In this document: positions 1-64,000 of the stretch, in pieces
Position numbering within the stretch: the first letter of the stretch is position 1
Layout: each line of letters begins with the position of its first letter
DNA from: Mesorhizobium sp.
GTDB lineage: Bacteria > Pseudomonadota > Alphaproteobacteria > Rhizobiales > Rhizobiaceae
NCBI GenBank assembly: GCA_004017535.1
Contig: SAJS01000001.1
Location: 496,001 to 560,000 of the forward strand
Direction: 5' to 3'
DNA length: 64,000 bases
Translations under genes and position numbers: made by a program
The notes under the pieces: generated by a model
What the model was told of the DNA's origin: nothing
Database searches by the model: none
What the model saw: the letters and a program-made list of their open reading frames with translations, nothing else

Positions 1-904
1 CATTGGCAATCAACCCTTTCTGCGCCAGCGGGCCGATGCTGTTTGCCTGCTGCTCCGCCAGGTCGACCTGCTTCTGCTGGTTGGCGATCTTCTTTTGCAG
101 CGATTCGATTTCCGACTGCAGAACACCCTTCAACTGGTCGAGCGCATCGAGCTTCAGCTTCAGCGACTTCTGATCGGAAACCAGGATCGCCGTTTCGTCG
201 GCGACGATGGTCGGCAATCTCGGATCGCCCTGGATTTCCTGAGGCACCTCGAAAGTCGTCTTCCCGGCCAGGTCGGCGTCGATGCGGGCTCGCTTGACCA
301 TCAGCCGTAAGCGCTGGTCGTCATAGATGTCATAGCTGCCCTTGGCGGTGATTAGATCCTTTTCGATCTGCGGACCATAGTCGGCATTGCGCCTTATGCC
401 GCCGGCGATGCTGATTGCCTTGAGCACCGTCAGATCGGGCACGAAGGGAAACTGGCCGGGGTTCTGGACTTCGCCTGAAATATAGAACGGCCGGAACTGC
501 GCCATCTCGACCGAGGCTTCCGGCTTGTCGGGCAGCGCTAGCTTACGCTGCAGCGCGAGTCCGATCGCCGAAGCGATCTCCGCCGTCGTCTTGCCGGCGG
601 CCTGCATGTCGCCGACGAACGGCACCGAGAGCGTTCCCGCCGGGCCAACCGAATATTCGCCATTGATGGCCGACCAGTCGCGGAACGTGCCGTCGACGGT
701 CTGCCATTCGGCGACGCGGATGTTGAGCTTGTCCTGCGGGCCGAGCTGATAGTCGCCGGCGGCGGCGAATTGCGGCATGGCCAGTGACGCCGCAAGCAAG
801 AAGCCCGCGACGCGGGCTGGTGTCCGAGATATGAGACTGCAGGCGAAAGACAGTCCGAAGAGGTCTTTTGTCAAATGAACGTTTCCGATCCGCTTTGGCC
901 CCAT
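1..904 (-). CDS. exoF: ExoF-type outer-membrane polysaccharide export protein, C-terminus cut by the window edge
   Basis: About 301 codons are visible and the frame runs off base 1. The N-terminus has a hydrophobic export signal (FLLAASLA) followed by a likely cleavage site near FAAA|GDY. Next comes a polysaccharide-export domain starting GDYQLGPQDKL, then a soluble-ligand-binding (SLBB) type segment (FYISGEVQNPGQFPF), and finally a Gln/Lys-rich coiled coil, as in ExoF of Sinorhizobium. The family acts in the periplasm and outer membrane to let finished polysaccharide out, together with the ExoP chain-length protein. ATG at 904 follows a GGGCGG stretch; TTG at 874 is an alternative that gives a shorter signal peptide. 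It lies upstream of exoY on the same strand, but exoY is read first, so the order is exoY-exoF as in S. meliloti. Confidence 0.85.
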   Translation of the reverse strand, partial: MGPKRIGNVHLTKDLFGLSFACSLISRTPARVAGFLLAASLAMPQFAAAGDYQLGPQDKLNIRVAEWQTVDGTFRDWSAINGEYSVGPAGTLSVPFVGDMQAAGKTTAEIASAIGLALQRKLALPDKPEASVEMAQFRPFYISGEVQNPGQFPFVPDLTVLKAISIAGGIRRNADYGPQIEKDLITAKGSYDIYDDQRLRLMVKRARIDADLAGKTTFEVPQEIQGDPRLPTIVADETAILVSDQKSLKLKLDALDQLKGVLQSEIESLQKKIANQQKQVDLAEQQANSIGPLAQKGLIAN

Positions 905-977
905 CCGCCCGAATGAGATCACTGCCGGATGCCTGCCCCAGTTGCCGCGGGGCAGGCCTGTTGGTCGATAGTTCCGT

Positions 978-1655
978 TCAGTAGCTGCCGCGCGACATCC
1001 ACACGGCAGGAACTGTCTTGAAGATGATGCGAATGTCCTCGATCAATGACCAGTTCTCGACATAGTGGCGATCGAAGGCGACCCGCGTGTCATAGGATAC
1101 GTCGTTGCGGCCGCTCACCTGCCACAGCCCGGTGAGACCCGGACGTGACTTCAGGTAATAGACAGCGGCGCTGCCATAGATTTCCAGCTCGTCGCGCACG
1201 ACGGGGCGCGGGCCGACAAGGCTCATGTCACCCTGCAGGATGTTGAGGATCTGCGGCAGCTCGTCGAGGCTGAGCTTGCGAAGCACCGCGCCGACGCGGG
1301 TGACGCGCGGATCGTTCTTCAGCTTGCGCGTCGCGATCCATTCGGCGTTGGCCTCCGGATTGGCCGCCAGATAGGCGGCAAGCACACGCTCGCCGTCCGG
1401 CACCATGGTGCGGAATTTCAGGCAGGAGAAAATCCTGCCGCCACGGCCGATTCGCTTGTGGCCGTAGAAGATCGGACCGTTGTCCGAAAGCTTGACCAGC
1501 AAGGCGACCATCAGGAAAAGCGGGCTGAGCAGAATCAGCCCGGACAGGGAACCGACGATATCGAAACTGCGTTTGATTAGACCGCCGATGGGGGGTGGAA
1601 AATCAACGCCGACCTGCGCAAAACCCGCATTAGCCGACTTGGCGACATCCCTCAT
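978..1655 (-). CDS. exoY: Undecaprenyl-phosphate sugar-1-phosphate transferase that primes EPS synthesis (ExoY)
   Basis: This is a 225-residue bacterial sugar transferase. It transfers a hexose-1-phosphate, galactose in the S. meliloti homologue, from a UDP-sugar to undecaprenyl phosphate, which starts the repeat unit. One membrane segment lies at about 30-55 ([17 protein letters not shown]). The family motifs follow in order: [10 protein letters not shown] (80-89), [11 protein letters not shown] (130-140), SLVGPRP (145-151) and [13 protein letters not shown] (171-183). Full length matches the short ExoY class, which lacks the extra N-terminal membrane domain of WbaP. ATG at 1655. It is read away from exoX across a 607-bp promoter region that holds TGC-rich palindromes, and exoF lies 73 bp downstream. 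Confidence 0.93.
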
Positions 1656-1706
1656 GCAGAAGCTCCATACGTTGAACGGATGGTTTACGGCAAGATATCA
1701 AAAAAA

Positions 1707-1721
1707 TGCTGCAGCGCAACA
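1707..1721. promoter_or_regulatory. Candidate PhaR/AniA-like operator upstream of exoY
   Basis: TGCTGC-AGC-GCAACA lies 52 bp before the exoY start codon. It fits a TGCTGC-N3-GCAGCA dyad that recurs before several EPS genes in this window. The resemblance to CTGC-N3-GCAG sites of the PHB-responsive repressor PhaR/AniA is from memory, so the regulator is inferred. Confidence 0.4.
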
Positions 1722-2013
1722 CACAATTTCCCCTCACGCTGAAATGTTCACGTCATGAATTGATTAAATAATAAACCTCCCCTGCCCAAATTTTCACCTT
1801 TGTGGCGTGTTTATGACAAGGTGACAGAAAACCATGAAAATGTAGTCCGCCTTTCGGGCCTTTTTTGGACATTTCGTTCTTTGCTGCAGACGAAGCGCGG
1901 TTGCATGGCGCCAGAAGCACTCGCAACGGTAAGTTATTCAGGTAAAATACTATTCAAAGTCGCGGGTTTTACTGAAGCGAGAGGAGCGGCATTGAATAGC
2001 CGCTCAAGCCCCA

Positions 2014-2028
2014 GTGTGCGACGCAGCA
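2014..2028. promoter_or_regulatory. Weak second candidate TGC operator in the exoY/exoX region
   Basis: GTGTGC-GAC-GCAGCA has one perfect half-site and one degenerate half-site, with the same N3 spacing as the other copies. It lies 235 bp before exoX. Confidence 0.22.
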
Positions 2029-2262
2029 TGGCAGAGTCGATCTCGTAAAATCATTGGAAACCATACCTGCCGGGCCTTGCTCCGATCAAGCGGCCTTAAT
2101 AGAGTCGCAAATTGTTCCTGTCATTGTCTGCATGGGTAAGGAAGGCCGGAAGCAACCGGCCGGATTGGGCAGCCAGAAAGAGCTCTTTGGCGCAACGGGG
2201 AGTTACGCGGGTGGGTAAGTCGCAGCTTCTGCATGCTCGTCTCGGTTGAGAGGCCGGCGAAC

Positions 2263-2535
2263 ATGTCTCTGCCAAAATTCGTCACAGGCATGATGTTCGC
2301 GCTGGCGATCGTCATCGGCTGGTCTTATTTCGACGGCGCGTCGGCGGGCACCATCCTCTTGCGTGCCATTGTCTGCGCCGTGATTATCCAGGCAGGCTAT
2401 TTCCTTCTGGTCTTCGCCATGATCGGCAGGGCCACGCCGACATCGGCCGACAAGATCCGCGAAGCCGACCGCGGGGCAATCCTGAACAAGGTCGCCGACG
2501 GCGAAAAGCTAAGCGCCAGGCGCAGCCTCCACTGA
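2263..2535 (+). CDS. exoX: ExoX/SyrA-like small membrane protein, predicted EPS production repressor
   Basis: This is a 90-residue protein with two membrane segments, at about 5-22 (FVTGMMFALAIVIGWSYF) and 29-54 (hydrophobic, ending FLLVFAMIG), and a charged C-terminal tail. This matches the small rhizobial EPS production repressor family, in which ExoX acts after transcription to lower ExoY-dependent synthesis. I chose ATG 2263 because GAGAGG lies 9 bases upstream; an in-frame ATG at 2233 has no such site. Its last 27 bases overlap the end of the oppositely oriented lasso exporter gene. The position next to exoY supports the call. Confidence 0.72.
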   Translation: MSLPKFVTGMMFALAIVIGWSYFDGASAGTILLRAIVCAVIIQAGYFLLVFAMIGRATPTSADKIREADRGAILNKVADGEKLSARRSLH

Positions 2536-4416
2536 CCGTTCGACCGGCGCCGCGACCAGCCCGGCATCGACCGGGGGCGCGGTTTCTCGCTCGGCCTGCT
2601 CGCCGGATAGCATCTTGGCCAGCCGGCTGCCGGCTTTTGCCTTCAGCCGCCGATATCGTCCGACCTCGACGATGCGCCCGTTCTCGATGGCCACGACCCA
2701 GTCGGCGAAGGCGATCATCGATGGCCTGTGCGCGATGGTCAGGATCGTCATCCGGCCGCGCAAAGACTCGATCGATTGCGCGATCAGCGACTGGTTCTGC
2801 CAGTCGAGCGCGCTCGTCGCCTCGTCGAGGATGAGCAGCGATGGCTTGCGCAGCAGCGCCCGCGCCAAGGCGATGCGCTGCCGCTCGCCGCCGGAAAGTC
2901 GGACACCGCGGTCGCCCACCACCGTCTCCAGTCGCGATACCAGTCGTTCCACGAAATCGGCCGCATGGGCGCTGCGCAGGGCCGCCCATAGCTCCTCGTC
3001 GCTGGCCTCAGGCGCGGCAAGACGAAGATTGGCTGCGATCGTGTCATGCAGCAGGAACACATCCTGCGGTACATAGGCAACCTGATCGCGCCACGCCCTG
3101 CGATTTTGCGCGGTGATCTCCACGCCGTCGGCCAGGATCCGGCCGCTGGTGGGTTCGAGCAAGCCGAGCAGCATGTCGGCGATCGTGCTCTTGCCGGAAC
3201 CGGAAGGGCCGATCAGCGCCGTCACCTTGCCGGCAGGCAGGTCGAAGTTGATATTGCTGACCACCGGTCTTGCGTCACCCTCGCCATAGGCGAATGATAC
3301 GTCGCGGATGCTGAGGCCGGTCTCGAGCGAAAGTCTCGCGCCTCGTTCGGCCATGCTTTGGGTCGGTTCGCGCTCGGCGTCGAAGCGGGCGTGAAGGGCT
3401 TGCATCGACGCGTAGGCCGGCAGGTTGATCAGCACCTGCTGGGTTTGAAGCTGCATGTCCATGAAGCGCGGCGAGACCCGCATGAAGACCAGGAGCAGCA
3501 CAACGATCTCGGCAAGCGACAGTTGGAAGCGGACCAGCGCGATGTAGATGAAGAGGCTGAGCCCGATCACGCTCGCCATCTGGAATAGGGCGGTGCCGAG
3601 CGAAGAGTTGCGGACAAAGGCGATGTTGTCGGCCTTCATCCTGTCCAGCGTGGCGCCGAGCTCGGCGAAATAGCTCGCTTCGACATTGAGGCTCTTGGCG
3701 ACCTTGATGCCGCCGAGGAACTCGGAAACCGTGCGATACTGGTCCTGGCGATTGCCGGTCAGCATGCGGCCATAGGCGCTGGCGCGTGCCCGGAACGGCT
3801 GCAGCGCGATCAGCAGCACCAGGCCGATGAGGATGGCGAAGGACGTCATCACCGGCGAGATGAACAGCGAGACCACGAGATAGCCGACGAGAAGCAATGT
3901 CGCCTGGGTGAGCATCAGCAGCGAGAAGGCGGCAACCTGCACGCGGTCGACGTCACCGTTCAGGGCGTGGTCGAGGTCGGAGCTGCGGATGCGGGTGAAA
4001 ACGCCCCAGCGCGCCCGACCGATGCTTTCGAACAGGTTCATGCGCACGCGGTTGACGAAATCGTAGAGCAGCCGCGCCATGTAGACCGACTTGAAGCGGT
4101 TGAAAATCGCCTGCAGCGCCACCAGCGCGACAAGCAGGCAGAGCACGGTGGCCAGCGACAGCGTTCCGCCGGGTACCAGCCAATGCAAGGCTTCCGGCAC
4201 TCGAACTGCGTAATCCTGTTCGGCCCTGCCGATCAGGCGCAGCAGCGGGACGAGCAGCAGGATCGAGATGCCCTCGGTGAGGCTGCCCAGGATCAGGAAG
4301 GTCAGCGCCGTCGCCGTGCGTCGCCCGCCGACATGGGCCATCATGGCGCCGAAGCCGGTGATGTCCCGCAACAGCGACAGGCGAAACTTCGAGGACCAGC
4401 CCATGTCCCGGCTCAT
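2509..4416 (-). CDS. Lasso-peptide exporter, ABC half-transporter with fused permease and ATPase (LasD type)
   Basis: This 635-residue protein has an N-terminal six-helix permease (about 35-330) followed by an ATPase domain. The ATPase shows Walker A GPSGSGKST (near 400), signature LSGGERQR (near 500), Walker B LLILDEATSALD (near 520) and the switch His in IAHRPS. It should dimerise in the inner membrane and export the mature peptide, which usually also gives self-immunity. There is no N-terminal peptidase domain, which is expected because the leader is removed by B2. Its ATG overlaps the kinase stop codon (ATGA), so it is the last gene of the A-B1-B2-C-kinase-D operon. The last 27 bases are antisense to exoX. 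A lipid or glycan substrate cannot be excluded from sequence alone. Confidence 0.85.
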   Translation of the reverse strand: MSRDMGWSSKFRLSLLRDITGFGAMMAHVGGRRTATALTFLILGSLTEGISILLLVPLLRLIGRAEQDYAVRVPEALHWLVPGGTLSLATVLCLLVALVALQAIFNRFKSVYMARLLYDFVNRVRMNLFESIGRARWGVFTRIRSSDLDHALNGDVDRVQVAAFSLLMLTQATLLLVGYLVVSLFISPVMTSFAILIGLVLLIALQPFRARASAYGRMLTGNRQDQYRTVSEFLGGIKVAKSLNVEASYFAELGATLDRMKADNIAFVRNSSLGTALFQMASVIGLSLFIYIALVRFQLSLAEIVVLLLVFMRVSPRFMDMQLQTQQVLINLPAYASMQALHARFDAEREPTQSMAERGARLSLETGLSIRDVSFAYGEGDARPVVSNINFDLPAGKVTALIGPSGSGKSTIADMLLGLLEPTSGRILADGVEITAQNRRAWRDQVAYVPQDVFLLHDTIAANLRLAAPEASDEELWAALRSAHAADFVERLVSRLETVVGDRGVRLSGGERQRIALARALLRKPSLLILDEATSALDWQNQSLIAQSIESLRGRMTILTIAHRPSMIAFADWVVAIENGRIVEVGRYRRLKAKAGSRLAKMLSGEQAERETAPPVDAGLVAAPVERSVEAAPGA

Positions 4417-5384
4417 CCTGTCCCGGACGCCAGATCGGCTTCGATCACGGCGACCGCCTCATCGATGCGGGCGAGCCCAGCCGGCACTTCCAGCCGGCTG
4501 ACTCCGGTTCGCCCGGCGATCTGCGCGCATTGGCGCAGGTGAAGGGCGGCGAAGCCGCCCGGCAACGCCTGCCGGCCGAAGCGCGTGGCATAGGAGAATT
4601 TGATGATTGCCGGCAGCGCGGCCGCACCCGTCAGTGGGGAGATCGCCGCTCGCACGCCCCGCTCGAGCACATAGATGCGCGATACCGGCACCGCCTCGGC
4701 AGCAAATCCCTCACGCAGGCGATGCTGCGCCTTGTCGATCTGCGGATGAACCTGCGGGCGCACCTCCGCCTGTTCGAGGCGAATGGCGCTGGCCGCGTCC
4801 GCTGCAAGCTTGAGCTGCGGAAATCCGGGAAGGATCATCGGCCGGTCCGGGTCGGACAAATCCAGCGCCACGACATCGTCGGTGAGCAGTCGATGGCCGG
4901 CGCCGATCATGGCGCCGGCCGTCGTCGATTTGCCGGCGCCCTTGTCGCCCATGAAGATCACGCTTTTGCCGTTGACGGCAATGGCGCTGGCATGCAGGAC
5001 GAGCAGTCCGCGTTGGTGCAGGGCGAGCGCCATCACCGGCCCGAGCAGCGGAAAGGCGAGCAGCGGATCTTCGACCCCTGGCGCCGGATCGACATCGATG
5101 CGGTTGGCGCTGCTGATCATGAACGTGCCGACCGCCTGCCAGGAAAGATACTGGCGCGTCGGCTCGAACCGGAAGGCGGCGGCCTGGGATGCCGTGCCGG
5201 GAAAATCGACCCGCCCGACCGCGATCTCCAGATCCGGGGTCGCCGGAGCCGTCGGTTCCAGCTCCGGCAAGACCACTTCGGAGCGGATCACCAGTCCGTA
5301 GGCCTTGTAGAAACGGCGGACACGCTTGCTCGCCGCCGCCATTTGCGGCTCGGGCCGCGCAAGGGAAGCGATCGGAAGGTTCAT
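4413..5384 (-). CDS. HPr-kinase-like lasso peptide kinase, predicted to phosphorylate the peptide's C-terminal serine
   Basis: This is a 323-residue protein. The C-terminal half has an HPr kinase/phosphorylase-like P-loop, GDKGAGKST (146-154), preceded by LVLHASAIAVNGK and followed by LLTDDVVALD (166-175). The N-terminal half is specific to this family. In paeninodin-type lasso clusters such kinases phosphorylate the terminal serine of the precursor, and the precursor here ends in serine. ATG 5384 overlaps the cyclase stop (ATGA) and follows GAGGAA; a GTG at 5414 would add ten residues. Its neighbours are the cyclase upstream and the exporter downstream. It lacks the phosphorylase-type HPr domain arrangement, so a role in sugar PTS control is unlikely. 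The family is clear; the substrate is inferred. Confidence 0.82.
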   Translation of the reverse strand: MNLPIASLARPEPQMAAASKRVRRFYKAYGLVIRSEVVLPELEPTAPATPDLEIAVGRVDFPGTASQAAAFRFEPTRQYLSWQAVGTFMISSANRIDVDPAPGVEDPLLAFPLLGPVMALALHQRGLLVLHASAIAVNGKSVIFMGDKGAGKSTTAGAMIGAGHRLLTDDVVALDLSDPDRPMILPGFPQLKLAADAASAIRLEQAEVRPQVHPQIDKAQHRLREGFAAEAVPVSRIYVLERGVRAAISPLTGAAALPAIIKFSYATRFGRQALPGGFAALHLRQCAQIAGRTGVSRLEVPAGLARIDEAVAVIEADLASGTG

Positions 5385-7294
5385 GCGGGGCTTCCTCGAA
5401 TTTGCCGCAGCCACAGCGACAGCGAAACCGCGCGCCAGACATGCTGGACATCCGGCAGGGTCGCCCGCTCGGGCTGGCGCAGCATCCGGTCATAGACCGC
5501 GGCCACTGCAGGCAGGTTCACATAGGGCGCGATCCGCTCGCTGTCGGATATCAGCAGCCTGTCCAGAAGCTCTCGGTGGTTGCCGAGCATGCCATTGACC
5601 AGGTTGGCGGTGAAATCGATCTTGTCGCGCCGCCATTGCACCGCCGTCGGCAGAACGCCTTGCATGGCCCGGCGCAGCACATGGCGGCCGAAACCGTCCT
5701 TGAGCTTTTCCTCGCCGGGCATCGCCAGGCAGAATTCGACGAGCGGCTTGTCCCAGAACGGATAGCGCGGCTCGACGCCGAAATTGGCGGCGGCCTTGTC
5801 GAGCACTTCGAAAGCGTGCGGCACTAGCCCGGTCGACAGAAGCCAGCGATGCGTCAGCGCTTCGCTGGCGCTGACGGCGGCGGGCATGTGGCCGCTGCGA
5901 TGAAAGCGCTCGGCAAGATCGGTGCGCCCGGCAAGATCCGGATTGACCAGACCCGCCCAGGCGGCGCGCGGCGCCTGCGCCGGCCCGCGCCGCACTTTGC
6001 GGACAAGGCGTTTGGCCGCAGCCCTCATCCTGGCGATCCGCCAGGCCGGCCCATAGATGGTCAGGAATTTGAAATAGAGGGGAAGCATGCCGTCGCCATA
6101 GGTGTTGGCCGCACTGCGCAACTCGCGCCAAAGCTCCAGCCACCTGCCGGCATTGGCGAGCTCGTGGAGGTGTCCGTGGCCCTGCGAGACGACCTCGTCG
6201 CCGCCGTGCCCGTCGAGCAGCACCTTGACGCCCTTTGCGCCTGCCGTCCGGTAGAGATCGCGCGTCAAGGACAGGCCGGGCGCCAGGAACGTGCCTTCCT
6301 GCTCCTCCAGGATGCGCTCGAACTCGGCGAAGGGCGCGTAATTGCCGACGGCAATAAGCGTGGCGTCGAGCGGATTGCCGTCGAGCACCGCGTCGATGAA
6401 CGGCTTCTCGTCCATGGACGAGCCCTTGTCGAACACCAGCGAGAAGGTCTTGAGCTTCGGGTTGCCTGTCGCCGCTGCCCTGAGGCTTGCAAGGCAGGTG
6501 ATCGAGGATGAATCGAGGCCGCCGCTCAGCATGGCGCCGACAGCCGGCGTGCCGCGCATCCGGTTCGCCACCGATTGCGCGAAGAGATGCCTGAATTCTT
6601 CGGCCGCGTCAGGCGGCGGCGGTCGCTGTGACGGCTCGATCTGCCAGTAGCGCCGCAGCGCAATACCGTGGTCCGCCACCATCATGCTGTGTCGCGCCGG
6701 CAAGCGGAAGATTTCGGCGTAGGGCGTGGCCTGCGGATCATCCGGCAGGCCGGCGAGAAAACCGGAAATCTGGTGCTCGCTGAGGCGCCTGCCGACGCCG
6801 TCCAGCGCCAGGATCGGCCCGATCTCGGAGGCGAAAGCAAAGCGCCTTGCGGTCGAATGATAGTAGAAGGGTTTGACGCCGAAATGGTCGCGCGCGCAAA
6901 ACAGCGCCTGGCGCTCGCGGTCCCATATCGCGAAGGCGAAGTCGCCTTGCAGGTAGGTCGGGCAAGCCTCGCCCCATGTCAGGTAGGCGTGCATGATGAG
7001 CATCGCGTCGGCAATCGACCGGTCGCGCAGGCCCAGCCGCGCCATAAGCTCGTCGCGATTGTCCAGCCGGCAATCGGCGGTGATGGCGAGCTTGCCGCCG
7101 GCCAACGCCAGCGGACCGGGCCCGTCGTCCCCGGTCGTGTCGAGCCAGGCGTGGCCGAGCGCGACGCTGCCCTCCGTCCGCCATGAGCTGCCGTCGCGGG
7201 CACGATGGCGCATGCGCGAAAGCATCTGCTGGATATCGTTGGCCGCCGCGGGCCTGCCGTTGTCGATATGCAGGATGCCGGCCACGCCGCTCAT
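5381..7294 (-). CDS. Lasso cyclase (LasC), asparagine-synthetase-like macrolactam synthetase
   Basis: This 637-residue protein has an AsnB fold: an N-terminal class II glutamine-amidotransferase-like domain (1 to about 210) and a synthetase domain with the ATP pyrophosphatase loop SGGLDSS (257-263). In lasso biosynthesis it adenylates the ring acid (predicted Asp9 of the core) and joins it to the N-terminal amine. The start reads MSGVAGI where genuine asparagine synthetases read MCGIAGI, so the catalytic Cys2 of the glutaminase is replaced by Ser. That fits an enzyme that needs no ammonia. The B2 stop is 3 bases upstream and the kinase start overlaps its stop. A primary asparagine synthetase role is disfavoured by the missing Cys and by the context. 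Confidence 0.9.
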   Translation of the reverse strand: MSGVAGILHIDNGRPAAANDIQQMLSRMRHRARDGSSWRTEGSVALGHAWLDTTGDDGPGPLALAGGKLAITADCRLDNRDELMARLGLRDRSIADAMLIMHAYLTWGEACPTYLQGDFAFAIWDRERQALFCARDHFGVKPFYYHSTARRFAFASEIGPILALDGVGRRLSEHQISGFLAGLPDDPQATPYAEIFRLPARHSMMVADHGIALRRYWQIEPSQRPPPPDAAEEFRHLFAQSVANRMRGTPAVGAMLSGGLDSSSITCLASLRAAATGNPKLKTFSLVFDKGSSMDEKPFIDAVLDGNPLDATLIAVGNYAPFAEFERILEEQEGTFLAPGLSLTRDLYRTAGAKGVKVLLDGHGGDEVVSQGHGHLHELANAGRWLELWRELRSAANTYGDGMLPLYFKFLTIYGPAWRIARMRAAAKRLVRKVRRGPAQAPRAAWAGLVNPDLAGRTDLAERFHRSGHMPAAVSASEALTHRWLLSTGLVPHAFEVLDKAAANFGVEPRYPFWDKPLVEFCLAMPGEEKLKDGFGRHVLRRAMQGVLPTAVQWRRDKIDFTANLVNGMLGNHRELLDRLLISDSERIAPYVNLPAVAAVYDRMLRQPERATLPDVQHVWRAVSLSLWLRQIRGSPA

Positions 7295-7297
7295 CGG

Positions 7298-7732
7298 TCA
7301 CGACCCATGGTCGACAAGGTGGGTAAATCCGTTGATCGAGCCGCCAAGCACGATGTGATTGCCGCTCATCAACCAGGCATGCGCCTTGAGCTCGCTGCCT
7401 GTCTCCCTTTCGATGCCGATGCTGATCCTCGAGGCCTTGCCCTGGCGGGCAAGCAGATATTGCCCGGCCAGCGCCTGGGTGAGGCAACTGGCGCCAGGCA
7501 CCAGCCGCGCGGCGGCGGCAACGCCCCAGGCGACGCGCCGCAGGTCGGCGATGCCGGCGTCGTGCCTCGCATCAAGCCGCGTGATCAGGCCGCGGACGCG
7601 GTTGTAGGAGGAAAGCGTCAGCGCGAGCCGCACCACGCTCACCATCGCCAGGCAGCGCGCCAGAAACAGCACCTCCCGGCCGCTCAGCCAGCGGAGCCTA
7701 AAACGCGTCGCGATCCTTCGGGTTCGCTCCAT
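7298..7732 (-). CDS. Lasso leader peptidase B2, transglutaminase-like cysteine protease
   Basis: The protein is about 144 residues with the Transglut_core3 pattern of B2 proteins: GASCLTQAL with catalytic Cys83, then AHAW with His118, followed by VLGG. It cuts the leader from the precursor after the conserved Thr-x pair, working on substrate presented by B1. Start choice is uncertain. ATG 7732 has AAGG just upstream and gives a normal family N-terminus (SGREVLFLARCL). ATG 7759 and ATG 7798 are in frame, but they fall at the edge of, or inside, a palindromic repeat (7756-7800). It is the third gene of the operon, 3 bases before the cyclase. Confidence 0.87.
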   Translation of the reverse strand: MERTRRIATRFRLRWLSGREVLFLARCLAMVSVVRLALTLSSYNRVRGLITRLDARHDAGIADLRRVAWGVAAAARLVPGASCLTQALAGQYLLARQGKASRISIGIERETGSELKAHAWLMSGNHIVLGGSINGFTHLVDHGS

Positions 7733-7755
7733 GCGCCTTAGGTCATTGATTTTAC

Positions 7756-7800
7756 GCATGTCTTTATCCCGAAACCGGTCCCCACTTTCGGGAGACATGC
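7756..7800. repeat. Rhizobial intergenic palindrome inside the lasso operon, between B1 and B2
   Basis: GCATGTC...GACATGC arms flank an inner CCCGAAA/TTTCGGG pair. The same layout (CCCGAAAAGTGG...GGTTTTCGG between ATGATC-like arms) occurs at 45281-45330 and 57628-57676, so this is a dispersed element. Its insertion separates B1 from B2 and makes the B2 start ambiguous. Confidence 0.7.
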
Positions 7801-7801
7801 T

Positions 7802-8101
7802 TTAGACCAGTTCCTCACTGTGGAGCCTCGCAAGCCCTGCTTCAGTCAGCCCCTTCAGCAAGCCCTCGACATCGGCCTTGCAGCGCTCGGCATCGACATT
7901 GTAGCGCGCTAGCACAGCGCCGCGGATATCGAGGACCGATCGCGGCTCCTGGATCTGCTCCCAGACGAAGGCGCCGACGCTGTTCAGACTGTAATAGACA
8001 TTGGATTTGAGGTGGAGCAGCGCCAGTCCGGCGCCGAATTCACAAGCCACCGCCTCGCTTGTCGCGACCACGCGGTCATGGTCCGAAGGGTTCCAGTGCA
8101 T
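7802..8101 (-). CDS. PqqD-like lasso leader recognition protein B1 (RiPP recognition element)
   Basis: This is a 99-residue protein with the PqqD winged-helix pattern: ALLHLKSNVYYSLNSVGAFVWEQI in two strands and a helix, then a helical C-terminal half ending LLKGLTEAGLA. B1 proteins bind the Y-x2-P-x-L part of the leader and hand the precursor to B2. ATG 8101 follows GAGG at a spacing of 7; an upstream in-frame start at 8230 would add a Gly/Pro-rich stretch that runs through a hairpin and is unlikely. It follows the precursor gene after a 154-base gap with a strong hairpin. Confidence 0.88.
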   Translation of the reverse strand: MHWNPSDHDRVVATSEAVACEFGAGLALLHLKSNVYYSLNSVGAFVWEQIQEPRSVLDIRGAVLARYNVDAERCKADVEGLLKGLTEAGLARLHSEELV

Positions 8102-8176
8102 CCTAAAACCTCGTTGCTGGCCCGCCGCGCCCTTGGACCCTGGTCGGGGATCGGTTGCCTGCGATCCTCGGCCGGA

Positions 8177-8202
8177 AGCCGGGGGACAAAAGCCCCCCGG
8201 CT
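8177..8202 (-). terminator. Strong hairpin between lasso precursor and B1 (attenuator or mRNA-stabilising stem)
   Basis: On the transcribed strand a perfect 9-bp stem AGCCGGGGG/CCCCCGGCT closes the loop GCTTTTGT. No U-run follows, so it is more likely a partial terminator or 3'-end stabiliser that favours precursor mRNA over the enzyme genes. The same loop octamer occurs in the exoK-ugd hairpin at 12684-12709. Confidence 0.7.
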
Positions 8203-8255
8203 CGCCTGTTGGTAGTATCCGGAGCCCCAACTTAGACTCCCGGGTGCCTGCAAGC

Positions 8256-8408
8256 TTACGAGAAAGTCAGCTCACCGACCGGCGTGTGTGCGGGAAAGCT
8301 CACGTCGAGCGCCGTCGAGCCAGCGCCACCCTGCGTGATGGATTCGATCGAACCATGAACCGTCAAGCTAGGGGTTTCGTACTCATGCTTCTCAACATTC
8401 TGTTCCAT
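8256..8408 (-). CDS. Lasso peptide precursor (LasA), 50 residues
   Basis: This short gene lies directly upstream of B1 and starts at ATG 8408 after GGAGAG. The leader (residues 1-26) contains YETPSLTVHGSIESITQ, an exact match to the lasso leader pattern Y-x2-P-x-L-x3-G-x5-T-x with Thr25 at position -2. The predicted 24-residue core begins GGAGSTALD and ends GELTFS. Gly1 and Asp9 would form a nine-residue macrolactam ring, leaving a 15-residue tail. There are no cysteines, so class II. My arithmetic gives a neutral monoisotopic mass of about 2299.11 Da for the lasso form and 2379.08 Da with one phosphate. The GGAG opening resembles microcin J25; the Asp9 ring and terminal Ser resemble paeninodin. 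The cleavage site is predicted, not shown. Confidence 0.9.
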   Translation of the reverse strand: MEQNVEKHEYETPSLTVHGSIESITQGGAGSTALDVSFPAHTPVGELTFS

Positions 8409-8907
8409 TTTACTCTCCAATTAAGGACTGGAAGCGGCCGCAGAATGCCGCCAGCATATGGCCATGCTGCGATGCGATTGCTGCATGGCAACATTCATGA
8501 GTCAAGCGTGATTTACCAAGCATTTATCAATTCTCGGTTGCGCCTGCCTTCCTTGGTGATGAAGCCGCGAGCATTGTCATCGTAGTCCTTAACTGCCCGG
8601 GAATTCAACCGCCTGTTCTCGCCGATCATATAAGCAATTGATTTATTTAAATTAATTTTTGAGCGATAAATCCGTCCTGCGGAGGTGAAGAACTTGCTGG
8701 AAAAAGCCGTCGCTTTTCGGCACGCAGCATCGTCCCGGAGGCTTGTCTTCAAAAGTGATTAAGTGTGTGCGATTTTAAACGCTTAGGTTGTGCAACTGAA
8801 GCGGTCATTACCGCCTCTTGAACCGTCTAGGTAAATTTCCCGGTGTTTTTCTTCGCAAGTGCGGTATAGATCGGGCGGGCGGCATTTTGCGGAGAGCGAC
8901 ATCGGGC
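8409..8907. promoter_or_regulatory. Divergent control region of the lasso operon and the nucleotidyltransferase gene
   Basis: About 500 bp without a supported gene. It includes two tandem TGC palindromes (8465-8493), a CTTGAC hexamer read toward the lasso operon (8501-8506 on the complement), and an AT-rich island at 8628-8672 that stands out from the GC-rich background. The CTTGAC has no good -10 element 17 bases later, so the promoter itself is unproven. Confidence 0.6.
8465..8493. promoter_or_regulatory. Tandem candidate PhaR/AniA-like operators upstream of the lasso precursor
   Basis: TGCTGC-GAT-GCGATT (8465-8479) abuts TGCTGC-ATG-GCAACA (8479-8493). The second copy matches the N3-spaced dyad seen at the EPS genes. 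They lie 57-85 bases before the precursor start and next to a CTTGAC hexamer, where a repressor would block initiation. Confidence 0.42.
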
Positions 8908-10110
8908 ATGGCGATGCAGGATGGCTCCTATGAAAGGCTGCGTGCCGCCGGCTGTGCCGATGAAGTCGCCTATGTGCAGGCCTGTCTGAGGCTGTTTTTC
9001 ACACCCGGCGTCGACGCCCCCGACGGCCGGGCCGATATGCCCGCGCCGACGATCTCGGCGGCCCATGTCGCCGACATCGCAAGGCTGAACAAGGTCGCCG
9101 TGTTCATGCTCAAGGCGCTCGCGCGTGCTGCCGCCGGCGGAACGCCTCCCGGGTTGCCTGGCTGGCTCGACGGCTATCGGCGGCGCACCATGTCGATGAA
9201 CGCCGCCTGCATCGGCGATTCGGTGGCTATCGATCGCGTGCTTCGCGACAGGCGGGTCGATTTTGTCTTCCTCAAGGGACCGCTCCAGCAGCACGGGCTC
9301 TATGGCGACCATTTCATGAAGCCTTCCGGGGATGTCGACATACTGGTTTCGCCGGCGAGCTTCGCCGAGGCGCGCGCGGCTTTGCGGACCATCGGCTACG
9401 AGGTTGCCGGCAAGTCGCGCTCGGTCTGGTGGGTGCGCTTCCTCGGCGAGCAGCACATGGTCCGCGAGGATGGCGCGAGAGCGTCGACGGTCGACCTCCA
9501 TCATCGGTTGCAGCAGCCGGGTTCGCCAAGCCCGCGCGACATAGACGGCTTCCTGCGCCGCAAGCGCGAGGTCGAGGTGGCCGGCGCGGTCATGCCGATC
9601 ATCTCGGCGGCCGACACCTTGCTTTTGTCGTCGATCAGCGTCGCCAAGGCCTTTTTCAACCGCGAGCCTTGCGCCGGCTATGTCTGCGATGTCAGGGCCA
9701 GCGCCAGCCGGCTGAGTGAGGCCGAGCAGCAGATGGTGCTCGATCACGCCGCCGAGCAGGGCCTTGCGGATACGCTGCTTCTGGGGCTGCGCGCCGCCGA
9801 CGTGCTGCTTGGCGCCAGCGGCACGCTGCTGTCGGATCGCGCCGCCCGCATCCTGGCGCGCATCGGCAACGCCGACCTCTTCCACATGGTGATCGCGCCC
9901 TGGCTCGCGTCGCTGCGCTGGCCGCAGCGACGCCATGTCCTGTGGGAACTGTGCGGCCACGAGCCCGTCCGTTACCTGGCAGAGGCCGGCTGGGCAGCCT
10001 CCGCCGACCTCAGCCGGCGCATCTTCGAGCGGCCGGCCGCTGTCGCGCCGGCGCCGGGCGGCACGATCAAGATCGCGGGCGGGACAGCCACTCATGCAAG
10101 CGAAAGGTGA
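8908..10110 (+). CDS. Nucleotidyltransferase-family protein associated with the lasso cluster (NTP_transf_5 type)
   Basis: This 400-residue protein carries the minimal nucleotidyltransferase pattern: FLKGP (121-125), then SGDVDILV (140-147) with the metal-binding Asp-x-Asp, then a long helical C-terminal region with VDLHHRL. The family (uncharacterised nucleotidyltransferase, PF14907 type) is often found beside lasso or PqqD/HprK gene sets, and its substrate is unknown. I chose ATG 8908 because GGAGAG lies upstream; a TTG at 8818 is possible. It is divergent from the lasso operon, and the next glycosyltransferase starts 4 bases after its stop, so it could also be counted with the EPS genes. 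A paralogue sits at 33696-34721 beside the second set. Confidence 0.75.
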   Translation: MAMQDGSYERLRAAGCADEVAYVQACLRLFFTPGVDAPDGRADMPAPTISAAHVADIARLNKVAVFMLKALARAAAGGTPPGLPGWLDGYRRRTMSMNAACIGDSVAIDRVLRDRRVDFVFLKGPLQQHGLYGDHFMKPSGDVDILVSPASFAEARAALRTIGYEVAGKSRSVWWVRFLGEQHMVREDGARASTVDLHHRLQQPGSPSPRDIDGFLRRKREVEVAGAVMPIISAADTLLLSSISVAKAFFNREPCAGYVCDVRASASRLSEAEQQMVLDHAAEQGLADTLLLGLRAADVLLGASGTLLSDRAARILARIGNADLFHMVIAPWLASLRWPQRRHVLWELCGHEPVRYLAEAGWAASADLSRRIFERPAAVAPAPGGTIKIAGGTATHASER

Positions 10111-10114
10111 ACCC

Positions 10115-11140
10115 ATGCCCCTGACGACGCCTGTGACGAGCCCGGCGGTTTGCGTCATCATTGCCGCGCGCAACGCGGCGCGGACGATTCCCGTCGCCAT
10201 CGCCTCGGCGCTGCGCGAGACGGAAGTCGCCGAAGTCGTCGTGGTCGACGACGCTTCCACCGACAACACCCGCGATGTGGCCTTGGCCGCCGACGACGGC
10301 AGTGGCCGGCTTGCGGTCATCCGCCTCGACGTCAATCGCGGTCCTTCCTCCGCGCGCAACGTCGCCATCCAAGCCTCCATCTCGCCCTTCATCAGCATCC
10401 TCGACGCCGACGATTTCTTCCTCGAAGGCCGCTTTCGCCGGCTTTTCGCCGCCGCCGACTGGGATTTCGCCGCCGACAACATCATGCTGATCCGCGACGA
10501 CGCGGCGCCCGACCTCGCCAGGGTCGCCGCGCCGCCTTTCGCCGCCGATCCGGAATTCCTCGATTTCGAGCGATTCATCGACGGCAACATCTCGCGGCGC
10601 CGCGTCCTGCGCGGCGAGCTCGGCTTCCTCAAGCCGGTGATCAGCCGGGCTTTCCTCGAACGGCACGGGCTGACTTACGATGAAAACCTGCGTCTTGGCG
10701 AAGACTACGAGCTCTATGCGCGCGCTGTCGCCAGCGGGGCGCGGTTCAAGATCATCAAGTCCTGCGGCTATGGCGCGATCGTGCGCGCCGATTCGCTGAG
10801 CGGCCGCCACAAGACGCAGGATCTGAAGCGCCTTGCCGATGCCGATCTGGCATTGCTTCAGATCGACAACCTTCCCGAACGCTCGAAGGCGGCATTGCGG
10901 CGCCATGAGCGTCATGTCCGCGACAAATACCGGCTGCGGAACTTCCTCGACGTGAAAGCCGAGCGCGGCTTGGTGTCGGCCGCGGCTTACGCCTTCGCCA
11001 GCCAGTCGAATCTGATCCCGATCGTCCGCGGCGTCGCCACCGACAAGCTCGACGCGCTGTTCCGCCGCACCGGCATTGCGGCAAGGCAACAAGTGCCGCC
11101 GATGCGCTTCCTGATGGCGGCAAGCAGCGCCGCTGAGTGA
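10115..11140 (+). CDS. GT-A family 2 glycosyltransferase, ExoU/ExoW-like
   Basis: This 341-residue protein starts with a classic family 2 fold: VCVIIAARNAARTIPVA, then VVVVDDASTDNTRD, then RGPSSARN and the metal-binding ILDADDFF. A second acidic motif, RLGEDYELYARA, is the likely catalytic base region. It should add a glucose-type residue to the lipid-linked EPS repeat on the cytoplasmic face of the membrane. ATG 10115 has GAAAGG upstream and sits 4 bases after the nucleotidyltransferase stop. It resembles the ExoO-like protein at 23959, so the two are paralogues; which S. meliloti gene (exoU or exoW) it matches cannot be settled here. Confidence 0.82.
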   Translation: MPLTTPVTSPAVCVIIAARNAARTIPVAIASALRETEVAEVVVVDDASTDNTRDVALAADDGSGRLAVIRLDVNRGPSSARNVAIQASISPFISILDADDFFLEGRFRRLFAAADWDFAADNIMLIRDDAAPDLARVAAPPFAADPEFLDFERFIDGNISRRRVLRGELGFLKPVISRAFLERHGLTYDENLRLGEDYELYARAVASGARFKIIKSCGYGAIVRADSLSGRHKTQDLKRLADADLALLQIDNLPERSKAALRRHERHVRDKYRLRNFLDVKAERGLVSAAAYAFASQSNLIPIVRGVATDKLDALFRRTGIAARQQVPPMRFLMAASSAAE

Positions 11141-11230
11141 TTCCGTATCGTCCCTGAAGCCGCCGGCCCTCAAAAAATCCGCAATCGCAAAACTATGATG
11201 TTGCCTAGTCGCCGCGGGGGTGGCAGTCTA

Positions 11231-11245
11231 TGCTGCAATGCAGCA
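11231..11245. promoter_or_regulatory. Perfect TGC palindrome upstream of the coiled-coil gene
   Basis: TGCTGC-AAT-GCAGCA is a perfect dyad ending 19 bases before the ATG at 11265. It is the best-conserved copy of the recurring motif and would overlap the transcription start or leader. Confidence 0.45.
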
Positions 11246-11264
11246 ATTTCGAAAGGCCGGCAAG

Positions 11265-11642
11265 ATGGCTTCGATATTTGGCTTCAGATCCCGGGATCCG
11301 GCTCGCGACCGGCAGACCGATTTCCAGCGTTTCGACCGGCTGGCGAAGCTGTTCGATCAGATCGCGGCCGAGATCGAGACGGAGAAAACGGGTCTGGAGA
11401 ATCGCTACAGGTCGACGGCGGCTAACGCGGCCTTCCTGGTCGAGGCGATGGAGAATGGTTCGGCATCAGGCAGCAAGGGATCGGATGTCAGAGTGATGAC
11501 CAACTCGATCCTGAACTGCGAGCGGCGCATTGCGGAGCTCGCTCGCCAGAAAGGCCTGATGAAGGAACTGCGCCGCTCGCTCGACGCGATAGTCGAGGAT
11601 GGCGCCGATCGGTCTGCTTCGCAGTCCGCGGCAAGAGGCTGA
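11265..11642 (+). CDS. Small coiled-coil protein of unknown function in the EPS locus
   Basis: This 125-residue cytoplasmic protein has no signal peptide and no membrane segment. It is rich in Arg, Glu and Ala, with two predicted helices (about 20-60 and 80-115) that look like a helical hairpin. I do not recognise the family. ATG 11265 follows AAAGG and lies just after a perfect TGC palindrome; an upstream in-frame start (11220) would read through that palindrome. A perfect 9-bp hairpin follows the stop codon, so it is probably a single-gene transcript. The position between EPS genes and the shared operator suggest a regulatory or scaffolding role in EPS synthesis, which is inference only. 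Confidence 0.65.
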   Translation: MASIFGFRSRDPARDRQTDFQRFDRLAKLFDQIAAEIETEKTGLENRYRSTAANAAFLVEAMENGSASGSKGSDVRVMTNSILNCERRIAELARQKGLMKELRRSLDAIVEDGADRSASQSAARG

Positions 11643-11663
11643 CGGCGCTCTTAAGCGCCGTCA
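11642..11663 (+). terminator. Hairpin after the coiled-coil gene
   Basis: A perfect 9-bp stem GACGGCGCT/AGCGCCGTC with loop CTTA overlaps the stop codon of the gene ending at 11642. There is no T-run, so termination strength is uncertain. Confidence 0.55.
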
Positions 11664-11770
11664 TGGGTACGAGACATTAGAGGAGTTCAAAGGGCAGAGG
11701 ATCAGAAGCGGCTCGCTCATGCGAACCGAGGATGACTTGGGTTGGGCGGACAACACAAGGTGAGTTTGTT

Positions 11771-12655
11771 ATGAACGCAGATCTGGACAATACCTCCACC
11801 GTGGCGGCTCGCGCGATGCCGCAGGCGCTAAGGGGCGGATTAACCAGCCTACGACTCGGCGCGGTCGGCGCCCTGTTTGCAGTTACAGTGGCCATTGCGG
11901 CAGGCCTGCATTCCGCGCATGCGCAAGCGACCCAACCAGAGCTGAAAAGCGCGCCGTCCTTCGTCGACAATTTCTCGAATTTCAATCAGTCCCGCTGGTT
12001 CGTCTCGGACGGCTGGACCAATGGCGCCCATCAGAACTGCACCTGGTCGAAGGATCTCGTGCGGCTTTCCGATGGCGTGCTGTCGCTGAGCTTCGAAAAG
12101 CGCAAGCTGAAGGACCGCGAATTCGCCTGCGCCGAAATCCAGACCAAGCAGCGCTACGGCTACGGCGTCTACGAGGCGCGGATGAAGACCGGCACCGGCT
12201 CCGGCCTCAACGCCGCCTTCTTCTCCTATATCGGCCCGCAGGACAAACAGCCCTGGGACGAGATCGATTTCGAGGTCCTCACCAAGGATCCGTCGAAAGT
12301 GCAGGTCAACAGCTACATCCAGGGCAAGCCGAAGAACGGCAAGCTGGTCGATGTCGAGGGCGGCGCCGACAAGGGCTTCAACGATTACGGCTTCGTCTGG
12401 GAGAAGGACAGGCTGCGTTGGTACGTCAACGGCAAGCTCGTCCATGAGGTCACCAACCCGGACGAGCTGCCTACCCACTCGCAGAAAATCTTCTTCAGCC
12501 TCTGGGGCAGCGACAAGCTGACCAATTGGATGGGCGCCTTCGTCGACCCCGGCAGCAAGGTCACCATGCAGGTCAAGCGCGTCGCTTTCACCGCTTTGGG
12601 GCAGCCATGCCAGTTTCCGGAATCGCTGGCATGCAGCATAAGTAACAGCAACTAG
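11771..12655 (+). CDS. exoK: ExoK-type family 16 endo-beta-glycanase, secreted
   Basis: This 294-residue secreted hydrolase cuts nascent EPS into shorter chains. A long N-terminal region holds a signal peptide (LGAVGALFAVTVAIAAG, cleaved near AHAQA at about 52). The mature GH16 domain has the catalytic motif DEIDFEV, with nucleophile Glu164, Asp166 and acid/base Glu168. Conserved aromatic positions are also visible (RYGYGVYEARMK; FNDYGFVWEKDRLRWYVNG). ATG 11771 has AAGGTGAG at a spacing of 6; an upstream ATG at 11732 lacks a ribosome site. A strong hairpin follows. In S. meliloti, ExoK and ExsH depolymerise succinoglycan, which fits this locus. Confidence 0.9.
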   Translation: MNADLDNTSTVAARAMPQALRGGLTSLRLGAVGALFAVTVAIAAGLHSAHAQATQPELKSAPSFVDNFSNFNQSRWFVSDGWTNGAHQNCTWSKDLVRLSDGVLSLSFEKRKLKDREFACAEIQTKQRYGYGVYEARMKTGTGSGLNAAFFSYIGPQDKQPWDEIDFEVLTKDPSKVQVNSYIQGKPKNGKLVDVEGGADKGFNDYGFVWEKDRLRWYVNGKLVHEVTNPDELPTHSQKIFFSLWGSDKLTNWMGAFVDPGSKVTMQVKRVAFTALGQPCQFPESLACSISNSN

Positions 12656-12683
12656 GCCATTGGGGCCTGGGGACATCTAAACC

Positions 12684-12712
12684 GGCCGGGCCGCTTTTGT
12701 GGCCCGGCCTTT
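12684..12712 (+). terminator. Terminator-like hairpin between exoK and ugd
   Basis: A perfect 9-bp stem GGCCGGGCC/GGCCCGGCC with loop GCTTTTGT is followed by TTT. It ends only 17 bases before the ugd start, so ugd would depend on read-through or on a promoter within exoK. The loop is identical to that of the lasso A-B1 hairpin. Confidence 0.75.
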
Positions 12713-12729
12713 GACAGGAATAGAACCAA

Positions 12730-14061
12730 ATGAATTTGACGGTGTTTGGGATTGGCTATGTCGGTCTCGTCCAGGCCGCTGTGCTGGCCGAGGTCGGCCA
12801 CGAGGTGGTGTGCGTCGACGTCGACGAGAAGAAGGTGGAGCGCCTGAACCAGGGCCTGATCCCGATTTTCGAACCGGGCCTCGAAAGCCTCGTCAAGGAA
12901 AACCACGCGGCCGGCCGCATCCGCTTCACCACGGATGCGGCAGCGGCGGTCAGGCATGGGCAGATCCAGATGATCGCGGTCGGCACGCCGCCCGGCGAGG
13001 ATGGCTCGGCCGATCTGAAATATGTGCTGGCCGTCTCCGAGACCATCGGCCGCGAGATGGACAGCGCCAAGATTGTCGTCGGCAAGTCGACCGTCCCGGT
13101 CGGCACTTGCGAAAAGGTGAAGGCCAGGATCGCCGAAACGCTGAAGAAACGCGGCCGCGAGGACCTCGCCTTCGACGTCGCCTCGAATCCCGAATTCCTC
13201 AAGGAGGGCTCGGCGGTCGCCGACTGCATGAAGCCGGACCGCATCATCGTCGGCACGTCCAGCGAGGACACCGAGATGGTGATGCGCGAGCTCTATGCGC
13301 CGTTCAACCGCAACCACGAGAAGATGATCGTGATGGACGTGCGCAGCGCCGAATTCACCAAATACGCCGCCAACTGCATGCTGGCGACCAAGATCAGCTT
13401 CATGAACGAGATGGCCAACCTCGCCGAACAGCTGGGGGCCGACATCGAGGAGGTGCGCAAGGGCATCGGCTCGGACCCGCGCATCGGCTACCACTTCATC
13501 TATCCCGGCCTCGGCTATGGCGGCTCGTGCTTCCCGAAGGACGTGCGCGCGCTGATCAAAACCGCCGAGGGCGTCAAGTTCGACGCCAAGCTGCTGCGCG
13601 CCGTCGAGGAGCGCAACAATGCGCAAAAGTCGGTGCTGTTCGACAAGGTCAACCACTATTTCAAGGGCGCGCTCAGGGGCAAGACGTTCGCCGTCTGGGG
13701 GCTCGCCTTCAAGCCCAACACCGACGACATGCGCGAGGCGCCGTCGCGCACGCTGATGGAAGCGCTGTGGGCGGCCGGCGCCAGGGTGCAGGCCTATGAT
13801 CCCGAGGCGATGCAGGAGTGCCAGGCCATCTACGGCCTGCGCGACGATCTGCTGCTCTGCGGCACCAAGGAGGCGGCGCTGCGCGGCGCCGACGCGCTTT
13901 TGATCTGCACCGAGTGGAAGAGCTTCCGCGCGCCGTCATTCGACGCGCTCAAGGATGCGCTGACGACGCCGGTCATTTTCGACGGCCGCAACCTCTACGA
14001 TCCCAAGGTGATCGCGCGCTACGGCATCGAATATTTCTCGATCGGCAGGATGGCGGCATGA
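12730..14061 (+). CDS. ugd: UDP-glucose 6-dehydrogenase
   Basis: This 443-residue cytoplasmic enzyme oxidises UDP-glucose to UDP-glucuronate with two NAD+. The N-terminal Rossmann domain starts [16 protein letters not shown]. The central domain has [10 protein letters not shown] and [12 protein letters not shown]. The catalytic loop [10 protein letters not shown] carries the nucleophile Cys267. The C-terminal UDP-binding domain has [17 protein letters not shown]. The length is normal for the family. Its place in the EPS locus predicts glucuronic acid in the polymer, which is not part of standard S. meliloti succinoglycan, so the repeat unit probably differs. It is also close to RkpK. The next glycosyltransferase starts 88 bases downstream. 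Confidence 0.93.
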
Positions 14062-14149
14062 CGGCTGTTTGCCTCAAGGACAATGGCCGTCGCCATGGCT
14101 GCGGAATTACGCCGGCCAACGGCGCATCGGCAACAATATGAGGTCACCA

Positions 14150-15370
14150 ATGGCTGCCCGGGAGAAACCGACGGTCACCGTCATCGTCCCCACCTTCAAT
14201 CGCGAAAAATTCCTGCCCGAAGCCATCGACAGCCTGCTCCGGCAGACCGTGGCCCCGGACCAGATCCTGATCGTCGACGACGGCTCGACGGACGGCACGG
14301 GCACGGTGGCGAGCTCCTTCCCGCCGCCGGTGGAATATTACCGCAAGGATAATGGCGGGAAGTCGACCGCGCTGAACTTCGCCCTGAAGCACTGCACGGG
14401 CGATTTCGTCTGGATATTCGACGACGACGATGTCGCGCATCCGACGGCGCTGGAACGGTTTCTCGCCGCCTTCGAGCGGGAGCCGGAAGCCGATTTCGCT
14501 TTCGGCGAATATGCGCGTTTCCAGCAGTCGGCTGAGATCGAAGAGCAGAACTACGAAATCGTCGCATTCGGCCATGTCAGCCAGGACAATTTCTTCCCGT
14601 CCCATCTCGAATATTGCCACGTCCATCAGCCGGGTCTCCTGGTGCGCCGCGAATGCTACGAGAAGGTAGGAGGCTTCAACGAAACGCTGGTCCGGTCGCA
14701 GGACTATGAAATGATGCTTAGGCTCGCGCGTCGGTTCAAGGGCATCAGGGTCGACGGCCTCATGTTCTTCCAGCGCCAGCACGACATGGTCCGCGGCAGC
14801 ACCAAGGTCGTCATTTCCTATGCCAACAGGATTAAGGCATGGGGCTCGTACGACCGCGCGATCATGGAAGAGATCTACAAGTCGGTCGATCTGCATGAGT
14901 ATCTCGACCGCTCGGAACAGGCCTTGCCGAAGACGGCCGATCTCGAGATGCAGGCACTGCTGCAGCGTTCGAGCATCATGGCCAGGAAGGGGTTGTGGCA
15001 TTACGCGGCCGAAGACATCCGCCGCTACGCCCAGCTTGCCGAACGGGCCGGAAAGACGTCGCTCAGCGACAAGGAACGCGCCATCGTGCGGCGCACGTTC
15101 GAAGCCTACGATACGGGGTTGTCATCGGCCCCGGCCGACGAATTCGTCTCGGCGGTGAAGGCATGGAAATCGGGACCGCTGAAGGCCGACATCGTCAGGG
15201 AATACATGCATTCGTTCCCCCACTATCTGGCGCGGGACCTGAAGGCGGGAAAGGTGATCCCGGCGTCGAAGCTGTTGCGGGAGTATTCGACGTTGTCGCT
15301 CTCGGCCTCGGTCAGCCGCTTGTGCCAGGCAATGACGTCGAAGCTTCCATTGGCGCGCAGCGCAAGCTGA
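14150..15370 (+). CDS. GT-A family 2 glycosyltransferase
   Basis: This 406-residue protein begins TVTVIVPTFNREKFLPEAI, continues LIVDDGSTDGTG and has the Asp-rich metal site WIFDDDDVAHP, so it is a family 2 inverting transferase. Later features are a GGFNETLVRSQDYEMMLRLA acceptor region and a helical C-terminal part of about 150 residues with no membrane segment. ATG 14150 has GAGG at a spacing of 6; the longer frame from 14069 has no ribosome site. It lies between ugd and a GT-B transferase and should add one sugar to the EPS repeat. Donor and linkage cannot be read from the sequence. Confidence 0.82.
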   Translation: MAAREKPTVTVIVPTFNREKFLPEAIDSLLRQTVAPDQILIVDDGSTDGTGTVASSFPPPVEYYRKDNGGKSTALNFALKHCTGDFVWIFDDDDVAHPTALERFLAAFEREPEADFAFGEYARFQQSAEIEEQNYEIVAFGHVSQDNFFPSHLEYCHVHQPGLLVRRECYEKVGGFNETLVRSQDYEMMLRLARRFKGIRVDGLMFFQRQHDMVRGSTKVVISYANRIKAWGSYDRAIMEEIYKSVDLHEYLDRSEQALPKTADLEMQALLQRSSIMARKGLWHYAAEDIRRYAQLAERAGKTSLSDKERAIVRRTFEAYDTGLSSAPADEFVSAVKAWKSGPLKADIVREYMHSFPHYLARDLKAGKVIPASKLLREYSTLSLSASVSRLCQAMTSKLPLARSAS

Positions 15371-15422
15371 CGAGCCATGGGTTGCGCATGCAAGCCCGCC
15401 GGGCCGGATTAGGAGCCGAACG

Positions 15423-16502
15423 ATGAAAGTGCTTTTTGCAAGCGGCAACGGATATATTCCCGAGTTCACCGGCGGCGTGCAGTCCAACACCCACCATCTG
15501 GTCGAACAACTAATCGAGCACGGCCACCAGGCATCGGTGCTTGCCTCGCTGTTCGGCGATGGCATGTTCGGCTTCAAGGCGCGCGCCAAGATGAAGCTGC
15601 TGCGGCAGCCCGCGGTGGTCGACAATTTTCCCGGCTATCCGGTGATGCGCGCCTGGTTCCCCTGGGAGGCTGCCGGCTTCGCCGTCGGGAAAACCAGGCC
15701 AGACGTCGCCGTCGTGCAGTGCCACAAATCCGTCCTGCTCGGAAAGGCGCTTCTCGCCGAAGGGGTGCCGCTGGTCGTCTATCTTCACAATGTCGAATTC
15801 CATGAGCTCGCCGGCGATCCGCGCGACCTCAATTCGGCGCTCTACATCGCCAATTCGGAGTTCACGGCGCACACCTACAAGGAAAAGTTCGGCATCGATT
15901 CCATCGTGCTGCCGCCGACCATCAACGACGCCCTCTACTGCACCCACACGACCGGCGAATTCGTCACCATGATCAACCCCTATGAGGAGAAGGGTTTCGA
16001 TCTTGCGGTGAAGATTGCGGCGGCCTGCCCGGAGATCCCGTTCCTGTTCGTGGAAAGCTGGAAGCTCGAAGACGACCATCGCGCACGAATAGAGAAGACC
16101 ATCGCGCCGCTCTCGAATGTCACGCTCGAGAACCGCACCAACGACATGAAGACGGTCTATGGCCGCACCAGGATCCTGCTTGCGCCAAGCAAATGGGAAG
16201 AAGCCTGGGGCCGCGTCGCGTCCGAGGCGCATTGCAGCGGCATCCCGGTCGTCGGATCGCGGCGTGGCGGCCTGCCCGAAGCCATCGGTCCCGGCGGCGT
16301 GGTGCTCGACTATGATGCCCCGGTCGAGGAATGGGCCGCGGCGCTGAGGCGCCTGTGGAACGACCGCCAGGAATACGACCGGCTTTCGGCCGCGGCGCTC
16401 GCCTTCTCCAAGCGTCCGGAGCTCGATCCGGCGCGGCAATTGGTGGTGTTTCTCCAGTTGCTCGAAAGAGCGGCCCGGCAGGGCGTTCGCCGCGCTGCCT
16501 AG
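15423..16502 (+). CDS. GT-B family 4 glycosyltransferase
   Basis: This is a 359-residue retaining transferase. The N-terminal domain starts MKVLFASGNGYIPEFTGGVQSN (Gly-rich acceptor loop), and the C-terminal domain has SKWEEAWGRVASEAHCSGIPVVGSRRGGLPEAIG, the E-x7-E donor-binding region of family 4. No membrane segments are seen. The ribosome site AGGAG lies 7 bases before the ATG. It sits in the EPS operon after a family 2 transferase. The donor could be UDP-glucuronate, made by the nearby ugd product, but that is speculation. Confidence 0.8.
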   Translation: MKVLFASGNGYIPEFTGGVQSNTHHLVEQLIEHGHQASVLASLFGDGMFGFKARAKMKLLRQPAVVDNFPGYPVMRAWFPWEAAGFAVGKTRPDVAVVQCHKSVLLGKALLAEGVPLVVYLHNVEFHELAGDPRDLNSALYIANSEFTAHTYKEKFGIDSIVLPPTINDALYCTHTTGEFVTMINPYEEKGFDLAVKIAAACPEIPFLFVESWKLEDDHRARIEKTIAPLSNVTLENRTNDMKTVYGRTRILLAPSKWEEAWGRVASEAHCSGIPVVGSRRGGLPEAIGPGGVVLDYDAPVEEWAAALRRLWNDRQEYDRLSAAALAFSKRPELDPARQLVVFLQLLERAARQGVRRAA

Positions 16503-16528
16503 CTTGCTGAGTTGGGTCGGAGCAGATT

Positions 16529-16563
16529 TGCTGCGGTGCACCTAAAATATTGCGATGCAGCAA
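16529..16563. promoter_or_regulatory. Two candidate TGC operators before the 16663 glycosyltransferase
   Basis: TGCTGC-GGT-GCACCT (from 16529) and TATTGC-GAT-GCAGCA (16548-16562) lie 16 and 25 bp apart by edge and centre, within the 160-bp gap between two transferase genes. They suggest a separate promoter for the second transferase. Confidence 0.38.
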
Positions 16564-16600
16564 TTCCTACATTAGTTTGCGTCGACAGGAGTCAAAGTTC

Positions 16601-16666
16601 ATGCCGCATGTGTCAGGCCTTGCCGACGTTTCCAGCCTGATCCGGGCGAGAACATCCTGCCGATGA
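16601..16666 (+). CDS. Possible 21-residue leader peptide coupled to the next glycosyltransferase
   Basis: ATG 16601 has a clear AGGAG site 9 bases upstream and opens a 21-codon frame (starts MPHVSGLAD, ends RTSCR). Its TGA overlaps the ATG of the glycosyltransferase at 16663 (ATGA). The transferase itself has only a weak ribosome site, so coupled re-initiation is plausible. It may have no function as a protein. Confidence 0.45.
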   Translation: MPHVSGLADVSSLIRARTSCR

Positions 16667-17832
16667 GGATTTGTTTCGTCGTCGATAAATTCCCCACTCT
16701 GTCCGAGACATTCGTGCTCGATCAGATTGCCGGGTGCCTTGAAAGAGGGATGGAAGTCGGTGTTGTGTGCAACGAGATGGCCTTCGGCAAGGACAGCAAT
16801 GTCGACGATGCACGTTGGCGGTCATTGCCTGGGCCGGTCGTTTCCTGGTGGGGCGGCCTCGGCGGCTACCGTTCGCTGCTGATGAAATTGTCGGGCAGGT
16901 TTTGGGACAAGCTCTCGACCGCTATCGACCTGGCCAACGCGCACAAGCTGCGGAACGCCGATGTGATCGTGGCGCATTTTGGCCATAACGGCCTGCGCGT
17001 CGCCCGCGCCATGAAGCGGCGCAGGATTTCCGCGCCTTTGGTGACCATATTCCACGGCACCGATGTCGGCAGGCCGATGCACGACAACACACTCGGCTAC
17101 TACAGGCCCGTTTTCGAGAAAGGGGCTCTCCAGCTGCCGGTGAACGCATTCTTCCGCCAGGCCCTAATCGATGCCGGTGCCGAGCCGGCGCAGGTCGCGG
17201 TCCACCACATGGGCATTCGCCCTGGCGAGATCGAATATCGCTGGCGCTCCTGGCAGGGACGTACGCTGTCTTTCATCTCGGTGTGCCGGCTGACCGAGAA
17301 GAAGGGGACCGAATATGCGCTTCGCGCGCTCGCCGGCCTGCCGCACCGCGACTGGATCTATTCGGTGATCGGCGGCGGAGAATTGTTGGAGCCGTTGAAG
17401 CGTACCGCCGTTGACCTCGGTATTGCCGACAGGGTGACTTTCCTTGGACCGCGCCCGCACGGCGAGGTCAAGCAGCGCCTGCGTGACGCCGATGTCTTTC
17501 TTCTGCCGAGCGTCGCCGGGCGGGACGGCGATCTGGAAGGAATCCCGGTTGCGCTCATGGAGGCGATGGCCGGCGGCCTGATCGCCGTGAGCACCTATCA
17601 TTCGGGGATTCCCGAGCTGATCGAGGATCACAAAACTGGCTTCCTTGTGCCCGAACGCGACGTCGCCGCGCTTGCCGGCAAGCTCGCCTGGATCGCCGAG
17701 AACCCGGGCCTGTGCGAGCCGATAGCGCTTGCCGCCCGCAGGAAGGTCGAGGCGGATTTCAATGCCGATATCTTGAATGAACGCTTCGCGCAGATCGTCG
17801 CGCGGCTGGGGGAGACCGGATCCGTCACATGA
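16663..17832 (+). CDS. GT-B family 4 glycosyltransferase, colanic-acid type
   Basis: This 389-residue protein begins MRICFVVDKFPTLSETFVLDQI, a start typical of WcaL/colanic-acid-like transferases. It has FHGTDVGRP in the acceptor domain, FISVCRLTEKKGTEYALRA at the start of the donor domain, and EGIPVALMEAMAGGLIAVS, the E-x7-E donor site. The start codon overlaps the stop of a short leader frame, and its own stop overlaps the flippase start (ATGA), so the two should be co-translated. It adds a sugar to the lipid-linked repeat in the cytoplasm. Confidence 0.83.
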   Translation: MRICFVVDKFPTLSETFVLDQIAGCLERGMEVGVVCNEMAFGKDSNVDDARWRSLPGPVVSWWGGLGGYRSLLMKLSGRFWDKLSTAIDLANAHKLRNADVIVAHFGHNGLRVARAMKRRRISAPLVTIFHGTDVGRPMHDNTLGYYRPVFEKGALQLPVNAFFRQALIDAGAEPAQVAVHHMGIRPGEIEYRWRSWQGRTLSFISVCRLTEKKGTEYALRALAGLPHRDWIYSVIGGGELLEPLKRTAVDLGIADRVTFLGPRPHGEVKQRLRDADVFLLPSVAGRDGDLEGIPVALMEAMAGGLIAVSTYHSGIPELIEDHKTGFLVPERDVAALAGKLAWIAENPGLCEPIALAARRKVEADFNADILNERFAQIVARLGETGSVT

Positions 17833-19295
17833 ATGCCAATCCGCCGCCTCCTCAATTCGGTCGCGTTGCCCTGCGCGGCGGTCTGGTCACGGCCGGCGCG
17901 CAAGGCTTCAAGATAGCGATCCAGTTCCTTTCGGTCGTCATCCTTGCCCGGCTGCTTGTTCCCGAGGATTTCGGCCTGGTGGCTTCCGTGGGACCGATCG
18001 TGGCCTTCGTCGGCCTGCTCCAGGATCTCGGCCTCCAGCAGGCGGTCATCCAGCGCAAGGAGATCGATCAACGGCAGCTCAACCAGGTTTTCTGGCTGAG
18101 CGCGGTTGTCGGCCTTTGCGCCGGCGCGGTCGTGGCTTGCCTGGCCCCCGCCATTGTCGCCTTCTACGGCGACCAGCGAATGTGGGGAATAACACTTGCT
18201 TCCGCCGTGCCGCTGCTTTTCGGCAGTCTGGCCGCTGTGCCGCTTGCCTTGATGAATCGCCATCTGCAATTCGGCCAGCTTGCGCTCAACGACACAATCA
18301 CCGCGGCCGTCGGGCTGCTCGCCACCGCAACCGCGGCCTATTGGGGGCTTGGCTATTGGTCGCTGGTTTTGGGTCCGGCTGTTTCAGCCGTCGTGGCGCT
18401 GGCTGCCGGCTGGTTGGTGACGCGCTGGACGCCATCCTGGCCGAATCTGAAGATCGACGGCGACATATTCAGGTTCGGCGCGAATCTCACGGGCTTCAAC
18501 CTTGTCAACTTTCTCTCTCGCAACCTCGACAACATTCTCATCGGAAAATATTCCGGCGCGGTCGAGCTGGGCTATTATGACCGCGCCTACAAGCTGCTGC
18601 TCTTTCCGCTGCAGAACATCAACCAGCCGCTGACGCGCATCATGGTGCCGCTGCTCAGCCGCATCCATGAGGACAAGCAGCGCTTTCGAGACATCTATGT
18701 CCGGACAAACTGGCTGCTGGCCGTCATCACCATGCCCGGTATTGCGACGCTGACACTGACTTCGGAGCAGGTGGTCAGGCTTCTCTTCGGCGAGCGTTGG
18801 ATGGCTGTGGCGCCGATTTTCGCCTGGCTGGGCATCGCCGGCCTGATGCAGTCCGTATCGAGCACCACCGGGTGGATATTCATCTGCCAGGGCAAGACCA
18901 AGACGATGTTCCATTGGGGCATCTATTCGTCGCTGACGACCGTCGCCTCCTTCATCGTCGGCCTGCACTGGGGCGCCATCGGCGTCGCGGCTGCCTATGC
19001 CATCAGCGGCTATGCGCTCCGCGTCCCGGTGCTTGCCGCCCTGATCCATCGCGTCGGCCCGGTGACCGCCGGCGATTTCCTGGGCATACAGGGGCTTTTC
19101 ATCGTCTCGTCCCTGCTCGCCTGGCTCTCGTATCTTTCGCTGCCGGCGTTGCTGACCAGCCAGTCGGATCTGCTCACGATCCTTGTGGCGATCGCCCTAA
19201 ATTACGGGTTCGCCCTGGCCATTATGCTTGCTGTTCCGCAGTCGCGCAGGGCGTTGCTCGCCACTCTTGCCAACGTCGCCAGCAACATTGGGTGA
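17829..19295 (+). CDS. Wzx-type lipid-linked oligosaccharide flippase (MOP superfamily)
   Basis: This 488-residue membrane protein has about 12 helices. The N-terminus (ALRGGLVTAGAQGFKIAIQFLSVVILARLL, then VPEDFGLVA) is typical of polysaccharide flippases of the WzxC/ExoT class. The middle region has LVNFLSRNLDNILIGKYSG and LGYYDRAYKLLLFPLQN. It moves the finished EPS repeat on undecaprenyl diphosphate across the inner membrane. The start overlaps the preceding transferase stop. The last 99 bases are antisense to the convergent pyruvyl transferase. The polymerase (Wzy/ExoQ) is not in the window; in S. meliloti it lies next to exoF, which here would be left of base 1. Confidence 0.88.
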   Translation: MNANPPPPQFGRVALRGGLVTAGAQGFKIAIQFLSVVILARLLVPEDFGLVASVGPIVAFVGLLQDLGLQQAVIQRKEIDQRQLNQVFWLSAVVGLCAGAVVACLAPAIVAFYGDQRMWGITLASAVPLLFGSLAAVPLALMNRHLQFGQLALNDTITAAVGLLATATAAYWGLGYWSLVLGPAVSAVVALAAGWLVTRWTPSWPNLKIDGDIFRFGANLTGFNLVNFLSRNLDNILIGKYSGAVELGYYDRAYKLLLFPLQNINQPLTRIMVPLLSRIHEDKQRFRDIYVRTNWLLAVITMPGIATLTLTSEQVVRLLFGERWMAVAPIFAWLGIAGLMQSVSSTTGWIFICQGKTKTMFHWGIYSSLTTVASFIVGLHWGAIGVAAAYAISGYALRVPVLAALIHRVGPVTAGDFLGIQGLFIVSSLLAWLSYLSLPALLTSQSDLLTILVAIALNYGFALAIMLAVPQSRRALLATLANVASNIG

Positions 19296-20570
19296 GCGCC
19301 CGCCTATCAAGGACGACAACGGCCCGGTTGCCGACATTGCCGATTCATGCTCCTCCAGCACGGCCTCGAGGCTTGCCCGGCGATAGTCGTCAAGGCCGCC
19401 GATGAATCTGCCGAGTTTTTCGGCCGCTTCCGGGGGCGTCACGGTATCGATATCGAGCAGAAGCTCGGCGACGCCGATATGCTTGGCGACTTCTTTGGTT
19501 TTGAATTCGTAGGCGATCGGCAGCACCGGCGTGCCGACGCAAAGCGACATGATCATCATATGCATGCGCGTCGCGACGACGAAGTCGCAATCCTTCACCA
19601 GCGCCATCAGTTGGTCGGGCGTATGAAATGTGGCGTCGACATTGACGTGTTCGGCGATTTCCGGGTCGAGTTCGGCCACGATCGCCCGCGCGGTTTTGGC
19701 GTCGTCATGGGCATATTCCGGCACGCCCTGGCAGGTTGAAACGAAGGTCACCTCCTTGGCATGGTCCCTGACAAGAATTGTGGCGATCTCGCGGATCGAA
19801 TCGAGATAGCGGCGCATGCCGTCCTCACCGTCGCTGACGAAGCTCCAGTGACGGACGGAAATAGCGACGCGGCCCGTCGGCGCCGGCGCGCTGCCGAGAT
19901 GCTTTTTGATCCTGTCGGTATCGGCCAGGGCAAACACGGCATCGGCGACCACATGGCATTTGCCCGGGTCCTTCACCAGATCCAGTATGTGATTTCTGGA
20001 TCGCTCGTCGCGCAGCAAGATGAGCGGGGCGCGATCGAAGATCGGACCGAGCTCCTGGCGATTGTAGCTTTTCTTGAACGGGCCGAGCGATTGCGTGAAG
20101 AAGATCGGGTCCTTGCCCAGGATCGCGTCGATGCGGAATTGATTGAGCCGCTTTTCGAGATCGTAATTCTCGACGAGATAGGTTCCGCCTGTCGTCACCA
20201 CCAGGTCGGCGCTCGCATAGGCTGCAAGGCCGCGACGGTCGCTCTCGCTGAAGAAAACGCTGTTGGCGGCGCCGTTTTGCGCGAAGCGCCGCAACGCGCG
20301 CCAGACTGCCCGGTTGTAGATCGACTTGAGCCGGCCCTTTATCCCGCCGCCCGGCCGATCCTTGAACAGCGATTCCGACAGCAGCTTATGAAATTCGAGA
20401 TCCGGATAATCTTTCTTCGGGTAAAGCCTGGCCGCGACGTCAGGCTGACTGTCGAAAACCAGGAACCGCACATCGCCGGCGACGACCGATCTGAGAATAT
20501 GGCGGATAGCCAAAAGGATCGCGGCATCGCCAGTGTTCAGACACACCGTGTTTTCGATCACGACTTTCAT
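19197..20570 (-). CDS. Polysaccharide pyruvyl transferase, ExoV-like
   Basis: This 457-residue protein of the WcaK/pyruvyl transferase family starts MKVVIENTVCLNTGDAAILLAIRH. It has a central DLVVTTGGTYLVENY and a C-terminal TRMHMMIMSLCVGTPVLPIAY, the PEP/acceptor region. It should place a ketal pyruvate on a terminal sugar of the repeat. ATG 20570 follows GAGG at a spacing of 7; the upstream frame extension is not supported. It is the only gene on the minus strand within the glycosyltransferase block and diverges from exoL across a 281-bp gap with two TGC operators. Its C-terminal 33 residues read antisense through the flippase gene. Confidence 0.85.
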   Translation of the reverse strand: MKVVIENTVCLNTGDAAILLAIRHILRSVVAGDVRFLVFDSQPDVAARLYPKKDYPDLEFHKLLSESLFKDRPGGGIKGRLKSIYNRAVWRALRRFAQNGAANSVFFSESDRRGLAAYASADLVVTTGGTYLVENYDLEKRLNQFRIDAILGKDPIFFTQSLGPFKKSYNRQELGPIFDRAPLILLRDERSRNHILDLVKDPGKCHVVADAVFALADTDRIKKHLGSAPAPTGRVAISVRHWSFVSDGEDGMRRYLDSIREIATILVRDHAKEVTFVSTCQGVPEYAHDDAKTARAIVAELDPEIAEHVNVDATFHTPDQLMALVKDCDFVVATRMHMMIMSLCVGTPVLPIAYEFKTKEVAKHIGVAELLLDIDTVTPPEAAEKLGRFIGGLDDYRRASLEAVLEEHESAMSATGPLSSLIGGRSPNVAGDVGKSGEQRPARLRNSKHNGQGEPVI

Positions 20571-20851
20571 GGGGAAACCTCGTTTCGCGTCCGTGGCCAG
20601 GCCAGCGGCGGTTAAAACGGCATGTTTTGCCGAAGTGCTGCCACGCGATCCGTCGCGATCCTGGCGTGCCGTACCACGCTGGTAACCAACGTCGAACTCG
20701 ATCGACGCCAGGCAGCGTTGAGAGTAGCGTATGATTTTTGCAGTGCAACAAAAAACGTGTGGGCGTCTGCTACGCCGCACCAAAATTGTTGCGATGCAGC
20801 AAAAGCTGTACTAGCATCCCCGATGGGTGGGCCGAACATCGGTCGAGTTTC
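20571..20851. promoter_or_regulatory. Divergent exoV-like/exoL promoter region with two TGC operators
   Basis: TTTTGC-AGT-GCAACA (20736-20750) and TGTTGC-GAT-GCAGCA (20787-20801) sit 51 bp apart in a 281-bp divergent gap. The second copy is near perfect. A pair this far apart could allow looping or independent control of each direction. No small gene is evident. Confidence 0.5.
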
Positions 20852-22018
20852 ATGCTGCATGTCTTGTACCTTGTGCATGACGTATCCGATCCGGCAGTGC
20901 GCCGGAGGGTCCAGATGCTCAAGGCAGGCGGCGCCAGGGTCAGCCTGGCGGGTTTCCGCCGCACCACCAGTCCGGTCGTCGAGATCGAGGGTATCAGGCC
21001 TGTCGACCTCGGCGCGACACGCGACGGCCGATTCGCGCAGCGCCTCGGGGCGGTCGCCAAGGCAGCCATGTCGATCGGCGCGAAGCTGGGCGCCATGCCC
21101 AGGCCCGATCTCATCATCGCGCGCAATCTCGAAATGCTGGCGCTTGCCCGCCGCGCCAATGCCGCTCTCGGTGCGAACGTGCCGATCGTCTATGAATGCC
21201 TCGATATCCATCGCCTGGTGCTGCGCGACGATTTTGTCGGCCGGACACTGCGCGGCGCCGAGCGTCATCTCGCCCGCGACGTGAAGCTTCTGGTGACCAG
21301 CTCGCCGGCCTTCATCGCCAATTATTTCGAGCCCTTCAGGCAGATCGGCGCGCCTGTCGAGCTGATCGAGAACAAATACTTCGAGGCGGCCTCCGATGTC
21401 GCCGCGCATTATTTCGAGGACGACGGCCCGGCGATGCCGCCATGGCGGATCGGCTGGTTCGGCGCGCTGCGCTGCCGCCGCTCTCTGGAGCTGCTGGCCG
21501 ACTTCACCCGCCGGCAGGCGGGGCGTTTCGAGGTCGTGCTCAGAGGCCGTCCGGCGCTGTCCGAATTTCCGGATTTTCATGGTTTCGTCGGGGCCGAGCC
21601 CTGGCTTTCCTTCGGTGGCCCTTACCGCAATCCCGAGGACATGGCAGCAATCTACGGGGAGGTGCACTTCTCCTGGGCGATCGATTTCTTCGAAGCCGGC
21701 CAGAATTCCGAATGGCTGCTTCCCAACCGTCTCTACGAGGGCTGCCGCTTCGGCGCCGTGCCGATCTCGATGGCCGGTACCGAGACCGGCAGGTTCCTCA
21801 AAGGGCAGGACATAGGTGTGCTTCTGTCCGAGGCGACGCCCGAAGGTCTCGAGGCGATGCTCGGCCGAATGGATCAGGACAGATACCGCGCCCTGAAGTC
21901 GCGCGTGTTGGCTCGCAATCCACGGACCTGGAGCTACGACCGCAGCGACTGCGCGGCATTCGTCGAAAAGCTGCGCGGCCTCACCGTCATGCCTTCCACT
22001 TTTGCGGCGGCGGCATGA
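20852..22018 (+). CDS. exoL: ExoL succinoglycan-type glycosyltransferase
   Basis: This 388-residue GT-B-like protein has N-terminal LYLVHDVSDPAVRRRVQMLKAGGARV, then DLIIARNLEMLALARRAN, YECLDIHR and a C-terminal domain with NRLYEGCRFGAVPISM. The family matches ExoL, which adds an early glucose to the succinoglycan repeat. It heads the exoL-A-M-O-N-P order that is diagnostic for succinoglycan loci. ATG 20852 has only a weak GAG site; an upstream GTG-type frame crosses the operator and is rejected. The stop overlaps the exoA start (TGATG). Confidence 0.85.
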   Translation: MLHVLYLVHDVSDPAVRRRVQMLKAGGARVSLAGFRRTTSPVVEIEGIRPVDLGATRDGRFAQRLGAVAKAAMSIGAKLGAMPRPDLIIARNLEMLALARRANAALGANVPIVYECLDIHRLVLRDDFVGRTLRGAERHLARDVKLLVTSSPAFIANYFEPFRQIGAPVELIENKYFEAASDVAAHYFEDDGPAMPPWRIGWFGALRCRRSLELLADFTRRQAGRFEVVLRGRPALSEFPDFHGFVGAEPWLSFGGPYRNPEDMAAIYGEVHFSWAIDFFEAGQNSEWLLPNRLYEGCRFGAVPISMAGTETGRFLKGQDIGVLLSEATPEGLEAMLGRMDQDRYRALKSRVLARNPRTWSYDRSDCAAFVEKLRGLTVMPSTFAAAA

Positions 22019-23031
22019 TGGCAAAGGACGCGCAAAGACCGATGACGCAGGCAAATCCATCGATCCTGATTGTCATTCCCTGCCTCAACGAGGCGGCCCA
22101 TATAGGCGGCCTGCTCGACCAGTTGCGGCCTGCGGCGGCACGGCTCGGCGGCCGTATCGTCGTCGCGGACGGCGGCAGCAGCGACGGCACGCAGGCCATC
22201 GTCGAAAAGATCGTGGCGAAGGATCCCCGGGTCATCCTGCTCGCCAATCCGAAGCGCCTGCAAAGCGCTGCCATCAATCTGGCGGTGGCGACCCTCGGCG
22301 AAGGCGCCGACTATCTCATCCGCATCGACGCGCATGGCGGCTATCCGGACGACTACTGCGACCGGCTGGTCGAGGAAGCTTTGGCCACCGGCGCCGATTC
22401 GGTCGTCGTTTCGATGCTGACCGCCGGCACCGGGGCCGTGCAGAAGGCGGTCGCGGCGGCGCAGAATTCCAAGCTTGGCACCGGCGGCTCGAAGCACCGG
22501 CATATGTCCGAGGGCGAATGGGTCGACCACGGACATCACGCGCTGATGCGCATCGCCGCCTTCAGGCATGTCGGCGGCTATGACGAGAGCTTCAGCCACA
22601 ACGAGGACGCCGAGCTCGACTACCGCCTTCGCAAGGCCGGCTACCGCATCTGGATGAGCGGCAGGACGCAGATGGTCTACTATCCGCGCTCGACGCTGAA
22701 GAGCCTCTATTTCCAGTACCTCGGCTACGGCCGCGGCCGCGCCAGGAATGTGCTCAAGCACCGCATGGTGCCGAAGGTCCGGCAGATGATCCCGCTGCTG
22801 GTGGCGCCCTTGGTGTTGTTGGCCCTGTTCTCCTTCGTCCACTGGGTTGCGGCGGTGCCGTTCCTTTTGTGGGCGGCGGTGTGCCTCGGCTACGGCCTGG
22901 CGGCGGCGGTGCGCCAGCGCAACGCCAGCATCGCTCTGGCCGGTGTCTCGGCCATGGTCATGCATTTCGGCTGGTCCGTCGGCTTCTGGCAGCAGCTTTT
23001 GACGCCGCGCTCGCAGCGCAAGGTGGCGTGA
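22018..23031 (+). CDS. exoA: ExoA beta-1,3-glucosyltransferase, membrane-anchored
   Basis: This 337-residue family 2 transferase starts SILIVIPCLNEAAHIGGLL, with VVADGGSSDGTQ, then LIRIDAHGGYP (metal site), GVxD-like acceptor region SHNEDAELDYRLRKAGY, and a YLGYGRGRARNV loop. At least two C-terminal membrane helices follow (LLVAPLVLLALFSFV and neighbours). The ExoA family adds the second sugar, a beta-1,3 glucose, to the lipid-linked galactose in succinoglycan. Overlapping stop/start codons (TGATG) on both sides indicate coupled translation with exoL and exoM. An ATG at 22015 is equally in frame. Confidence 0.9.
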   Translation: MAKDAQRPMTQANPSILIVIPCLNEAAHIGGLLDQLRPAAARLGGRIVVADGGSSDGTQAIVEKIVAKDPRVILLANPKRLQSAAINLAVATLGEGADYLIRIDAHGGYPDDYCDRLVEEALATGADSVVVSMLTAGTGAVQKAVAAAQNSKLGTGGSKHRHMSEGEWVDHGHHALMRIAAFRHVGGYDESFSHNEDAELDYRLRKAGYRIWMSGRTQMVYYPRSTLKSLYFQYLGYGRGRARNVLKHRMVPKVRQMIPLLVAPLVLLALFSFVHWVAAVPFLLWAAVCLGYGLAAAVRQRNASIALAGVSAMVMHFGWSVGFWQQLLTPRSQRKVA

Positions 23032-23969
23032 TGGCCGGCCGCTCGATCGACATCTGCATCTGCACTTTCCGCCGGCCTGAACTGGCCGACACGCTGCGCT
23101 CCGTCGCCGCTCTGGAGAAGCCTGAAGGTTTGGAGATCGGCATCGTTGTTGCCGATAATGACGACGAACCAAGCGCCCAAAAGCTGGTGAAGGCGCTGGC
23201 CGAGGAATTGAAGCTGCCGATCCGCTATCGCCACGCGCCGGCGCGCAATATCTCGATTGCCCGCAACGCCTGCCTCGACGCCAGCGTGTCGGACTTCGCC
23301 GCCTTCATCGACGATGACGAGACGGCATCGCCCGGCTGGCTGGTCGAGTTGATGGCAACGGCCGATGCCACCGGCGCTGCGGCGGTGCTTGGGCCGGTGC
23401 GGGCGCATTATCGCCAGGACGCGCCGGAGTGGATGCAAAAGGGCGACTTTCACTCGACCTTGCCGGTCTGGGTTCGCGGCGAGATCCGCACCGGTTACAC
23501 ATGCAACGTCCTGCTCAGAACGACCGACGCGAGCTTGCGCGGCCGGCGCTTCAGCCTGGCGCGCGGCCAGACCGGCGGCGAGGATACTGAGTTCTTCGAT
23601 GCCATGGTCAAAGCCGGCGGCCGCATCGCCTTTGCGCCCCAAGCCTTCGTCGACGAGGTCGTGCCGCGCGCCAGGGCCGCGTTCGACTGGCTGCGCCGCC
23701 GCCGCTTCCGCTTCGGCCAGACCCACGGCCATTTGATCGGGCACGGCGCCGGCGGCATCCGCCGCGCCGGCCAGGTCGGACTGGCTTCGGCCAAGGCCGC
23801 CTACTGCTTCGGCATGGCTGTTTTGACCGCGATCAGCCCGGTGCGACGGAACCGCAGCGTGCTGCGCGGCATTATGCACGTTGGTGTCGTCTCCGGTTTG
23901 GTCGGCGTCCGTGAAATCCGCCAGTACGGCCTCACTTCGCCAGAACAAGGGAACAAGCGTGCAGCCTGA
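23031..23969 (+). CDS. exoM: ExoM beta-1,4-glucosyltransferase
   Basis: This 312-residue family 2 transferase starts SIDICICTFRRPELADTLRSV, has VVADNDDEPSA, PARNISIARN, FIDDDETASPGWL (metal site) and GQTGGEDTEFF (catalytic base region). These match ExoM, which adds the fourth residue of the succinoglycan repeat. The C-terminus has a short hydrophobic stretch but no clear multi-helix domain. The start overlaps the exoA stop (TGATG), and the last 11 bases overlap the exoO start. Confidence 0.88.
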   Translation: MAGRSIDICICTFRRPELADTLRSVAALEKPEGLEIGIVVADNDDEPSAQKLVKALAEELKLPIRYRHAPARNISIARNACLDASVSDFAAFIDDDETASPGWLVELMATADATGAAAVLGPVRAHYRQDAPEWMQKGDFHSTLPVWVRGEIRTGYTCNVLLRTTDASLRGRRFSLARGQTGGEDTEFFDAMVKAGGRIAFAPQAFVDEVVPRARAAFDWLRRRRFRFGQTHGHLIGHGAGGIRRAGQVGLASAKAAYCFGMAVLTAISPVRRNRSVLRGIMHVGVVSGLVGVREIRQYGLTSPEQGNKRAA

Positions 23970-24945
23970 CGTCAGCTTCGTCATCGCCGCCTACAATGCG
24001 GAGGCCACCCTCGACCGCGCCATCGCCGGCGCGATCGCGCAACTCGGCGTGACCGTCGAGGTCATCGTCGTCGACGACCAGTCGCGCGACGGCACGCTGG
24101 ATGTGGCGCGCGCCTACCCCGAAGACATCGTCAAGGTGGTGGCGCTGCCCGAGAATCGCGGCCCAGGCGGCGCCAGGAACGCTGGTCTCGATTTCGCGCG
24201 CGGCCGCTGGGTGGCGGTGCTCGATTCCGACGATGCAGTCCTTCCTGGCCGTATGGCGGCGATGATCGCGCGGGCGGAAGCGGCCGGCGCCCATATCGCC
24301 GTCGACAATGTACAGGTCGTGCGCGAGGACGGCACGCCCGACGACACCATGTTCCCGGCAGGCTATCTGGAGGGCTTAAGCGAAATCTCGCTGGCCGACT
24401 ACATCGAGGGCAATCTGGTCTTCGAATCACGCTTCAATCTCGGCTATCTCAAGCCGGTCTTCCTGCGGCGGTTCCTCGATGAGAACAGGCTGCGCTACGA
24501 CGAGAAGCTGCGCATCGGCGAGGACTACATTCTGCTTGCCAGCGCGCTGGCCAGCGGTGGCCGTTGCGCTGTCGAGCCGACCGTCGGTTATGTCTACCAT
24601 ATCCGCACCGGCTCGATCTCGCGCGTGCTCGAATTGCACCACGTCGAGGCAATGACGCTGGCCGACGCCGCCTTCGCTGCGGCATATCCCATGGACAGCA
24701 CCGCGAAGGCGGCCTTCGCCCGGCGCGGCCGCAGCCTGCGCAAGGCGGCGTCGTTCCTGTCCCTGGTCCAGCACATCAAGGCGCGCGCGCCGCTCAAGGC
24801 GATCGGCGCGGCGCTCAGGGATCCGGCCGCGATCGGGCATTTGAGCATGCCGATCGCGGTCCGGCTGAGAAGGGTTGCGGCGCAGGTTCGCCGTGGGGGC
24901 GGGGAGATGAAGCATGCGGGCGATTTGATAGCCGGCGATAGGTAG
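23959..24945 (+). CDS. exoO: ExoO-like beta-1,6-glucosyltransferase
   Basis: This 328-residue family 2 transferase starts at GTG 23959, which follows AAGGGA at a spacing of 7 and overlaps exoM by 11 bases. Motifs: [61 protein letters not shown] (metal site), [17 protein letters not shown] (catalytic region). The position between exoM and exoN identifies it as ExoO, which starts the side chain in succinoglycan. It is clearly related to the transferase at 10115. A coding start as far up as 23881 is possible but would be buried in exoM. Confidence 0.85.
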
Positions 24946-24974
24946 AAATCTTTTTCTCTCAGAAGGAAGACCAG

Positions 24975-25871
24975 ATGCAGAAAGTCAGGAAGGCAGTCAT
25001 CCCGGTGGCGGGGCTCGGAACACGGTTCCTGCCGGCGACCAAGTCCATGCCGAAGGAGATGCTTCCCGTCGTCGACAAGCCCGTCGTGCAATATGCCGTC
25101 GACGAGGCGTTCGAGGCCGGCATCGAGCACATCGTCTTCGTCACCGGTCGCAACAAGGCGGTTATCGAGGACTATTTCGACCTGCATCCTGAACTGATCG
25201 GCACGCTGGAGCAGACCGGCAAGAAGGCGCAGCTCGAATCGCTGGAAAGCCTGCTGCCGGTCGCCGGCGCCACCTCCTTCATCCGCCAGCAGTCGCCGCA
25301 GGGCCTCGGCCATGCTGTCTGGTGCGCGCGCGACGTGATCGGCAACGAGCCCTTCGCGCTGCTGCTTCCCGACATGGTGTCCTTCGGCGCGCGCGGCTGC
25401 CTTGCCGAGACCGTCGATCTTTATCAAAGGACCGGCGGCAATGTGATCGCCGTCGAGCGCTGCGATCCCGCCGAAACGAGCAAATATGGCATTGTCGGCC
25501 GTGGCGACGAGGTCGGCTCCGGCTTCCAGGTCACGGAGATGGTTGAAAAGCCCGCGCCCGCCAAGGCGCCGTCGAATTTCTACATCAATGGCCGCTATGT
25601 GCTGCAGCCGGAAATCTTCGCGCTGCTCGGCAATCAGCAGCGCGGCGCCGGCAACGAGATCCAGCTGACCGACGCCATGGTGCGCCTCGCCCAGAGCCAG
25701 CCCTTCTACGCCCAGCCTTTCGACGGCCGCATGTTCGACTGCGGCTCCAAGGAAGGCTTCATCGAGGCCACCATCGCCTTTGCTTTGGCTCGCGACGACA
25801 TGAAAGGCCCTGTCCTCGAAATGCTGCAGCAATTCGTCCGGTCGCATGAGCGCCGGGAAGTAGCCGCATAA
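24975..25871 (+). CDS. exoN: UTP-glucose-1-phosphate uridylyltransferase (ExoN/GalU)
   Basis: This 298-residue enzyme makes UDP-glucose from UTP and glucose-1-phosphate and supplies both the glucosyltransferases and ugd. Motifs: [21 protein letters not shown] (nucleotide binding, about 11-32), ILLPDMV-type loop [34 protein letters not shown] and [12 protein letters not shown] (substrate lysine region). ATG 24975 has AAGGAAGACC just upstream. It lies 29 bases after exoO and 167 bases before exoP, with a hairpin in the second gap. Confidence 0.93.
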
Positions 25872-25925
25872 TGCCCATCTTTCGGGTGCATATGCGGTTT
25901 CGCGATGGCGCGACAGCCACTCAGG

Positions 25926-25949
25926 CGCCCGGGCCTTCAGGCCCGGCGC
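25926..25949 (+). terminator. Hairpin between exoN and exoP
   Basis: A 7-bp stem CCGGGCC/GGCCCGG with loop TTCA is extended by GCG/CGC across one bulged base. No T-run follows. It may lower exoP expression relative to exoLAMON rather than end transcription. Confidence 0.55.
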
Positions 25950-26038
25950 ATCCTGGCAACAACGTTGCGCGGTCTTTTCTGGTCACGACGCCGATCTACC
26001 AAGGCCGATAGCGCCTGCAACCTGGAATTGGACCGAAC

Positions 26039-28420
26039 ATGAACTATGCCAACTTCCCTATCGACAAGAGGGTGCCGTTGCCCAGTGCCGACCAGGAAAA
26101 GGGTGAAGACTTCATCGACGTCGAGCGTCTGCTTGGCATGGCCGCTCGTCAGGCCAAGGTGGTGGCGGTCTGCGCCGCCATCGGCCTGTTCCTGGGCGTG
26201 ATCTATCTGCAGACCACGCCCAAGCAATATATGTCCGTGGCGAGCGTCCTCATCGACGAGGGCGTGAACAAGGTGATGGACGACATCTCGGCTGCCAGCG
26301 CCACGCAGCAGACCGATGCGACGATCCTCAGCCAGATCGAGATCCTCAACTCGGCGCGGCTGGCGTCGGAGGTGGTCGACAAGTTGAAGCTCGACCAGAA
26401 CCAGGACTTCATGAGCCCGCCTCAATCGGCTCTGGCCAAGGGCATCGGGTTCCTGCGCGGCATCGTCGCCTATTTCCGCGGCAATGCCGCCGATCAAATC
26501 CCCGGCATCCAGAATGTCGATGCCGCTACGCGCGAAGCCATGATCAAGACCGCGACTCACGACTACGCGGTTCTTATGCTGCAGACTGGATTGTTGGCCG
26601 ATCGCGTCAGCCGCTCCAATGTCATCAGCATCGGCTACCAGGCGACAAACCCGGCACTCGCCACCGCCATCACCAAGGCCTATGCGGATGCCTATCTCGC
26701 CGACCAGCTCAACGCCAGCTTCGACGCCACCGAGCGCGCGGCCGTATGGCTGCAGGGCCGACTGACCGAGTTGCGCGAAAGCTCGCAGGCCGCTTCGCTG
26801 GCGGTCGAGAAGTTCAGGGCCGAGCACGGCCTTTCCGCCAACAGCGACGGCCAATTGCTGAGCGATAAGCAACTCGCCGACCTTAACGCCCAGCTCATCG
26901 TCGCGCAGGCCGATACGGCTCGCGCCAGCGCGCGCTACCAGCAGTACAAGGCGATCGTCGACAGCGGCTCGGAAACCGCCTTCAACGATTCGGCCATAGC
27001 GGCTGACCAGCCGAGCAGCTCGGTCATCATCGGGCTCAAGACCCGCTATCTGGCCATTGCCAAGCGCCTGCAGGACGTCGAGAACAATTTCGGCAAGGAT
27101 CACCCGCAGGCGGTCGCGCTGGCCAAGGAGAAGGCCGATGTCTCGGCGCAGATCTTCGGGCAGCTGAAGCAGATCACCGAAAGCTACCGCAACGACTTCG
27201 AAGTGGCGCAGACTCGCGAACAGGCGTTGCGCGACAAGATTTCCACAGCCGCCGGCAAGAGCTCGATAGACAACCAGTCGCAGGTGAAACTGAAGGAGCT
27301 CGAGCAGCAGGCGCAGGCGCTGACCACGCTCTACCAGACCTTCCTCAGCCGCTATGAGGAAGCCTCGCAGCAGCAGTCCTTCCCGGTCGGCAAGGTTCGC
27401 ATCATTTCCGACGCGACGATGCCGCTGGCGGCCTCGGGCCCTCGCACCATGCGTGTGCTGGCGCTGTCGCTGGTGCTCGGCCTGATGCTCGGCGCCGGCT
27501 TCGGCGGCCTCAACGAGTTCAACGAGCGCTTCTTCAGGACGGGCGAGGATATTCGTGATCGCGCCGGCCTGAAATTCCTCGGCTATCTGCCGACGATCGG
27601 CGGCGGCAGGGCCAAGGATTCCAAGGCCGACGACCTGCCGACCGACGGCAAGGTGGCCAGCCTCTCCTCGGCCGAGAGGCGCGCGCGCATGCGCGTCAGC
27701 ATCGATGCCCCGGCTTCGATGTTCGCCGAGACGCTGCGCAACGCCAAGATCGCCTTCGACGTCGTGATGGAGGACCGCGGCAGCCGGGTCATCGGCGTCA
27801 TTTCGGTGCTGCCGGGCGAAGGCAAATCGACGGTGGCCGCGAACCTCGCCGGCCTGCTTGCCGCAAACGGCGCCAAGACCTTGCTCGTCGACGGCGACCT
27901 GCGCAATCCTGGCTTGAGCCGCAGCCTTGGCATGGAGGCCGAGCAGGGCCTGATGGAAGCGGTGGTCAATGGCCAGACCTGGCAATCGGTCGGCAAGGTC
28001 GACCGCCAGACCAAGCTCGCGATCATCCCAGCCGTGCTGCGTGGCCAGTTCTCGCATACCAGCGAGCTGCTGGGTTCCGCCGGCATGCGGCGCTTCATCG
28101 AGAACGCCAAGGAGACGTTCGAGTACATCATCGTCGACCTGCCGCCGCTCGGCCCCGTGGTCGACGCCAAGGCCTTCGCGCCGCTGGTCGACGGCTTCGT
28201 GCTGGTCACCGAATGGGGCCGCACGCCGCGCAACATGGTGCGCTCGATGCTGGAATCGGAGCCCTATATCGCCCACAAGGTGATTGGGGCGGTGCTCAAC
28301 AAGGTCGATTTGAAGAAGCTCGCCAAATACGGCTCGCTCGGCGGCTCGGAACGGTTCTTCGATCGCTACTCGAGCTACTATCTGGAAAAGTCGGAAGCGC
28401 GCGCCAAGCAGGCTGCTTGA
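26039..28420 (+). CDS. exoP: ExoP, EPS chain-length regulator with tyrosine-kinase domain (Wzz-Wzc type)
   Basis: This 793-residue inner-membrane protein has an N-terminal Wzz domain with a helix at about 40-57 (VVAVCAAIGLFLGVIYL), a large periplasmic coiled-coil region with repeated Gln/Ala-rich helices, and a second helix at about 475-495 (LALSLVLGLMLGAGFGG). A cytoplasmic BY-kinase domain follows, with Walker A VLPGEGKST (about 590-598), LLVDGDLRNPG and a later hydrophobic strand IIVDLPPLG. The C-terminus has a short tyrosine cluster (YSSYY) for autophosphorylation. ExoP controls polymer length together with ExoQ and ExoT. It closes the exoLAMONP unit. Confidence 0.93.
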   Translation: MNYANFPIDKRVPLPSADQEKGEDFIDVERLLGMAARQAKVVAVCAAIGLFLGVIYLQTTPKQYMSVASVLIDEGVNKVMDDISAASATQQTDATILSQIEILNSARLASEVVDKLKLDQNQDFMSPPQSALAKGIGFLRGIVAYFRGNAADQIPGIQNVDAATREAMIKTATHDYAVLMLQTGLLADRVSRSNVISIGYQATNPALATAITKAYADAYLADQLNASFDATERAAVWLQGRLTELRESSQAASLAVEKFRAEHGLSANSDGQLLSDKQLADLNAQLIVAQADTARASARYQQYKAIVDSGSETAFNDSAIAADQPSSSVIIGLKTRYLAIAKRLQDVENNFGKDHPQAVALAKEKADVSAQIFGQLKQITESYRNDFEVAQTREQALRDKISTAAGKSSIDNQSQVKLKELEQQAQALTTLYQTFLSRYEEASQQQSFPVGKVRIISDATMPLAASGPRTMRVLALSLVLGLMLGAGFGGLNEFNERFFRTGEDIRDRAGLKFLGYLPTIGGGRAKDSKADDLPTDGKVASLSSAERRARMRVSIDAPASMFAETLRNAKIAFDVVMEDRGSRVIGVISVLPGEGKSTVAANLAGLLAANGAKTLLVDGDLRNPGLSRSLGMEAEQGLMEAVVNGQTWQSVGKVDRQTKLAIIPAVLRGQFSHTSELLGSAGMRRFIENAKETFEYIIVDLPPLGPVVDAKAFAPLVDGFVLVTEWGRTPRNMVRSMLESEPYIAHKVIGAVLNKVDLKKLAKYGSLGGSERFFDRYSSYYLEKSEARAKQAA

Positions 28421-28436
28421 GGCGGAGACAGGATCT

Positions 28437-28464
28437 GGCGGTTCAGCCCAAATGCCGAACCGCC
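28437..28464. terminator. Two-way stem-loop between exoP and the phosphatase gene
   Basis: GGCGGTTC/GAACCGCC with a 12-base loop sits between the two convergent stop codons. It could serve both directions, although a T-run is absent. Confidence 0.5.
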
Positions 28465-29258
28465 TAATCCCGTGACGACAGCAGCCGGCCGTATTTGCCG
28501 ACGATCCTGAGCGCGGTCAGCCGCCCCGTCTGGAAGGCGCCGGTGTCGATGTCGAGACGGCGCCCGTCGAGCGTCGGGACGTCGACGATCGTGTGCCCGT
28601 GCACCACCCAGCGGTCGAGCTGGTGCGCCGCCTCGAAGAACTCCTCGCGGATGTTGAGGAGATCGCCCTCGTCCTGCGCCTCCAGCGCGACACCAGGCCG
28701 GATGCCGGCATGCACGAAGACGAATTGGTCGGAGCAGACCATGGCCGGCAGAGTGCGCAGGAAGTCGACATGGCTGGCGGGAATGGCCTCGCGTATGCGC
28801 GCGTCCGCCTCGGCGCTCGAACCGTAGAGGCTTATCAGCCGGTCGGGGTCGACGCCATAGGAGAACAGGGTCTCGCGGCCGCCATAGCCGAGCCAGGTTT
28901 CACGCGACAGATGACCGTCCAGATAGAGGAGCAGCGCGACTTCATGGTTTCCCACGAGACAGACGCGCTGAAAACCCCTCGGCGGCGGCGCCATCAGATG
29001 GTCGACCACGCGCCGCGAATGCGGCCCGCGATCGATATAGTCGCCCAGCATGATGATGATCTTGCGGCCGCGGAACTGCTGCGCGTCGACCTCGATTTTT
29101 TGTTCCAGCGCGCGCAACTCGTCATGACAGCCATGCACGTCGCCGATCGCATAGACGATCGTGTCGCGCATATCCATCACAAGGCGCTCGCGTGGCGAGG
29201 GTCTAGGGCGTTTCGATCGTTGGAACAGGCTCACGGATTGCGGCTCGGCTCTCTGCAT
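28464..29258 (-). CDS. Calcineurin-like serine/threonine protein phosphatase
   Basis: This 264-residue metallophosphatase shows the full metal-binding set: YAIGDVHGCHDELRAL (Asp, His), IIMLGDYIDRGPHSR (Asp, Arg), LVGNHEVALL (Asn, His), VFVHAGIRPG (His) and VVHGHTIVDVP (His). These are PrpA/PphA-like PP2A-related protein phosphatases or diadenosine tetraphosphatases. I chose ATG 29258, with GAGG 9 bases upstream; it keeps the basic RSKRPRPSPRERL segment common in rhizobial homologues. ATG 29177 is the alternative. Its closeness to ExoP, a tyrosine kinase, is suggestive but not evidence of a functional link. The gene faces away from prpE across a gap. Confidence 0.82.
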   Translation of the reverse strand: MQRAEPQSVSLFQRSKRPRPSPRERLVMDMRDTIVYAIGDVHGCHDELRALEQKIEVDAQQFRGRKIIIMLGDYIDRGPHSRRVVDHLMAPPPRGFQRVCLVGNHEVALLLYLDGHLSRETWLGYGGRETLFSYGVDPDRLISLYGSSAEADARIREAIPASHVDFLRTLPAMVCSDQFVFVHAGIRPGVALEAQDEGDLLNIREEFFEAAHQLDRWVVHGHTIVDVPTLDGRRLDIDTGAFQTGRLTALRIVGKYGRLLSSRD

Positions 29259-29636
29259 TGATTTGCGCCTCGATATCATGCCGGATGCGAACAATTCCAC
29301 ACCGGCGCTCCAGGCGGCCAGACGAGCGATTTTCCGCTTCCACGAAACGGTGAACCCCTCTCGGCGGGCTTCAACGGATGACGGAACAGGGTGGGACCGA
29401 GCGACGGCAGGGTGCGCGGCTCGCCGCCGGCCGCTACCGACCGCTTGACCGCGACGGTAGCAGGGCATCGCGGTATGTCGACGCCGCCGAATATCGCCTC
29501 TTGTTGAGCCATGCCGTGCCTTTGGTATGGCCCCCCAATCGCAAACTTTAAAGTCCAATGCTGCGCTGCACAACAAGCGATTGCACGGCAGGACAAATTG
29601 GTGAATCTGTCGTTAACGCGGCCGTCTGCCGGGCCG
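29259..29636. other. Intergenic region upstream of the phosphatase gene
   Basis: About 378 bp without a supported gene. It holds one TGC palindrome (29559-29573), about 300 bp before the phosphatase start, and an AT-rich patch at 29540-29555. A long frame on the minus strand continues through it but has poor composition and no ribosome site. Confidence 0.6.
29559..29573. promoter_or_regulatory. Candidate TGC operator near the phosphatase/prpE gap
   Basis: TGCTGC-GCT-GCACAA matches one half-site exactly and the other partly with N3 spacing. It is far from both flanking start codons, so its role is less certain than that of the EPS copies. Confidence 0.25.
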
Positions 29637-31544
29637 CTACACTCCGATGCCGCGGCCCTTCAGCGCCGCCTTGATCTCATCGAGGATCGCGGGGTCGTCG
29701 ATGGTAGCTGGCATCGCCCATTCCTCCTTGTCGGCGATCTTCTGCATCGTGCCGCGCAGGATCTTGCCGGAACGGGTCTTGGGCAGCCGCTTGATCGTCA
29801 CCACCGTCTTGAAGGCGGCGACAGGGCCGATCCGCTCGCGCACCAGCCTCACCACCTCGCTTTCGATCGCGCCGCTGTCGCGCGCCACGCCGGCATTGAG
29901 CACGACGAAGCCCAGCGGCACCTGGCCTTTCATGGCATCGGCGACGCCGATGACGGCGCATTCGGCGACGTCGGGGTGGGCGGCCAGCACTTCTTCCATG
30001 GCACCGGTCGAAAGCCGGTGGCCGGCGACGTTGATGATGTCGTCGGTGCGGGCCATTACATAGAGATAGCCGTCCTCGTCCATCATGCCGGCATCGGCCG
30101 TCTTGTAGTAGCCTGGGAACTCCTCGAGATAGGCCTGGCGGAAGCGGCCGTCGGCATTCCACAGCGTCGGCAGGCAGCCGGCGGGCAGCGGCAGCTTGAC
30201 CACGACATTGCCGAGCGTGCCGCGCGGCACCTCGTGCCCGGCATCGTCGAGGATGCGGATGTCATAGCCCGGCATCGGCACGCCGGGCGAGCCGTATTTC
30301 ACCGGCAGCAGCCCGAGACCCGCCGGATTGATCGTCATCGGCGAGCCGGTCTCGGTCTGCCACCAATGGTCGACCACCGGCCGGTTGAGCTTCTGTTCCG
30401 CCCATTTGATGGTCTCGGGGTCGGCGCGCTCGCCGGCGAGGAACAAAGTGCGGAATTTCGACAAATCGTAATTTGGCACGAACTCGCCCTTGGGGTCCTG
30501 CCCCTTGATGGCGCGGAACGCCGTCGGCGCGGTGAACAGCGCCACAACCCCATGCTCGGAGATCACTCGCCAATAGGTGCCGGCGTCCGGCGTGCCGATC
30601 GGCTTGCCTTCGAACAGCACGCTGGTGCAGCCATGCAGAAGCGGCCCGTAGACGATGTAGGAATGGCCGACCACCCAGCCGACGTCGGAAGCCGCCCAGA
30701 ACACTTCGCCGGGCTTGACGCCGAACTCATTGTCCATGGTCCATTTCAGCGCGACCATATGGCCGCCATTGTCGCGCACGATGCCTTTCGGCTGGCCGGT
30801 CGTGCCGGAGGTGTAGATGATATAGAGCGGGTCGGTGGCCAGCACCGGCACGCAGTCGACATTGGCGCCGGCTGCGCGCTCGCGGGCGACCGCATCGGCA
30901 TAGTCGATGTCGTAATTGTCCTTCATCTCGCAGCGCAGCTGCTCGCGTTGCAGGATGAGGCAGGCGTCGGGCTTGTGCTTCGACATCTCGATCGCCTTGT
31001 CGAGTAGCGGCTTGTAGGCGACGATGCGACCGGGCTCGAGGCCGCAGGAAGCGCTGACGATCAGCTTCGGCTTGGCGTCGTCGATACGGGTGGCGAGCTC
31101 ATGCGAGGCAAAGCCCCCGAACACCACCGAATGCACGGCGCCGATGCGGGCGCAGGCCAGCATCGCAGTCGCCGCTTCCGCCACCATCGGCATGTAGATG
31201 ATGACGCGGTCGCCCTTGCCGACGCCGCGGTGCCGCATCACCGAGGCCAGCGCGACCACCTCGCGCTTCAGTTCGGCATAGGTGAATTTCCGGATCGTGC
31301 CGGTGATCGCGCTGTCATGGATCAGCGCCAGCTGGTCGGCGCGGCCGCCCGCGACATGGCGGTCGATCGCATTGTAGCAGGTGTTGCAGGAAGCGCCGAC
31401 GAACCAGCGGCCATATACGCCTTGCGCCGGATCGAAGACCTTCTCGGCCGGCTTGTACCAGTCGATCGCCTTCGCCGCTTCGGCCCAGAACCCTTCGGGG
31501 TCGCGTTTCCAGCCCTCATAGACTTCGTGATAGCGTGAGGCCAT
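29637..31544 (-). CDS. prpE: Propionyl/acetyl-CoA synthetase (PrpE type)
   Basis: This 635-residue AMP-forming acyl-CoA ligase starts MASRYHEVYEGWKRDPEGFW. It has RWFVGASCNTCYNAIDRH, the P-loop YIIYTSGTTGQPKGIVRD, HWWQTETGSP, YYKTADAGMMDEDGYLYVMAR and the C-terminal catalytic lysine KTRSGKILRGTMQ. The N-terminal pattern fits propionate-CoA ligase PrpE rather than Acs. ATG 31544 follows a strong GGAGGAAGG. It converts short-chain acids to CoA esters in the cytoplasm. No prp genes are nearby, so it seems to be a lone metabolic gene. Confidence 0.9.
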   Translation of the reverse strand: MASRYHEVYEGWKRDPEGFWAEAAKAIDWYKPAEKVFDPAQGVYGRWFVGASCNTCYNAIDRHVAGGRADQLALIHDSAITGTIRKFTYAELKREVVALASVMRHRGVGKGDRVIIYMPMVAEAATAMLACARIGAVHSVVFGGFASHELATRIDDAKPKLIVSASCGLEPGRIVAYKPLLDKAIEMSKHKPDACLILQREQLRCEMKDNYDIDYADAVARERAAGANVDCVPVLATDPLYIIYTSGTTGQPKGIVRDNGGHMVALKWTMDNEFGVKPGEVFWAASDVGWVVGHSYIVYGPLLHGCTSVLFEGKPIGTPDAGTYWRVISEHGVVALFTAPTAFRAIKGQDPKGEFVPNYDLSKFRTLFLAGERADPETIKWAEQKLNRPVVDHWWQTETGSPMTINPAGLGLLPVKYGSPGVPMPGYDIRILDDAGHEVPRGTLGNVVVKLPLPAGCLPTLWNADGRFRQAYLEEFPGYYKTADAGMMDEDGYLYVMARTDDIINVAGHRLSTGAMEEVLAAHPDVAECAVIGVADAMKGQVPLGFVVLNAGVARDSGAIESEVVRLVRERIGPVAAFKTVVTIKRLPKTRSGKILRGTMQKIADKEEWAMPATIDDPAILDEIKAALKGRGIGV

Positions 31545-31699
31545 CCGCCTTCCTCCCAAGAACGTTCTGCCGCTTGCCATAGACTAAGCCGCGCGTGGCG
31601 GCCATGTCTTCCTGCATTTTGGTCGACATTGCCGGCACACGTCTCTGTTCGGCGCCTGCGGTGAGGCGTCGCTGTCACTGTCCGTGATAATAAGCCGGC

Positions 31700-31816
31700 T
31701 TAAAGCGGCAGCGCCGCCAGCATCAGCCCGACGCCGCCGGCGATCAGGATAGCCGCTGCAAGCGCCTTCCGATGGCGTTCGAACGCGGTCGGAGCCCGTT
31801 CCCAATTGTAACGCAT
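31700..31816 (-). CDS. Small 38-residue membrane protein, hypothetical
   Basis: ATG 31816 has a strong GGGGGAG site 8 bases upstream and opens a 38-codon frame that starts MRYNWERAPTAFERHRK. One membrane helix follows (ALAAAILIAGGVGLMLAALPL). The positive N-terminal part and single helix suggest an inner-membrane microprotein with its N-terminus inside. I do not recognise a family. It lies upstream of prpE on the same strand, 155 bases from the prpE start. Confidence 0.5.
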   Translation of the reverse strand: MRYNWERAPTAFERHRKALAAAILIAGGVGLMLAALPL

Positions 31817-32000
31817 ATAGATCACTCCCCCAAAGCCGGGCGGACTCATAGCTTACGCAGGGGCAGGAAGGCAAGACCTCGCTAATATTCGCCCTACGAC
31901 GGGCCGCCCGGCACGGCCGGTCGTTCCCTCCGCCATCCTAAGGTGATGGACAGCCTCGCGGTGCCGCGCTATTTGCTCCCGGGCGAAGGGGAGCGGGCGC

Positions 32001-32288
32001 ATGGCCGAGATTGGTTCCAAAACGGTGCTTCGGATGGCGGACGATGCGTCCGTCCAGCATGTCGGCGATGGCGCCGTCGTGCTGTTGGCGCGCAGCGGCC
32101 AGCTTTACACCTGCAACGACACGACCGAGGCCTTTCTCGACAAAGTTGATGGCGCGCGCAGCCTCGACCAGATCATCGACCTGTTGTCGGACGAATTCGA
32201 GGTCGACAAGGCAACGCTTGACGAGGATATGGCCGAATTGGCCGCCGAGCTGGTGGCCGAAGGCATCCTCGCCGACCCGGGCATGTGA
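32001..32288 (+). CDS. PqqD-family peptide-binding protein of the second lasso-like set
   Basis: This 95-residue protein has the PqqD/B1 fold pattern: VVLLARSGQLYTCNDTTEAFLDKVDG, then an acidic helical half with LLSDEFEVDKATLDEDMAELAAELVAEGIL. Compared with the first B1 it lacks the YYxLN motif (YTCND instead), so leader specificity should differ. ATG 32001 follows GGGGAG. Its stop overlaps the B2 start (TGATG). I recall TIGRFAM naming of a PqqD protein in an 'HPr-rel-A' system with a HprK-related kinase, which would fit; this was not checked. Confidence 0.8.
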   Translation: MAEIGSKTVLRMADDASVQHVGDGAVVLLARSGQLYTCNDTTEAFLDKVDGARSLDQIIDLLSDEFEVDKATLDEDMAELAAELVAEGILADPGM

Positions 32289-32719
32289 TGACCGACGGGC
32301 CGGTCCTGCGCGCCCTGTTCCGCGCCCATTTGTGGCTCAGCGCCAGGCTGCTTCCGGTGCTGGTCGGCCGGCGCGATTTCGAAAGCGTGTTGAAACTGGC
32401 GCCGCTGCGCTTGCCCGCGCCCTATCGTGACTTGCCCTGGACCTATATCGTGCAGCGCGTCAACCGAACGGTGCGGCGGCCCTGGTTCATGCGCGACCGC
32501 AGATGTCTTCGCGAGGGTCTGCTCGGCTTCCGCTTTCTGCGCATGGCCGGTCTCGACCCGGAGCTGCGTTTCGGCGTCGATGCCAAATCGATGCACGAGC
32601 CGCGCCTCTCGGCGCATTGCTGGGTCTGCCTCGACGGCAAGCCGGTGGTCAGCGACAGTCAGCCCGGCATGGTGGAGATCTACCGCCATCCGCCCAGCGT
32701 GAAGGCGTCCGCTGCTTGA
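32288..32719 (+). CDS. B2-like transglutaminase-fold protein of the second set
   Basis: This 143-residue protein matches lasso B2 proteases in the catalytic part: RRCLREGLLGFRFLRMAGL with Cys73 and SAHCWVCLDGKPVVSD with His110 and Asp123. The N-terminal half is longer and more basic than in the first B2. The start overlaps the PqqD stop, and the HprK-like gene starts 11 bases after it. With no precursor or cyclase nearby, it may cut a different peptide or protein. The residues needed for protease activity appear to be present. Confidence 0.8.
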   Translation: MTDGPVLRALFRAHLWLSARLLPVLVGRRDFESVLKLAPLRLPAPYRDLPWTYIVQRVNRTVRRPWFMRDRRCLREGLLGFRFLRMAGLDPELRFGVDAKSMHEPRLSAHCWVCLDGKPVVSDSQPGMVEIYRHPPSVKASAA

Positions 32720-32730
32720 GCGACCGGACA

Positions 32731-33708
32731 ATGACCTTCTGCTACGACCTCAAAGGGCAGGTCATAAGCGTCACCGCCACCCGCGCCGACCTCTGGCCGA
32801 GCTTCGACCTGATGCTCGGCGCCCTGCGCGTGGAGGAGGCTGCCCAGCCCGGCTTTCGTGTCGACATCATCGAAATGATTGATCTGCAGGAAAACCCTGA
32901 AGGGAAATTGGCTTTCGATGGCGAAGTGCCCTTCGATGGCCATTGCCGGATGATCGACGCCGGAGACGTCTTCCACCTCGTCTTTCCAGGTCAGCAGACG
33001 CTGTCGATCCGCGACGAGGAGGGCAGGGCCGAAATCCGCGTCCATCCGGACAGCAAGATCAAATGGACGCTGCTGATGATGGTGCTGGATGCCGCGCTCG
33101 ATGCCGGAGGGCAGCACATGCTGCACACGGCCGGCCTGACGCTGCCGGGCAGCGACGCGCTTGTGCTGATCCATGCGCCGAGCGGCACCGGCAAGTCGAC
33201 GACGTCGCTGGCGCTCGCCTCGCAGGGCTTCGGCCTCTGTTCCGACGACGTCATGATCCTCAGGGTGACACAGGACGGCGTCACGGCCTGGGGCATGCCG
33301 CGTAAAGTGAAGATCCATCGCAACACCGCGGCGATGCTGCCTTTCGTGTCGCCCTGCCTCGGCGAGACATGGGATGCCGAAGGCGAGCAGGCCGTGTCGC
33401 TCGATCGCCTTGGCGAGATCATCCGTGTCGAGGATGCACGCGCCAGGCCGATCGCGGCTCTTCTTCATCTCGCCCGCTCGGCCGATGGCGAGACAAGGCT
33501 GGTGCCTATGGCCAGGACCGATGCTATGGTGGCTTTGGCGGCTGACAATGTGAGGACGGGCATGACCGGGCTTTTGCCGCTGCAGAAAAGGCGGATGGCG
33601 ACGATCGCGGCCCTGGTCAAGACGGTGCCGACCTTCTCGCTGGAAGCGGGCGCGCGGCCCGTCGAAGCGACGCAACTGATCCGCGCCGCGCTGCGTCAGG
33701 CCGGATAG
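32731..33708 (+). CDS. HprK-related kinase of the second set
   Basis: This 325-residue protein has the P-loop HAPSGTGKST (148-157) preceded by HTAGLTLPGSDALVL and followed by GLCSDDVMIL (168-177), the HprK-like arrangement. The N-terminal 110 residues are a mostly beta domain that differs from the first kinase. ATG 32731 is chosen; a TTG at 32716, overlapping the B2 stop, would add five residues. The stop lies inside the convergent nucleotidyltransferase gene (13-bp overlap). The phosphate acceptor is unknown; serine of a peptide or protein is the family precedent. Confidence 0.8.
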   Translation: MTFCYDLKGQVISVTATRADLWPSFDLMLGALRVEEAAQPGFRVDIIEMIDLQENPEGKLAFDGEVPFDGHCRMIDAGDVFHLVFPGQQTLSIRDEEGRAEIRVHPDSKIKWTLLMMVLDAALDAGGQHMLHTAGLTLPGSDALVLIHAPSGTGKSTTSLALASQGFGLCSDDVMILRVTQDGVTAWGMPRKVKIHRNTAAMLPFVSPCLGETWDAEGEQAVSLDRLGEIIRVEDARARPIAALLHLARSADGETRLVPMARTDAMVALAADNVRTGMTGLLPLQKRRMATIAALVKTVPTFSLEAGARPVEATQLIRAALRQAG

Positions 33709-34721
33709 GGCCGCGCCCGCGCCAGCCGCTGCACCCAGCGGAAAGCGTCGCGGCTGAGGCGCGAGCGCAGCTTTTCGCGCGAGTTGACCCGCAGCAGCAT
33801 GTTGCCGGTGATCAGCCATTTCGCCAGCCTTATCGAGAGGTCCGGCTTGATGCGGTCGGCAAGCTCGATCGCGCGCGGCGCGCCGAACAGGCGCCCGGTC
33901 ACGTTGAGGACCGTCGCCAGCTCGAGCTCGATGCCGGTCATGCGGGCGGCCTCCAGCAGGCGCGCTTCGTCTTCCGGCGATTTCAACGCCCGTACGCCTT
34001 GCAGCACGTCGACGCAGAGCTGCAGCCGATGGAACTTGTGGCCGCCGGCCGCGTGAACGATGGCGATGGTGAGCAGCGCCGCCGGCGTGTCGGTCGCGCC
34101 ATTGTCGATCGCTTGCAGCTCGCGAAAGCCGAGCGACAGGCGCCGGCGCATGCCGGTGTCGTGCACCAGGTTGCCGTGCAATTCGATCAGCAGGCTGGAA
34201 TTCTCTTTCTCCAGCCATTTGAATTCCTGCAGCGCGTGAGACTCGGTCTCGCCGCTGCCGAGCTCGAAGCCGCATTCGGCGATCGTCCTGTTGGCTTCCT
34301 CGATGCCGGCCGGGTCGACGAGAATGTCGATGTCGGTGAACGGCCGGTCGGCAAGCTGGCTATAGAGCCTGCGTGCGAACACCGGCCCCTTCACGATCCG
34401 GGCCGGAACGCCTTTCGCCGCCAGCGCCTTCATGATGCGGTCGCCATGATATTGCAGCAGCATCGATTGCCCGGTCGCCATCGTCATCTGGTCGCGCAAC
34501 TCGGCAAGCTTTTGCCGCAGACCCGCTTCTTTCGGCAGATTGGCGTCGCCGCGTTCCCGGAGCTTGCGCAGCACGATCGGCAACACGCCGTGGAACTCTG
34601 CATTGGCCAGCAGCGCCAACAGCCCGGCGGGCGGAACGTCCTTGTCCCAATCGGCGGGCGCCTCGGGGTCGGCAAGGGTGATCAGCAGTTTTTCCTGGGC
34701 AGGCGAAAGCTCGGGCAGCAT
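33696..34721 (-). CDS. Nucleotidyltransferase-family protein of the second set (NTP_transf_5 type)
   Basis: This 341-residue protein carries ARIVKGPVFARRLYSQLADRP, then FTDIDILVDP with the Asp-x-Asp metal site (130-132), then LLIELHGNLV. It is a paralogue of the protein at 8908-10110. Both are small single-domain nucleotidyltransferases without recognised substrates. It is convergent with the kinase gene and its start region (34722-34890) contains dispersed palindromes. Pairing of this family with PqqD/B2/HprK genes twice in one window supports a functional link. Confidence 0.75.
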   Translation of the reverse strand: MLPELSPAQEKLLITLADPEAPADWDKDVPPAGLLALLANAEFHGVLPIVLRKLRERGDANLPKEAGLRQKLAELRDQMTMATGQSMLLQYHGDRIMKALAAKGVPARIVKGPVFARRLYSQLADRPFTDIDILVDPAGIEEANRTIAECGFELGSGETESHALQEFKWLEKENSSLLIELHGNLVHDTGMRRRLSLGFRELQAIDNGATDTPAALLTIAIVHAAGGHKFHRLQLCVDVLQGVRALKSPEDEARLLEAARMTGIELELATVLNVTGRLFGAPRAIELADRIKPDLSIRLAKWLITGNMLLRVNSREKLRSRLSRDAFRWVQRLARARPYPA

Positions 34722-34790
34722 CGTTCAGGCAACAGCGACAAGGTTCCGCGCATGCTTGCCAGAAAAGTACCGGTGAAGCCAGCTACGGCT

Positions 34791-34891
34791 AGAGCGGTTC
34801 ACCGTTCCAGGGAAACGCAGAACCGCTCTATATCTTTGTTTTGGCGCAATTCCGGAGGGAAAACCGCTTCACACTTTTCCTGGAATTGCGC
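34791..34891. repeat. Two adjacent rhizobial intergenic palindromes
   Basis: AGAGCGGTTC/GAACCGCTCT (34791-34829) is followed by GCGCAATTCC/GGAATTGCGC (34844-34891). The inner part of the second (AAAACCGCTTCACACTTTTCC) also occurs inverted near 59231-59270, so it is a dispersed family. It abuts the dhaK stop codon and may act as a transcription end between dhaK and the nucleotidyltransferase. Confidence 0.7.
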
Positions 34892-35877
34892 TACATCCCC
34901 CAGCGTAGCGCAGCCGTGTGCACCGGAGCATCCCACAGCGCCGTCATGTCATCTTCAAGCATGGTCAGCGTGATCGAGCACCCTGCCATGTCGAGCGAGG
35001 TCACGTAGGAGCCGACGAGCGAGCGGATCACCGTCACGCCCTGTTTCTCGAATATCCTGCGGGCGCTGTTGTACATCAGATAGAGCTCCATCGAGGGCGT
35101 GCCGCCGAAGCCGTTGACGAACAGCAGCGCCGGCCCCTTGGCGCGGTCGCCCAGATCGCCGGCTATCGCCGCGCAGACCTCCTCGGCGATGGCGTCGGCG
35201 CTCTTCAGCGCGTCGCGCCGCCGGCCCGGCTCGCCATGGATGCCGATACCGAACTCCATCTCGCCGTCGCCGATCTCGAAGGTCGGCTTGCCGGCGGCGG
35301 GCACCGTGCCGCTGGTCAACGCCACGCCCATCGAGCGCGTCGCGGCGTTGACACGGTCGCCCAGCGCCTTGAGCGCGGGCAGCGCCATGCCCTGCTCAGC
35401 CGCGGCGCCGACGATCTTTTCCACCACAAGCGTGCCGGCAACGCCGCGCCTTCCGGTTGTGTAGGACGAGTTCTCGACCGCGACGTCGTCATTGGTCACG
35501 ACCTGCAGCACGCCGTCCGCCATCTCGGCCGCCATGTCGAAATTCATCACGTCGCCTTCGTAATTCTTTACGATGAACAGGCAGCCCGCGCCCGTGTCGA
35601 CGGCCTGAACGGCCGCGAGCATCTGGTCCGGCGTCGGCGAGGTGAAGACCTGGCCGGGACAGGCGGCGTCCAGCATGCCGTGACCGACCAGCCCGCCATG
35701 CAGCGGCTCATGGCCGGAGCCGCCGCCCGAAATCAGCGCCACCTTGCCCGGCTTCAGCTCCTTGCGGCGGATGAATTTGTGGCCGTCGCCAAGCATGAGG
35801 ATATCGGCATGAGCCGCCGCAAAGCCGTCGAGGCTTTCGGTCAGCACCGTGTCCACCGAATTGATGAATTTCTTCAT
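34891..35877 (-). CDS. dhaK: Dihydroxyacetone kinase subunit DhaK
   Basis: This 328-residue DhaK-domain protein binds dihydroxyacetone covalently as a hemiaminal on His in GIGIHGEPG. It also has ALISGGGSGHEPLHGGLVGHGMLDAACPG, the substrate loop, and IVKNYEGDVMNF. It is a DhaK-only protein without a fused DhaL, so it should need a DhaL partner and DhaM, both encoded upstream. It is the last gene of the dha/PTS unit. Its paralogue at 39265 carries a fused DhaL domain. Confidence 0.9.
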   Translation of the reverse strand: MKKFINSVDTVLTESLDGFAAAHADILMLGDGHKFIRRKELKPGKVALISGGGSGHEPLHGGLVGHGMLDAACPGQVFTSPTPDQMLAAVQAVDTGAGCLFIVKNYEGDVMNFDMAAEMADGVLQVVTNDDVAVENSSYTTGRRGVAGTLVVEKIVGAAAEQGMALPALKALGDRVNAATRSMGVALTSGTVPAAGKPTFEIGDGEMEFGIGIHGEPGRRRDALKSADAIAEEVCAAIAGDLGDRAKGPALLFVNGFGGTPSMELYLMYNSARRIFEKQGVTVIRSLVGSYVTSLDMAGCSITLTMLEDDMTALWDAPVHTAALRWGM

Positions 35878-35900
35878 GGCAGTCCTCCCATGCTCCCGCT

Positions 35901-36332
35901 TTAGCCGCTGCCCTTGCCGGCGATGCTGGTTATTTTCTGGATGAAGTCGTTGATCGCCCGATCGAGCGCCGCGTTCTGCTTGTCGTCGCCGAAATCCGGC
36001 ACGATGAGCGAGACATGTCGCGTCCTGCGCGACCCTGACGCCGCGGGCGCCTTGCCAGGATGCGCCTGGTGATAGGCGGCCATGAACTGGTCGCGCTCGG
36101 CCTGGCTGAAATGGCAGACGGAAAAGATCGACGGCAGATGCTTTGACGGGATCGGGATTGAATAGGCGGGGCTGGAAATCTGCGTGACGAAGCTGCGGTG
36201 CTTGCCGAGCGCGTCGGCCAGGCGCTGGCGCATGCCCGATGGCCGCTGATCGATGACCTGCGACAGGATCGTCTTGTAGGCGCGGATCGCCTCTTCCGAG
36301 CCTGCTTCCGGTATCCGTTCCGTTTTGGCCAT
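35901..36332 (-). CDS. Hypothetical protein with a helix-turn-helix-like segment, in the dha locus
   Basis: This is a 143-residue basic protein. The segment RQRLADALGKHRSFVTQISS (about 35-54) reads like a lambda-repressor-type helix-turn-helix, followed by SIFSVCHFSQAERDQFMAAYHQAHP. The C-terminus is RHVSLIVPDFGDDKQNAALDRAINDFIQKI. No signal or membrane segment is present. It lies between the PTS enzyme I gene (4-bp gap) and dhaK (23-bp gap), so it is in the operon. A regulator of dha expression is plausible but unproven. The longer frame upstream is antisense-like and rejected. Confidence 0.65.
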   Translation of the reverse strand: MAKTERIPEAGSEEAIRAYKTILSQVIDQRPSGMRQRLADALGKHRSFVTQISSPAYSIPIPSKHLPSIFSVCHFSQAERDQFMAAYHQAHPGKAPAASGSRRTRHVSLIVPDFGDDKQNAALDRAINDFIQKITSIAGKGSG

Positions 36333-36336
36333 GCGC

Positions 36337-37911
<1,575 letters not shown>

Positions 37912-37943
37912 GACCCGGTTTCCCACGGACATGCGGATCCGTT

Positions 37944-38246
37944 TCAAGCGGACCGGGCATGATCCGCATCCTCGTCGAAATCGCGCTGCACCAGATCGAC
38001 CAGCGCTTTCACCGCCTGAGTCGCGCCGTCACCCTTGGCGCGGATATGCAGCATGGTCCCTTTCGGCGCCTTGGCCGCCATCACCTTGACGATGCTCTTG
38101 GCGTCGAACCAGGGGCCGTTCGCGGCCACCGCCACCTCCACCTCGGCCGCGAACGTCTTGGCGAGCTTGGTGAACTTCACCGAAGGGCGCGCATGCAGGC
38201 CCACCGCGTGGGTGATCAGGACCGTTGCTTCGGCGGATGCGGACAT
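37944..38246 (-). CDS. HPr-like phosphocarrier protein
   Basis: This is a 100-residue HPr protein with the phosphohistidine motif HAVGLHARPSVKFTKLA (His-15 type) and the region WFDAKSIVKVMAAKAPKG. In most HPr proteins that position is followed by SSIxxLMxL with the regulatory Ser; here it reads KSIVKVM, so Ser is kept. It carries phosphate from the adjacent EI to DhaM. It has a short acidic tail. The gene lies between EI (32 bp) and dhaM (19 bp). Confidence 0.88.
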   Translation of the reverse strand: MSASAEATVLITHAVGLHARPSVKFTKLAKTFAAEVEVAVAANGPWFDAKSIVKVMAAKAPKGTMLHIRAKGDGATQAVKALVDLVQRDFDEDADHARSA

Positions 38247-38265
38247 TCAGTCGGTTCCCGTTCGT

Positions 38266-38655
38266 TCACGACGGCGACAATTCATGCGCCGTCGCCACCA
38301 CTTCCTTGAGCGAGGCGCCGCCGGAGGATTCGGTCGCGGCCATTACCGCGCCTTCGACGATCGGCGCGTTGCAGACGACGATCTTGTGCGAGCGCGGCTC
38401 GCCGATCATCTCGACCGCCATCTCCGAGTTGGTCTCGGCGCCGCCGAGATCGACCAGGATGGCGACGCCCGCTTCAGACCAGGCCTTCTCGATCGCGCCC
38501 ATGATCGCCTCGACGCTGGTGCCGAGCCCGCCATGGCCGTTTCCGCCGCACCATGCAAGCGGCACTTCGTCGCCCACCATCTGGCGCACCATGTCGGCAG
38601 TGCCCTCGGCGACGAGGGGCGAATGCGACACGATGACGATACCGACATTGCTCAT
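38266..38655 (-). CDS. dhaM: DhaM phosphotransfer subunit (EIIA-Man-like domain)
   Basis: This 129-residue protein starts VGIVIVSHSPLVAEGTADMV, with the phosphorylated His in SHS, and continues VDLGGAETNSEMAVEM and VCNAPIVEGAVMA. It is the phosphate donor to the ADP bound on DhaL. Unlike E. coli DhaM it is a single domain, with HPr and EI supplied as separate neighbours. ATG 38655 overlaps the dhaL stop (ATGA). Confidence 0.9.
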   Translation of the reverse strand: MSNVGIVIVSHSPLVAEGTADMVRQMVGDEVPLAWCGGNGHGGLGTSVEAIMGAIEKAWSEAGVAILVDLGGAETNSEMAVEMIGEPRSHKIVVCNAPIVEGAVMAATESSGGASLKEVVATAHELSPS

Positions 38656-39254
38656 CAATTGCCCTCTATCGCTTCCGCGACCGCGCGCACCAGAAGCGCG
38701 GTCGAGCGCGCTCCGGCGTCCATATGCCCGATCGAGCGCTCTCCCAAGAATGAAGCGCGCCCGCGCAGGGCCTTCATCGGCACCGTGGCCTCCGCCGCCT
38801 TGTCGGCTGCGTCGGCGATTTCGCCGGCCGTCTTGCCCTGCGCCAGCGCCTCATACACCGGCTGCAGCACGTCGAGCATGGTTTTTTGGCCAACCTGCGA
38901 TTTACCGCGCGCGGCCACCGCCTCGATCGCCTTGCCGAACGCCGCTGTCAGCCCGTCTCTATCGGGTGCCGCCGGCAGGTCCTTGCCGAGCGCCATGAAC
39001 AACGTGCCGAACAGAGGGCCGGAGGCGCCGCCCACGGTCATCACCAGCTTGGTACCCACCGCTTTCAGCGCCTCGGGCAGCGGCTTCGCTGAAAAGGCGT
39101 CCGCCTCGGCGCGCACCGCCTCGAAGCCGCGCTTCATGTTCAGCCCGTGGTCGCCGTCGCCGATCGCCTGGTCGAGCGCGGTCAATTCCTCGGCATGCGC
39201 CGCGATCGTATCGGCTGCCGCCGCGATCAGTCTGGAGAAATCGGCTGCGGCCAT
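38655..39254 (-). CDS. dhaL: Dihydroxyacetone kinase subunit DhaL
   Basis: This 199-residue all-helical protein has the ADP/Mg site LDQAIGDGDHGLNMKRGFEAV (three Asp residues) and GGASGPLFGTLFMALG. It holds ADP as a tightly bound cofactor that is rephosphorylated by DhaM, and passes phosphate to dihydroxyacetone on DhaK. It is tightly linked to dhaM (ATGA overlap) and lies 10 bases after the dhaK-dhaL fusion. Confidence 0.9.
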   Translation of the reverse strand: MAAADFSRLIAAAADTIAAHAEELTALDQAIGDGDHGLNMKRGFEAVRAEADAFSAKPLPEALKAVGTKLVMTVGGASGPLFGTLFMALGKDLPAAPDRDGLTAAFGKAIEAVAARGKSQVGQKTMLDVLQPVYEALAQGKTAGEIADAADKAAEATVPMKALRGRASFLGERSIGHMDAGARSTALLVRAVAEAIEGN

Positions 39255-39264
39255 TGTCCGTCCT

Positions 39265-40905
39265 TCATGCCGGGGCGAACAGCGCCGCCACGGCAGCGAA
39301 AACTTCGGCGACCGCGAAGGCGCCCGGATCCGCTGTGTCTAGCTGCCTGCCGATATAGGCGGAGCGGCCGGCTTTTGCCTTCTGCATCGCGGCGGTTGCC
39401 TCGGCGCCCTGCCGCGCCGCTTCTGCCGCGGCTTCCAGCCCGCTCGCGTCAAGAGCTTTCAGCGCCGGCTCGAGTGCGTCGAGCATGGTGCGGTCGCCGA
39501 TCCTGGCGCCGCCATAGAAGGCCATCCGGTCGAGTCCGGCGACCAAGGCCCTGCTGAGCGACGTGCCGCTGCCGAGCGCTTGCGAGGCCGCGGTGAAGAA
39601 GATCGACAACAGCACGCCGCTGGAGCCGCCCATCGAGGTGCCGAGCGTATCGCCGATCGCGGCGGCGGTTGCGGCATTGTCGGCAAGCGGCAGCGTGTCG
39701 ATACGCTCGAGAATGCTGCGCGCCCCGGTCGCCACGGTCGAGCCGGTGTCGCCGTCGCCAGCCTTGGCGTCGAGCGCGTTGAGCGGCTCTTCGAGCGAGA
39801 TCAGCTTCTGGCAAACGGCTTTGATCAGCCGCTCCGCGGCCGCATCGCGGCTGGCGGGCTTTGTGGCTGTGCCGGTGACAGGCTTGGCCATCGCCACCAC
39901 GACCGGTGCGCGAACCGGCTTTGCCGGCAGCCAGGCATGCAGGCCGACGGGCGCCAGCAGCGCTTTCTCGCGTTCCGCATCCAGCTTGATCAGCGACAGC
40001 GAGAAGCCGTTCATGTTGAGCGCGGTCATCAAGTGCCCGGGCCCGATCGTCAGCGCCACCGCCTTTGCCAGCGACGAAGACAGCACGGCATTCGCGATCA
40101 GCGACATTTCGAGCGGCGGCACCGATCCGAGATTGTTGATCAAAAGCGCATAGCGGCTGTGCGGATCGAGCCGCGCCGCGAGGCGCTCCGCCATGATGGC
40201 GACCAGCTTGCTGGCGGCCTCCAGGGCGATGCGCTCGACGCCGGGCTCGCCATGGATGCCGAGGCCGAGCTCGCCATCGTCGGCGCCGAAACGCTCCTCA
40301 TGCGCCTGTCCCGGGATCGAGCAGGAGGAAAGCGAGATGCCGAGCGAAACGATGTCCTTGGCCGCCGCACGCGCCGCCGCGGCCACCGATGCCAGGTCAT
40401 GGCCGGATTCCGACAGGTGCCCGGCGATCTTGTGCACGAACAGCGTGCCGGCGACGCCGCGCGGCTGCGCGATGTCCGGCAAGGCGATGTCGTCGGCGAC
40501 GATCACCATCTCGATCGCGAGACCCTCGGCACGCGCCTTCTCCGCCGCCAGTCCGAAATTGAGCCGGTCGCCGGTATAGTTTTTCACGATCAGCAGGCAG
40601 CCGGCGGGGCCGGTCGTGGCGCGGATCGCCGCCAGCACCGCCTCGACGCTCGGCGAGGCGAAGATCTCGCCGGAGATGGCCGCCGTCAGCATGCCGGCGC
40701 CGACGAAGCCGGCATGCGAGGGCTCATGCCCGGCGCCGCCGCCCGAAACCACGGCCACCTTCGTCTTGTCCCAGTCGGCGCGCAGCACCACCTTGATCTC
40801 GGGATAGCCGTCGAGGCGGGCCAGCGCGCCCGATCCCGCCGTGGCGAGGAAGCCGTCGAGTGCCTCGGTGACGATCGTGTCCTTGCGGTTGAAAAAGTGC
40901 TTCAT
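39265..40905 (-). CDS. Dihydroxyacetone kinase with fused DhaK and DhaL domains
   Basis: This is a 546-residue protein. Its N-terminal DhaK domain (about 1-325) has VVSGGGAGHEPSHAGFVGAGMLTAA, LIVKNYTGDRLNFG and the substrate His in GLGIHGEPGVERI. An Ala/Pro-rich linker leads to a C-terminal DhaL domain with LDAKAGDGDTGSTVATGA. This is the layout of ATP-dependent DHA kinases, but here it sits next to PTS-type dhaL and dhaM, so the operon encodes both styles. ATG 40905 starts MKHFFNRKDTIVTEALDGFL. It is 78 bases downstream of the ABC ATPase gene. Confidence 0.88.
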   Translation of the reverse strand: MKHFFNRKDTIVTEALDGFLATAGSGALARLDGYPEIKVVLRADWDKTKVAVVSGGGAGHEPSHAGFVGAGMLTAAISGEIFASPSVEAVLAAIRATTGPAGCLLIVKNYTGDRLNFGLAAEKARAEGLAIEMVIVADDIALPDIAQPRGVAGTLFVHKIAGHLSESGHDLASVAAAARAAAKDIVSLGISLSSCSIPGQAHEERFGADDGELGLGIHGEPGVERIALEAASKLVAIMAERLAARLDPHSRYALLINNLGSVPPLEMSLIANAVLSSSLAKAVALTIGPGHLMTALNMNGFSLSLIKLDAEREKALLAPVGLHAWLPAKPVRAPVVVAMAKPVTGTATKPASRDAAAERLIKAVCQKLISLEEPLNALDAKAGDGDTGSTVATGARSILERIDTLPLADNAATAAAIGDTLGTSMGGSSGVLLSIFFTAASQALGSGTSLSRALVAGLDRMAFYGGARIGDRTMLDALEPALKALDASGLEAAAEAARQGAEATAAMQKAKAGRSAYIGRQLDTADPGAFAVAEVFAAVAALFAPA

Positions 40906-40983
40906 GGATTTCGTCCAGTCCGTATCTGCGGCAGTCAATCAATGTGCGAAAATATGGGGCGTCGCGGCTACATCAGTCCCCCG

Positions 40984-41997
40984 CTACATCAATCTCTGCC
41001 CGTCCGAGCCGAAATAGAGCGGCGCGATGTAGCGGATCGTCACCTTGTCCCCCTTGGCTAAAGGCGTCTCTGGATCGGTCAGCGTCACCAGCTTCTTCGC
41101 CCCCACCGTCACATGCAGGTGGTTCTGGTCGCCGAGATGCTCGACCCAGTCCACGACGCCGTCGGCATGGCCGTTCGTTGCCTTCTCGATCGCCAGATGC
41201 TCGGTGCGGGCGCCGATCGTCGTCGTGCCTGTCGGCGCGCCGCCATCGGGCAGCAATCCGGCCGGCAGGAGGTTGATCGCCGGCTGACCGAGGCGGGCCG
41301 CGACATGAAGGTCTGCCGGCTCGGAATAAATCGCGCGCGGCGTACCAATCTGCACCAGCACGCCATCGGCGAGGATGCCGATGCGGTCAGCCATTGTCAT
41401 CGCCTCGATCTGATCATGCGTGACATAGAGCATGGTGGCGCCGAGCTCGGATTGGATGCGCTTCAGCTCGAGCCGGAGATCGGCGCGCAGCTTGGCGTCG
41501 AGCGAGGACAGCGGCTCGTCCATCAGGTAGATCGCCGGCTTGCGCACCAAAGCGCGGCCGATGGCGACGCGCTGCATCTCGCCGCCCGACAATTTCGTCG
41601 AGCGGTTGTCGAGCTTGTGGTCGATGCGCACCATGCGCGCGACTTCCTCGACGCGGCGGCGCACCGCCTCCTCCGGAAAGCGCCGCGCCGGCGAGCGCAG
41701 CGGGAAGGCGAGGTTGTCGAACACCGACAGATGCGGATAGAGCGAATATTGCTGGAAGACGAAAGCGGTGTCACGTTCGGCCGGCGACAGCGTCGTCGCA
41801 TCATGGCCGCCGATATGGATCGTGCCGCTGTCCGGCCGCTCCAGCCCGGCAATCAGCCTCAGCGTCGTCGTCTTGCCGGCGCCGGTCGGCCCGAGCAGCA
41901 CGACGAACTCGCCGTCCTTGATCGTGAGGTCGAGATCGTCGATCGCGACAGTGTCGCCGAAACTCTTGGTCACGCCCTGGATACGGACATCAGCCAT
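40984..41997 (-). CDS. Sugar/polyol ABC transporter ATP-binding protein, second ATPase
   Basis: This 337-residue MalK/UgpC-like ATPase has Walker A GPTGAGKTT, signature KLSGGEMQRVAIGRAL, Walker B YLMDEPLSSLDAKLR and a C-terminal TOBE-like regulatory domain (GARTEHLAIE). It energises uptake with the two permeases and pairs with the ATPase encoded upstream. ATG 41997 follows GGAGGCGCGCC, and its first eight bases overlap the preceding gene. Two different ATPases in one importer are known for the rhizobial GlpS/GlpT glycerol system. Confidence 0.88.
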   Translation of the reverse strand: MADVRIQGVTKSFGDTVAIDDLDLTIKDGEFVVLLGPTGAGKTTTLRLIAGLERPDSGTIHIGGHDATTLSPAERDTAFVFQQYSLYPHLSVFDNLAFPLRSPARRFPEEAVRRRVEEVARMVRIDHKLDNRSTKLSGGEMQRVAIGRALVRKPAIYLMDEPLSSLDAKLRADLRLELKRIQSELGATMLYVTHDQIEAMTMADRIGILADGVLVQIGTPRAIYSEPADLHVAARLGQPAINLLPAGLLPDGGAPTGTTTIGARTEHLAIEKATNGHADGVVDWVEHLGDQNHLHVTVGAKKLVTLTDPETPLAKGDKVTIRYIAPLYFGSDGQRLM

Positions 41998-43096
41998 GGC
42001 GCGCCTCCGCTGCCTGATCATGTATGGCGGTCCTGACCGCGCGCCCGGAACCCTTTTCGAACAGCGACAGCCGCGCGCTGCTCAGCGTCAGCCCGACCTG
42101 CTCTCCGGGGCTGAGATGGATGCCTGCCGGCACCCGCGCCTTGATGATGCCGTCGGCCGTCTCAACAGCGACGATCTGCGTGGTGCCGAGATATTCGGTG
42201 CCGTAGATCGCGCCGCGCAGCTTGGAGCCGTCGTCGAAGCGGATGTGCTCGGGCCGGATGCCGAGCGCCATGTCTGCGGGCGCGACGTCCTCGCGCACTT
42301 CCGGCACCGCCACCTTGGCGCCCTGCACGACGATCTCCTTCACGCCCTTGGCGAGCCCGCCGCCGAATTTCAGGAAATTCATCGGCGGCGAGCCGATGAA
42401 ATCGGCGACGAACATTGTCGCCGGCCGGTCGTAGATCTCGCGCGGCGTGCCGAACTGCTCGATGACGCCGTGGTTCATCACCGCGATCTTGTCGGCCATC
42501 GACATCGCTTCCATCTGGTCATGCGTGACATAGACGGTCGTTGCGTGGATGCGGTTGTGCAGCTCGCGCAGCTCATGCACCATCAGATCGCGGAATTCCG
42601 TGTCGAGGGTCCCCAGCGGCTCGTCCATGAGAAAACATTTCGGCCGCCGCACGATGGCGCGGCCGAGCGCGACGCGCTGGCGGTCTCCGCCGGCAAGACC
42701 GGAGACGGATTTCTCGAGCAGGTGGTCGATGCGCAACAGCTTCGCGGTCTCCTCGACGCGGCTGCGGATCTCGGCTGCCGGCATGCCCTGCGCCAGCAGC
42801 GGAAAGCCGATATTCTTGCGCACATTCATGTGCGGATAGAGCGCGAAGAGCTGGAAGACGAAGGCGATGTCGCGCTCGCGCGCCCGGCGCATGGTGACGT
42901 CCTCGCCGCCGAGCAGGATCTTGCCGCCCGTGGGCAGCTCGAGGCCGGCGATCATGCGCAGCGTCGTCGTCTTGCCGCAGCCGGACGGTCCGAGCATGAC
43001 GAAGAACTCGCCGTCCTCGACGACGAAATTGGAATCCTGCACGGCGACGAATGCGCCGAAGGCTTTCCTCAGGTTCTGAACACGAATCTCGGCCAT
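41990..43096 (-). CDS. Sugar/polyol ABC transporter ATP-binding protein, first ATPase with variant signature
   Basis: This 368-residue ATPase has a normal Walker A (GPSGCGKTT) and Walker B (FLMDEPLGTLD). Its signature reads GLAGGDRQRVALGRA, where the usual form is LSGGQ, so it departs at two signature positions. The C-terminal TOBE domain has ALGIRPEHIRFDDG. With the partner at 40984 it would form an asymmetric pair with one canonical and one altered composite site. It lies 2 bases after the small membrane gene and overlaps the next ATPase by 8 bases. Confidence 0.88.
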   Translation of the reverse strand: MAEIRVQNLRKAFGAFVAVQDSNFVVEDGEFFVMLGPSGCGKTTTLRMIAGLELPTGGKILLGGEDVTMRRARERDIAFVFQLFALYPHMNVRKNIGFPLLAQGMPAAEIRSRVEETAKLLRIDHLLEKSVSGLAGGDRQRVALGRAIVRRPKCFLMDEPLGTLDTEFRDLMVHELRELHNRIHATTVYVTHDQMEAMSMADKIAVMNHGVIEQFGTPREIYDRPATMFVADFIGSPPMNFLKFGGGLAKGVKEIVVQGAKVAVPEVREDVAPADMALGIRPEHIRFDDGSKLRGAIYGTEYLGTTQIVAVETADGIIKARVPAGIHLSPGEQVGLTLSSARLSLFEKGSGRAVRTAIHDQAAEARHG

Positions 43097-43098
43097 CT

Positions 43099-43305
43099 CT
43101 ATTCCGGGAATTTCGAGACGATGATGAACATGACCGTGCCGGCGAGCATGGTGATGAAGGAATAGGTGTAGAGCGACAGCGCGAATGGCTGGAACAGCAT
43201 CAGGAAGCCTATCGCGATGATTGCCGTGGCGATGTTCTCCATCAGCCCGCGCCTTGCCCAGACAGGCCAGCGCGATTTGCGTTTTGCAGTCTGGATCGTG
43301 CTCAT
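43099..43305 (-). CDS. Small 68-residue membrane protein of the ABC transporter operon
   Basis: The protein has a basic N-terminus (TAKRKSRWPVWARRG) and two membrane helices (ENIATAIIAIGFLMLFQPFAL; FITMLAGTVMFIIVSKF). It overlaps the permease stop by four bases and precedes the first ATPase by two, so it is a fixed part of the operon. Its place matches that of the small membrane protein GlpU in rhizobial glycerol transporters, but the sequence does not look like the DUF2160 pattern I remember. Function unknown; perhaps an accessory subunit. Confidence 0.72.
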   Translation of the reverse strand: MSTIQTAKRKSRWPVWARRGLMENIATAIIAIGFLMLFQPFALSLYTYSFITMLAGTVMFIIVSKFPE

Positions 43306-44252
43306 TTGCGCACCGCGCCGAAGGTGATGCCGCGCAGCAATTGCTTGCGCAGCAGGATGGTGAAGACCAGGATCGGCACCAGGAAGATGGTCGTGCCGGC
43401 GGCGACCGCCGGCCAGTCCTGGCCGCCCTCGCCGATGATGGTCGGGATGAAGGGCGGCGCGGTCTGCGCCGTGCCTGAGGTCAGGAGCGCTGCGAACGCA
43501 TATTCGTTCCAGGCAAAGATCAGGCAGAAGATCGCAGTCGCGGCGATGCCGGTCGTCGCCTGCGGCAGCACGGTGCGCCAGAACGCCTGAAGCCGCGTGT
43601 AGCCGTCGATCATCGCCGCCTCTTCATATTCGCGCGGGATCTCGTCGATGAAGCCCTTGAGCAGCCAGACAGCCAGCGAGACGTTGACCGCCGTGTAGAG
43701 CAGGATCATGCCGAGCGCGGTGTCGGAGAGGCCGAGCTCGCGATACATCAGGTAGATCGGGATCGCCACCGCGATCGGCGGCATGAAGCGCGTCGACAGG
43801 ATGAAGAACAGGAGGTCGTCGGCCAGCGGCACCTTGAAGCGCGAGAAGCCATAGGCCGACAGCGTGCCGAGGAACACCGCGCAGAAGGTCGAGCCGAAGG
43901 CGATGATCAGCGAGTTGACGAAGCGCGGCAGGAAGTTCGACGGCCCGGCGATCACCATGTTGCGCTTGCGCACGGTCTCGTCGCAGAAGCCCGTCGCCGG
44001 TCCGAGCGAGTTGATATATTCCGGCGTCTGCCTTGTGCGCGTAGTGAACAGGTTGCAATAGCCCTCGATGCTCGGCTGGAAGACGATCTTGGGCGGATAG
44101 GCGATCGAGTCCGGCGGCGTCTTGAAGCTGGTGGCGAAGATCCACAACAGCGGCACGATCGAGATCAGCGCATAGGCTATGATGATCGTGCCGGCGATCA
44201 GCTTCGCGTTCGACGAGGGTGCTACGACGGAATGGGCGGTGGTCAGGCTCAT
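43302..44252 (-). CDS. Carbohydrate ABC transporter permease, MalG-like
   Basis: This is a 316-residue inner-membrane protein with six helices. The EAA loop reads EYEEAAMIDGYTRLQAFWRTVLPQ, the ATPase contact. The first helix (LIAGTIIIAYALISIVPLLWIFATSF) is followed by an unusually long periplasmic insertion (about 60-95) with a YCNLFTTR and a CDETV segment. The start overlaps the upstream permease stop by four bases (ATGA type). Confidence 0.88.
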   Translation of the reverse strand: MSLTTAHSVVAPSSNAKLIAGTIIIAYALISIVPLLWIFATSFKTPPDSIAYPPKIVFQPSIEGYCNLFTTRTRQTPEYINSLGPATGFCDETVRKRNMVIAGPSNFLPRFVNSLIIAFGSTFCAVFLGTLSAYGFSRFKVPLADDLLFFILSTRFMPPIAVAIPIYLMYRELGLSDTALGMILLYTAVNVSLAVWLLKGFIDEIPREYEEAAMIDGYTRLQAFWRTVLPQATTGIAATAIFCLIFAWNEYAFAALLTSGTAQTAPPFIPTIIGEGGQDWPAVAAGTTIFLVPILVFTILLRKQLLRGITFGAVRK

Positions 44253-45196
44253 CTCTGCTTCACCTTGTTGAGCGCCTTGACGTAGATGTTGGCCAGCCCG
44301 AACACCGCGACGAACAGGATGATGGCGAAGGCCGAAGAATAGCCGGTGCGCCAGCTTTCGAAGGCCTGCCGCTTCAGCGTGATCGAGGCGACCTCCGTGG
44401 TCGAGCCAGGTCCGCCGCCGGTCAAAAGGTTGACCATGTCGAACATCTTGAAGTTCTCGATGCCGCGGAACAGCACCGCCAGCATGATGAAGGGCAGCGC
44501 CATCGGCAGCGTGATCGACCAGAACTGCCGCCAGTTCGAGGCGCGATCCACCTCGGCCGCCTCATAGATGTATTCGGGGATCGAGCGCAGGCCGGCGAGG
44601 CAGATCAGCATCACGTAAGGCGTCCACATCCAGGTGTCGACGATGATGATCGCCCACGGCGCTAGCTCGACATTCGACAGCATCTGCACATTCGTCGGCG
44701 GAATGCCGGTAACGAAGGAGATGACATAGGAGAAGAGCCCGATCTGCGGCTCGTAGAGGAAGCGCCAGAAATTGCCGACCACCGCCGGCGACAGCATCAT
44801 CGGCACCAGGATGATTGTGGTCCAGAAGGCATGGCCGCGGAACTTGCGGTCGATCAGCCAGGCCAGCGTGAAGCCGATCACCGTCTGCAGCAGGATCGTC
44901 CAGAACACGAAATGCGCCGTCGTCTGCATGGCGATCCAGATGTCATGGTCGCCGAGGATGCGCTGGTAATTGGCGAGCCCGAGGTTCTTCACCACCTCAT
45001 TGGGGCGGTTGGCGCGGTAGTTGGTGAACGACAGATAGATCGCCCAGAACAGCGGGAAGATGTTGATGGCAAGCAACAGAAGGATCGTCGGCGAGATGAA
45101 CAGCCAGGCGAGGCCCTTGTCGCTGATGCCCCGGATCCTCTTGGCCAACGGCTCCGGGGTCGCCCGGGCAACGTTGTCCGCAGTCCGATTGAGCAT
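44249..45196 (-). CDS. Sugar ABC transporter permease, MalF-like
   Basis: This 315-residue protein starts MLNRTADNVARATPEPLAK and has six helices, beginning with FISPTILLLLAINIFPLFWAIYLSFTNY. The EAA loop is YEAAEVDRASNWRQFWSITLPM. ATG 45196 is chosen over a GTG at 45217. It lies 211 bases downstream of the binding-protein gene, with three hairpins in between, so its expression is probably lower than that of the binding protein. Confidence 0.88.
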   Translation of the reverse strand: MLNRTADNVARATPEPLAKRIRGISDKGLAWLFISPTILLLLAINIFPLFWAIYLSFTNYRANRPNEVVKNLGLANYQRILGDHDIWIAMQTTAHFVFWTILLQTVIGFTLAWLIDRKFRGHAFWTTIILVPMMLSPAVVGNFWRFLYEPQIGLFSYVISFVTGIPPTNVQMLSNVELAPWAIIIVDTWMWTPYVMLICLAGLRSIPEYIYEAAEVDRASNWRQFWSITLPMALPFIMLAVLFRGIENFKMFDMVNLLTGGGPGSTTEVASITLKRQAFESWRTGYSSAFAIILFVAVFGLANIYVKALNKVKQR

Positions 45197-45253
45197 GGTA
45201 AGTCCTGCTTCGGTCACGGGTCAGTCTCGGCTATGGAATTTATCTGAACTGCG

Positions 45254-45330
45254 TCCCGTGCCAAGGGCGGCACGGGACCAGAGCATGATGCCGAAAAGTG
45301 GTTCGCGGTTTTCGGACGACATCATTGCTC
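45254..45330. repeat. Hairpin plus rhizobial intergenic palindrome in the transporter operon
   Basis: TCCCGTGCC/GGCACGGGA (45254-45277) is a perfect 9-bp hairpin. It is followed by GAGCATGATG...ATCATTGCTC (45281-45330), a copy of the dispersed palindrome also seen at 7756-7800 and 57628-57676. Confidence 0.7.
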
Positions 45331-45346
45331 TACTCTGATTTCTAGA

Positions 45347-45385
45347 GCCGGAGATTTCAGGTAGATTAGACCTGAAATCTCCGGC
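45347..45385 (-). terminator. Perfect 16-bp hairpin between binding-protein gene and permease gene
   Basis: Arms GCCGGAGATTTCAGGT and ACCTGAAATCTCCGGC pair perfectly around a 7-base loop, 22 bases after the binding-protein stop codon. Such stems usually protect the upstream message and limit read-through, giving excess binding protein. No T-run is seen. Confidence 0.8.
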
Positions 45386-45407
45386 GGGGTCGGGCTCGGG
45401 AGGAGCC

Positions 45408-46739
45408 TTACATCTTGCCGTCGTCCTGGAAGACCTGCGTCCAGTCCTTGACCAGGCCGTCGAGTGCTTCCTTGGCCGAGCCCTGGCCGGCCACGACATA
45501 GTCATGGAAGCGCTTCTGCGAGGCCTGCAGCAGCGGCGCGTAGCTCGGTTCGGCCCAGAAGTCCTTCACGATGGCCATCGAGTCGAGGAAGGCCTGCGCA
45601 TAGGGCTGGCTGGACGGGAACTTCGGGTCCTTGACCACGGAGTTCAGGCAGGAATAGCCGCCGAGCGACCACCACTTGGCCTGCACGTCCTTGTTGGCGA
45701 ACCACTTGATGTATTTCAGCGCCGATTCCTGCTTGTCGGAATAGGACACTACCGAGATGCCCTGGCCGCCGAGCTGCGCGAACTGGTCGCCATCGGGTCC
45801 CTTCGGATTGACGAAGTAGCCGATCTTGTCGCCGCCGACATTCTCGTCCTTCTGCAGGCCGGGCCAGGTGAAGGCGAAGTTCATATGCATCGCCACCTGT
45901 CCGGATTTGAAGGCGTCGACACCTTCGCCCATGTAGGCATTGGAGGAACCAGGAGGCGTGCAGCAGTCATAGAGCGCCTTGTAGAATTCCAGCCCCTTCA
46001 CCGATTTCTCGGAGTTGACGAAGCCTTCCATTTCATAGGGCTTCTTCGGGTTCTCATACTGGAAGCCGTAGCTGTAGAGCACGTCCATGGCGCCCATGGT
46101 GATGCCTTCCGAGCCGCGCTCGGTGTAGATCGAGGCGCCATAGACGGTCTTGCCGTCGATCTGCCGCTTCTGGAAGAATTCGGCGATCTGCTTCAGCTGG
46201 TCGAAGGTGGTCGGCGCGGCGAGGTCCCAGCCATACTTGTCCTTGAATTCCTTCTGCAGCTCGGGCCGCGAGAACCAGTCCTTGCGATAGGTCCAGCCGA
46301 CGACGTCGCCCATGGCCGGCAGCGCCCAGTAATTCGGCGTGTTCTTCGGCCATTCCGAATAGCCGACAACGGTCGCCGGCACGAAGTCGTCCATGCTGAT
46401 CTTCTCCTTGTCGAAGAAGTCGTTCAGCTTGACGTAATGGCCGTTCTCCGCGGCGCCGCCGATCCACTGGCTGTCGCCGATGATCAGGTCACAGAGCTTG
46501 CCATGCGAGTTGAGCTCGTTGAGGAAGCGGTCGGCGTAGTTCGTCCACGGCACGAACTCGAACTTCATGCCGATGCCGGTTTCCTTGGTGAAGTCCTTGG
46601 ACAGTTCCACGAGCGCGTTGGCCGGATCCCAGGCCGCCCAGCACAGCGTCAGGTCTTCCGCATGCGCGACGTTCGAGACGGCTGTCGACGCAAAGATCGC
46701 CGAGGCCAGTCCCAACGCCAGTTTCAAGGTCGATTTCAT
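45408..46739 (-). CDS. Periplasmic sugar/polyol-binding protein of the ABC transporter
   Basis: This 443-residue family 1 binding protein has a signal peptide (LALGLASAIFASTAV, cleaved near AHA|ED at 27). The mature part contains LCWAAWDPANALVELSKDF, LIIGDSQWIGGAAENGHYVKLNDFF, GDVVGWTYRKDWF and FAFTWPGLQKDENVGG. The Trp-rich pocket suits a sugar or polyol. The link to dha genes suggests a substrate that yields dihydroxyacetone or dihydroxyacetone phosphate, but this is inference. It is the first gene of the operon and faces a 251-bp control region. Confidence 0.88.
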   Translation of the reverse strand: MKSTLKLALGLASAIFASTAVSNVAHAEDLTLCWAAWDPANALVELSKDFTKETGIGMKFEFVPWTNYADRFLNELNSHGKLCDLIIGDSQWIGGAAENGHYVKLNDFFDKEKISMDDFVPATVVGYSEWPKNTPNYWALPAMGDVVGWTYRKDWFSRPELQKEFKDKYGWDLAAPTTFDQLKQIAEFFQKRQIDGKTVYGASIYTERGSEGITMGAMDVLYSYGFQYENPKKPYEMEGFVNSEKSVKGLEFYKALYDCCTPPGSSNAYMGEGVDAFKSGQVAMHMNFAFTWPGLQKDENVGGDKIGYFVNPKGPDGDQFAQLGGQGISVVSYSDKQESALKYIKWFANKDVQAKWWSLGGYSCLNSVVKDPKFPSSQPYAQAFLDSMAIVKDFWAEPSYAPLLQASQKRFHDYVVAGQGSAKEALDGLVKDWTQVFQDDGKM

Positions 46740-46860
46740 GCCTTACCTCCCATTTGCGAAACGCGTCCGGATGACGGTTTCAAGAGCCCCTCAACCCTCG
46801 CTCCTCCGAGGGCCTAAACACGCGCGCTATGCGTCGCCACGAAGCGCGATGCGCTGCCGA

Positions 46861-46931
46861 TGTTTAGTAATTTGTTTAGTGATGCTCTTTTTACTAAACA
46901 ACGCAAGCGAATTCGTTGCTGCGCCGCAGCA
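46861..46931. promoter_or_regulatory. Control region of the ABC/dha operon: TGTTTAGT operators and a TGC palindrome
   Basis: TGTTTAGTAA (46861-46870) and TTACTAAACA (46891-46900) are exact inverted copies, and TGTTTAGT recurs directly at 46873-46880, giving three half-sites for one regulator. A perfect TGCTGC-GCC-GCAGCA dyad follows at 46917-46931. All lie 122-192 bp before the binding-protein start. The regulator gene is not in the window. Confidence 0.6.
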
Positions 46932-46990
46932 TGGCGAAACGGGTGCTTTAAATCGTTGGGAAATGATCACCGGACCTGTGTCCGCCGCGG

Positions 46991-47689
46991 TCAGCTGGCC
47001 CCGGCGGCAGGGCTGGGGCTCGCCGTCACCGGCCGGATCGCCGGCGCCGGCGGCAACAGCGCGCGTATGTCGGCGAAGGGGAAAATCGGCTCGAAGCGGA
47101 AGGCCTCGGCCAGCGCGCCGGAGGCGCCGTTGCACTGGCCGGCGCGGAACTCGTTCTGGAGGCGCGCCCGGTGCACATAATGCTCGGGGCCTTGCGACTG
47201 GTGCGCGCGGATCGCCTCAGCCTTGATCTCCCAATGCTGCGAGATCTCGACATAATGCGTCGGCGAAAAACCGGTGCCGCCTAACGTGTCGGCATGCAGC
47301 ACCGGCACCGCGAAGGACGCCGCGATGCGCACGCCGTCGGACAGCGCGCGGTGGTCGCCGTGATAGTCATAGGGCGCATGGGTGATCGCGAGGTCGGGCT
47401 TCACCTCGCCGATCAGCTCCCTCAGCGCCGCAATGAACGCCGCATCAGCGACGAGCGCACCATCGGGAAAGCCGAGGAAGCGCGGCTCGACGCCGAGCAG
47501 CCCTGCCGCCTTGGCCGCTTCCTTGCGCCGCAAGCGGGCGAGCGCCGCCGGGTCGCCCGTGCCGCCCCTGGCACCATCGGTGGCTATCGCAAAATTGAGC
47601 TCTGCGCCTTGCGCGGCATAGGCGGCCAGCGTACCGAACATGAATATCTCGATGTCGTCGGGATGGGCGCCCAGCGCCAGTATCTTCAC
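46991..47689 (-). CDS. PIG-L/LmbE family N-deacetylase
   Basis: This 232-residue zinc deacetylase starts at GTG 47689 after GGGAGAG: VKILALGAHPDDIEIFMFGTLAAYA, with the metal motif HPDD and the later YDYHGDHRALSDGV (HxxH-type). The C-terminal 20 residues are Pro/Ala-rich. The substrate could be an N-acetylglucosaminyl or other acetylated sugar. It is divergent from the DMT transporter gene (21 bp apart) and ends 251 bp before the ABC binding-protein gene; it may belong to the same uptake programme. Confidence 0.83.
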   Translation of the reverse strand: MKILALGAHPDDIEIFMFGTLAAYAAQGAELNFAIATDGARGGTGDPAALARLRRKEAAKAAGLLGVEPRFLGFPDGALVADAAFIAALRELIGEVKPDLAITHAPYDYHGDHRALSDGVRIAASFAVPVLHADTLGGTGFSPTHYVEISQHWEIKAEAIRAHQSQGPEHYVHRARLQNEFRAGQCNGASGALAEAFRFEPIFPFADIRALLPPAPAIRPVTASPSPAAGAS

Positions 47690-47710
47690 ATCTTCTCTCC
47701 CGGAAATGAC

Positions 47711-48601
47711 ATGCCGAACGGAATTCTGCTCGCCCTGATCGCCTATGCAAGCTATTCGTTCAGCGACGCCGTCATCAAGAGCCTGGGCGGGCAGTTCACC
47801 GTCTTCGAGATCGGCTTCTTCTCGACCCTGTTTGCCGGCTGCTTCCTGTTTTTCACCAAGCCCGGAGACGAGCGCTGGCGCGATTTCTGGCGCACCAAAA
47901 GGCCATGGGCGGTGCAGGCGCGCGCTCTGGCCGGCATCGCCTCGGGCGTGCTCAGCGTCTTTGCCTTCACCACCATTCCGCTGGCGGAAGTCTACGCGCT
48001 GATCTTCCTTGCGCCCTTGCTGGTCACCATCCTGTCGACGGTAATGCTCAAGGAGAAGGTCGGTCCCTGGCGGTGGCTGGCCGTCGTCGCCGGCTTTGCC
48101 GGCGTCATGCTGGTGGTGCGGCCGGGCTTTCGCGAATTGCATCTCGGCCATCTCGCCGCCTTCGCCAACGCCTTCCTCGCCGCCATCAGCGTCATCCTGC
48201 TGCGCTCGCTCGCCCCGCAGGAGAAGCGCACGACGATCCTCGGCGCGCTGGTCGGCTATGGCCTTGTCTTCAACGGCGTCGGCGCGGCCGCCACGTCGTT
48301 CGCGCTCCCCAGTGTCGGGCAACTGGTCTGGCTGATGATGGCCGGCCTCTTCACCGCCGGCGGGCAGCTGCTGCAGTTGCTGGCGGTCAAATACGCGCCC
48401 GCAAACCGCATCGCGCCGACGCATTATTCGCAGATCGTCTGGGCGGTCATCCTCGGCGCGCTGTTCTTCCAGGAATATCCCGACTGGCTGTCGCTGGCCG
48501 GCCTGGCGGTGGTCGGCGCATCCGGCCTGCTGACGATGGTGCGCGAAGAGGTCAGGCTCGGCACCGTGCGCTGGAACCCGTTTTCACGCACCAGGCTCTG
48601 A
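47711..48601 (+). CDS. DMT-superfamily (EamA) inner-membrane transporter
   Basis: This 296-residue protein has about ten helices and two EamA repeats. It starts MPNGILLALIAYASYSFSDAVIK, has FTTIPLAEVYALIFLAPLLVTILS in repeat one and ANRIAPTHYSQIVWAVILGALFFQEYPDWLSL in repeat two. Family members export amino acids, nucleobases or other metabolites. ATG 47711 is only 21 bases from the divergent deacetylase start. The substrate cannot be read from the sequence. Confidence 0.87.
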   Translation: MPNGILLALIAYASYSFSDAVIKSLGGQFTVFEIGFFSTLFAGCFLFFTKPGDERWRDFWRTKRPWAVQARALAGIASGVLSVFAFTTIPLAEVYALIFLAPLLVTILSTVMLKEKVGPWRWLAVVAGFAGVMLVVRPGFRELHLGHLAAFANAFLAAISVILLRSLAPQEKRTTILGALVGYGLVFNGVGAAATSFALPSVGQLVWLMMAGLFTAGGQLLQLLAVKYAPANRIAPTHYSQIVWAVILGALFFQEYPDWLSLAGLAVVGASGLLTMVREEVRLGTVRWNPFSRTRL

Positions 48602-48646
48602 GCGCATACGTTGCATGGCGACCGCGACCGCTGATATGCGGGCGAC

Positions 48647-51109
48647 ATGATGACGAAACCCTTGCCGGAGCTTCCGGTCACAGCCGCTCTGCCGGCACTC
48701 GGCGAAGCGCTTTCGCGACGCAACAGCGCCGTGCTGGTGGCGCCGCCCGGGGCCGGCAAGACGACGCTGGTGCCGCTGTCGCTGCTCGACGCGCCATGGT
48801 TGGGCGAGGGCAGGATCGTGCTGCTCGAACCGCGGCGGCTCGCCGCCCGCGCCGCCGCCCGCCGCATGGCCGAGTTGCTGGGCGAGGAGCCGGGCGGTGC
48901 GGTCGGCTACGCCATGCGCATGGAGAACCGCATCTCGGCGCGGACAAAGATCCTGGTCGTCACCGAAGGCGTGCTCTCGCGCATGATCCTCGACGATCCG
49001 GAGCTGCCGGGCGTCTCGGCGGTGATCTTCGACGAATTCCATGAGCGCTCGCTCGACGGCGATTTCGGCCTGGCGCTGGCGCTCGACGTGCAGGGCGCGC
49101 TGCGGCCGGACCTGCGTCTGCTGGTCATGTCGGCGACGCTCGACGGCGCGCGCGTCGCGAAGCTTTTGTCGGAAGCGCCGGTGATCGAAAGCGAGGGCCG
49201 CGCCTTTCCGGTCGAGATCCGCTATGACGAGCGGTCGGCCGGCACGGCGATCGAGGACGCCATGGCCAAGTCCGTGCGCGCGGCCCTGGCCACCGAGCAG
49301 GGCAGCGTGCTCGCCTTCCTGCCTGGACAGCGCGAGATCGAGCGCACCGCCGAGCGGCTTCAGGGTAACGTCGCGGCCGACACCGATATCGTTCCGCTCT
49401 ACGGGCAGCTCGACAACAAGGCGCAGGACCAGGCGATAAAGCCGGCGCCGGCCGGCCGCCGCAAGGTGGTGCTGGCCACCTCGATCGCCGAGACCTCGAT
49501 CACCATCGACGGCGTGCGCGTCGTCATCGATTCCGGCCTGTCGCGGCTGCCGCGCTACGAGCCGGCGAGCGGCCTGACCAGGCCGGAGACGGTGCGCGTC
49601 AGCAGGGCCTCGGCCGACCAGCGCGCCGGCCGCGCCGGGCGCACGCAAGCCGGCGTGGCGGTGCGCCTGTGGCGGGCCGAGCAGACCGCGTCGCTTCCCG
49701 CCTTCACGCCGCCCGAAATCCTCGAGGCCGATCTGTCCGGCCTGCTGCTCGACTGCGCCGCCTTCGGTGTCGCCGATCCGTCGAGCCTCTCCTTACTCGA
49801 TCCGCCGCCGGCCCCGGCGCTCAACGAGGCAAGGGTTCTGCTCAAGGCGCTGCACGCCATCGATGAGGCAGGGCGGCTTACGGAAGCTGGCGCCGCCATG
49901 CGCAAGCTGGCGCTGCCGGTGCGGCTGGCGCATATGGTGGCCGAAGCGGCGAAGACCGGCCATGCGCTCGAAGCGGCGACGCTTGCCGTGCTTTTGACCG
50001 AGCGCGGGCTGGGCGGCGACAGCGCCGATCTGGAGCGGCGCCTGATCCGGTTTCGCGGCGAGAAATCGCCGCGCGCCCACGCCGCCAGGCAGCTCGCCGA
50101 GCGTTTGGCCAGGCAGGCCGGTGGCGGGCAGGGCAGCGAGGCGGCCTCTGCCGGCCCCCTTTTGATCCATGCCTGGCCGGATCGCGTGGCGAAGGCGCGC
50201 GGCGAGCGCGGCCGCTTCGTGCTCGCCAATGGTTCGGGCGCCATGGTCTATGCCGCCGATCCGCTCGCCAACGAAACCTGGCTCGTCGTCGCCGACTTGC
50301 AGGGCAAGGCGCAGAACGCCCGCATCACTGCGGCCGCGCCGGTCGGCGAAGCCGACATCCGCGCTGCTCTTGCCGATCGCATCGAGACGAAGCGCGAGAC
50401 GAGCTTCGACCGCGAGCGCCGCGCCGTGCGCATGCGCGAGACCGCCAGGCTCGGCGCCATCACGCTTTCCGAGCGCATGCTGCCCGCGCCGTCCGGCGCC
50501 GATGCCGACCGCGCCATTCTCGACGCCCTGCGCGAGCACGGCCTGTCGCTGCTCGACTGGGGCAAGGAGGCCGAAACCCTGCGGCTGCGGCTTGGCTGGC
50601 TGCATCGCGGCCTCGGCGCGCCCTGGCCCGACGTTTCGGACGAAGCGCTTGTCGAGGGCCTCGACCACTGGCTCTTGCCATTTCTCTCCGGCGACGCCTC
50701 CTTCGCGGCCATCAAGCCGGCGACTTTGTCGTCGGCGCTCATGGCGCTGGTCCCGCACGACCAGCAGCGCAAGGTCGACGCGCTGGCGCCGACCCATTTC
50801 GACGCGCCGTCCGGCAGCCATGTGCCGATCCGCTATGACGGCGAATGGCCGGTGCTGGCGATCCGCGTGCAGGAACTCTTCGGCTTCGACCGGCATCCTT
50901 CCATCGCCAACGGCACCGTGCCGCTGACGCTGGAGCTTCTGTCGCCGGCGCATCGTCCCATCCAGACGACGCGGGACTTGCCCGGCTTCTGGCGCGGCTC
51001 CTGGGCGGATGTGCGCACCGACATGCGCGGCCGCTACCCAAAGCATGTCTGGCCGGAAAACCCGCTGCTGGCCATCGCCACCAGCCGCGCCAAGCCGCGT
51101 GGGACATAG
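48647..51109 (+). CDS. hrpB: ATP-dependent RNA helicase HrpB
   Basis: This 820-residue DEAH-box helicase has Walker A VAPPGAGKTTLVPL (about 28-41), LLEPRRLAARAAA, DEFHERSLDGD (DExH), VMSATLDGA, TSIAETSITIDGV and QRAGRAGRT (motif VI). It has the HrpB-specific C-terminal domain with DRERRAVR and GLDHWLLPFL. The role in bacteria is poorly defined, probably RNA remodelling. The start follows 45 bases after the DMT transporter. Length is typical. Confidence 0.93.
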   Translation: MMTKPLPELPVTAALPALGEALSRRNSAVLVAPPGAGKTTLVPLSLLDAPWLGEGRIVLLEPRRLAARAAARRMAELLGEEPGGAVGYAMRMENRISARTKILVVTEGVLSRMILDDPELPGVSAVIFDEFHERSLDGDFGLALALDVQGALRPDLRLLVMSATLDGARVAKLLSEAPVIESEGRAFPVEIRYDERSAGTAIEDAMAKSVRAALATEQGSVLAFLPGQREIERTAERLQGNVAADTDIVPLYGQLDNKAQDQAIKPAPAGRRKVVLATSIAETSITIDGVRVVIDSGLSRLPRYEPASGLTRPETVRVSRASADQRAGRAGRTQAGVAVRLWRAEQTASLPAFTPPEILEADLSGLLLDCAAFGVADPSSLSLLDPPPAPALNEARVLLKALHAIDEAGRLTEAGAAMRKLALPVRLAHMVAEAAKTGHALEAATLAVLLTERGLGGDSADLERRLIRFRGEKSPRAHAARQLAERLARQAGGGQGSEAASAGPLLIHAWPDRVAKARGERGRFVLANGSGAMVYAADPLANETWLVVADLQGKAQNARITAAAPVGEADIRAALADRIETKRETSFDRERRAVRMRETARLGAITLSERMLPAPSGADADRAILDALREHGLSLLDWGKEAETLRLRLGWLHRGLGAPWPDVSDEALVEGLDHWLLPFLSGDASFAAIKPATLSSALMALVPHDQQRKVDALAPTHFDAPSGSHVPIRYDGEWPVLAIRVQELFGFDRHPSIANGTVPLTLELLSPAHRPIQTTRDLPGFWRGSWADVRTDMRGRYPKHVWPENPLLAIATSRAKPRGT

Positions 51110-51457
51110 GCTTGCGACCGAAGCTTTGGCGGCCTCGCGTTACCGGACGGCGTATGTTGGCGGTTGGCGCAAACGCCCCGTCACGTCGTCATCCACGGGC
51201 GGAGCAAGGAGCGAAGCGACGCGCGTAGACCCGAGGATCCATTCCGCGACTTCCAAGCGTCGCGACGATCCAGAATTCTGCTCCGTCGCATTCCACAGTC
51301 GAGGTAACGGAATGGATCCTCGGGTCTGCGCTCCGCTTCGCGTCGCTCCGCCGTGGATGACGAAGTCGCGAGGAGGGGTCTCAGCTAATGCGAATCGCGC
51401 AAGGCGCTTTTACAGCACTACTAGCGCTTACTCTCCCGCGGTTATAATCGTAAGTCG
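51110..51457. other. Intergenic region with a long inverted repeat
   Basis: About 348 bp with no supported gene. It is dominated by a long imperfect palindrome (51188-51361). The last 90 bases before actS are AT-richer and should hold its promoter. Confidence 0.65.
51188..51361. repeat. Long inverted repeat, dispersed intergenic element
   Basis: Left arm GTCATCCACGG...GGATCCATTCCG (51188-51246) pairs with right arm CGGAATGGATCC...CCGTGGATGAC (51308-51361) with small mismatches. A shortened, partly inverted copy lies at 53560-53612. Such elements are common between rhizobial genes. Confidence 0.75.
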
Positions 51458-52783
51458 ATGATCAACATCCTGCGCGCGCCTGATTCCCAGCCAAGCCAGC
51501 GGTTGCGGCTCAACACGCTGGTCCGCCTGCGCTGGCTGGCCATCGTCGGCCAGAGTCTGACCGTGCTTGTCGTCGCCTATGGGCTGAAATTCCCGCTGCC
51601 GGTCTCGATGTGCTTCGCGCTCATCGCCTTGTCGGCGTGGATGAATCTGTGGCTCACCTTCCGCTATCCGGCCGCGCATCGGCTCACGCCGCTCTCGGCC
51701 TTCGCCATCCTGACCTTCGACGGCCTGCAGCTGAGCGGATTGCTTTACATGACCGGAGGCCTGACCAACCCGTTCTCGGTGCTGCTTTCCGTGCCTGTTG
51801 TCATTTCGGCCGCGTCGCTGCCGCTGCGGTTCACCGCGATCCTCGGCGCGCTGGTCATGGTGACCGCGACGTTGCTGGTGTTCTTCCACCTGCCACTGCC
51901 CTGGTACCAAGACGCGCCGTTGCCGATGCCCTTCATCTATGTCGCCGGCATGTGGATGGCGGTCTTCGCCTCGATCGCCTTCACCGCGATCTATGCTTTC
52001 CGCGTCGCGGCGGAAGCGCGCCTGCTCGCCAATGCGCTTGCCGCCACCGAGCTGGTGCTGCAGCGCGAGCAGCATCTTTCGGCGCTGGACGGGCTGGCTG
52101 CCGCCGCCGCGCATGAGCTCGGCACGCCGCTGGCCACCATCACCGTCGTCGCCAAGGAGATGGAAAAGGCGCTCGGCAAGGACCCGAAATACGGCGAGGA
52201 CGTCAAGCTCCTGCGCTCGCAGAGCGAGCGTTGCCGCGAGATCCTGAAGCGGCTGACCAGCCTGTCCTCGGAAGGCGAAGCGCATCTGTCGCGCATGCCG
52301 CTCACCTCGCTGATCGAGGAGGTGACGGCGCCGCATCGCGATTTCGGCATCTCGATCCGGCTGCGGCCCGGCGAGCGCATCGGCCCCGAGCCCGTCGGCC
52401 AGCGCAACCCAGGCGTCATCTACGGGCTCGGCAATCTGGTCGAGAACGCCGTCGATTTCGCCCGCAAATCGGTCACCGTGAGCTGGAGCTGGGACAATGA
52501 GACGGTCACCTTCTCCATCACCGATGACGGGCCGGGCTTCCCGGCCGAGATCATCGACCGCATCGGCGAACCCTATATGTCGACGCGCCAGGGCACCGAG
52601 GCGGGCGGCGGACTGGGGCTCGGGCTGTTCATCGCCAAGACCTTGCTGGAACGGTCCGGCGCCACCATCGATTTCCGCAATTCGAGCGGGCTCGGCGAAG
52701 GCGCGGTGGTGCAGGTCGTCTGGCCGCGTGGCGTCTTCCTCAACCAGGATCAGGCTTCGGCCACCATGTTCGACAATGCCTGA
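51458..52783 (+). CDS. actS: ActS/RegB-type redox-sensing histidine kinase
   Basis: This is a 441-residue membrane sensor. Six helices lie in the N-terminal 190 residues. The quinone-binding motif GGLTNPF sits between helices three and four. The H-box is AAAHELGTPLATITVV, the redox-sensing Cys lies in QSERCREIL, and the kinase domain has LVENAVDFA (N-box), ITDDGPGFP and GGGLGLGLFIAKTLL (G-boxes). RegB/ActS controls CO2 and nitrogen fixation, respiration and acid tolerance in alphaproteobacteria. actR lies 202 bases downstream. Confidence 0.92.
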   Translation: MINILRAPDSQPSQRLRLNTLVRLRWLAIVGQSLTVLVVAYGLKFPLPVSMCFALIALSAWMNLWLTFRYPAAHRLTPLSAFAILTFDGLQLSGLLYMTGGLTNPFSVLLSVPVVISAASLPLRFTAILGALVMVTATLLVFFHLPLPWYQDAPLPMPFIYVAGMWMAVFASIAFTAIYAFRVAAEARLLANALAATELVLQREQHLSALDGLAAAAAHELGTPLATITVVAKEMEKALGKDPKYGEDVKLLRSQSERCREILKRLTSLSSEGEAHLSRMPLTSLIEEVTAPHRDFGISIRLRPGERIGPEPVGQRNPGVIYGLGNLVENAVDFARKSVTVSWSWDNETVTFSITDDGPGFPAEIIDRIGEPYMSTRQGTEAGGGLGLGLFIAKTLLERSGATIDFRNSSGLGEGAVVQVVWPRGVFLNQDQASATMFDNA

Positions 52784-52985
52784 AACCTGCAGTGTCGCGC
52801 GGCAGCTCTGTTGCCGGCTCTAAAAATTGGACATTGCCCTTGCGGGACTGTATCTGCGTAAAAGTGAAGCATGTCGCCCGAAATTGTGTCTGGAAAAGCG
52901 GCATGCCCGAAAAACATGGACTTGGAGCGCCTTCGCCGGAATTCGTTTCGACGGGTGCGCTTTTGGTCAATAGGGTGCCGATAAG

Positions 52986-53549
52986 ATGAACGGAGACGAG
53001 ACGGCTGGCGCAATGGTCGAGGGCGAGGACACCTCGCTGCTCATCGTCGAGGACGACAAGCCCTTTCTCACCCGGCTCGCCCGGGCCATGGAAACCAGGG
53101 GCTTCGTGGTCGAGACGGCGGAAAGCGTCGAAGAGGCCGTCGCCAAGGCGCGCGCCCATCCGCCGGCCTATGCGGTGGTCGACATGCGTCTCGGCGACGG
53201 CAACGGCCTCGATGTCGTCGCAGCCATCCGCGAAAAGCGCGACGACGCCCGCGCCATCATCCTGACCGGCTACGGCAACATCGCCACCGCGGTGACGGCG
53301 GTGAAGCTCGGCGCCATCGACTATCTTTCCAAGCCCGCCGATGCCGACGACGTCTTCGCCGCGCTCACCCGCACCTCCGGCGAACGTGCCGCGCCGCCGG
53401 AAAACCCGATGTCGGCCGATCGCGTGCGCTGGGAGCACATTCAGCGCGTCTACGAAATGTGCGACCGCAACGTGTCCGAGACGGCGCGCCGCCTCAACAT
53501 GCATCGCCGCACCCTGCAGCGGATTCTCGCAAAGCGGGCGCCGCGTTAG
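52986..53549 (+). CDS. actR: ActR/RegA-type response regulator
   Basis: This is a 187-residue regulator. The receiver domain has acidic pocket IVEDDKPFL, phospho-Asp in VVDMRLGDGNG, Thr in IILTGYG and Lys in LSKPADADD. A short Pro linker and a Fis-type helix-turn-helix (CDRNVSETARRLNMHRRTLQRIL) follow. The layout and C-terminal sequence identify RegA/ActR. It is the partner of the ActS kinase just upstream. Confidence 0.93.
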   Translation: MNGDETAGAMVEGEDTSLLIVEDDKPFLTRLARAMETRGFVVETAESVEEAVAKARAHPPAYAVVDMRLGDGNGLDVVAAIREKRDDARAIILTGYGNIATAVTAVKLGAIDYLSKPADADDVFAALTRTSGERAAPPENPMSADRVRWEHIQRVYEMCDRNVSETARRLNMHRRTLQRILAKRAPR

Positions 53550-53559
53550 GCGGAGGTTC

Positions 53560-53612
53560 GTCATCCTCGGGTTTGCGCCGCGTCGCTTCGCTCCTTGCTT
53601 CGCCGTGGATGA
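53560..53612. repeat. Short copy of the 51188 repeat element
   Basis: The segment runs from TCATCCTCGGG to CGCCGTGGATGA and shares its GCGTCGCTTCGCTCC core with the right arm of the long inverted repeat. It follows the actR stop codon. Confidence 0.6.
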
Positions 53613-53742
53613 AGAAGGGACGCGCGTTTCAGCCAATTTTCGAAGCATGCGCTACCGGGTAACTTGTAGCCTTGCATCATCGCTGGCACTGCGCATCATG
53701 GAATACAGACTCCCGACCGACAGGCTAGGTTAGCGAGGCACC

Positions 53743-54930
53743 ATGCAAGAGGAACGGCCGAAATCGATCCTGCGCGAGTTCCTCGACAGCGAGGCCGCAG
53801 GCGGCATCGTCCTGATGGTGGCCGCGGCCCTTGCGCTGATCGTTGCCAACTCGCCTTTGGCCGAAACCTATTTCGCCGTGCTCCACGCTTATCTCGGGCC
53901 GCTCAGCATCTCGCACTGGATCAATGACGGGCTGATGGCGGTGTTCTTCCTGCTGGTCGGGCTGGAGATCAAGCGCGAGATGCTGGACGGGCAGCTCTCG
54001 ACCTGGCCGCGCCGCACGCTGCCCGGCATTGCCGCCGCCGGCGGCATGGTGGTGCCGGCGCTGGTCTATGTCCTGATCAACCGCGACAGTCAGGCGGCAC
54101 TCTCCGGCTGGGCGATCCCCACCGCCACCGACATCGCCTTTGCGCTCGGCGTGCTCTCACTGCTCGGCAGCCGCGTGCCGGCCTCGCTGAAGGTCTTCCT
54201 AACCGCTTTGGCCATCATCGACGATCTCGGCGCCGTCATCATCATCGCGCTGTTCTACACCAGTGGCCTGTCGCTCGCTTATCTGGCCGCCGCCTTCGCC
54301 GTCATCGCCCTGCTGGTCGTGCTCAACCGCATGCGGGCGATGAAGCTCTGGCCTTACCTCCTGCTTGGCGTCGTTTTGTGGGTGCTGGTGCTGAAGTCGG
54401 GCGTGCATGCCACGCTGGCCGGCGTCGCGCTGGCGCTCACCATCCCGCTGGAGCGCTCTCCCGGCATCAGCCACCATACAGAACATTCGCCGCTGCACCG
54501 GCTGGAGCATGGCCTGCACAAGCTGGTGCCCTTTCTCGTCATCCCGATCTTCGGCTTTGCCAATGCCGGCGTCTCGCTCGGCGGCTTAAGCTTCGCGGCC
54601 CTTGTCGAGCCGCTGACGCTCGGCGTCGCCGCCGGGCTGGTTCTGGGCAAGCTGGTCGGCGTTTTCGGCTCCTCGGCGCTCGCCATCCGCTTCGGCCTTG
54701 CCGACCTGCCGGTCAATGCCGGCTGGCTGCACATGCTCGGCATTTCGCTGCTCTGCGGCATCGGCTTCACCATGAGCCTGTTCATCGGCCTGCTCGCCTT
54801 CGCCGCCGACCCGGCGCTCCAGGACGCGGTGAAGGTCGGCATCCTCGCCGGCTCGCTGGTTGCCGCGCTGCTGGGCGCCGCCGTGCTGCTGACAGCGCCC
54901 GCGGCCGGCGGAGTGGAAGAGGTGGAGTAG
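53743..54930 (+). CDS. nhaA: Na+/H+ antiporter NhaA
   Basis: This 395-residue membrane protein has about 12 helices. Family motifs: [23 protein letters not shown] near the start, [60 protein letters not shown] (the paired Asp ion-binding site) and [20 protein letters not shown]. It expels Na+ in exchange for H+ at the inner membrane. No adjacent regulator is seen. Confidence 0.93.
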
Positions 54931-54939
54931 GCGGTGCCG

Positions 54940-55160
54940 TAGCGCCCATTTCCTCGCCCCCGCGAAGGCGGGGGAGAGGTGGCCCGGCGAAGCCGGGACG
55001 GAGAGGGGACGCCCTTCGCCAAGCCAGAACCGATTCAGGAAGGGACGCAAGGCCAGCGCGGTATGGAACCATCGCGGTATGGAACCATATAGAGGCGCCT
55101 TAAGTCCCAAACGCCGCGCGGGCCCCTCTCCGACCCGGCTTCGCCGGGCCCACTCCGTGG
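54940..55160. repeat. Dispersed inverted repeat with an internal 16-bp tandem duplication
   Basis: The outer parts (TTCCTCGCCCCCGCGAAGG from 54950; CCGGGCCCACTCCG...GGGGCGAGGAA to about 55160) form a long imperfect palindrome. Inside, CGCGGTATGGAACCAT occurs twice in tandem (55057-55072, 55073-55088). No gene is supported here. Confidence 0.6.
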
Positions 55161-55209
55161 GGCGAGGAACCCAAGTCCCGCGAAGCCGCCGCACCTGATC
55201 CGTCGAAGA

Positions 55210-55722
55210 TTACTCGCTCTCGCCATCCAGCGCCGGCACCGCGACGCCGGCAAGCTCGGCTGCCAAGAGCCGCGCGGCGCCGGCGCGGGCAATCCGCAGC
55301 ATCAGCGCCTTGCGCGTCGCAGCCGCCATGCGGTGCTCCGGCGCATCGCGCAGGATCTCCGCGCCATAGCCGTCGGAAAGGATGAAGCCGCATTCCTCGG
55401 GAAAGATATCCTGCGGAACGCCGGGATGGGTGGCGAAGAAGAAGCGGTCGGAGTGCAGCCGGTAGTCCGGCCATTTGCGGTCGACGCGAAAATCCTCGAT
55501 CGAGGATTTGATCTCGATGATCCAGATGTCGCCTTGTCTTGTCAGCGCGACGAGATCGGCGCGCCGGCCGGTGGCCAAAGACAGCTCCGGCAGCACATGC
55601 GCGCCCATTTCTCTGAGTAGCCGCTGCACGCCGCGCCGCACCAGCATGGCGCGCTCCGACTGGCGGCCGTCGATCAAGGGGTTGAGGGGAATCGGGGAAA
55701 CGATGGGCATGACAGGCACCAT
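55210..55722 (-). CDS. mmcB: MmcB family DNA-repair protein, nuclease-like
   Basis: This is a 170-residue protein with a restriction-endonuclease-like core: RADLVALTRQGDIWIIEIKSSIEDFRVDRKWPDY (Asp, Glu-x-Lys), then HSDRFFFATHPGVPQDIFPEECGFILSDGYGAEI. It matches the alphaproteobacterial MmcB family, which is co-controlled with DNA-damage genes in Caulobacter. ATG 55722 has an in-frame alternative at 55710. It stands alone and convergent with nhaA. Confidence 0.85.
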   Translation of the reverse strand: MVPVMPIVSPIPLNPLIDGRQSERAMLVRRGVQRLLREMGAHVLPELSLATGRRADLVALTRQGDIWIIEIKSSIEDFRVDRKWPDYRLHSDRFFFATHPGVPQDIFPEECGFILSDGYGAEILRDAPEHRMAAATRKALMLRIARAGAARLLAAELAGVAVPALDGESE

Positions 55723-55906
55723 GCCAGATTTTGTTCACCGTTTGAACCCGCTTTAGGCGGGTGATTCTATATTTGACAGACCAAGCCGTGCGCGCGGATG
55801 GATAGGATCCTTACCAGCGGTGCACTCCAATGGCAGGTGCTAGGTGAGATCCAGCTCTTGCTAATCATATGCCTCGGCAGCAATCTCGCCGTGAGAGGAT
55901 TTCCCC

Positions 55907-56377
55907 ATGACCCGTGATCAGATGCTCGCCCACCTCCGCTCCGCCGATGCCGTCGCGCGCGAGGCGGCGGCGCATGGACATCATCCGTTCGGCTCCGTGC
56001 TGGTCGGGCCGGACGATCGGGTGCTGATGCGGCAGGGCAATCTCGACACGGTGCGCCATGCCGAGACCGAGCTCGCCCGCCGCGCGGCGGCCGCCTATGA
56101 GCCGGAGTTCCTGTGGCAATGCACGCTGGTCACGACCGGCGAGCCCTGCGCGATGTGCGCCGGCACGATGTATTGGGCCAATATCGGGCGGCTGGTCTAT
56201 GGCTTCGAGGAGACCGATCTCCTCGCGCTCACCGGTGATCACGAGGAGAATCCGACGATGAACCTCGCTTCGCGCACCGTATTCGCTTCCGGCCAGAAGA
56301 AGATCGAGGTCTTCGGTCCTTTCCCGGAAATCGCGGACGAGTTGCTCGCACCGCACCGCGATTTCTGGAAGCGCTGA
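55907..56377 (+). CDS. Nucleoside/guanine deaminase-like zinc enzyme
   Basis: This 156-residue deaminase has zinc motif HAETELARRA (His and catalytic Glu) and EPCAMCAGTMYWANIGRLVYG (two Cys). The upstream GHHPFGSVLVGPDD matches guanine and cytosine-type deaminases that act on free bases or nucleosides. A TadA role is less likely because trailing tRNA-binding residues are lacking. It is preceded by a GAGAGGATTTCCCC start region. Confidence 0.82.
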   Translation: MTRDQMLAHLRSADAVAREAAAHGHHPFGSVLVGPDDRVLMRQGNLDTVRHAETELARRAAAAYEPEFLWQCTLVTTGEPCAMCAGTMYWANIGRLVYGFEETDLLALTGDHEENPTMNLASRTVFASGQKKIEVFGPFPEIADELLAPHRDFWKR

Positions 56378-56389
56378 CAGACCTTCGAC

Positions 56390-56779
56390 TCAGGCCGCGC
56401 CAGCCATGTCGTCCAGGATCGGGCAGTCCGGCCGGTCGTCGCCGTGGCAGGCGTGGATCAGCTTTTGCAGCGTCGAGCGCATCGACTGCAATTCACGCAG
56501 CTTTTCCTCGATCGCCCTGACATGGGCGGCGGCGATCTCGCGCACGTCATGGCTGGCGCGGTCGCGATCCTGATAGAGCGCCATAAGCTGCCTGCAATCG
56601 TCGATTGAGAAGCCGAGATTGCGCGCACGGCGCAGGAAGGCGAGCCGGTGGACGTCGTCGCTGGAGTAGTCGCGATAGCCGTTCTCGGCCCGCGCCGGAC
56701 GGATCAGGCCGATCTCCTCATAGTAGCGGATGGTCTTGGCCGGCAGGCCGGAACGTTCGGCGGCGTCTCCGACATTCAT
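56390..56779 (-). CDS. cueR: CueR/HmrR-type Cu(I)-responsive MerR regulator
   Basis: This 129-residue MerR protein starts MNVGDAAERSGLPAKTIRYYEEIGLI (winged helix-turn-helix), has a long dimerisation helix, and ends with ACHGDDRPDCPI, the Cys-x7-Cys copper loop of CueR (Cys112/Cys120 type). It activates copper-efflux ATPase genes upon binding Cu(I). No copA lies in the window, so its target is elsewhere. It is convergent with the deaminase gene (12 bp). Confidence 0.9.
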   Translation of the reverse strand: MNVGDAAERSGLPAKTIRYYEEIGLIRPARAENGYRDYSSDDVHRLAFLRRARNLGFSIDDCRQLMALYQDRDRASHDVREIAAAHVRAIEEKLRELQSMRSTLQKLIHACHGDDRPDCPILDDMAGAA

Positions 56780-57005
56780 GGCGCTCTCCTCGAGTCCCTG
56801 GCGGCCCTTGAAGCCGCCCCTTTGATTTTGTTTCACAATCCTGTGAAGCCTGTTGCGAAAATGCCGCAGTTGGGCACTTACCGGCACGCAAGGTCTTGCA
56901 TATAGGCAGTGCGCGCTTGGCAAGCAAAAGAAATGCCAGCATGAATGATGGCAAGAAAGCGGCCGACTCGTGCCGCTGCACCGAGACGGGGCGTCGGACC
57001 TTTTC

Positions 57006-57623
57006 ATGCGCTTGAAGTCGTTTGCAATCCTCGCCGCCCTTGCGCTGTCGACCGCGATCAGCGGATGCAGCACCATCGGCGGGCAGTTGTTCACCAACAA
57101 CTATGGCGCGATGACCGATGCCGGCTATCAGCTGCCGCGCATTCCGATCGAGAAGGTGCCCGCCAGGTACCACCGGCAGGAAGTGCGCTACGACACTTCT
57201 GAGAAGCCGGGCACCATCATTGTCGATACCCAGAACAAGTTCCTCTACTTCATCGAGGGCGACGGCATGGCGATGCGTTACGGCATCGGTGTCGGCCGCG
57301 AGGGATTCGAGTGGCACGGCACCGCCCATATCGCGCTGAAGCGCGAATGGCCGACCTGGACGCCACCTTCGCAGATGATCAAGCGCCAGCCTGAGCTCGC
57401 CAAGTTCGCCGGCGGCATGGAACCGGGCTTGAAGAACCCGCTCGGCGCGCGCGCCATGTATCTCTTCAACAAGGGCGGCGACATGGGTTACCGCCTGCAT
57501 GGCAGCCCGGAATGGTTCTCGATCGGCAAGGCGATGTCGTCGGGCTGCATCCGGCTGATGAACCAGGACATTATCGACCTCTACGACCGCACGTCGGTCG
57601 GCGCCAAGGTCATCGTGATGTAA
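57006..57623 (+). CDS. L,D-transpeptidase lipoprotein (YkuD domain)
   Basis: This 205-residue protein has a lipoprotein signal (LAALALSTAISGC, Cys about 21), then a YkuD domain with IIVDTQNKFLYFIEGDG, YRLHGSPEWFSIGKAMSSGCIRLMNQDIIDLY: catalytic His and SxGCIRL Cys are both present. It should cross-link peptidoglycan or attach outer-membrane proteins in the periplasm. I chose ATG 57006; the frame extends upstream without a signal sequence. A palindromic repeat and a strong terminator follow. Confidence 0.88.
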   Translation: MRLKSFAILAALALSTAISGCSTIGGQLFTNNYGAMTDAGYQLPRIPIEKVPARYHRQEVRYDTSEKPGTIIVDTQNKFLYFIEGDGMAMRYGIGVGREGFEWHGTAHIALKREWPTWTPPSQMIKRQPELAKFAGGMEPGLKNPLGARAMYLFNKGGDMGYRLHGSPEWFSIGKAMSSGCIRLMNQDIIDLYDRTSVGAKVIVM

Positions 57624-57627
57624 GGAC

Positions 57628-57676
57628 CATGATCCCGAAAAGTGGAAGCCGGTTTTCGGAAAAGGTCATGGTCAAC
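57628..57676. repeat. Rhizobial intergenic palindrome
   Basis: GACCATGATCCCGAAAAGTGG...GGTTTTCGGAAAAGGTCATGGTC is an imperfect dyad right after the L,D-transpeptidase gene. It belongs to the same family as 7756-7800 and 45281-45330. Confidence 0.75.
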
Positions 57677-57730
57677 TAGAAAGTTTCGCAGGCGGACCGT
57701 CTAGGCAACAACAAGACGTCCTGAAAACAG

Positions 57731-57758
57731 AAAACCGGGCTGTTGGGGCCCGGTTTTT
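57731..57758 (+). terminator. Intrinsic terminator between L,D-transpeptidase and nfu
   Basis: AAAACCGGGC-TGTTGGG-GCCCGGTTTT followed by more T is a clear rho-independent terminator. Because its arms are A- and T-flanked it can work in both directions, which fits the convergent genes. Confidence 0.9.
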
Positions 57759-57812
57759 TGTTTTTGGATTAGGAAGAATTCCCTCCGCCGAGTGGCCGAC
57801 GGGGTGGAACTG

Positions 57813-58382
57813 TCAGGCGACTTGCTCGACCTGCTGCACTTCCGGCACGAAGTGGCGAAGCAGGTTCTGAATGCCGTGCTTCAGCGTCGCGGTCGACGAC
57901 GGGCAGCCGGCGCAGGCGCCCTTCATGTGCAGGAACACGGTGCCGCTCTCAAAACCGCGGAAAGTGATATCGCCGCCGTCCTGCGCAACCGCGGGGCGCA
58001 CGCGCGTGTCGAGCAGTTCCTTGATGGTCAGCACCAGCTCCTCGTCGGCCTTGTCGTAGAACTCGCCGCTCTCGCTAGCTTCGCTCGCCGGAGCGACCGC
58101 AGCCATGACGGGCGCGCCGGACATGAAGTGCTCCATGATGGCGCCGAGGATGGCCGGCTTCAGATGCTGCCAGTCCGGGCCGTCCTTGGTCACGGTGATG
58201 AAATCATAACCGAAGAAAACGCCGGTGACGCCCGGGATCTCGAACAGACGGCCGGCCAGCGGCGAGGCCTCCGCGGCTGCCTCGGCGTTGCGGAAATCGG
58301 CTGTGCCTTCGCGCAGCACTTCCTTGCCCGGCAGGAATTTCAGCGTCGCCGGGTTCGGCGTCGATTCGGTCTGGATGAACAT
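57813..58382 (-). CDS. NifU-family iron-sulfur scaffold protein (Nfu)
   Basis: This 189-residue protein has an N-terminal Nfu domain (MFIQTESTPNPATLKFLPG... LFEIPGVTGVFFGYDFITVTK) and a C-terminal NifU domain with AQDGGDITFRGF and GACAGCPSSTATLKHGI (Cys-x2-Cys). It hands Fe-S clusters to target proteins in the cytoplasm. A terminator ends the convergent gene on the other side. Confidence 0.92.
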   Translation of the reverse strand: MFIQTESTPNPATLKFLPGKEVLREGTADFRNAEAAAEASPLAGRLFEIPGVTGVFFGYDFITVTKDGPDWQHLKPAILGAIMEHFMSGAPVMAAVAPASEASESGEFYDKADEELVLTIKELLDTRVRPAVAQDGGDITFRGFESGTVFLHMKGACAGCPSSTATLKHGIQNLLRHFVPEVQQVEQVA

Positions 58383-58510
58383 GGGTATCTCCAGGCCCTT
58401 CCCGGGCCGATAGTTTGGAATAATTCTAAATAGGCTCTATCGGCTGGACATTCAAGCGAAACGCGTCGCTGGAACGGCTGGCTGGCGGAATGTTTTCGAC
58501 CCTCATCCAC

Positions 58511-58660
58511 TTGAGATGTGTTGAGATTCACGTCAGGTCGAGTCGAGAACGGTGGTTTTCGCGAACCGGAGCGGAGCGAACTTCAGGTACGTGAGCACCG
58601 GAAGCGCAGAAAACCGCCGTTAGAAGACCGGCCCCACCTGAATATCAGCACATCTCAGGC
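58511..58660. repeat. Dispersed intergenic palindrome between nfu and the stress-protein gene
   Basis: Outer arms CTTGAGATGTG and CACATCTCAGG enclose inner arms AACGGTGGTTTTC and GAAAACCGCCGTT, making a long imperfect hairpin. The style is that of other Mesorhizobium repeats. Confidence 0.65.
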
Positions 58661-59146
58661 GAGGCTGTCGATCTCCTCGTCCGACAGATTCTGCGGCACC
58701 ACCGTGACAGGAATCGGGAACGCCGCCCCCCGGCCGGCAACCGCGCTGACCAGCGGCCCAGGTCCTTCCTTGCCGGCGCCGGCCGCCAGCACCAGGATGG
58801 CAATGTCCTGGTCGTCCTCGATCAGCTTGTGAATCTCGTCGGTTGGCTTGCCCTCGCGCACCACCAGTTCCGGCTCGATGCCGACGCTCTGGCGCACCTT
58901 GTTGGCGTGGCCGTCGAGGGCTCCGCGCGCCGTCGCGTTTGCTTCCTCGCGCATGATCTTTTCCACGCCCAGCCAGTGCTGGAAGTCGTCAGGCTCGATG
59001 ACATAGAGCAGCACCAGCACGCCGTTGGTGTGCTGCGCCCGCTTCGAGGCGTAGGCGACCGCACGCTCGCATTCGGGCGTGTCGTCGATGATCGCCAGGA
59101 ATTTGCGGCGATGGCCGGCTTCGCGGCTGAGGCGTTTGGAAACCAT
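58655..59146 (-). CDS. Universal stress protein (UspA family)
   Basis: This 163-residue protein has RKFLAIIDDTPECERAVAYASKRA (strand one with Asp), VLVLLYVIEP and a C-terminal IAILVLAAGAGKEGPGPLVSAVAGRGAAFPIPVTVVP. It has the Usp fold, although the usual G-x2-G-x9-G(S/T) ATP loop is spread out. ATG 59146 is chosen; a GTG at 59185 is possible. It lies upstream of, and is read away from, nfu on the same strand. Confidence 0.85.
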   Translation of the reverse strand: MVSKRLSREAGHRRKFLAIIDDTPECERAVAYASKRAQHTNGVLVLLYVIEPDDFQHWLGVEKIMREEANATARGALDGHANKVRQSVGIEPELVVREGKPTDEIHKLIEDDQDIAILVLAAGAGKEGPGPLVSAVAGRGAAFPIPVTVVPQNLSDEEIDSLA

Positions 59147-59230
59147 GTCTATCTGCTCGGTATCAATTCGGCCGCAATCTGCCACCGCCGCGAACCGGCG
59201 GCAAGCCGCCGGCCGGCGTGGCGATGGTCC

Positions 59231-59277
59231 TGGAGCAATTCCAGGAAAAGTGTGAAGCGGTTTTCCGTCCGGGATCG
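59231..59277. repeat. Rhizobial intergenic palindrome
   Basis: GAGCAATTCCAGGAAAAGTGTGAAGCGGTTTTCC... is an inverted copy of the second palindrome at 34844-34891. Confidence 0.65.
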
Positions 59278-59306
59278 CGTCGAAACAACTACTTAGACCA
59301 GGTCGG

Positions 59307-60374
59307 TCAGTCCTGCAGCAGGCCGATGATGTCGCGAACCGTCTTCATCGTGCCTTCGGCGATTGCGCGGGCCCGGTCACCGCCATCCTTGAGCACGGCG
59401 TCGACATAGGCGCGGTCGCCCTGGATGCGGCGCATCTCCGAAGCGATCGGCCCAAGCTTTTCCACGGCAAGGTCGGCCAGCGCCGGCTTGAACACGGAAA
59501 ACTGCTGCCCGCCATATTCCTTCAGCACGTCTTCCTTCGAGATCTCGGCGAGGCCGGCATAGATGCCGACGAGATTTTCGGCCTCGGGCCGGCTTTCCAG
59601 CCCATCGATCTCGCTCGGCAAGGCTTCGGGGTCGGTCTTGGCCTTGCGGATCTTCTTCGAGATGGTGTCGGCATCGTCGGTCAGGTTGATGCGCGACAGG
59701 TCCGACGGGTCCGACTTCGACATCTTCTTCGAACCGTCGCGCAGGCTCATGATGCGCGCCGCCGGACCGCCGATGACCGGTTCGGTGATCGGGAAATAGC
59801 CGTTCACGGTCTCCTCGCCGACCTGCATTTCGACGCCGACGCCGAGCGCCGCGATCTTCTCGGAGAAGTCGTTGTTGAACTTCTGCGCGATGTCGCGGGT
59901 GAGTTCCAGATGCTGCTTCTGGTCCTCGCCCACCGGCACATGGGTGGCGCGGTAGAGCAGGATGTCGGCGGCCATCAGGCTCGGATAGGCGAGCAGGCCG
60001 AGCGAGGCGTTCTCACGGTCCTTGCCGGCTTTGTCCTTGAACTGCGTCATCCGGTACATCCAGCCTATGCGCGCCACGCAGTTGAAGATCCAGGCAAGCT
60101 CGGCGTGCTGGATGACCCGCGACTGGTTGAAGACGATGTGCTTCATGGGATCGATGCCGGAGGCCAGGAACGCAGCGGTGATCGAGCGCGTCTGGTCGCC
60201 GAGATCCTGATGGACGAGCTGCGCCGTCAGCGAATGCATGTCGACGACGCAATAGATGCAGTCGGACTGTTCCTGGAGGGCGACGAATTTCTTGATGGCG
60301 CCGAGATAGTTGCCGAGATGCAGATTGCCGGTCGGCTGGACGCCCGAAAAGACGAGTGGCTTGAAGGCGGTCAT
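59307..60374 (-). CDS. trpS: Tryptophanyl-tRNA synthetase
   Basis: This is a 355-residue class I synthetase. The HIGH-type motif is in [15 protein letters not shown], and [15 protein letters not shown] holds KMSKS. It charges tRNA-Trp. It follows murJ on the same strand with 117 bases between, in the common alphaproteobacterial glnD-murJ-trpS order. Confidence 0.96.
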
Positions 60375-60491
60375 GATGTCCTCATGGCTTGTGGAGGGCC
60401 GTTTCGCGCGCGGCGAAAGTCTTTCGACGGCGCGCTTATGGACGAAGGGCGCGACGGGATCAAGACTGGTGTTGCTGCAAGCCAGCTCGGG

Positions 60492-62099
60492 TTATTCGTC
60501 CAGGCCGGTCTTCGGTTCGGGCGGCGCAGATTTTGCCTCGCCCCGCTTCACGTTCCTGCGGATCATGCCGAAATCGGCGCCGCCGGTGCCGAAAGCGGCG
60601 ATGAAATAGAGCGCCGCGCCCCCGCCGACCAGCGCGAACAGCGTCGTCGCCTTCACCACCAGCGGCGAGCCGGGCCCGAGCCTTGCGGCGAAGTAGTGCT
60701 CGGCGAAGTAAAGCGCGGTCGCCATGATCACCGCCGACAGCACCAGCCTTGGAATGCGCTTCAAGAGCGGGATGTCGCGGCCCCAATGTCCCCGCCGGAT
60801 CAGCATGGCGAGCAGCATCAGCGCGTTGACCCAGCCGGCGACGGCCGAGGCCACCGCGATGCCCGGCGCCCCCATGGACGGGAACAGGGTGAGCGCCGTG
60901 GCGACGTTCACGCCGACCGAGATGGCTGCGAAGATCATCGGCGTGCGCGTGTCCTCGCGCGCGAAATAGCCCGGCGTGAAGGCCTTGATCAGTACGAAGG
61001 CGGGCAGGCCGAGGCCGAAGATCGCCAGGATCGAGGCGACGATCGGCGTCGAGTGGTTGGCGGCAAACGCCCCGCGCTCATAGACCAGCCGCACGATCGG
61101 CTCCGACATGACCCAGAGCGCCGCCGCCGCCGGCAAGGTCATGAACAGCGTGAACTCGACCGAGCGGTTCTGCAGGTTTGCGGCCTCGACCAGGTTGCCC
61201 GATTTCAGCGCTCGCGACAGTTCCGGCAACAGCACGATCGCCACCGCCACGCCGACGACGCCGAGCGGCAGTTGGTAGATGCGGTCGGCATACGCGAGCG
61301 ACGACACCGCGCTGTTCTGCGCCGAGGCGATCGCCGTGCCGATCAGCTGGTTGATCTGGGTGATGCCGCCGGTGATCGCCGCCGGCAGCGCCAGGATCAG
61401 CAGCCGCTTGACGTTGGGCGTCATCTTCGGCCGACGGAAGCCGATCGAGATGCCGGCATGGCGCACCGCGATCCAGACGATGGCGAGCTGCACGATGCCC
61501 GCCGCCAGCACGCCCCAGGACAGGCCAAAGCCGACATCATGCGCGTCCAGCCCGTGATACCAGGCGTAACCCAGCACGGCGATCAGGATGATGTTGAGGA
61601 AGGCGGGCGCGATCGCAGCCGCGAAATAGCGGCGCAGCGAGTTCAGCATGCCGGCCATCATGGCGCCGAGCGACATGCAGATGAGATACGGGAACATGAT
61701 CGTCGCGAGCGTGACGGTCGTCTCGAACTTGCCTGGAATGTCGGCAAAGCCCGGCGCCACGAGGTAGCGCACGATTAGCGGCATCGCCAGTTCCATGGCG
61801 ATGGTCAGCGCAAGCAGCGCCGAGAACAGCACGCCGAACACTTCCTCCGAGAAGCGCTTGGCGCCCTCATTGCCATGCTGCTCGATCTCCTTGGCGAAGA
61901 GCGGTACGAAAGCGGCGTTGAAGGCGCCTTCGGCGAACAGCCGGCGGAAAGTGTTGGGGAACTGGAAGGCGGCGTTGAAGGCGTCGGCGACCGGCCCGGT
62001 GCCGAGCGCGGCCGCCATCAGCATCTCGCGGCCGAAACCCAGCGCGCGGCTCATCAGCGTGCCGGAAGCGACGGTGGCGAATTTCTTGACGAGGCTCAT
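60492..62099 (-). CDS. murJ: Lipid II flippase MurJ
   Basis: This 535-residue protein with about 14 helices starts MSLVKKFATVASGTLMSRALGFGREMLMAAALG and has FNAAFQFPNTFRRLFAEGAFNAAFVPLF, the MurJ hallmark, plus GAFAANHSTPIVASILAIFGLGLPAFVL. It flips lipid II for peptidoglycan synthesis. It ends with a soluble tail rich in Lys, Pro and Glu. It is 40 bases downstream of glnD. Confidence 0.95.
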   Translation of the reverse strand: MSLVKKFATVASGTLMSRALGFGREMLMAAALGTGPVADAFNAAFQFPNTFRRLFAEGAFNAAFVPLFAKEIEQHGNEGAKRFSEEVFGVLFSALLALTIAMELAMPLIVRYLVAPGFADIPGKFETTVTLATIMFPYLICMSLGAMMAGMLNSLRRYFAAAIAPAFLNIILIAVLGYAWYHGLDAHDVGFGLSWGVLAAGIVQLAIVWIAVRHAGISIGFRRPKMTPNVKRLLILALPAAITGGITQINQLIGTAIASAQNSAVSSLAYADRIYQLPLGVVGVAVAIVLLPELSRALKSGNLVEAANLQNRSVEFTLFMTLPAAAALWVMSEPIVRLVYERGAFAANHSTPIVASILAIFGLGLPAFVLIKAFTPGYFAREDTRTPMIFAAISVGVNVATALTLFPSMGAPGIAVASAVAGWVNALMLLAMLIRRGHWGRDIPLLKRIPRLVLSAVIMATALYFAEHYFAARLGPGSPLVVKATTLFALVGGGAALYFIAAFGTGGADFGMIRRNVKRGEAKSAPPEPKTGLDE

Positions 62100-62139
62100 G
62101 CCGGGAAGGACTGCCAGGGAAATTGCGTCAAATGGATGG

Positions 62140-64000
62140 TCACTCGGCCGCCGCCTTGGCCTTGCCGTTGCGTTCCGGCGAATTGCCTTCCAGCGTATCG
62201 ATCAGCCGCTTGTGGATGGTGGCCGTGCGCGTCGGACTGTCGATCTTCTGTCCGGTCAGGTCGGTGACGTAGAATGTGTCGATGACCTTCTCGCCGAAGG
62301 TGGTGATATGCGCCGAGGCGATGTCGAGCGAAAGGTCGGAGAGCGTGCCGGTGATCTCGGACAGCAGCCCCGGCCGGTCCAGCCCCTCGACCTCGATCAC
62401 CGAAAATCGGTTCGACAGCGTGTTGCGGATCTCGGCGCGCGGCGGAATGCGGAACACCTTGGCGCCGCGCTTCGGCTTGGTGCGCTTCTCGATCATCTCG
62501 GGCAACCAGCTCTTGCCGGAAAGCACGTCCTCGATCAGCCGGCCGACGCGCTCGGCGCGTCGGCGCTCGTCCTCGTCGAGATCGAACTCCCGGGAAATCA
62601 GGATGGTGTCCAGCGCGCGCCCGTCGGAAGTGGTGAAGATCTGCGCGTCGACGATGTTGCCGCCGGCCGCGGCGCAAGCCCCGGCGATGATCGACAGCAG
62701 GCGCGGATGGTCCGGCGCCAGCACGGTGATCTCGGTCACCGCCTCGAATTCATGGGTCTTGACCATGGTCGCGAGCTTCTTGCCCGCCGCATCCGCCTCA
62801 CGGATGAATTCGGCGTGGCGCAGCTGGTCGTTGAGGTCGACCGTCAGCAGATAGTTCTCATAATGCTGCGCGACATAGCGCTTGCGCTCCTTGGCCGGCC
62901 AGGCCGAGAGCGCCTCGGCCAGGCGCTCGCGTGCGGCGGCGGTGCGTTGCGCACGCGACACTTCCGAGAAGCCGCCGGTCAGCAGCAACTCGGTCTCGTA
63001 ATAGAGCGTGCGCAGCAACTGGCCCTTCCAGCCGTTCCAAACGCCCGGCCCGACGCCGCGTATGTCGCAGACGGTGAGGACCAAAAGCAGCTTCAGCCGC
63101 TCGACCGACTGCACGATCGAGGCGAAATCCTCGATCGTCTTGCGGTCGTTGAGGTCGCGCGTCTGCGCCGTCATCGACATCACGAGGTGGTTTTCGACCA
63201 GCCAGGCGACCGTCTCGGTATCGGCCGCCGACAGCCCCATATGCGGACAGATGCGTCGCGCGATCCTGGCGCCGGCTTCCGAATGGTCTTCCGGCCGGCC
63301 CTTGGCGATGTCGTGCAGCAGCACCGCGACGTAAAGCGCTTCGCGGCTCTTCTTCAGCCCCGGCATCAGCGAATGCGCCAGCGGGTGAATCTTCTCGCCA
63401 TCGCCACGCTCGATCTCTGCCAGCACGCCGATGCAGCGGATCAGATGCTCGTCCACCGTATAGTGGTGGTACATCGAGAACTGCATCATGGCGACGATCT
63501 TGCCGAAGTCGGGGATTAGCCTGCCGAGCAGCCCGGCCTCGTTCATGCGCCTGAGATTGAGCTCGGCGTTGCGGTCCGAGGTCAATATGTCGAGGAACAG
63601 CCGGTTGGCCTCCTCGTCGCGCCGGAGCGACTTGTTGACCAAGCCGAGCGAGCGGGTGAGCAGCTTCAGCGCGTCGGGATGGAACTCCAGCCCATGCTTG
63701 TCGGCAAACCAGAACAACCTCAGCAGGTTGACCGGGTCGCGTTCGAACACGCCGTCGTCGGCGATGTTGATGCGGTGGTTGTCGACAATGAAATCGGACG
63801 TGCCGGCAAGCTTGCGCTTGCGCCGCTGGAAGGTGAGGAAGATGCGGTTGAAGCCAGGCACATGCTTGGCCTGCTCTTCCTCGAGGGCCGCGCAGAAGAT
63901 GCGGGTGAGGTCGCCGACATCCTTGGCGACGAGGAAATAGTGCTTCATGAAACGCTCGACCGCCGACAGGCCGGGATGCGTCGTGTAACCCAGACGTTCG
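62140..64000 (-). CDS. glnD: PII uridylyltransferase/uridylyl-removing enzyme GlnD, N-terminus cut by the window edge
   Basis: The visible 620 codons start inside the nucleotidyltransferase domain ([20 protein letters not shown] runs in from base 64000). They continue through the HD hydrolase domain ([24 protein letters not shown], with His-Asp) and two C-terminal ACT domains ([46 protein letters not shown]). GlnD modifies PII proteins in response to glutamine. The upstream frame is intact to the edge; no true start is in the window. Confidence 0.95.

Follow-up and report, generated by a model that had tools for sequence, protein, structure and literature searches.

A predicted kinase-tailored lasso peptide cluster at a fixed place in the exopolysaccharide locus of Mesorhizobium

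Positions 2509-10110 of the window, by which we mean the whole 64-kb stretch of Mesorhizobium DNA analysed here, almost certainly encode a lasso peptide cluster, the product of which is predicted from its genes. The cluster is of a type already known, the kinase-tailored lasso clusters resembling those of paeninodin and pseudomycoidin, and its promoter appears to share a carbon-storage control box with the exo genes that surround it. With the role of the peptide in exopolysaccharide (EPS) biology left aside, the combination of a lasso cluster, a modified product and co-regulation by AniA/PhaR is, on balance, probable. The genes are as follows.

2509-4416, minus strand: D, ABC exporter (PF00005, PF00664), present in 66/66 loci
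4413-5414 (start uncertain), minus strand: K, HprK-like kinase predicted to act on the precursor, bearing H-K-D-D residues (PF07475, 33.2 bits)
5381-7294, minus strand: C, Asn-synthetase-like lasso cyclase (NF033535, 764.9 bits, cut-off 525)
7298-7798 (start uncertain), minus strand: B2, leader peptidase, Transglut_core3 (NF033537, 64.3 bits, cut-off 33)
7802-8101, minus strand: B1, PqqD-like leader-binding protein (PF05402, 67.6 bits)
8256-8408, minus strand: A, precursor of 50 aa; residues 1-26 form the leader and 27-50 the core, with a predicted Gly1-Asp9 ring and a Ser at the C-terminus
8818-10110, plus strand: NT, PF14907 nucleotidyltransferase-like protein, divergent from A (108.2 bits)

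The operon reads A-B1-B2-C-K-D, with the precursor gene first and the NTP_transf_5 gene divergent from it. The coordinates and minus-strand gene order of the initial annotation were right, as were the tight junctions it had described: B1/B2 and B2/C are 3 bases apart and K/D overlap by 4, while the C/K overlap is 34 if the listed GTG start is taken. B1, B2 and C are present together, B1 being recognised via PqqD and via its matches to solved lasso B1 proteins (PDB TbiB1, E 4.7e-8; TfuB1, E 5.8e-4); in the profile search, it stayed under the NCBIfam B1 cut-offs. K scored under all curated cut-offs, that of HprK included, with its PF07475 score just short of 33.3 bits. Its residues H141, K162, D179 and D180 are unchanged in 18/18 aligned sequences, and this His-Lys-Asp-Asp set, together with the C-terminal Ser of the precursor, places the cluster in the kinase-tailored subtype. 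Residues D172, D174 and D226 of NT are likewise unchanged in 10/10 aligned sequences. The B2 peptidases of lasso clusters carry a Cys-His-Asp catalytic triad; Cys and His are aligned in the 15 rows shown of the B2 alignment, in which the third catalytic residue is not assignable. A cassette at 32-34.7 kb was considered as a second lasso cluster and set aside, as neither a cyclase nor a precursor was recognised there.

The leader of A matches the pattern Y-x2-P-x-L-x3-G-x5-T-x, as first proposed, and is followed by Gly1 and by Asp9, an acidic residue within the 7-9 range of lasso rings. The mass computed for the core minus water is 2299.112, corresponding to an [M+2H]2+ ion at 1150.563 and a shift of +39.98 with phosphorylation, in agreement with the earlier values. 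Two NCBIfam models score A above their cut-offs (NF033528, 34.5 bits against 33; NF033521, 22.9 bits against 19), so the suggestion that this short gene might have escaped annotation is unlikely to matter and was dropped. Across the whole genome of the strain, the NF033521 cut-off is exceeded at 8256-8408 only, which leaves no better precursor elsewhere; the other match to this model reached 13.8 bits and was rejected. The precursor was also found wherever its loss from relatives that keep B1-B2-C could have told against the assignment: A is intact, with a near-invariant core, in 66/66 Mesorhizobium-type loci and present in 102/102 cyclase-bearing genomes of the genus. Core residues Gly1, Asp9 and Ser24, the C-terminal Ser, occur in 67/67 rows. 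Variable sites number 15, 13 and 44 at the three codon positions (of 50 each), and dN/dS is 0.019 for the leader and 0.186 for the core; by this codon-level comparison the A frame is under selection and its core is strongly constrained.

The cluster is flanked by genes of a succinoglycan-type exo locus, landmarks of which are listed below.

978-1655, minus strand: ExoY-like sugar transferase (PF02397, 215.7 bits)
1707-1718, minus strand: AniA/PhaR-like box preceding the exoY-like gene (motif match)
11732-12655, plus strand: ExoK endo-beta-glycanase (NF052392, 425.9 bits, cut-off 350)

Family models, conservation and these neighbours all back the original reading of a complete kinase-type lasso cluster within an EPS locus. 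Among 146 genomes of the genus, 102 carry the cyclase; the remaining 44 lack it at a threshold of E 1e-120, showing that the cluster is dispensable. NT accompanies the lasso block in presence and absence, the stretch from NT to D being missing as one unit in 12/12 cyclase-lacking loci fetched, and the divergence of the block follows that of its flanks (r 0.92 between flank and cyclase distances, 2080 pairs). By sequence, the block sits at one fixed place in the exo locus and is mostly co-inherited with it. In the family sample (394 genomes, with at most two candidates scored in each), at least nine reach the cyclase cut-off, and G066, G188 and G172 among these nine belong to other genera; in the class sample, 0/384 other genomes have a cyclase at E 1e-100, with at most three candidates scored per genome. 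Since so few candidates were scored, rarer or more diverged copies may be missed.

Two other accounts of this placement have to be weighed. The site between the divergent exo operons could simply tolerate insertions, the lasso genes having borrowed their regulation without any functional link to EPS. Such a co-location is favoured by the exo neighbours, which remain in all 12 of the cyclase-lacking loci fetched, and by the cyclase being broken both in G442 (counted among the 102, split across two frames) and in G469 (one of the 44, retaining a broken copy). However, the diverged clusters L100, L114 and L115 occupy the identical exo-locus spot outside the genus and the A promoter is conserved, and we consider mere co-location to fall somewhat short of probable. 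The second account, that the product is a microcin-like lasso bacteriocin that lies in the exo locus by chance and has a conserved core because its target is conserved, draws on the presence of exporter D and on the antibacterial action of many lasso peptides of known activity. A near-invariant core, a divergence that follows the flanks and a presence in 102/146 genomes speak against it, as does the failure to recognise a separate immunity gene among the conserved neighbours (a function that the exporter could serve). A bacteriocin is, in our estimate, possible but not the likelier case. A role of the peptide tied to EPS beyond shared location is itself put forward tentatively, as less likely than not.

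The promoter region of A supplies the regulatory side of the argument.

8409-8553, minus strand: non-coding, conserved promoter/5' leader of A
8501-8506, minus strand: CTTGAC, -35-like, 30 nt from the box in 66/67 rows
8465-8476, minus strand: AniA/PhaR-like box of the A promoter, matching 19/21 of the Sinorhizobium meliloti consensus

In the promoter/leader stretch, 82/145 positions show an identity of 95% or more across 67 rows; in the adjoining upstream stretch, 11/185 do so. Scored against the 21-position consensus, which is the AniA/PhaR motif of S. meliloti as given in PMC12542648, the box at CTTGAC+30 agrees at 19-20/21 positions in 66/67 rows; it is lost in L095 (17/21). With each of the 67 leaders shuffled once as a control, 10 reached a score of 19 or more at their best position. 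The diverged clusters L114 and L115 have the box at the same spacing from CTTGAC, and L100 and L009, two of the four diverged clusters outside the genus, have no box core within 250 nt. The shorter TGCRNYGCA is present in 75/75 exoY leaders and the longer form YGCnnnGCAGCA in just 47/75. A 12-mer, which we take to represent the AniA/PhaR box, matched 11 times, at 8 places of the window, where 1.28 matches would be expected; the A-promoter box, which misses 2/21 consensus positions, is absent from these 11. A 13-mer form occurs at 22 sites genome-wide, against 3 for a reversed control. A separate AATTGATTAA box, considered as common with exoY, was dropped, being found in 3/66 lasso-bearing and 0/9 lasso-lacking exoY leaders. 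A sigma-70 scan returned no promoter-like site.

The strain itself encodes PhaR (TIGR01848, 147.3 bits, cut-off 109.45), and so a conserved promoter motif and the regulator gene expected of an AniA/PhaR regulon are both at hand. In S. meliloti, PhaR is reported to bind and repress the exoY, exoL and exoH promoters (PMC12542648). Control of the lasso operon by AniA/PhaR is fairly probable on this motif evidence. Another regulator could bind the conserved box, or it could act in RNA: the 9-nt core is degenerate, with 79 occurrences in the window, and the leader has predicted hairpins with double changes at 2/23 pairs. Yet the R-N-Y symmetry is retained in 66/67 rows while the middle base takes any of the four letters, folding of the window's leader is unremarkable (z -1.43), and the box fits a published rhizobial motif, all of which makes this alternative somewhat unlikely. 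We do not claim an RNA structure in the leader on those pairs and that z score; the only match to a known RNA family, Lambda_thermo at 16.5 bits against 50 (E 0.87), is taken as chance.

Extrapolating from characterised relatives, we propose the following model. B1 would bind the leader and B2 would cut after Gln26; C would close the ring between Gly1 and Asp9, the tail being threaded through it; K would phosphorylate the 50-aa precursor at its C-terminal Ser, and NT would put a sugar or nucleotide on this phospho-Ser; and D would export the lasso peptide. C-terminal phosphorylation is likely by this analogy, the modification of Ser3 instead of the C-terminus by BsfK of another cluster counting against it. 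The A promoter would be repressed by AniA/PhaR, like exoY in S. meliloti, so that the peptide would be made, and EPS synthesis would rise, once stored PHB titrates the repressor. Secreted while the cell produces EPS, the peptide would then act as a signal, an EPS modulator or a competition factor. In its full version, the model would make the peptide a dedicated partner of EPS under carbon-storage control: AniA/PhaR would sense PHB and switch exo and lasso genes in concert, and the peptide, phosphorylated and perhaps also glycosylated, would take part in the assembly of EPS, in matrix behaviour or in legume signalling throughout Mesorhizobium. This version is unlikely to hold in every part.

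Lasso peptides known to do anything other than kill or inhibit competitors are, to our knowledge, few. Here, a near-invariant peptide recurs in 102/146 genomes of a genus, at a fixed spot and under an apparently shared control box, in a locus that makes an exopolysaccharide of a kind important in legume symbiosis; its fixed place and the apparently shared box make a link between peptide and EPS testable.

Several known systems resemble the cluster in part. The pseudomycoidin cluster of Bacillus pseudomycoides likewise combines a lasso set with a kinase for the C-terminal Ser, PsmK, and its PsmN is likened to NT by nucleotidyltransferase annotation (PMC9266682); its host belongs to another phylum, and the exo-locus setting is particular to the cluster described here. 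Paeninodin (PadeK) and Sphingobium SyanA/SyanK, compared by their reported features, share the C-terminal Ser and the H-K-D-D kinase, and the accessible parts of those reports describe neither an exo-locus link nor an AniA box. The S. meliloti system has a box preceding exoY, as here, where PhaR is also encoded; its account, as far as available, mentions no lasso genes, whereas the lasso promoter here bears the box (PMC12542648). Nine cyanobacterial lasso clusters (L101, L102, L104-L108, L110, L111) have cyclases 36-41% identical to C and a match to K in 9/9. The precursor tail FP..TP....TFS is shared by L101, L102 and L108 and, with six extra residues, by L104. The cyanobacterial clusters differ in gene order, the precursor following C in all eight for which tblastn gave a match and a motif-bearing ORF doing so in L105, and in that the flanks examined have no SugT, GT2 or GH16 match.

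One further element lies within the operon.

8177-8202, minus strand: G+C-rich hairpin between A and B1, from hairpin prediction in the window

At least six perfect pairs occur 40-75 nt past the A stop in 46/68 rows, against 218/3400 mononucleotide shuffles, and this hairpin is possibly an attenuator or a processing element.

By type, the operon read from 8408 to 2509 on the minus strand adds a further member to the lasso peptide clusters of the kinase-tailored kind. What takes it beyond the routine is the constancy of its peptide, its fixed position in the exo locus and a shared promoter box.

Lasso cluster genes and exo neighbours (window positions)
8408 to 2509, minus: lasso operon, in the order precursor, B1, B2, cyclase, kinase, ABC exporter
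minus: A, precursor, 50 aa; clears the NF033528 and NF033521 cut-offs
minus: B1, PqqD-like; matches PqqD as well as TbiB1 and TfuB1, lasso B1 proteins with solved structures; scores under the NCBIfam B1 cut-offs
minus: B2, transglutaminase-like; above the NF033537 cut-off
minus: C, Asn-synthetase-like cyclase; far above the NF033535 cut-off
minus: K, HprK-like kinase; PF07475 33.2, just under the cut-off of 33.3; TIGR04352 43.6, well short of the cut-off of 200
minus: D, ABC exporter, last gene of the operon
8818-10110, divergent from A: NT, PF14907 nucleotidyltransferase-like
2-925: Poly_export protein, ExoF-like
exo neighbour: sugar transferase (SugT), ExoY-like
exo neighbour: GT2 enzyme
exo neighbour: ExoK (GH16), 425.9 bits, cut-off 350
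exo neighbour: nucleotide-sugar dehydrogenase
exo neighbours: glycosyltransferases
exo neighbour: flippase-like protein
exo neighbour: NTP_transferase protein, ExoN-like reading
exo neighbour: Wzz/AAA protein, ExoP-like reading

A cyclase genome scan kept at least 77 loci: 66 of Mesorhizobium or Rhizobiales type, one from a distant alphaproteobacterial MAG (L100), nine cyanobacterial and one from a Pyrinomonadaceae MAG. The precursor stands upstream of B1 in all 66 of the first group and, with the window as the 67th row, its core keeps Gly1, Asp9, Phe12, Pro13, Ala14, Thr16, Pro17, Thr22, Phe23 and Ser24 invariant. Variable sites of the A frame number 15, 13 and 44 of 50 at codon positions 1, 2 and 3, respectively. 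With 63 distinct sequences pooled, the leader has a dN/dS of 0.019 and the core one of 0.186 (ring 0.310, tail 0.130); for B1, B2, C, K, D and NT, sampled at every third locus (22 each), it is 0.188-0.286. The Pyrinomonadaceae locus has one cyclase followed by two precursor-like ORFs, each with a Ser end.

According to passages of PMC9266682, kinases of this class phosphorylate the precursor at its C-terminal Ser and depend on a His-Lys-Asp-Asp set. Both elements are likewise present here: the precursor ends in Ser in 67/67 rows, and H141, K162, D179 and D180 of K are invariant across 18 kinases, cyanobacterial ones among them. The C-terminal Ser is thus a likely, not certain, predicted site of phosphorylation by K, because BsfK targets Ser3 and not the C-terminal Ser (PMC10368454, in part). 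For pseudomycoidin, the same passages of PMC9266682 hold PsmN, annotated as a nucleotidyltransferase, responsible for the hexose on phospho-Ser; D172, D174 and D226 of NT are kept in 10/10 sequences.

The gene order GH16-HYP-GT2-NT / A-B1-B2-C-K-D-SugT is kept in the 66 loci with three partial exceptions; L074 and L040 end at contig ends, without the NT and SugT sides, respectively, and the GH16 match of L084 spans only 23 residues. L100 keeps the whole order at 35-62% identity. In L114 and L115, two loci that belong to different genera in the family, SugT lies to one side and NT and HYP to the other; GH16 was seen in neither fetched stretch, and that of L114 gave no GT2 match. L009 is a short contig carrying A to K only.

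The cyclase is found at E 1e-120 in 102 of 146 genus genomes. The precursor profile matches 104 genomes. In 103 the score is at least 99 bits; these are all 102 with the cyclase plus G469, whose cyclase is broken. The remaining match (G432, 29 bits) comes from another lasso cluster, in which the order is C, A-like ORF, K-like, B1-like; the exo locus of that genome is without the block (NT to D). In G442, one of the 102, the cyclase is split across two frames. The loci of G442 and G469 have a broken cyclase gene, yet matches to A, B1, B2, K and D remain; either ongoing decay or assembly error would account for this. Outside the genus, with few candidates scored per genome, three of 394 genomes in the family sample passed the cyclase cut-off, and none of 384 others in the class sample had a cyclase at E 1e-100.

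Of 44 cyclase-lacking genomes, 21 (20 and G469) were searched for GH16; with G442, 18 of 22 searched had a match, or 16 of 20 without these two. In the 12 loci fetched from those 16, SugT, GT2, HYP and GH16 are all still present, and NT, A, B1, B2, C, K and D gave no match in any (matches below 45 bits dropped, A exempt). A quick-method tree built from the four neighbours covers 81 rows, without L074 and L040; on it, block presence takes 3 changes versus a mean of 11.4 in shuffles, and lasso-bearing L064 is placed within the lacking clade. Flank and cyclase distances correlate (r 0.92, 2080 pairs). The block is therefore mostly inherited with its locus and sometimes lost or regained whole.

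The 145 nt before A hold 82 positions at least 95% identical across the 67 rows, versus 11 of the next 185. In 66/67 rows CTTGAC is followed 30 nt on by a box, xGCnnnGCAGCA. Its triplet takes 14 forms, 13 of which, covering 66/67 rows, are purine-any-pyrimidine: base 1 is A or G in 66 rows, base 3 is C or T in 67, and the middle base uses all four letters (T33, C14, G11, A9). The box resembles the AniA/PhaR motif, given as WNWD2NYGCRNYGCRNH2WNW for S. meliloti (PMC12542648, in part) and NGCN3GC[GA]N3 for B. diazoefficiens (PMC10888616, in part). At the fixed place 66/67 leaders match 19 or 20 of the 21 consensus positions (window 19); L095 matches 17 and has lost the core. Since 10/67 leaders, shuffled once each, reach 19 or more at their best place anywhere, the score alone is modest evidence for the predicted box, with more weight on the fixed place and the R-N-Y pattern. 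The spacing between CTTGAC and the core is unchanged in L114 and L115; in L100 and L009 the core was not found within 250 nt. In S. meliloti, PhaR binds and represses the exoY, exoL and exoH promoters and PHB sequesters PhaR, as passages of PMC12542648 describe.

TGCRNYGCA occurs in 75/75 exoY leaders, nine of them lasso-lacking, all scoring 19 of 21; 47/75 carry the extended version, which has GCA twice. PhaR is encoded in this genome. The 12-mer TGCRNYGCASMA, which we take to be an AniA/PhaR-like motif, has 11 matches in the window, spread over 8 places, versus 1.28 expected (0/100 shuffles reached 11); the lasso box is not among these because it begins with C. Seven of the 11 were placed, six intergenic if HYP starts at 11268 and one inside an ORF; the listed GTG start at 11220 would put two inside HYP. 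Such 12-mers lie in the exo locus (2017-2028, 11231-11245, 16529-16562, 20790-20801), just past it (29559-29573) and away from it (46917-46931). The window holds 79 matches to the short core, and TTGCRNYGCAGCA is found 22 times in the genome versus 3 for the reversed control. Because the motif score alone often arises by chance within a leader, we regard the cluster, its predicted modification and its predicted co-regulation, taken jointly and with any EPS role excluded, as moderately probable.

Between A and B1, a hairpin of at least 6 perfect pairs stands at a fixed place in 46/68 rows (the 67 and L100), a criterion reached by 218/3400 mononucleotide shuffles; it may hold the precursor level above that of the enzymes.

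Among the best 12-20 titles and abstract openings of longer lists from the open-licence lasso and exo literature, we recognised no account of this cluster; a cyanobacterial lasso cluster is treated in part of PMC9332814. A second cassette (32001-34721) holds genes of PqqD-like (95 aa), lasso-B2-like (NF033537 67.7, cut-off 33), HprK-like kinase and, in minus orientation, PF14907 type; no cyclase or precursor was recognised within it. Its kinase occurs in 97/146 genus genomes; by raw genome counts, relatedness uncontrolled, 91 have both this kinase and the lasso cyclase, 6 the kinase only, 11 the cyclase only and 38 neither.
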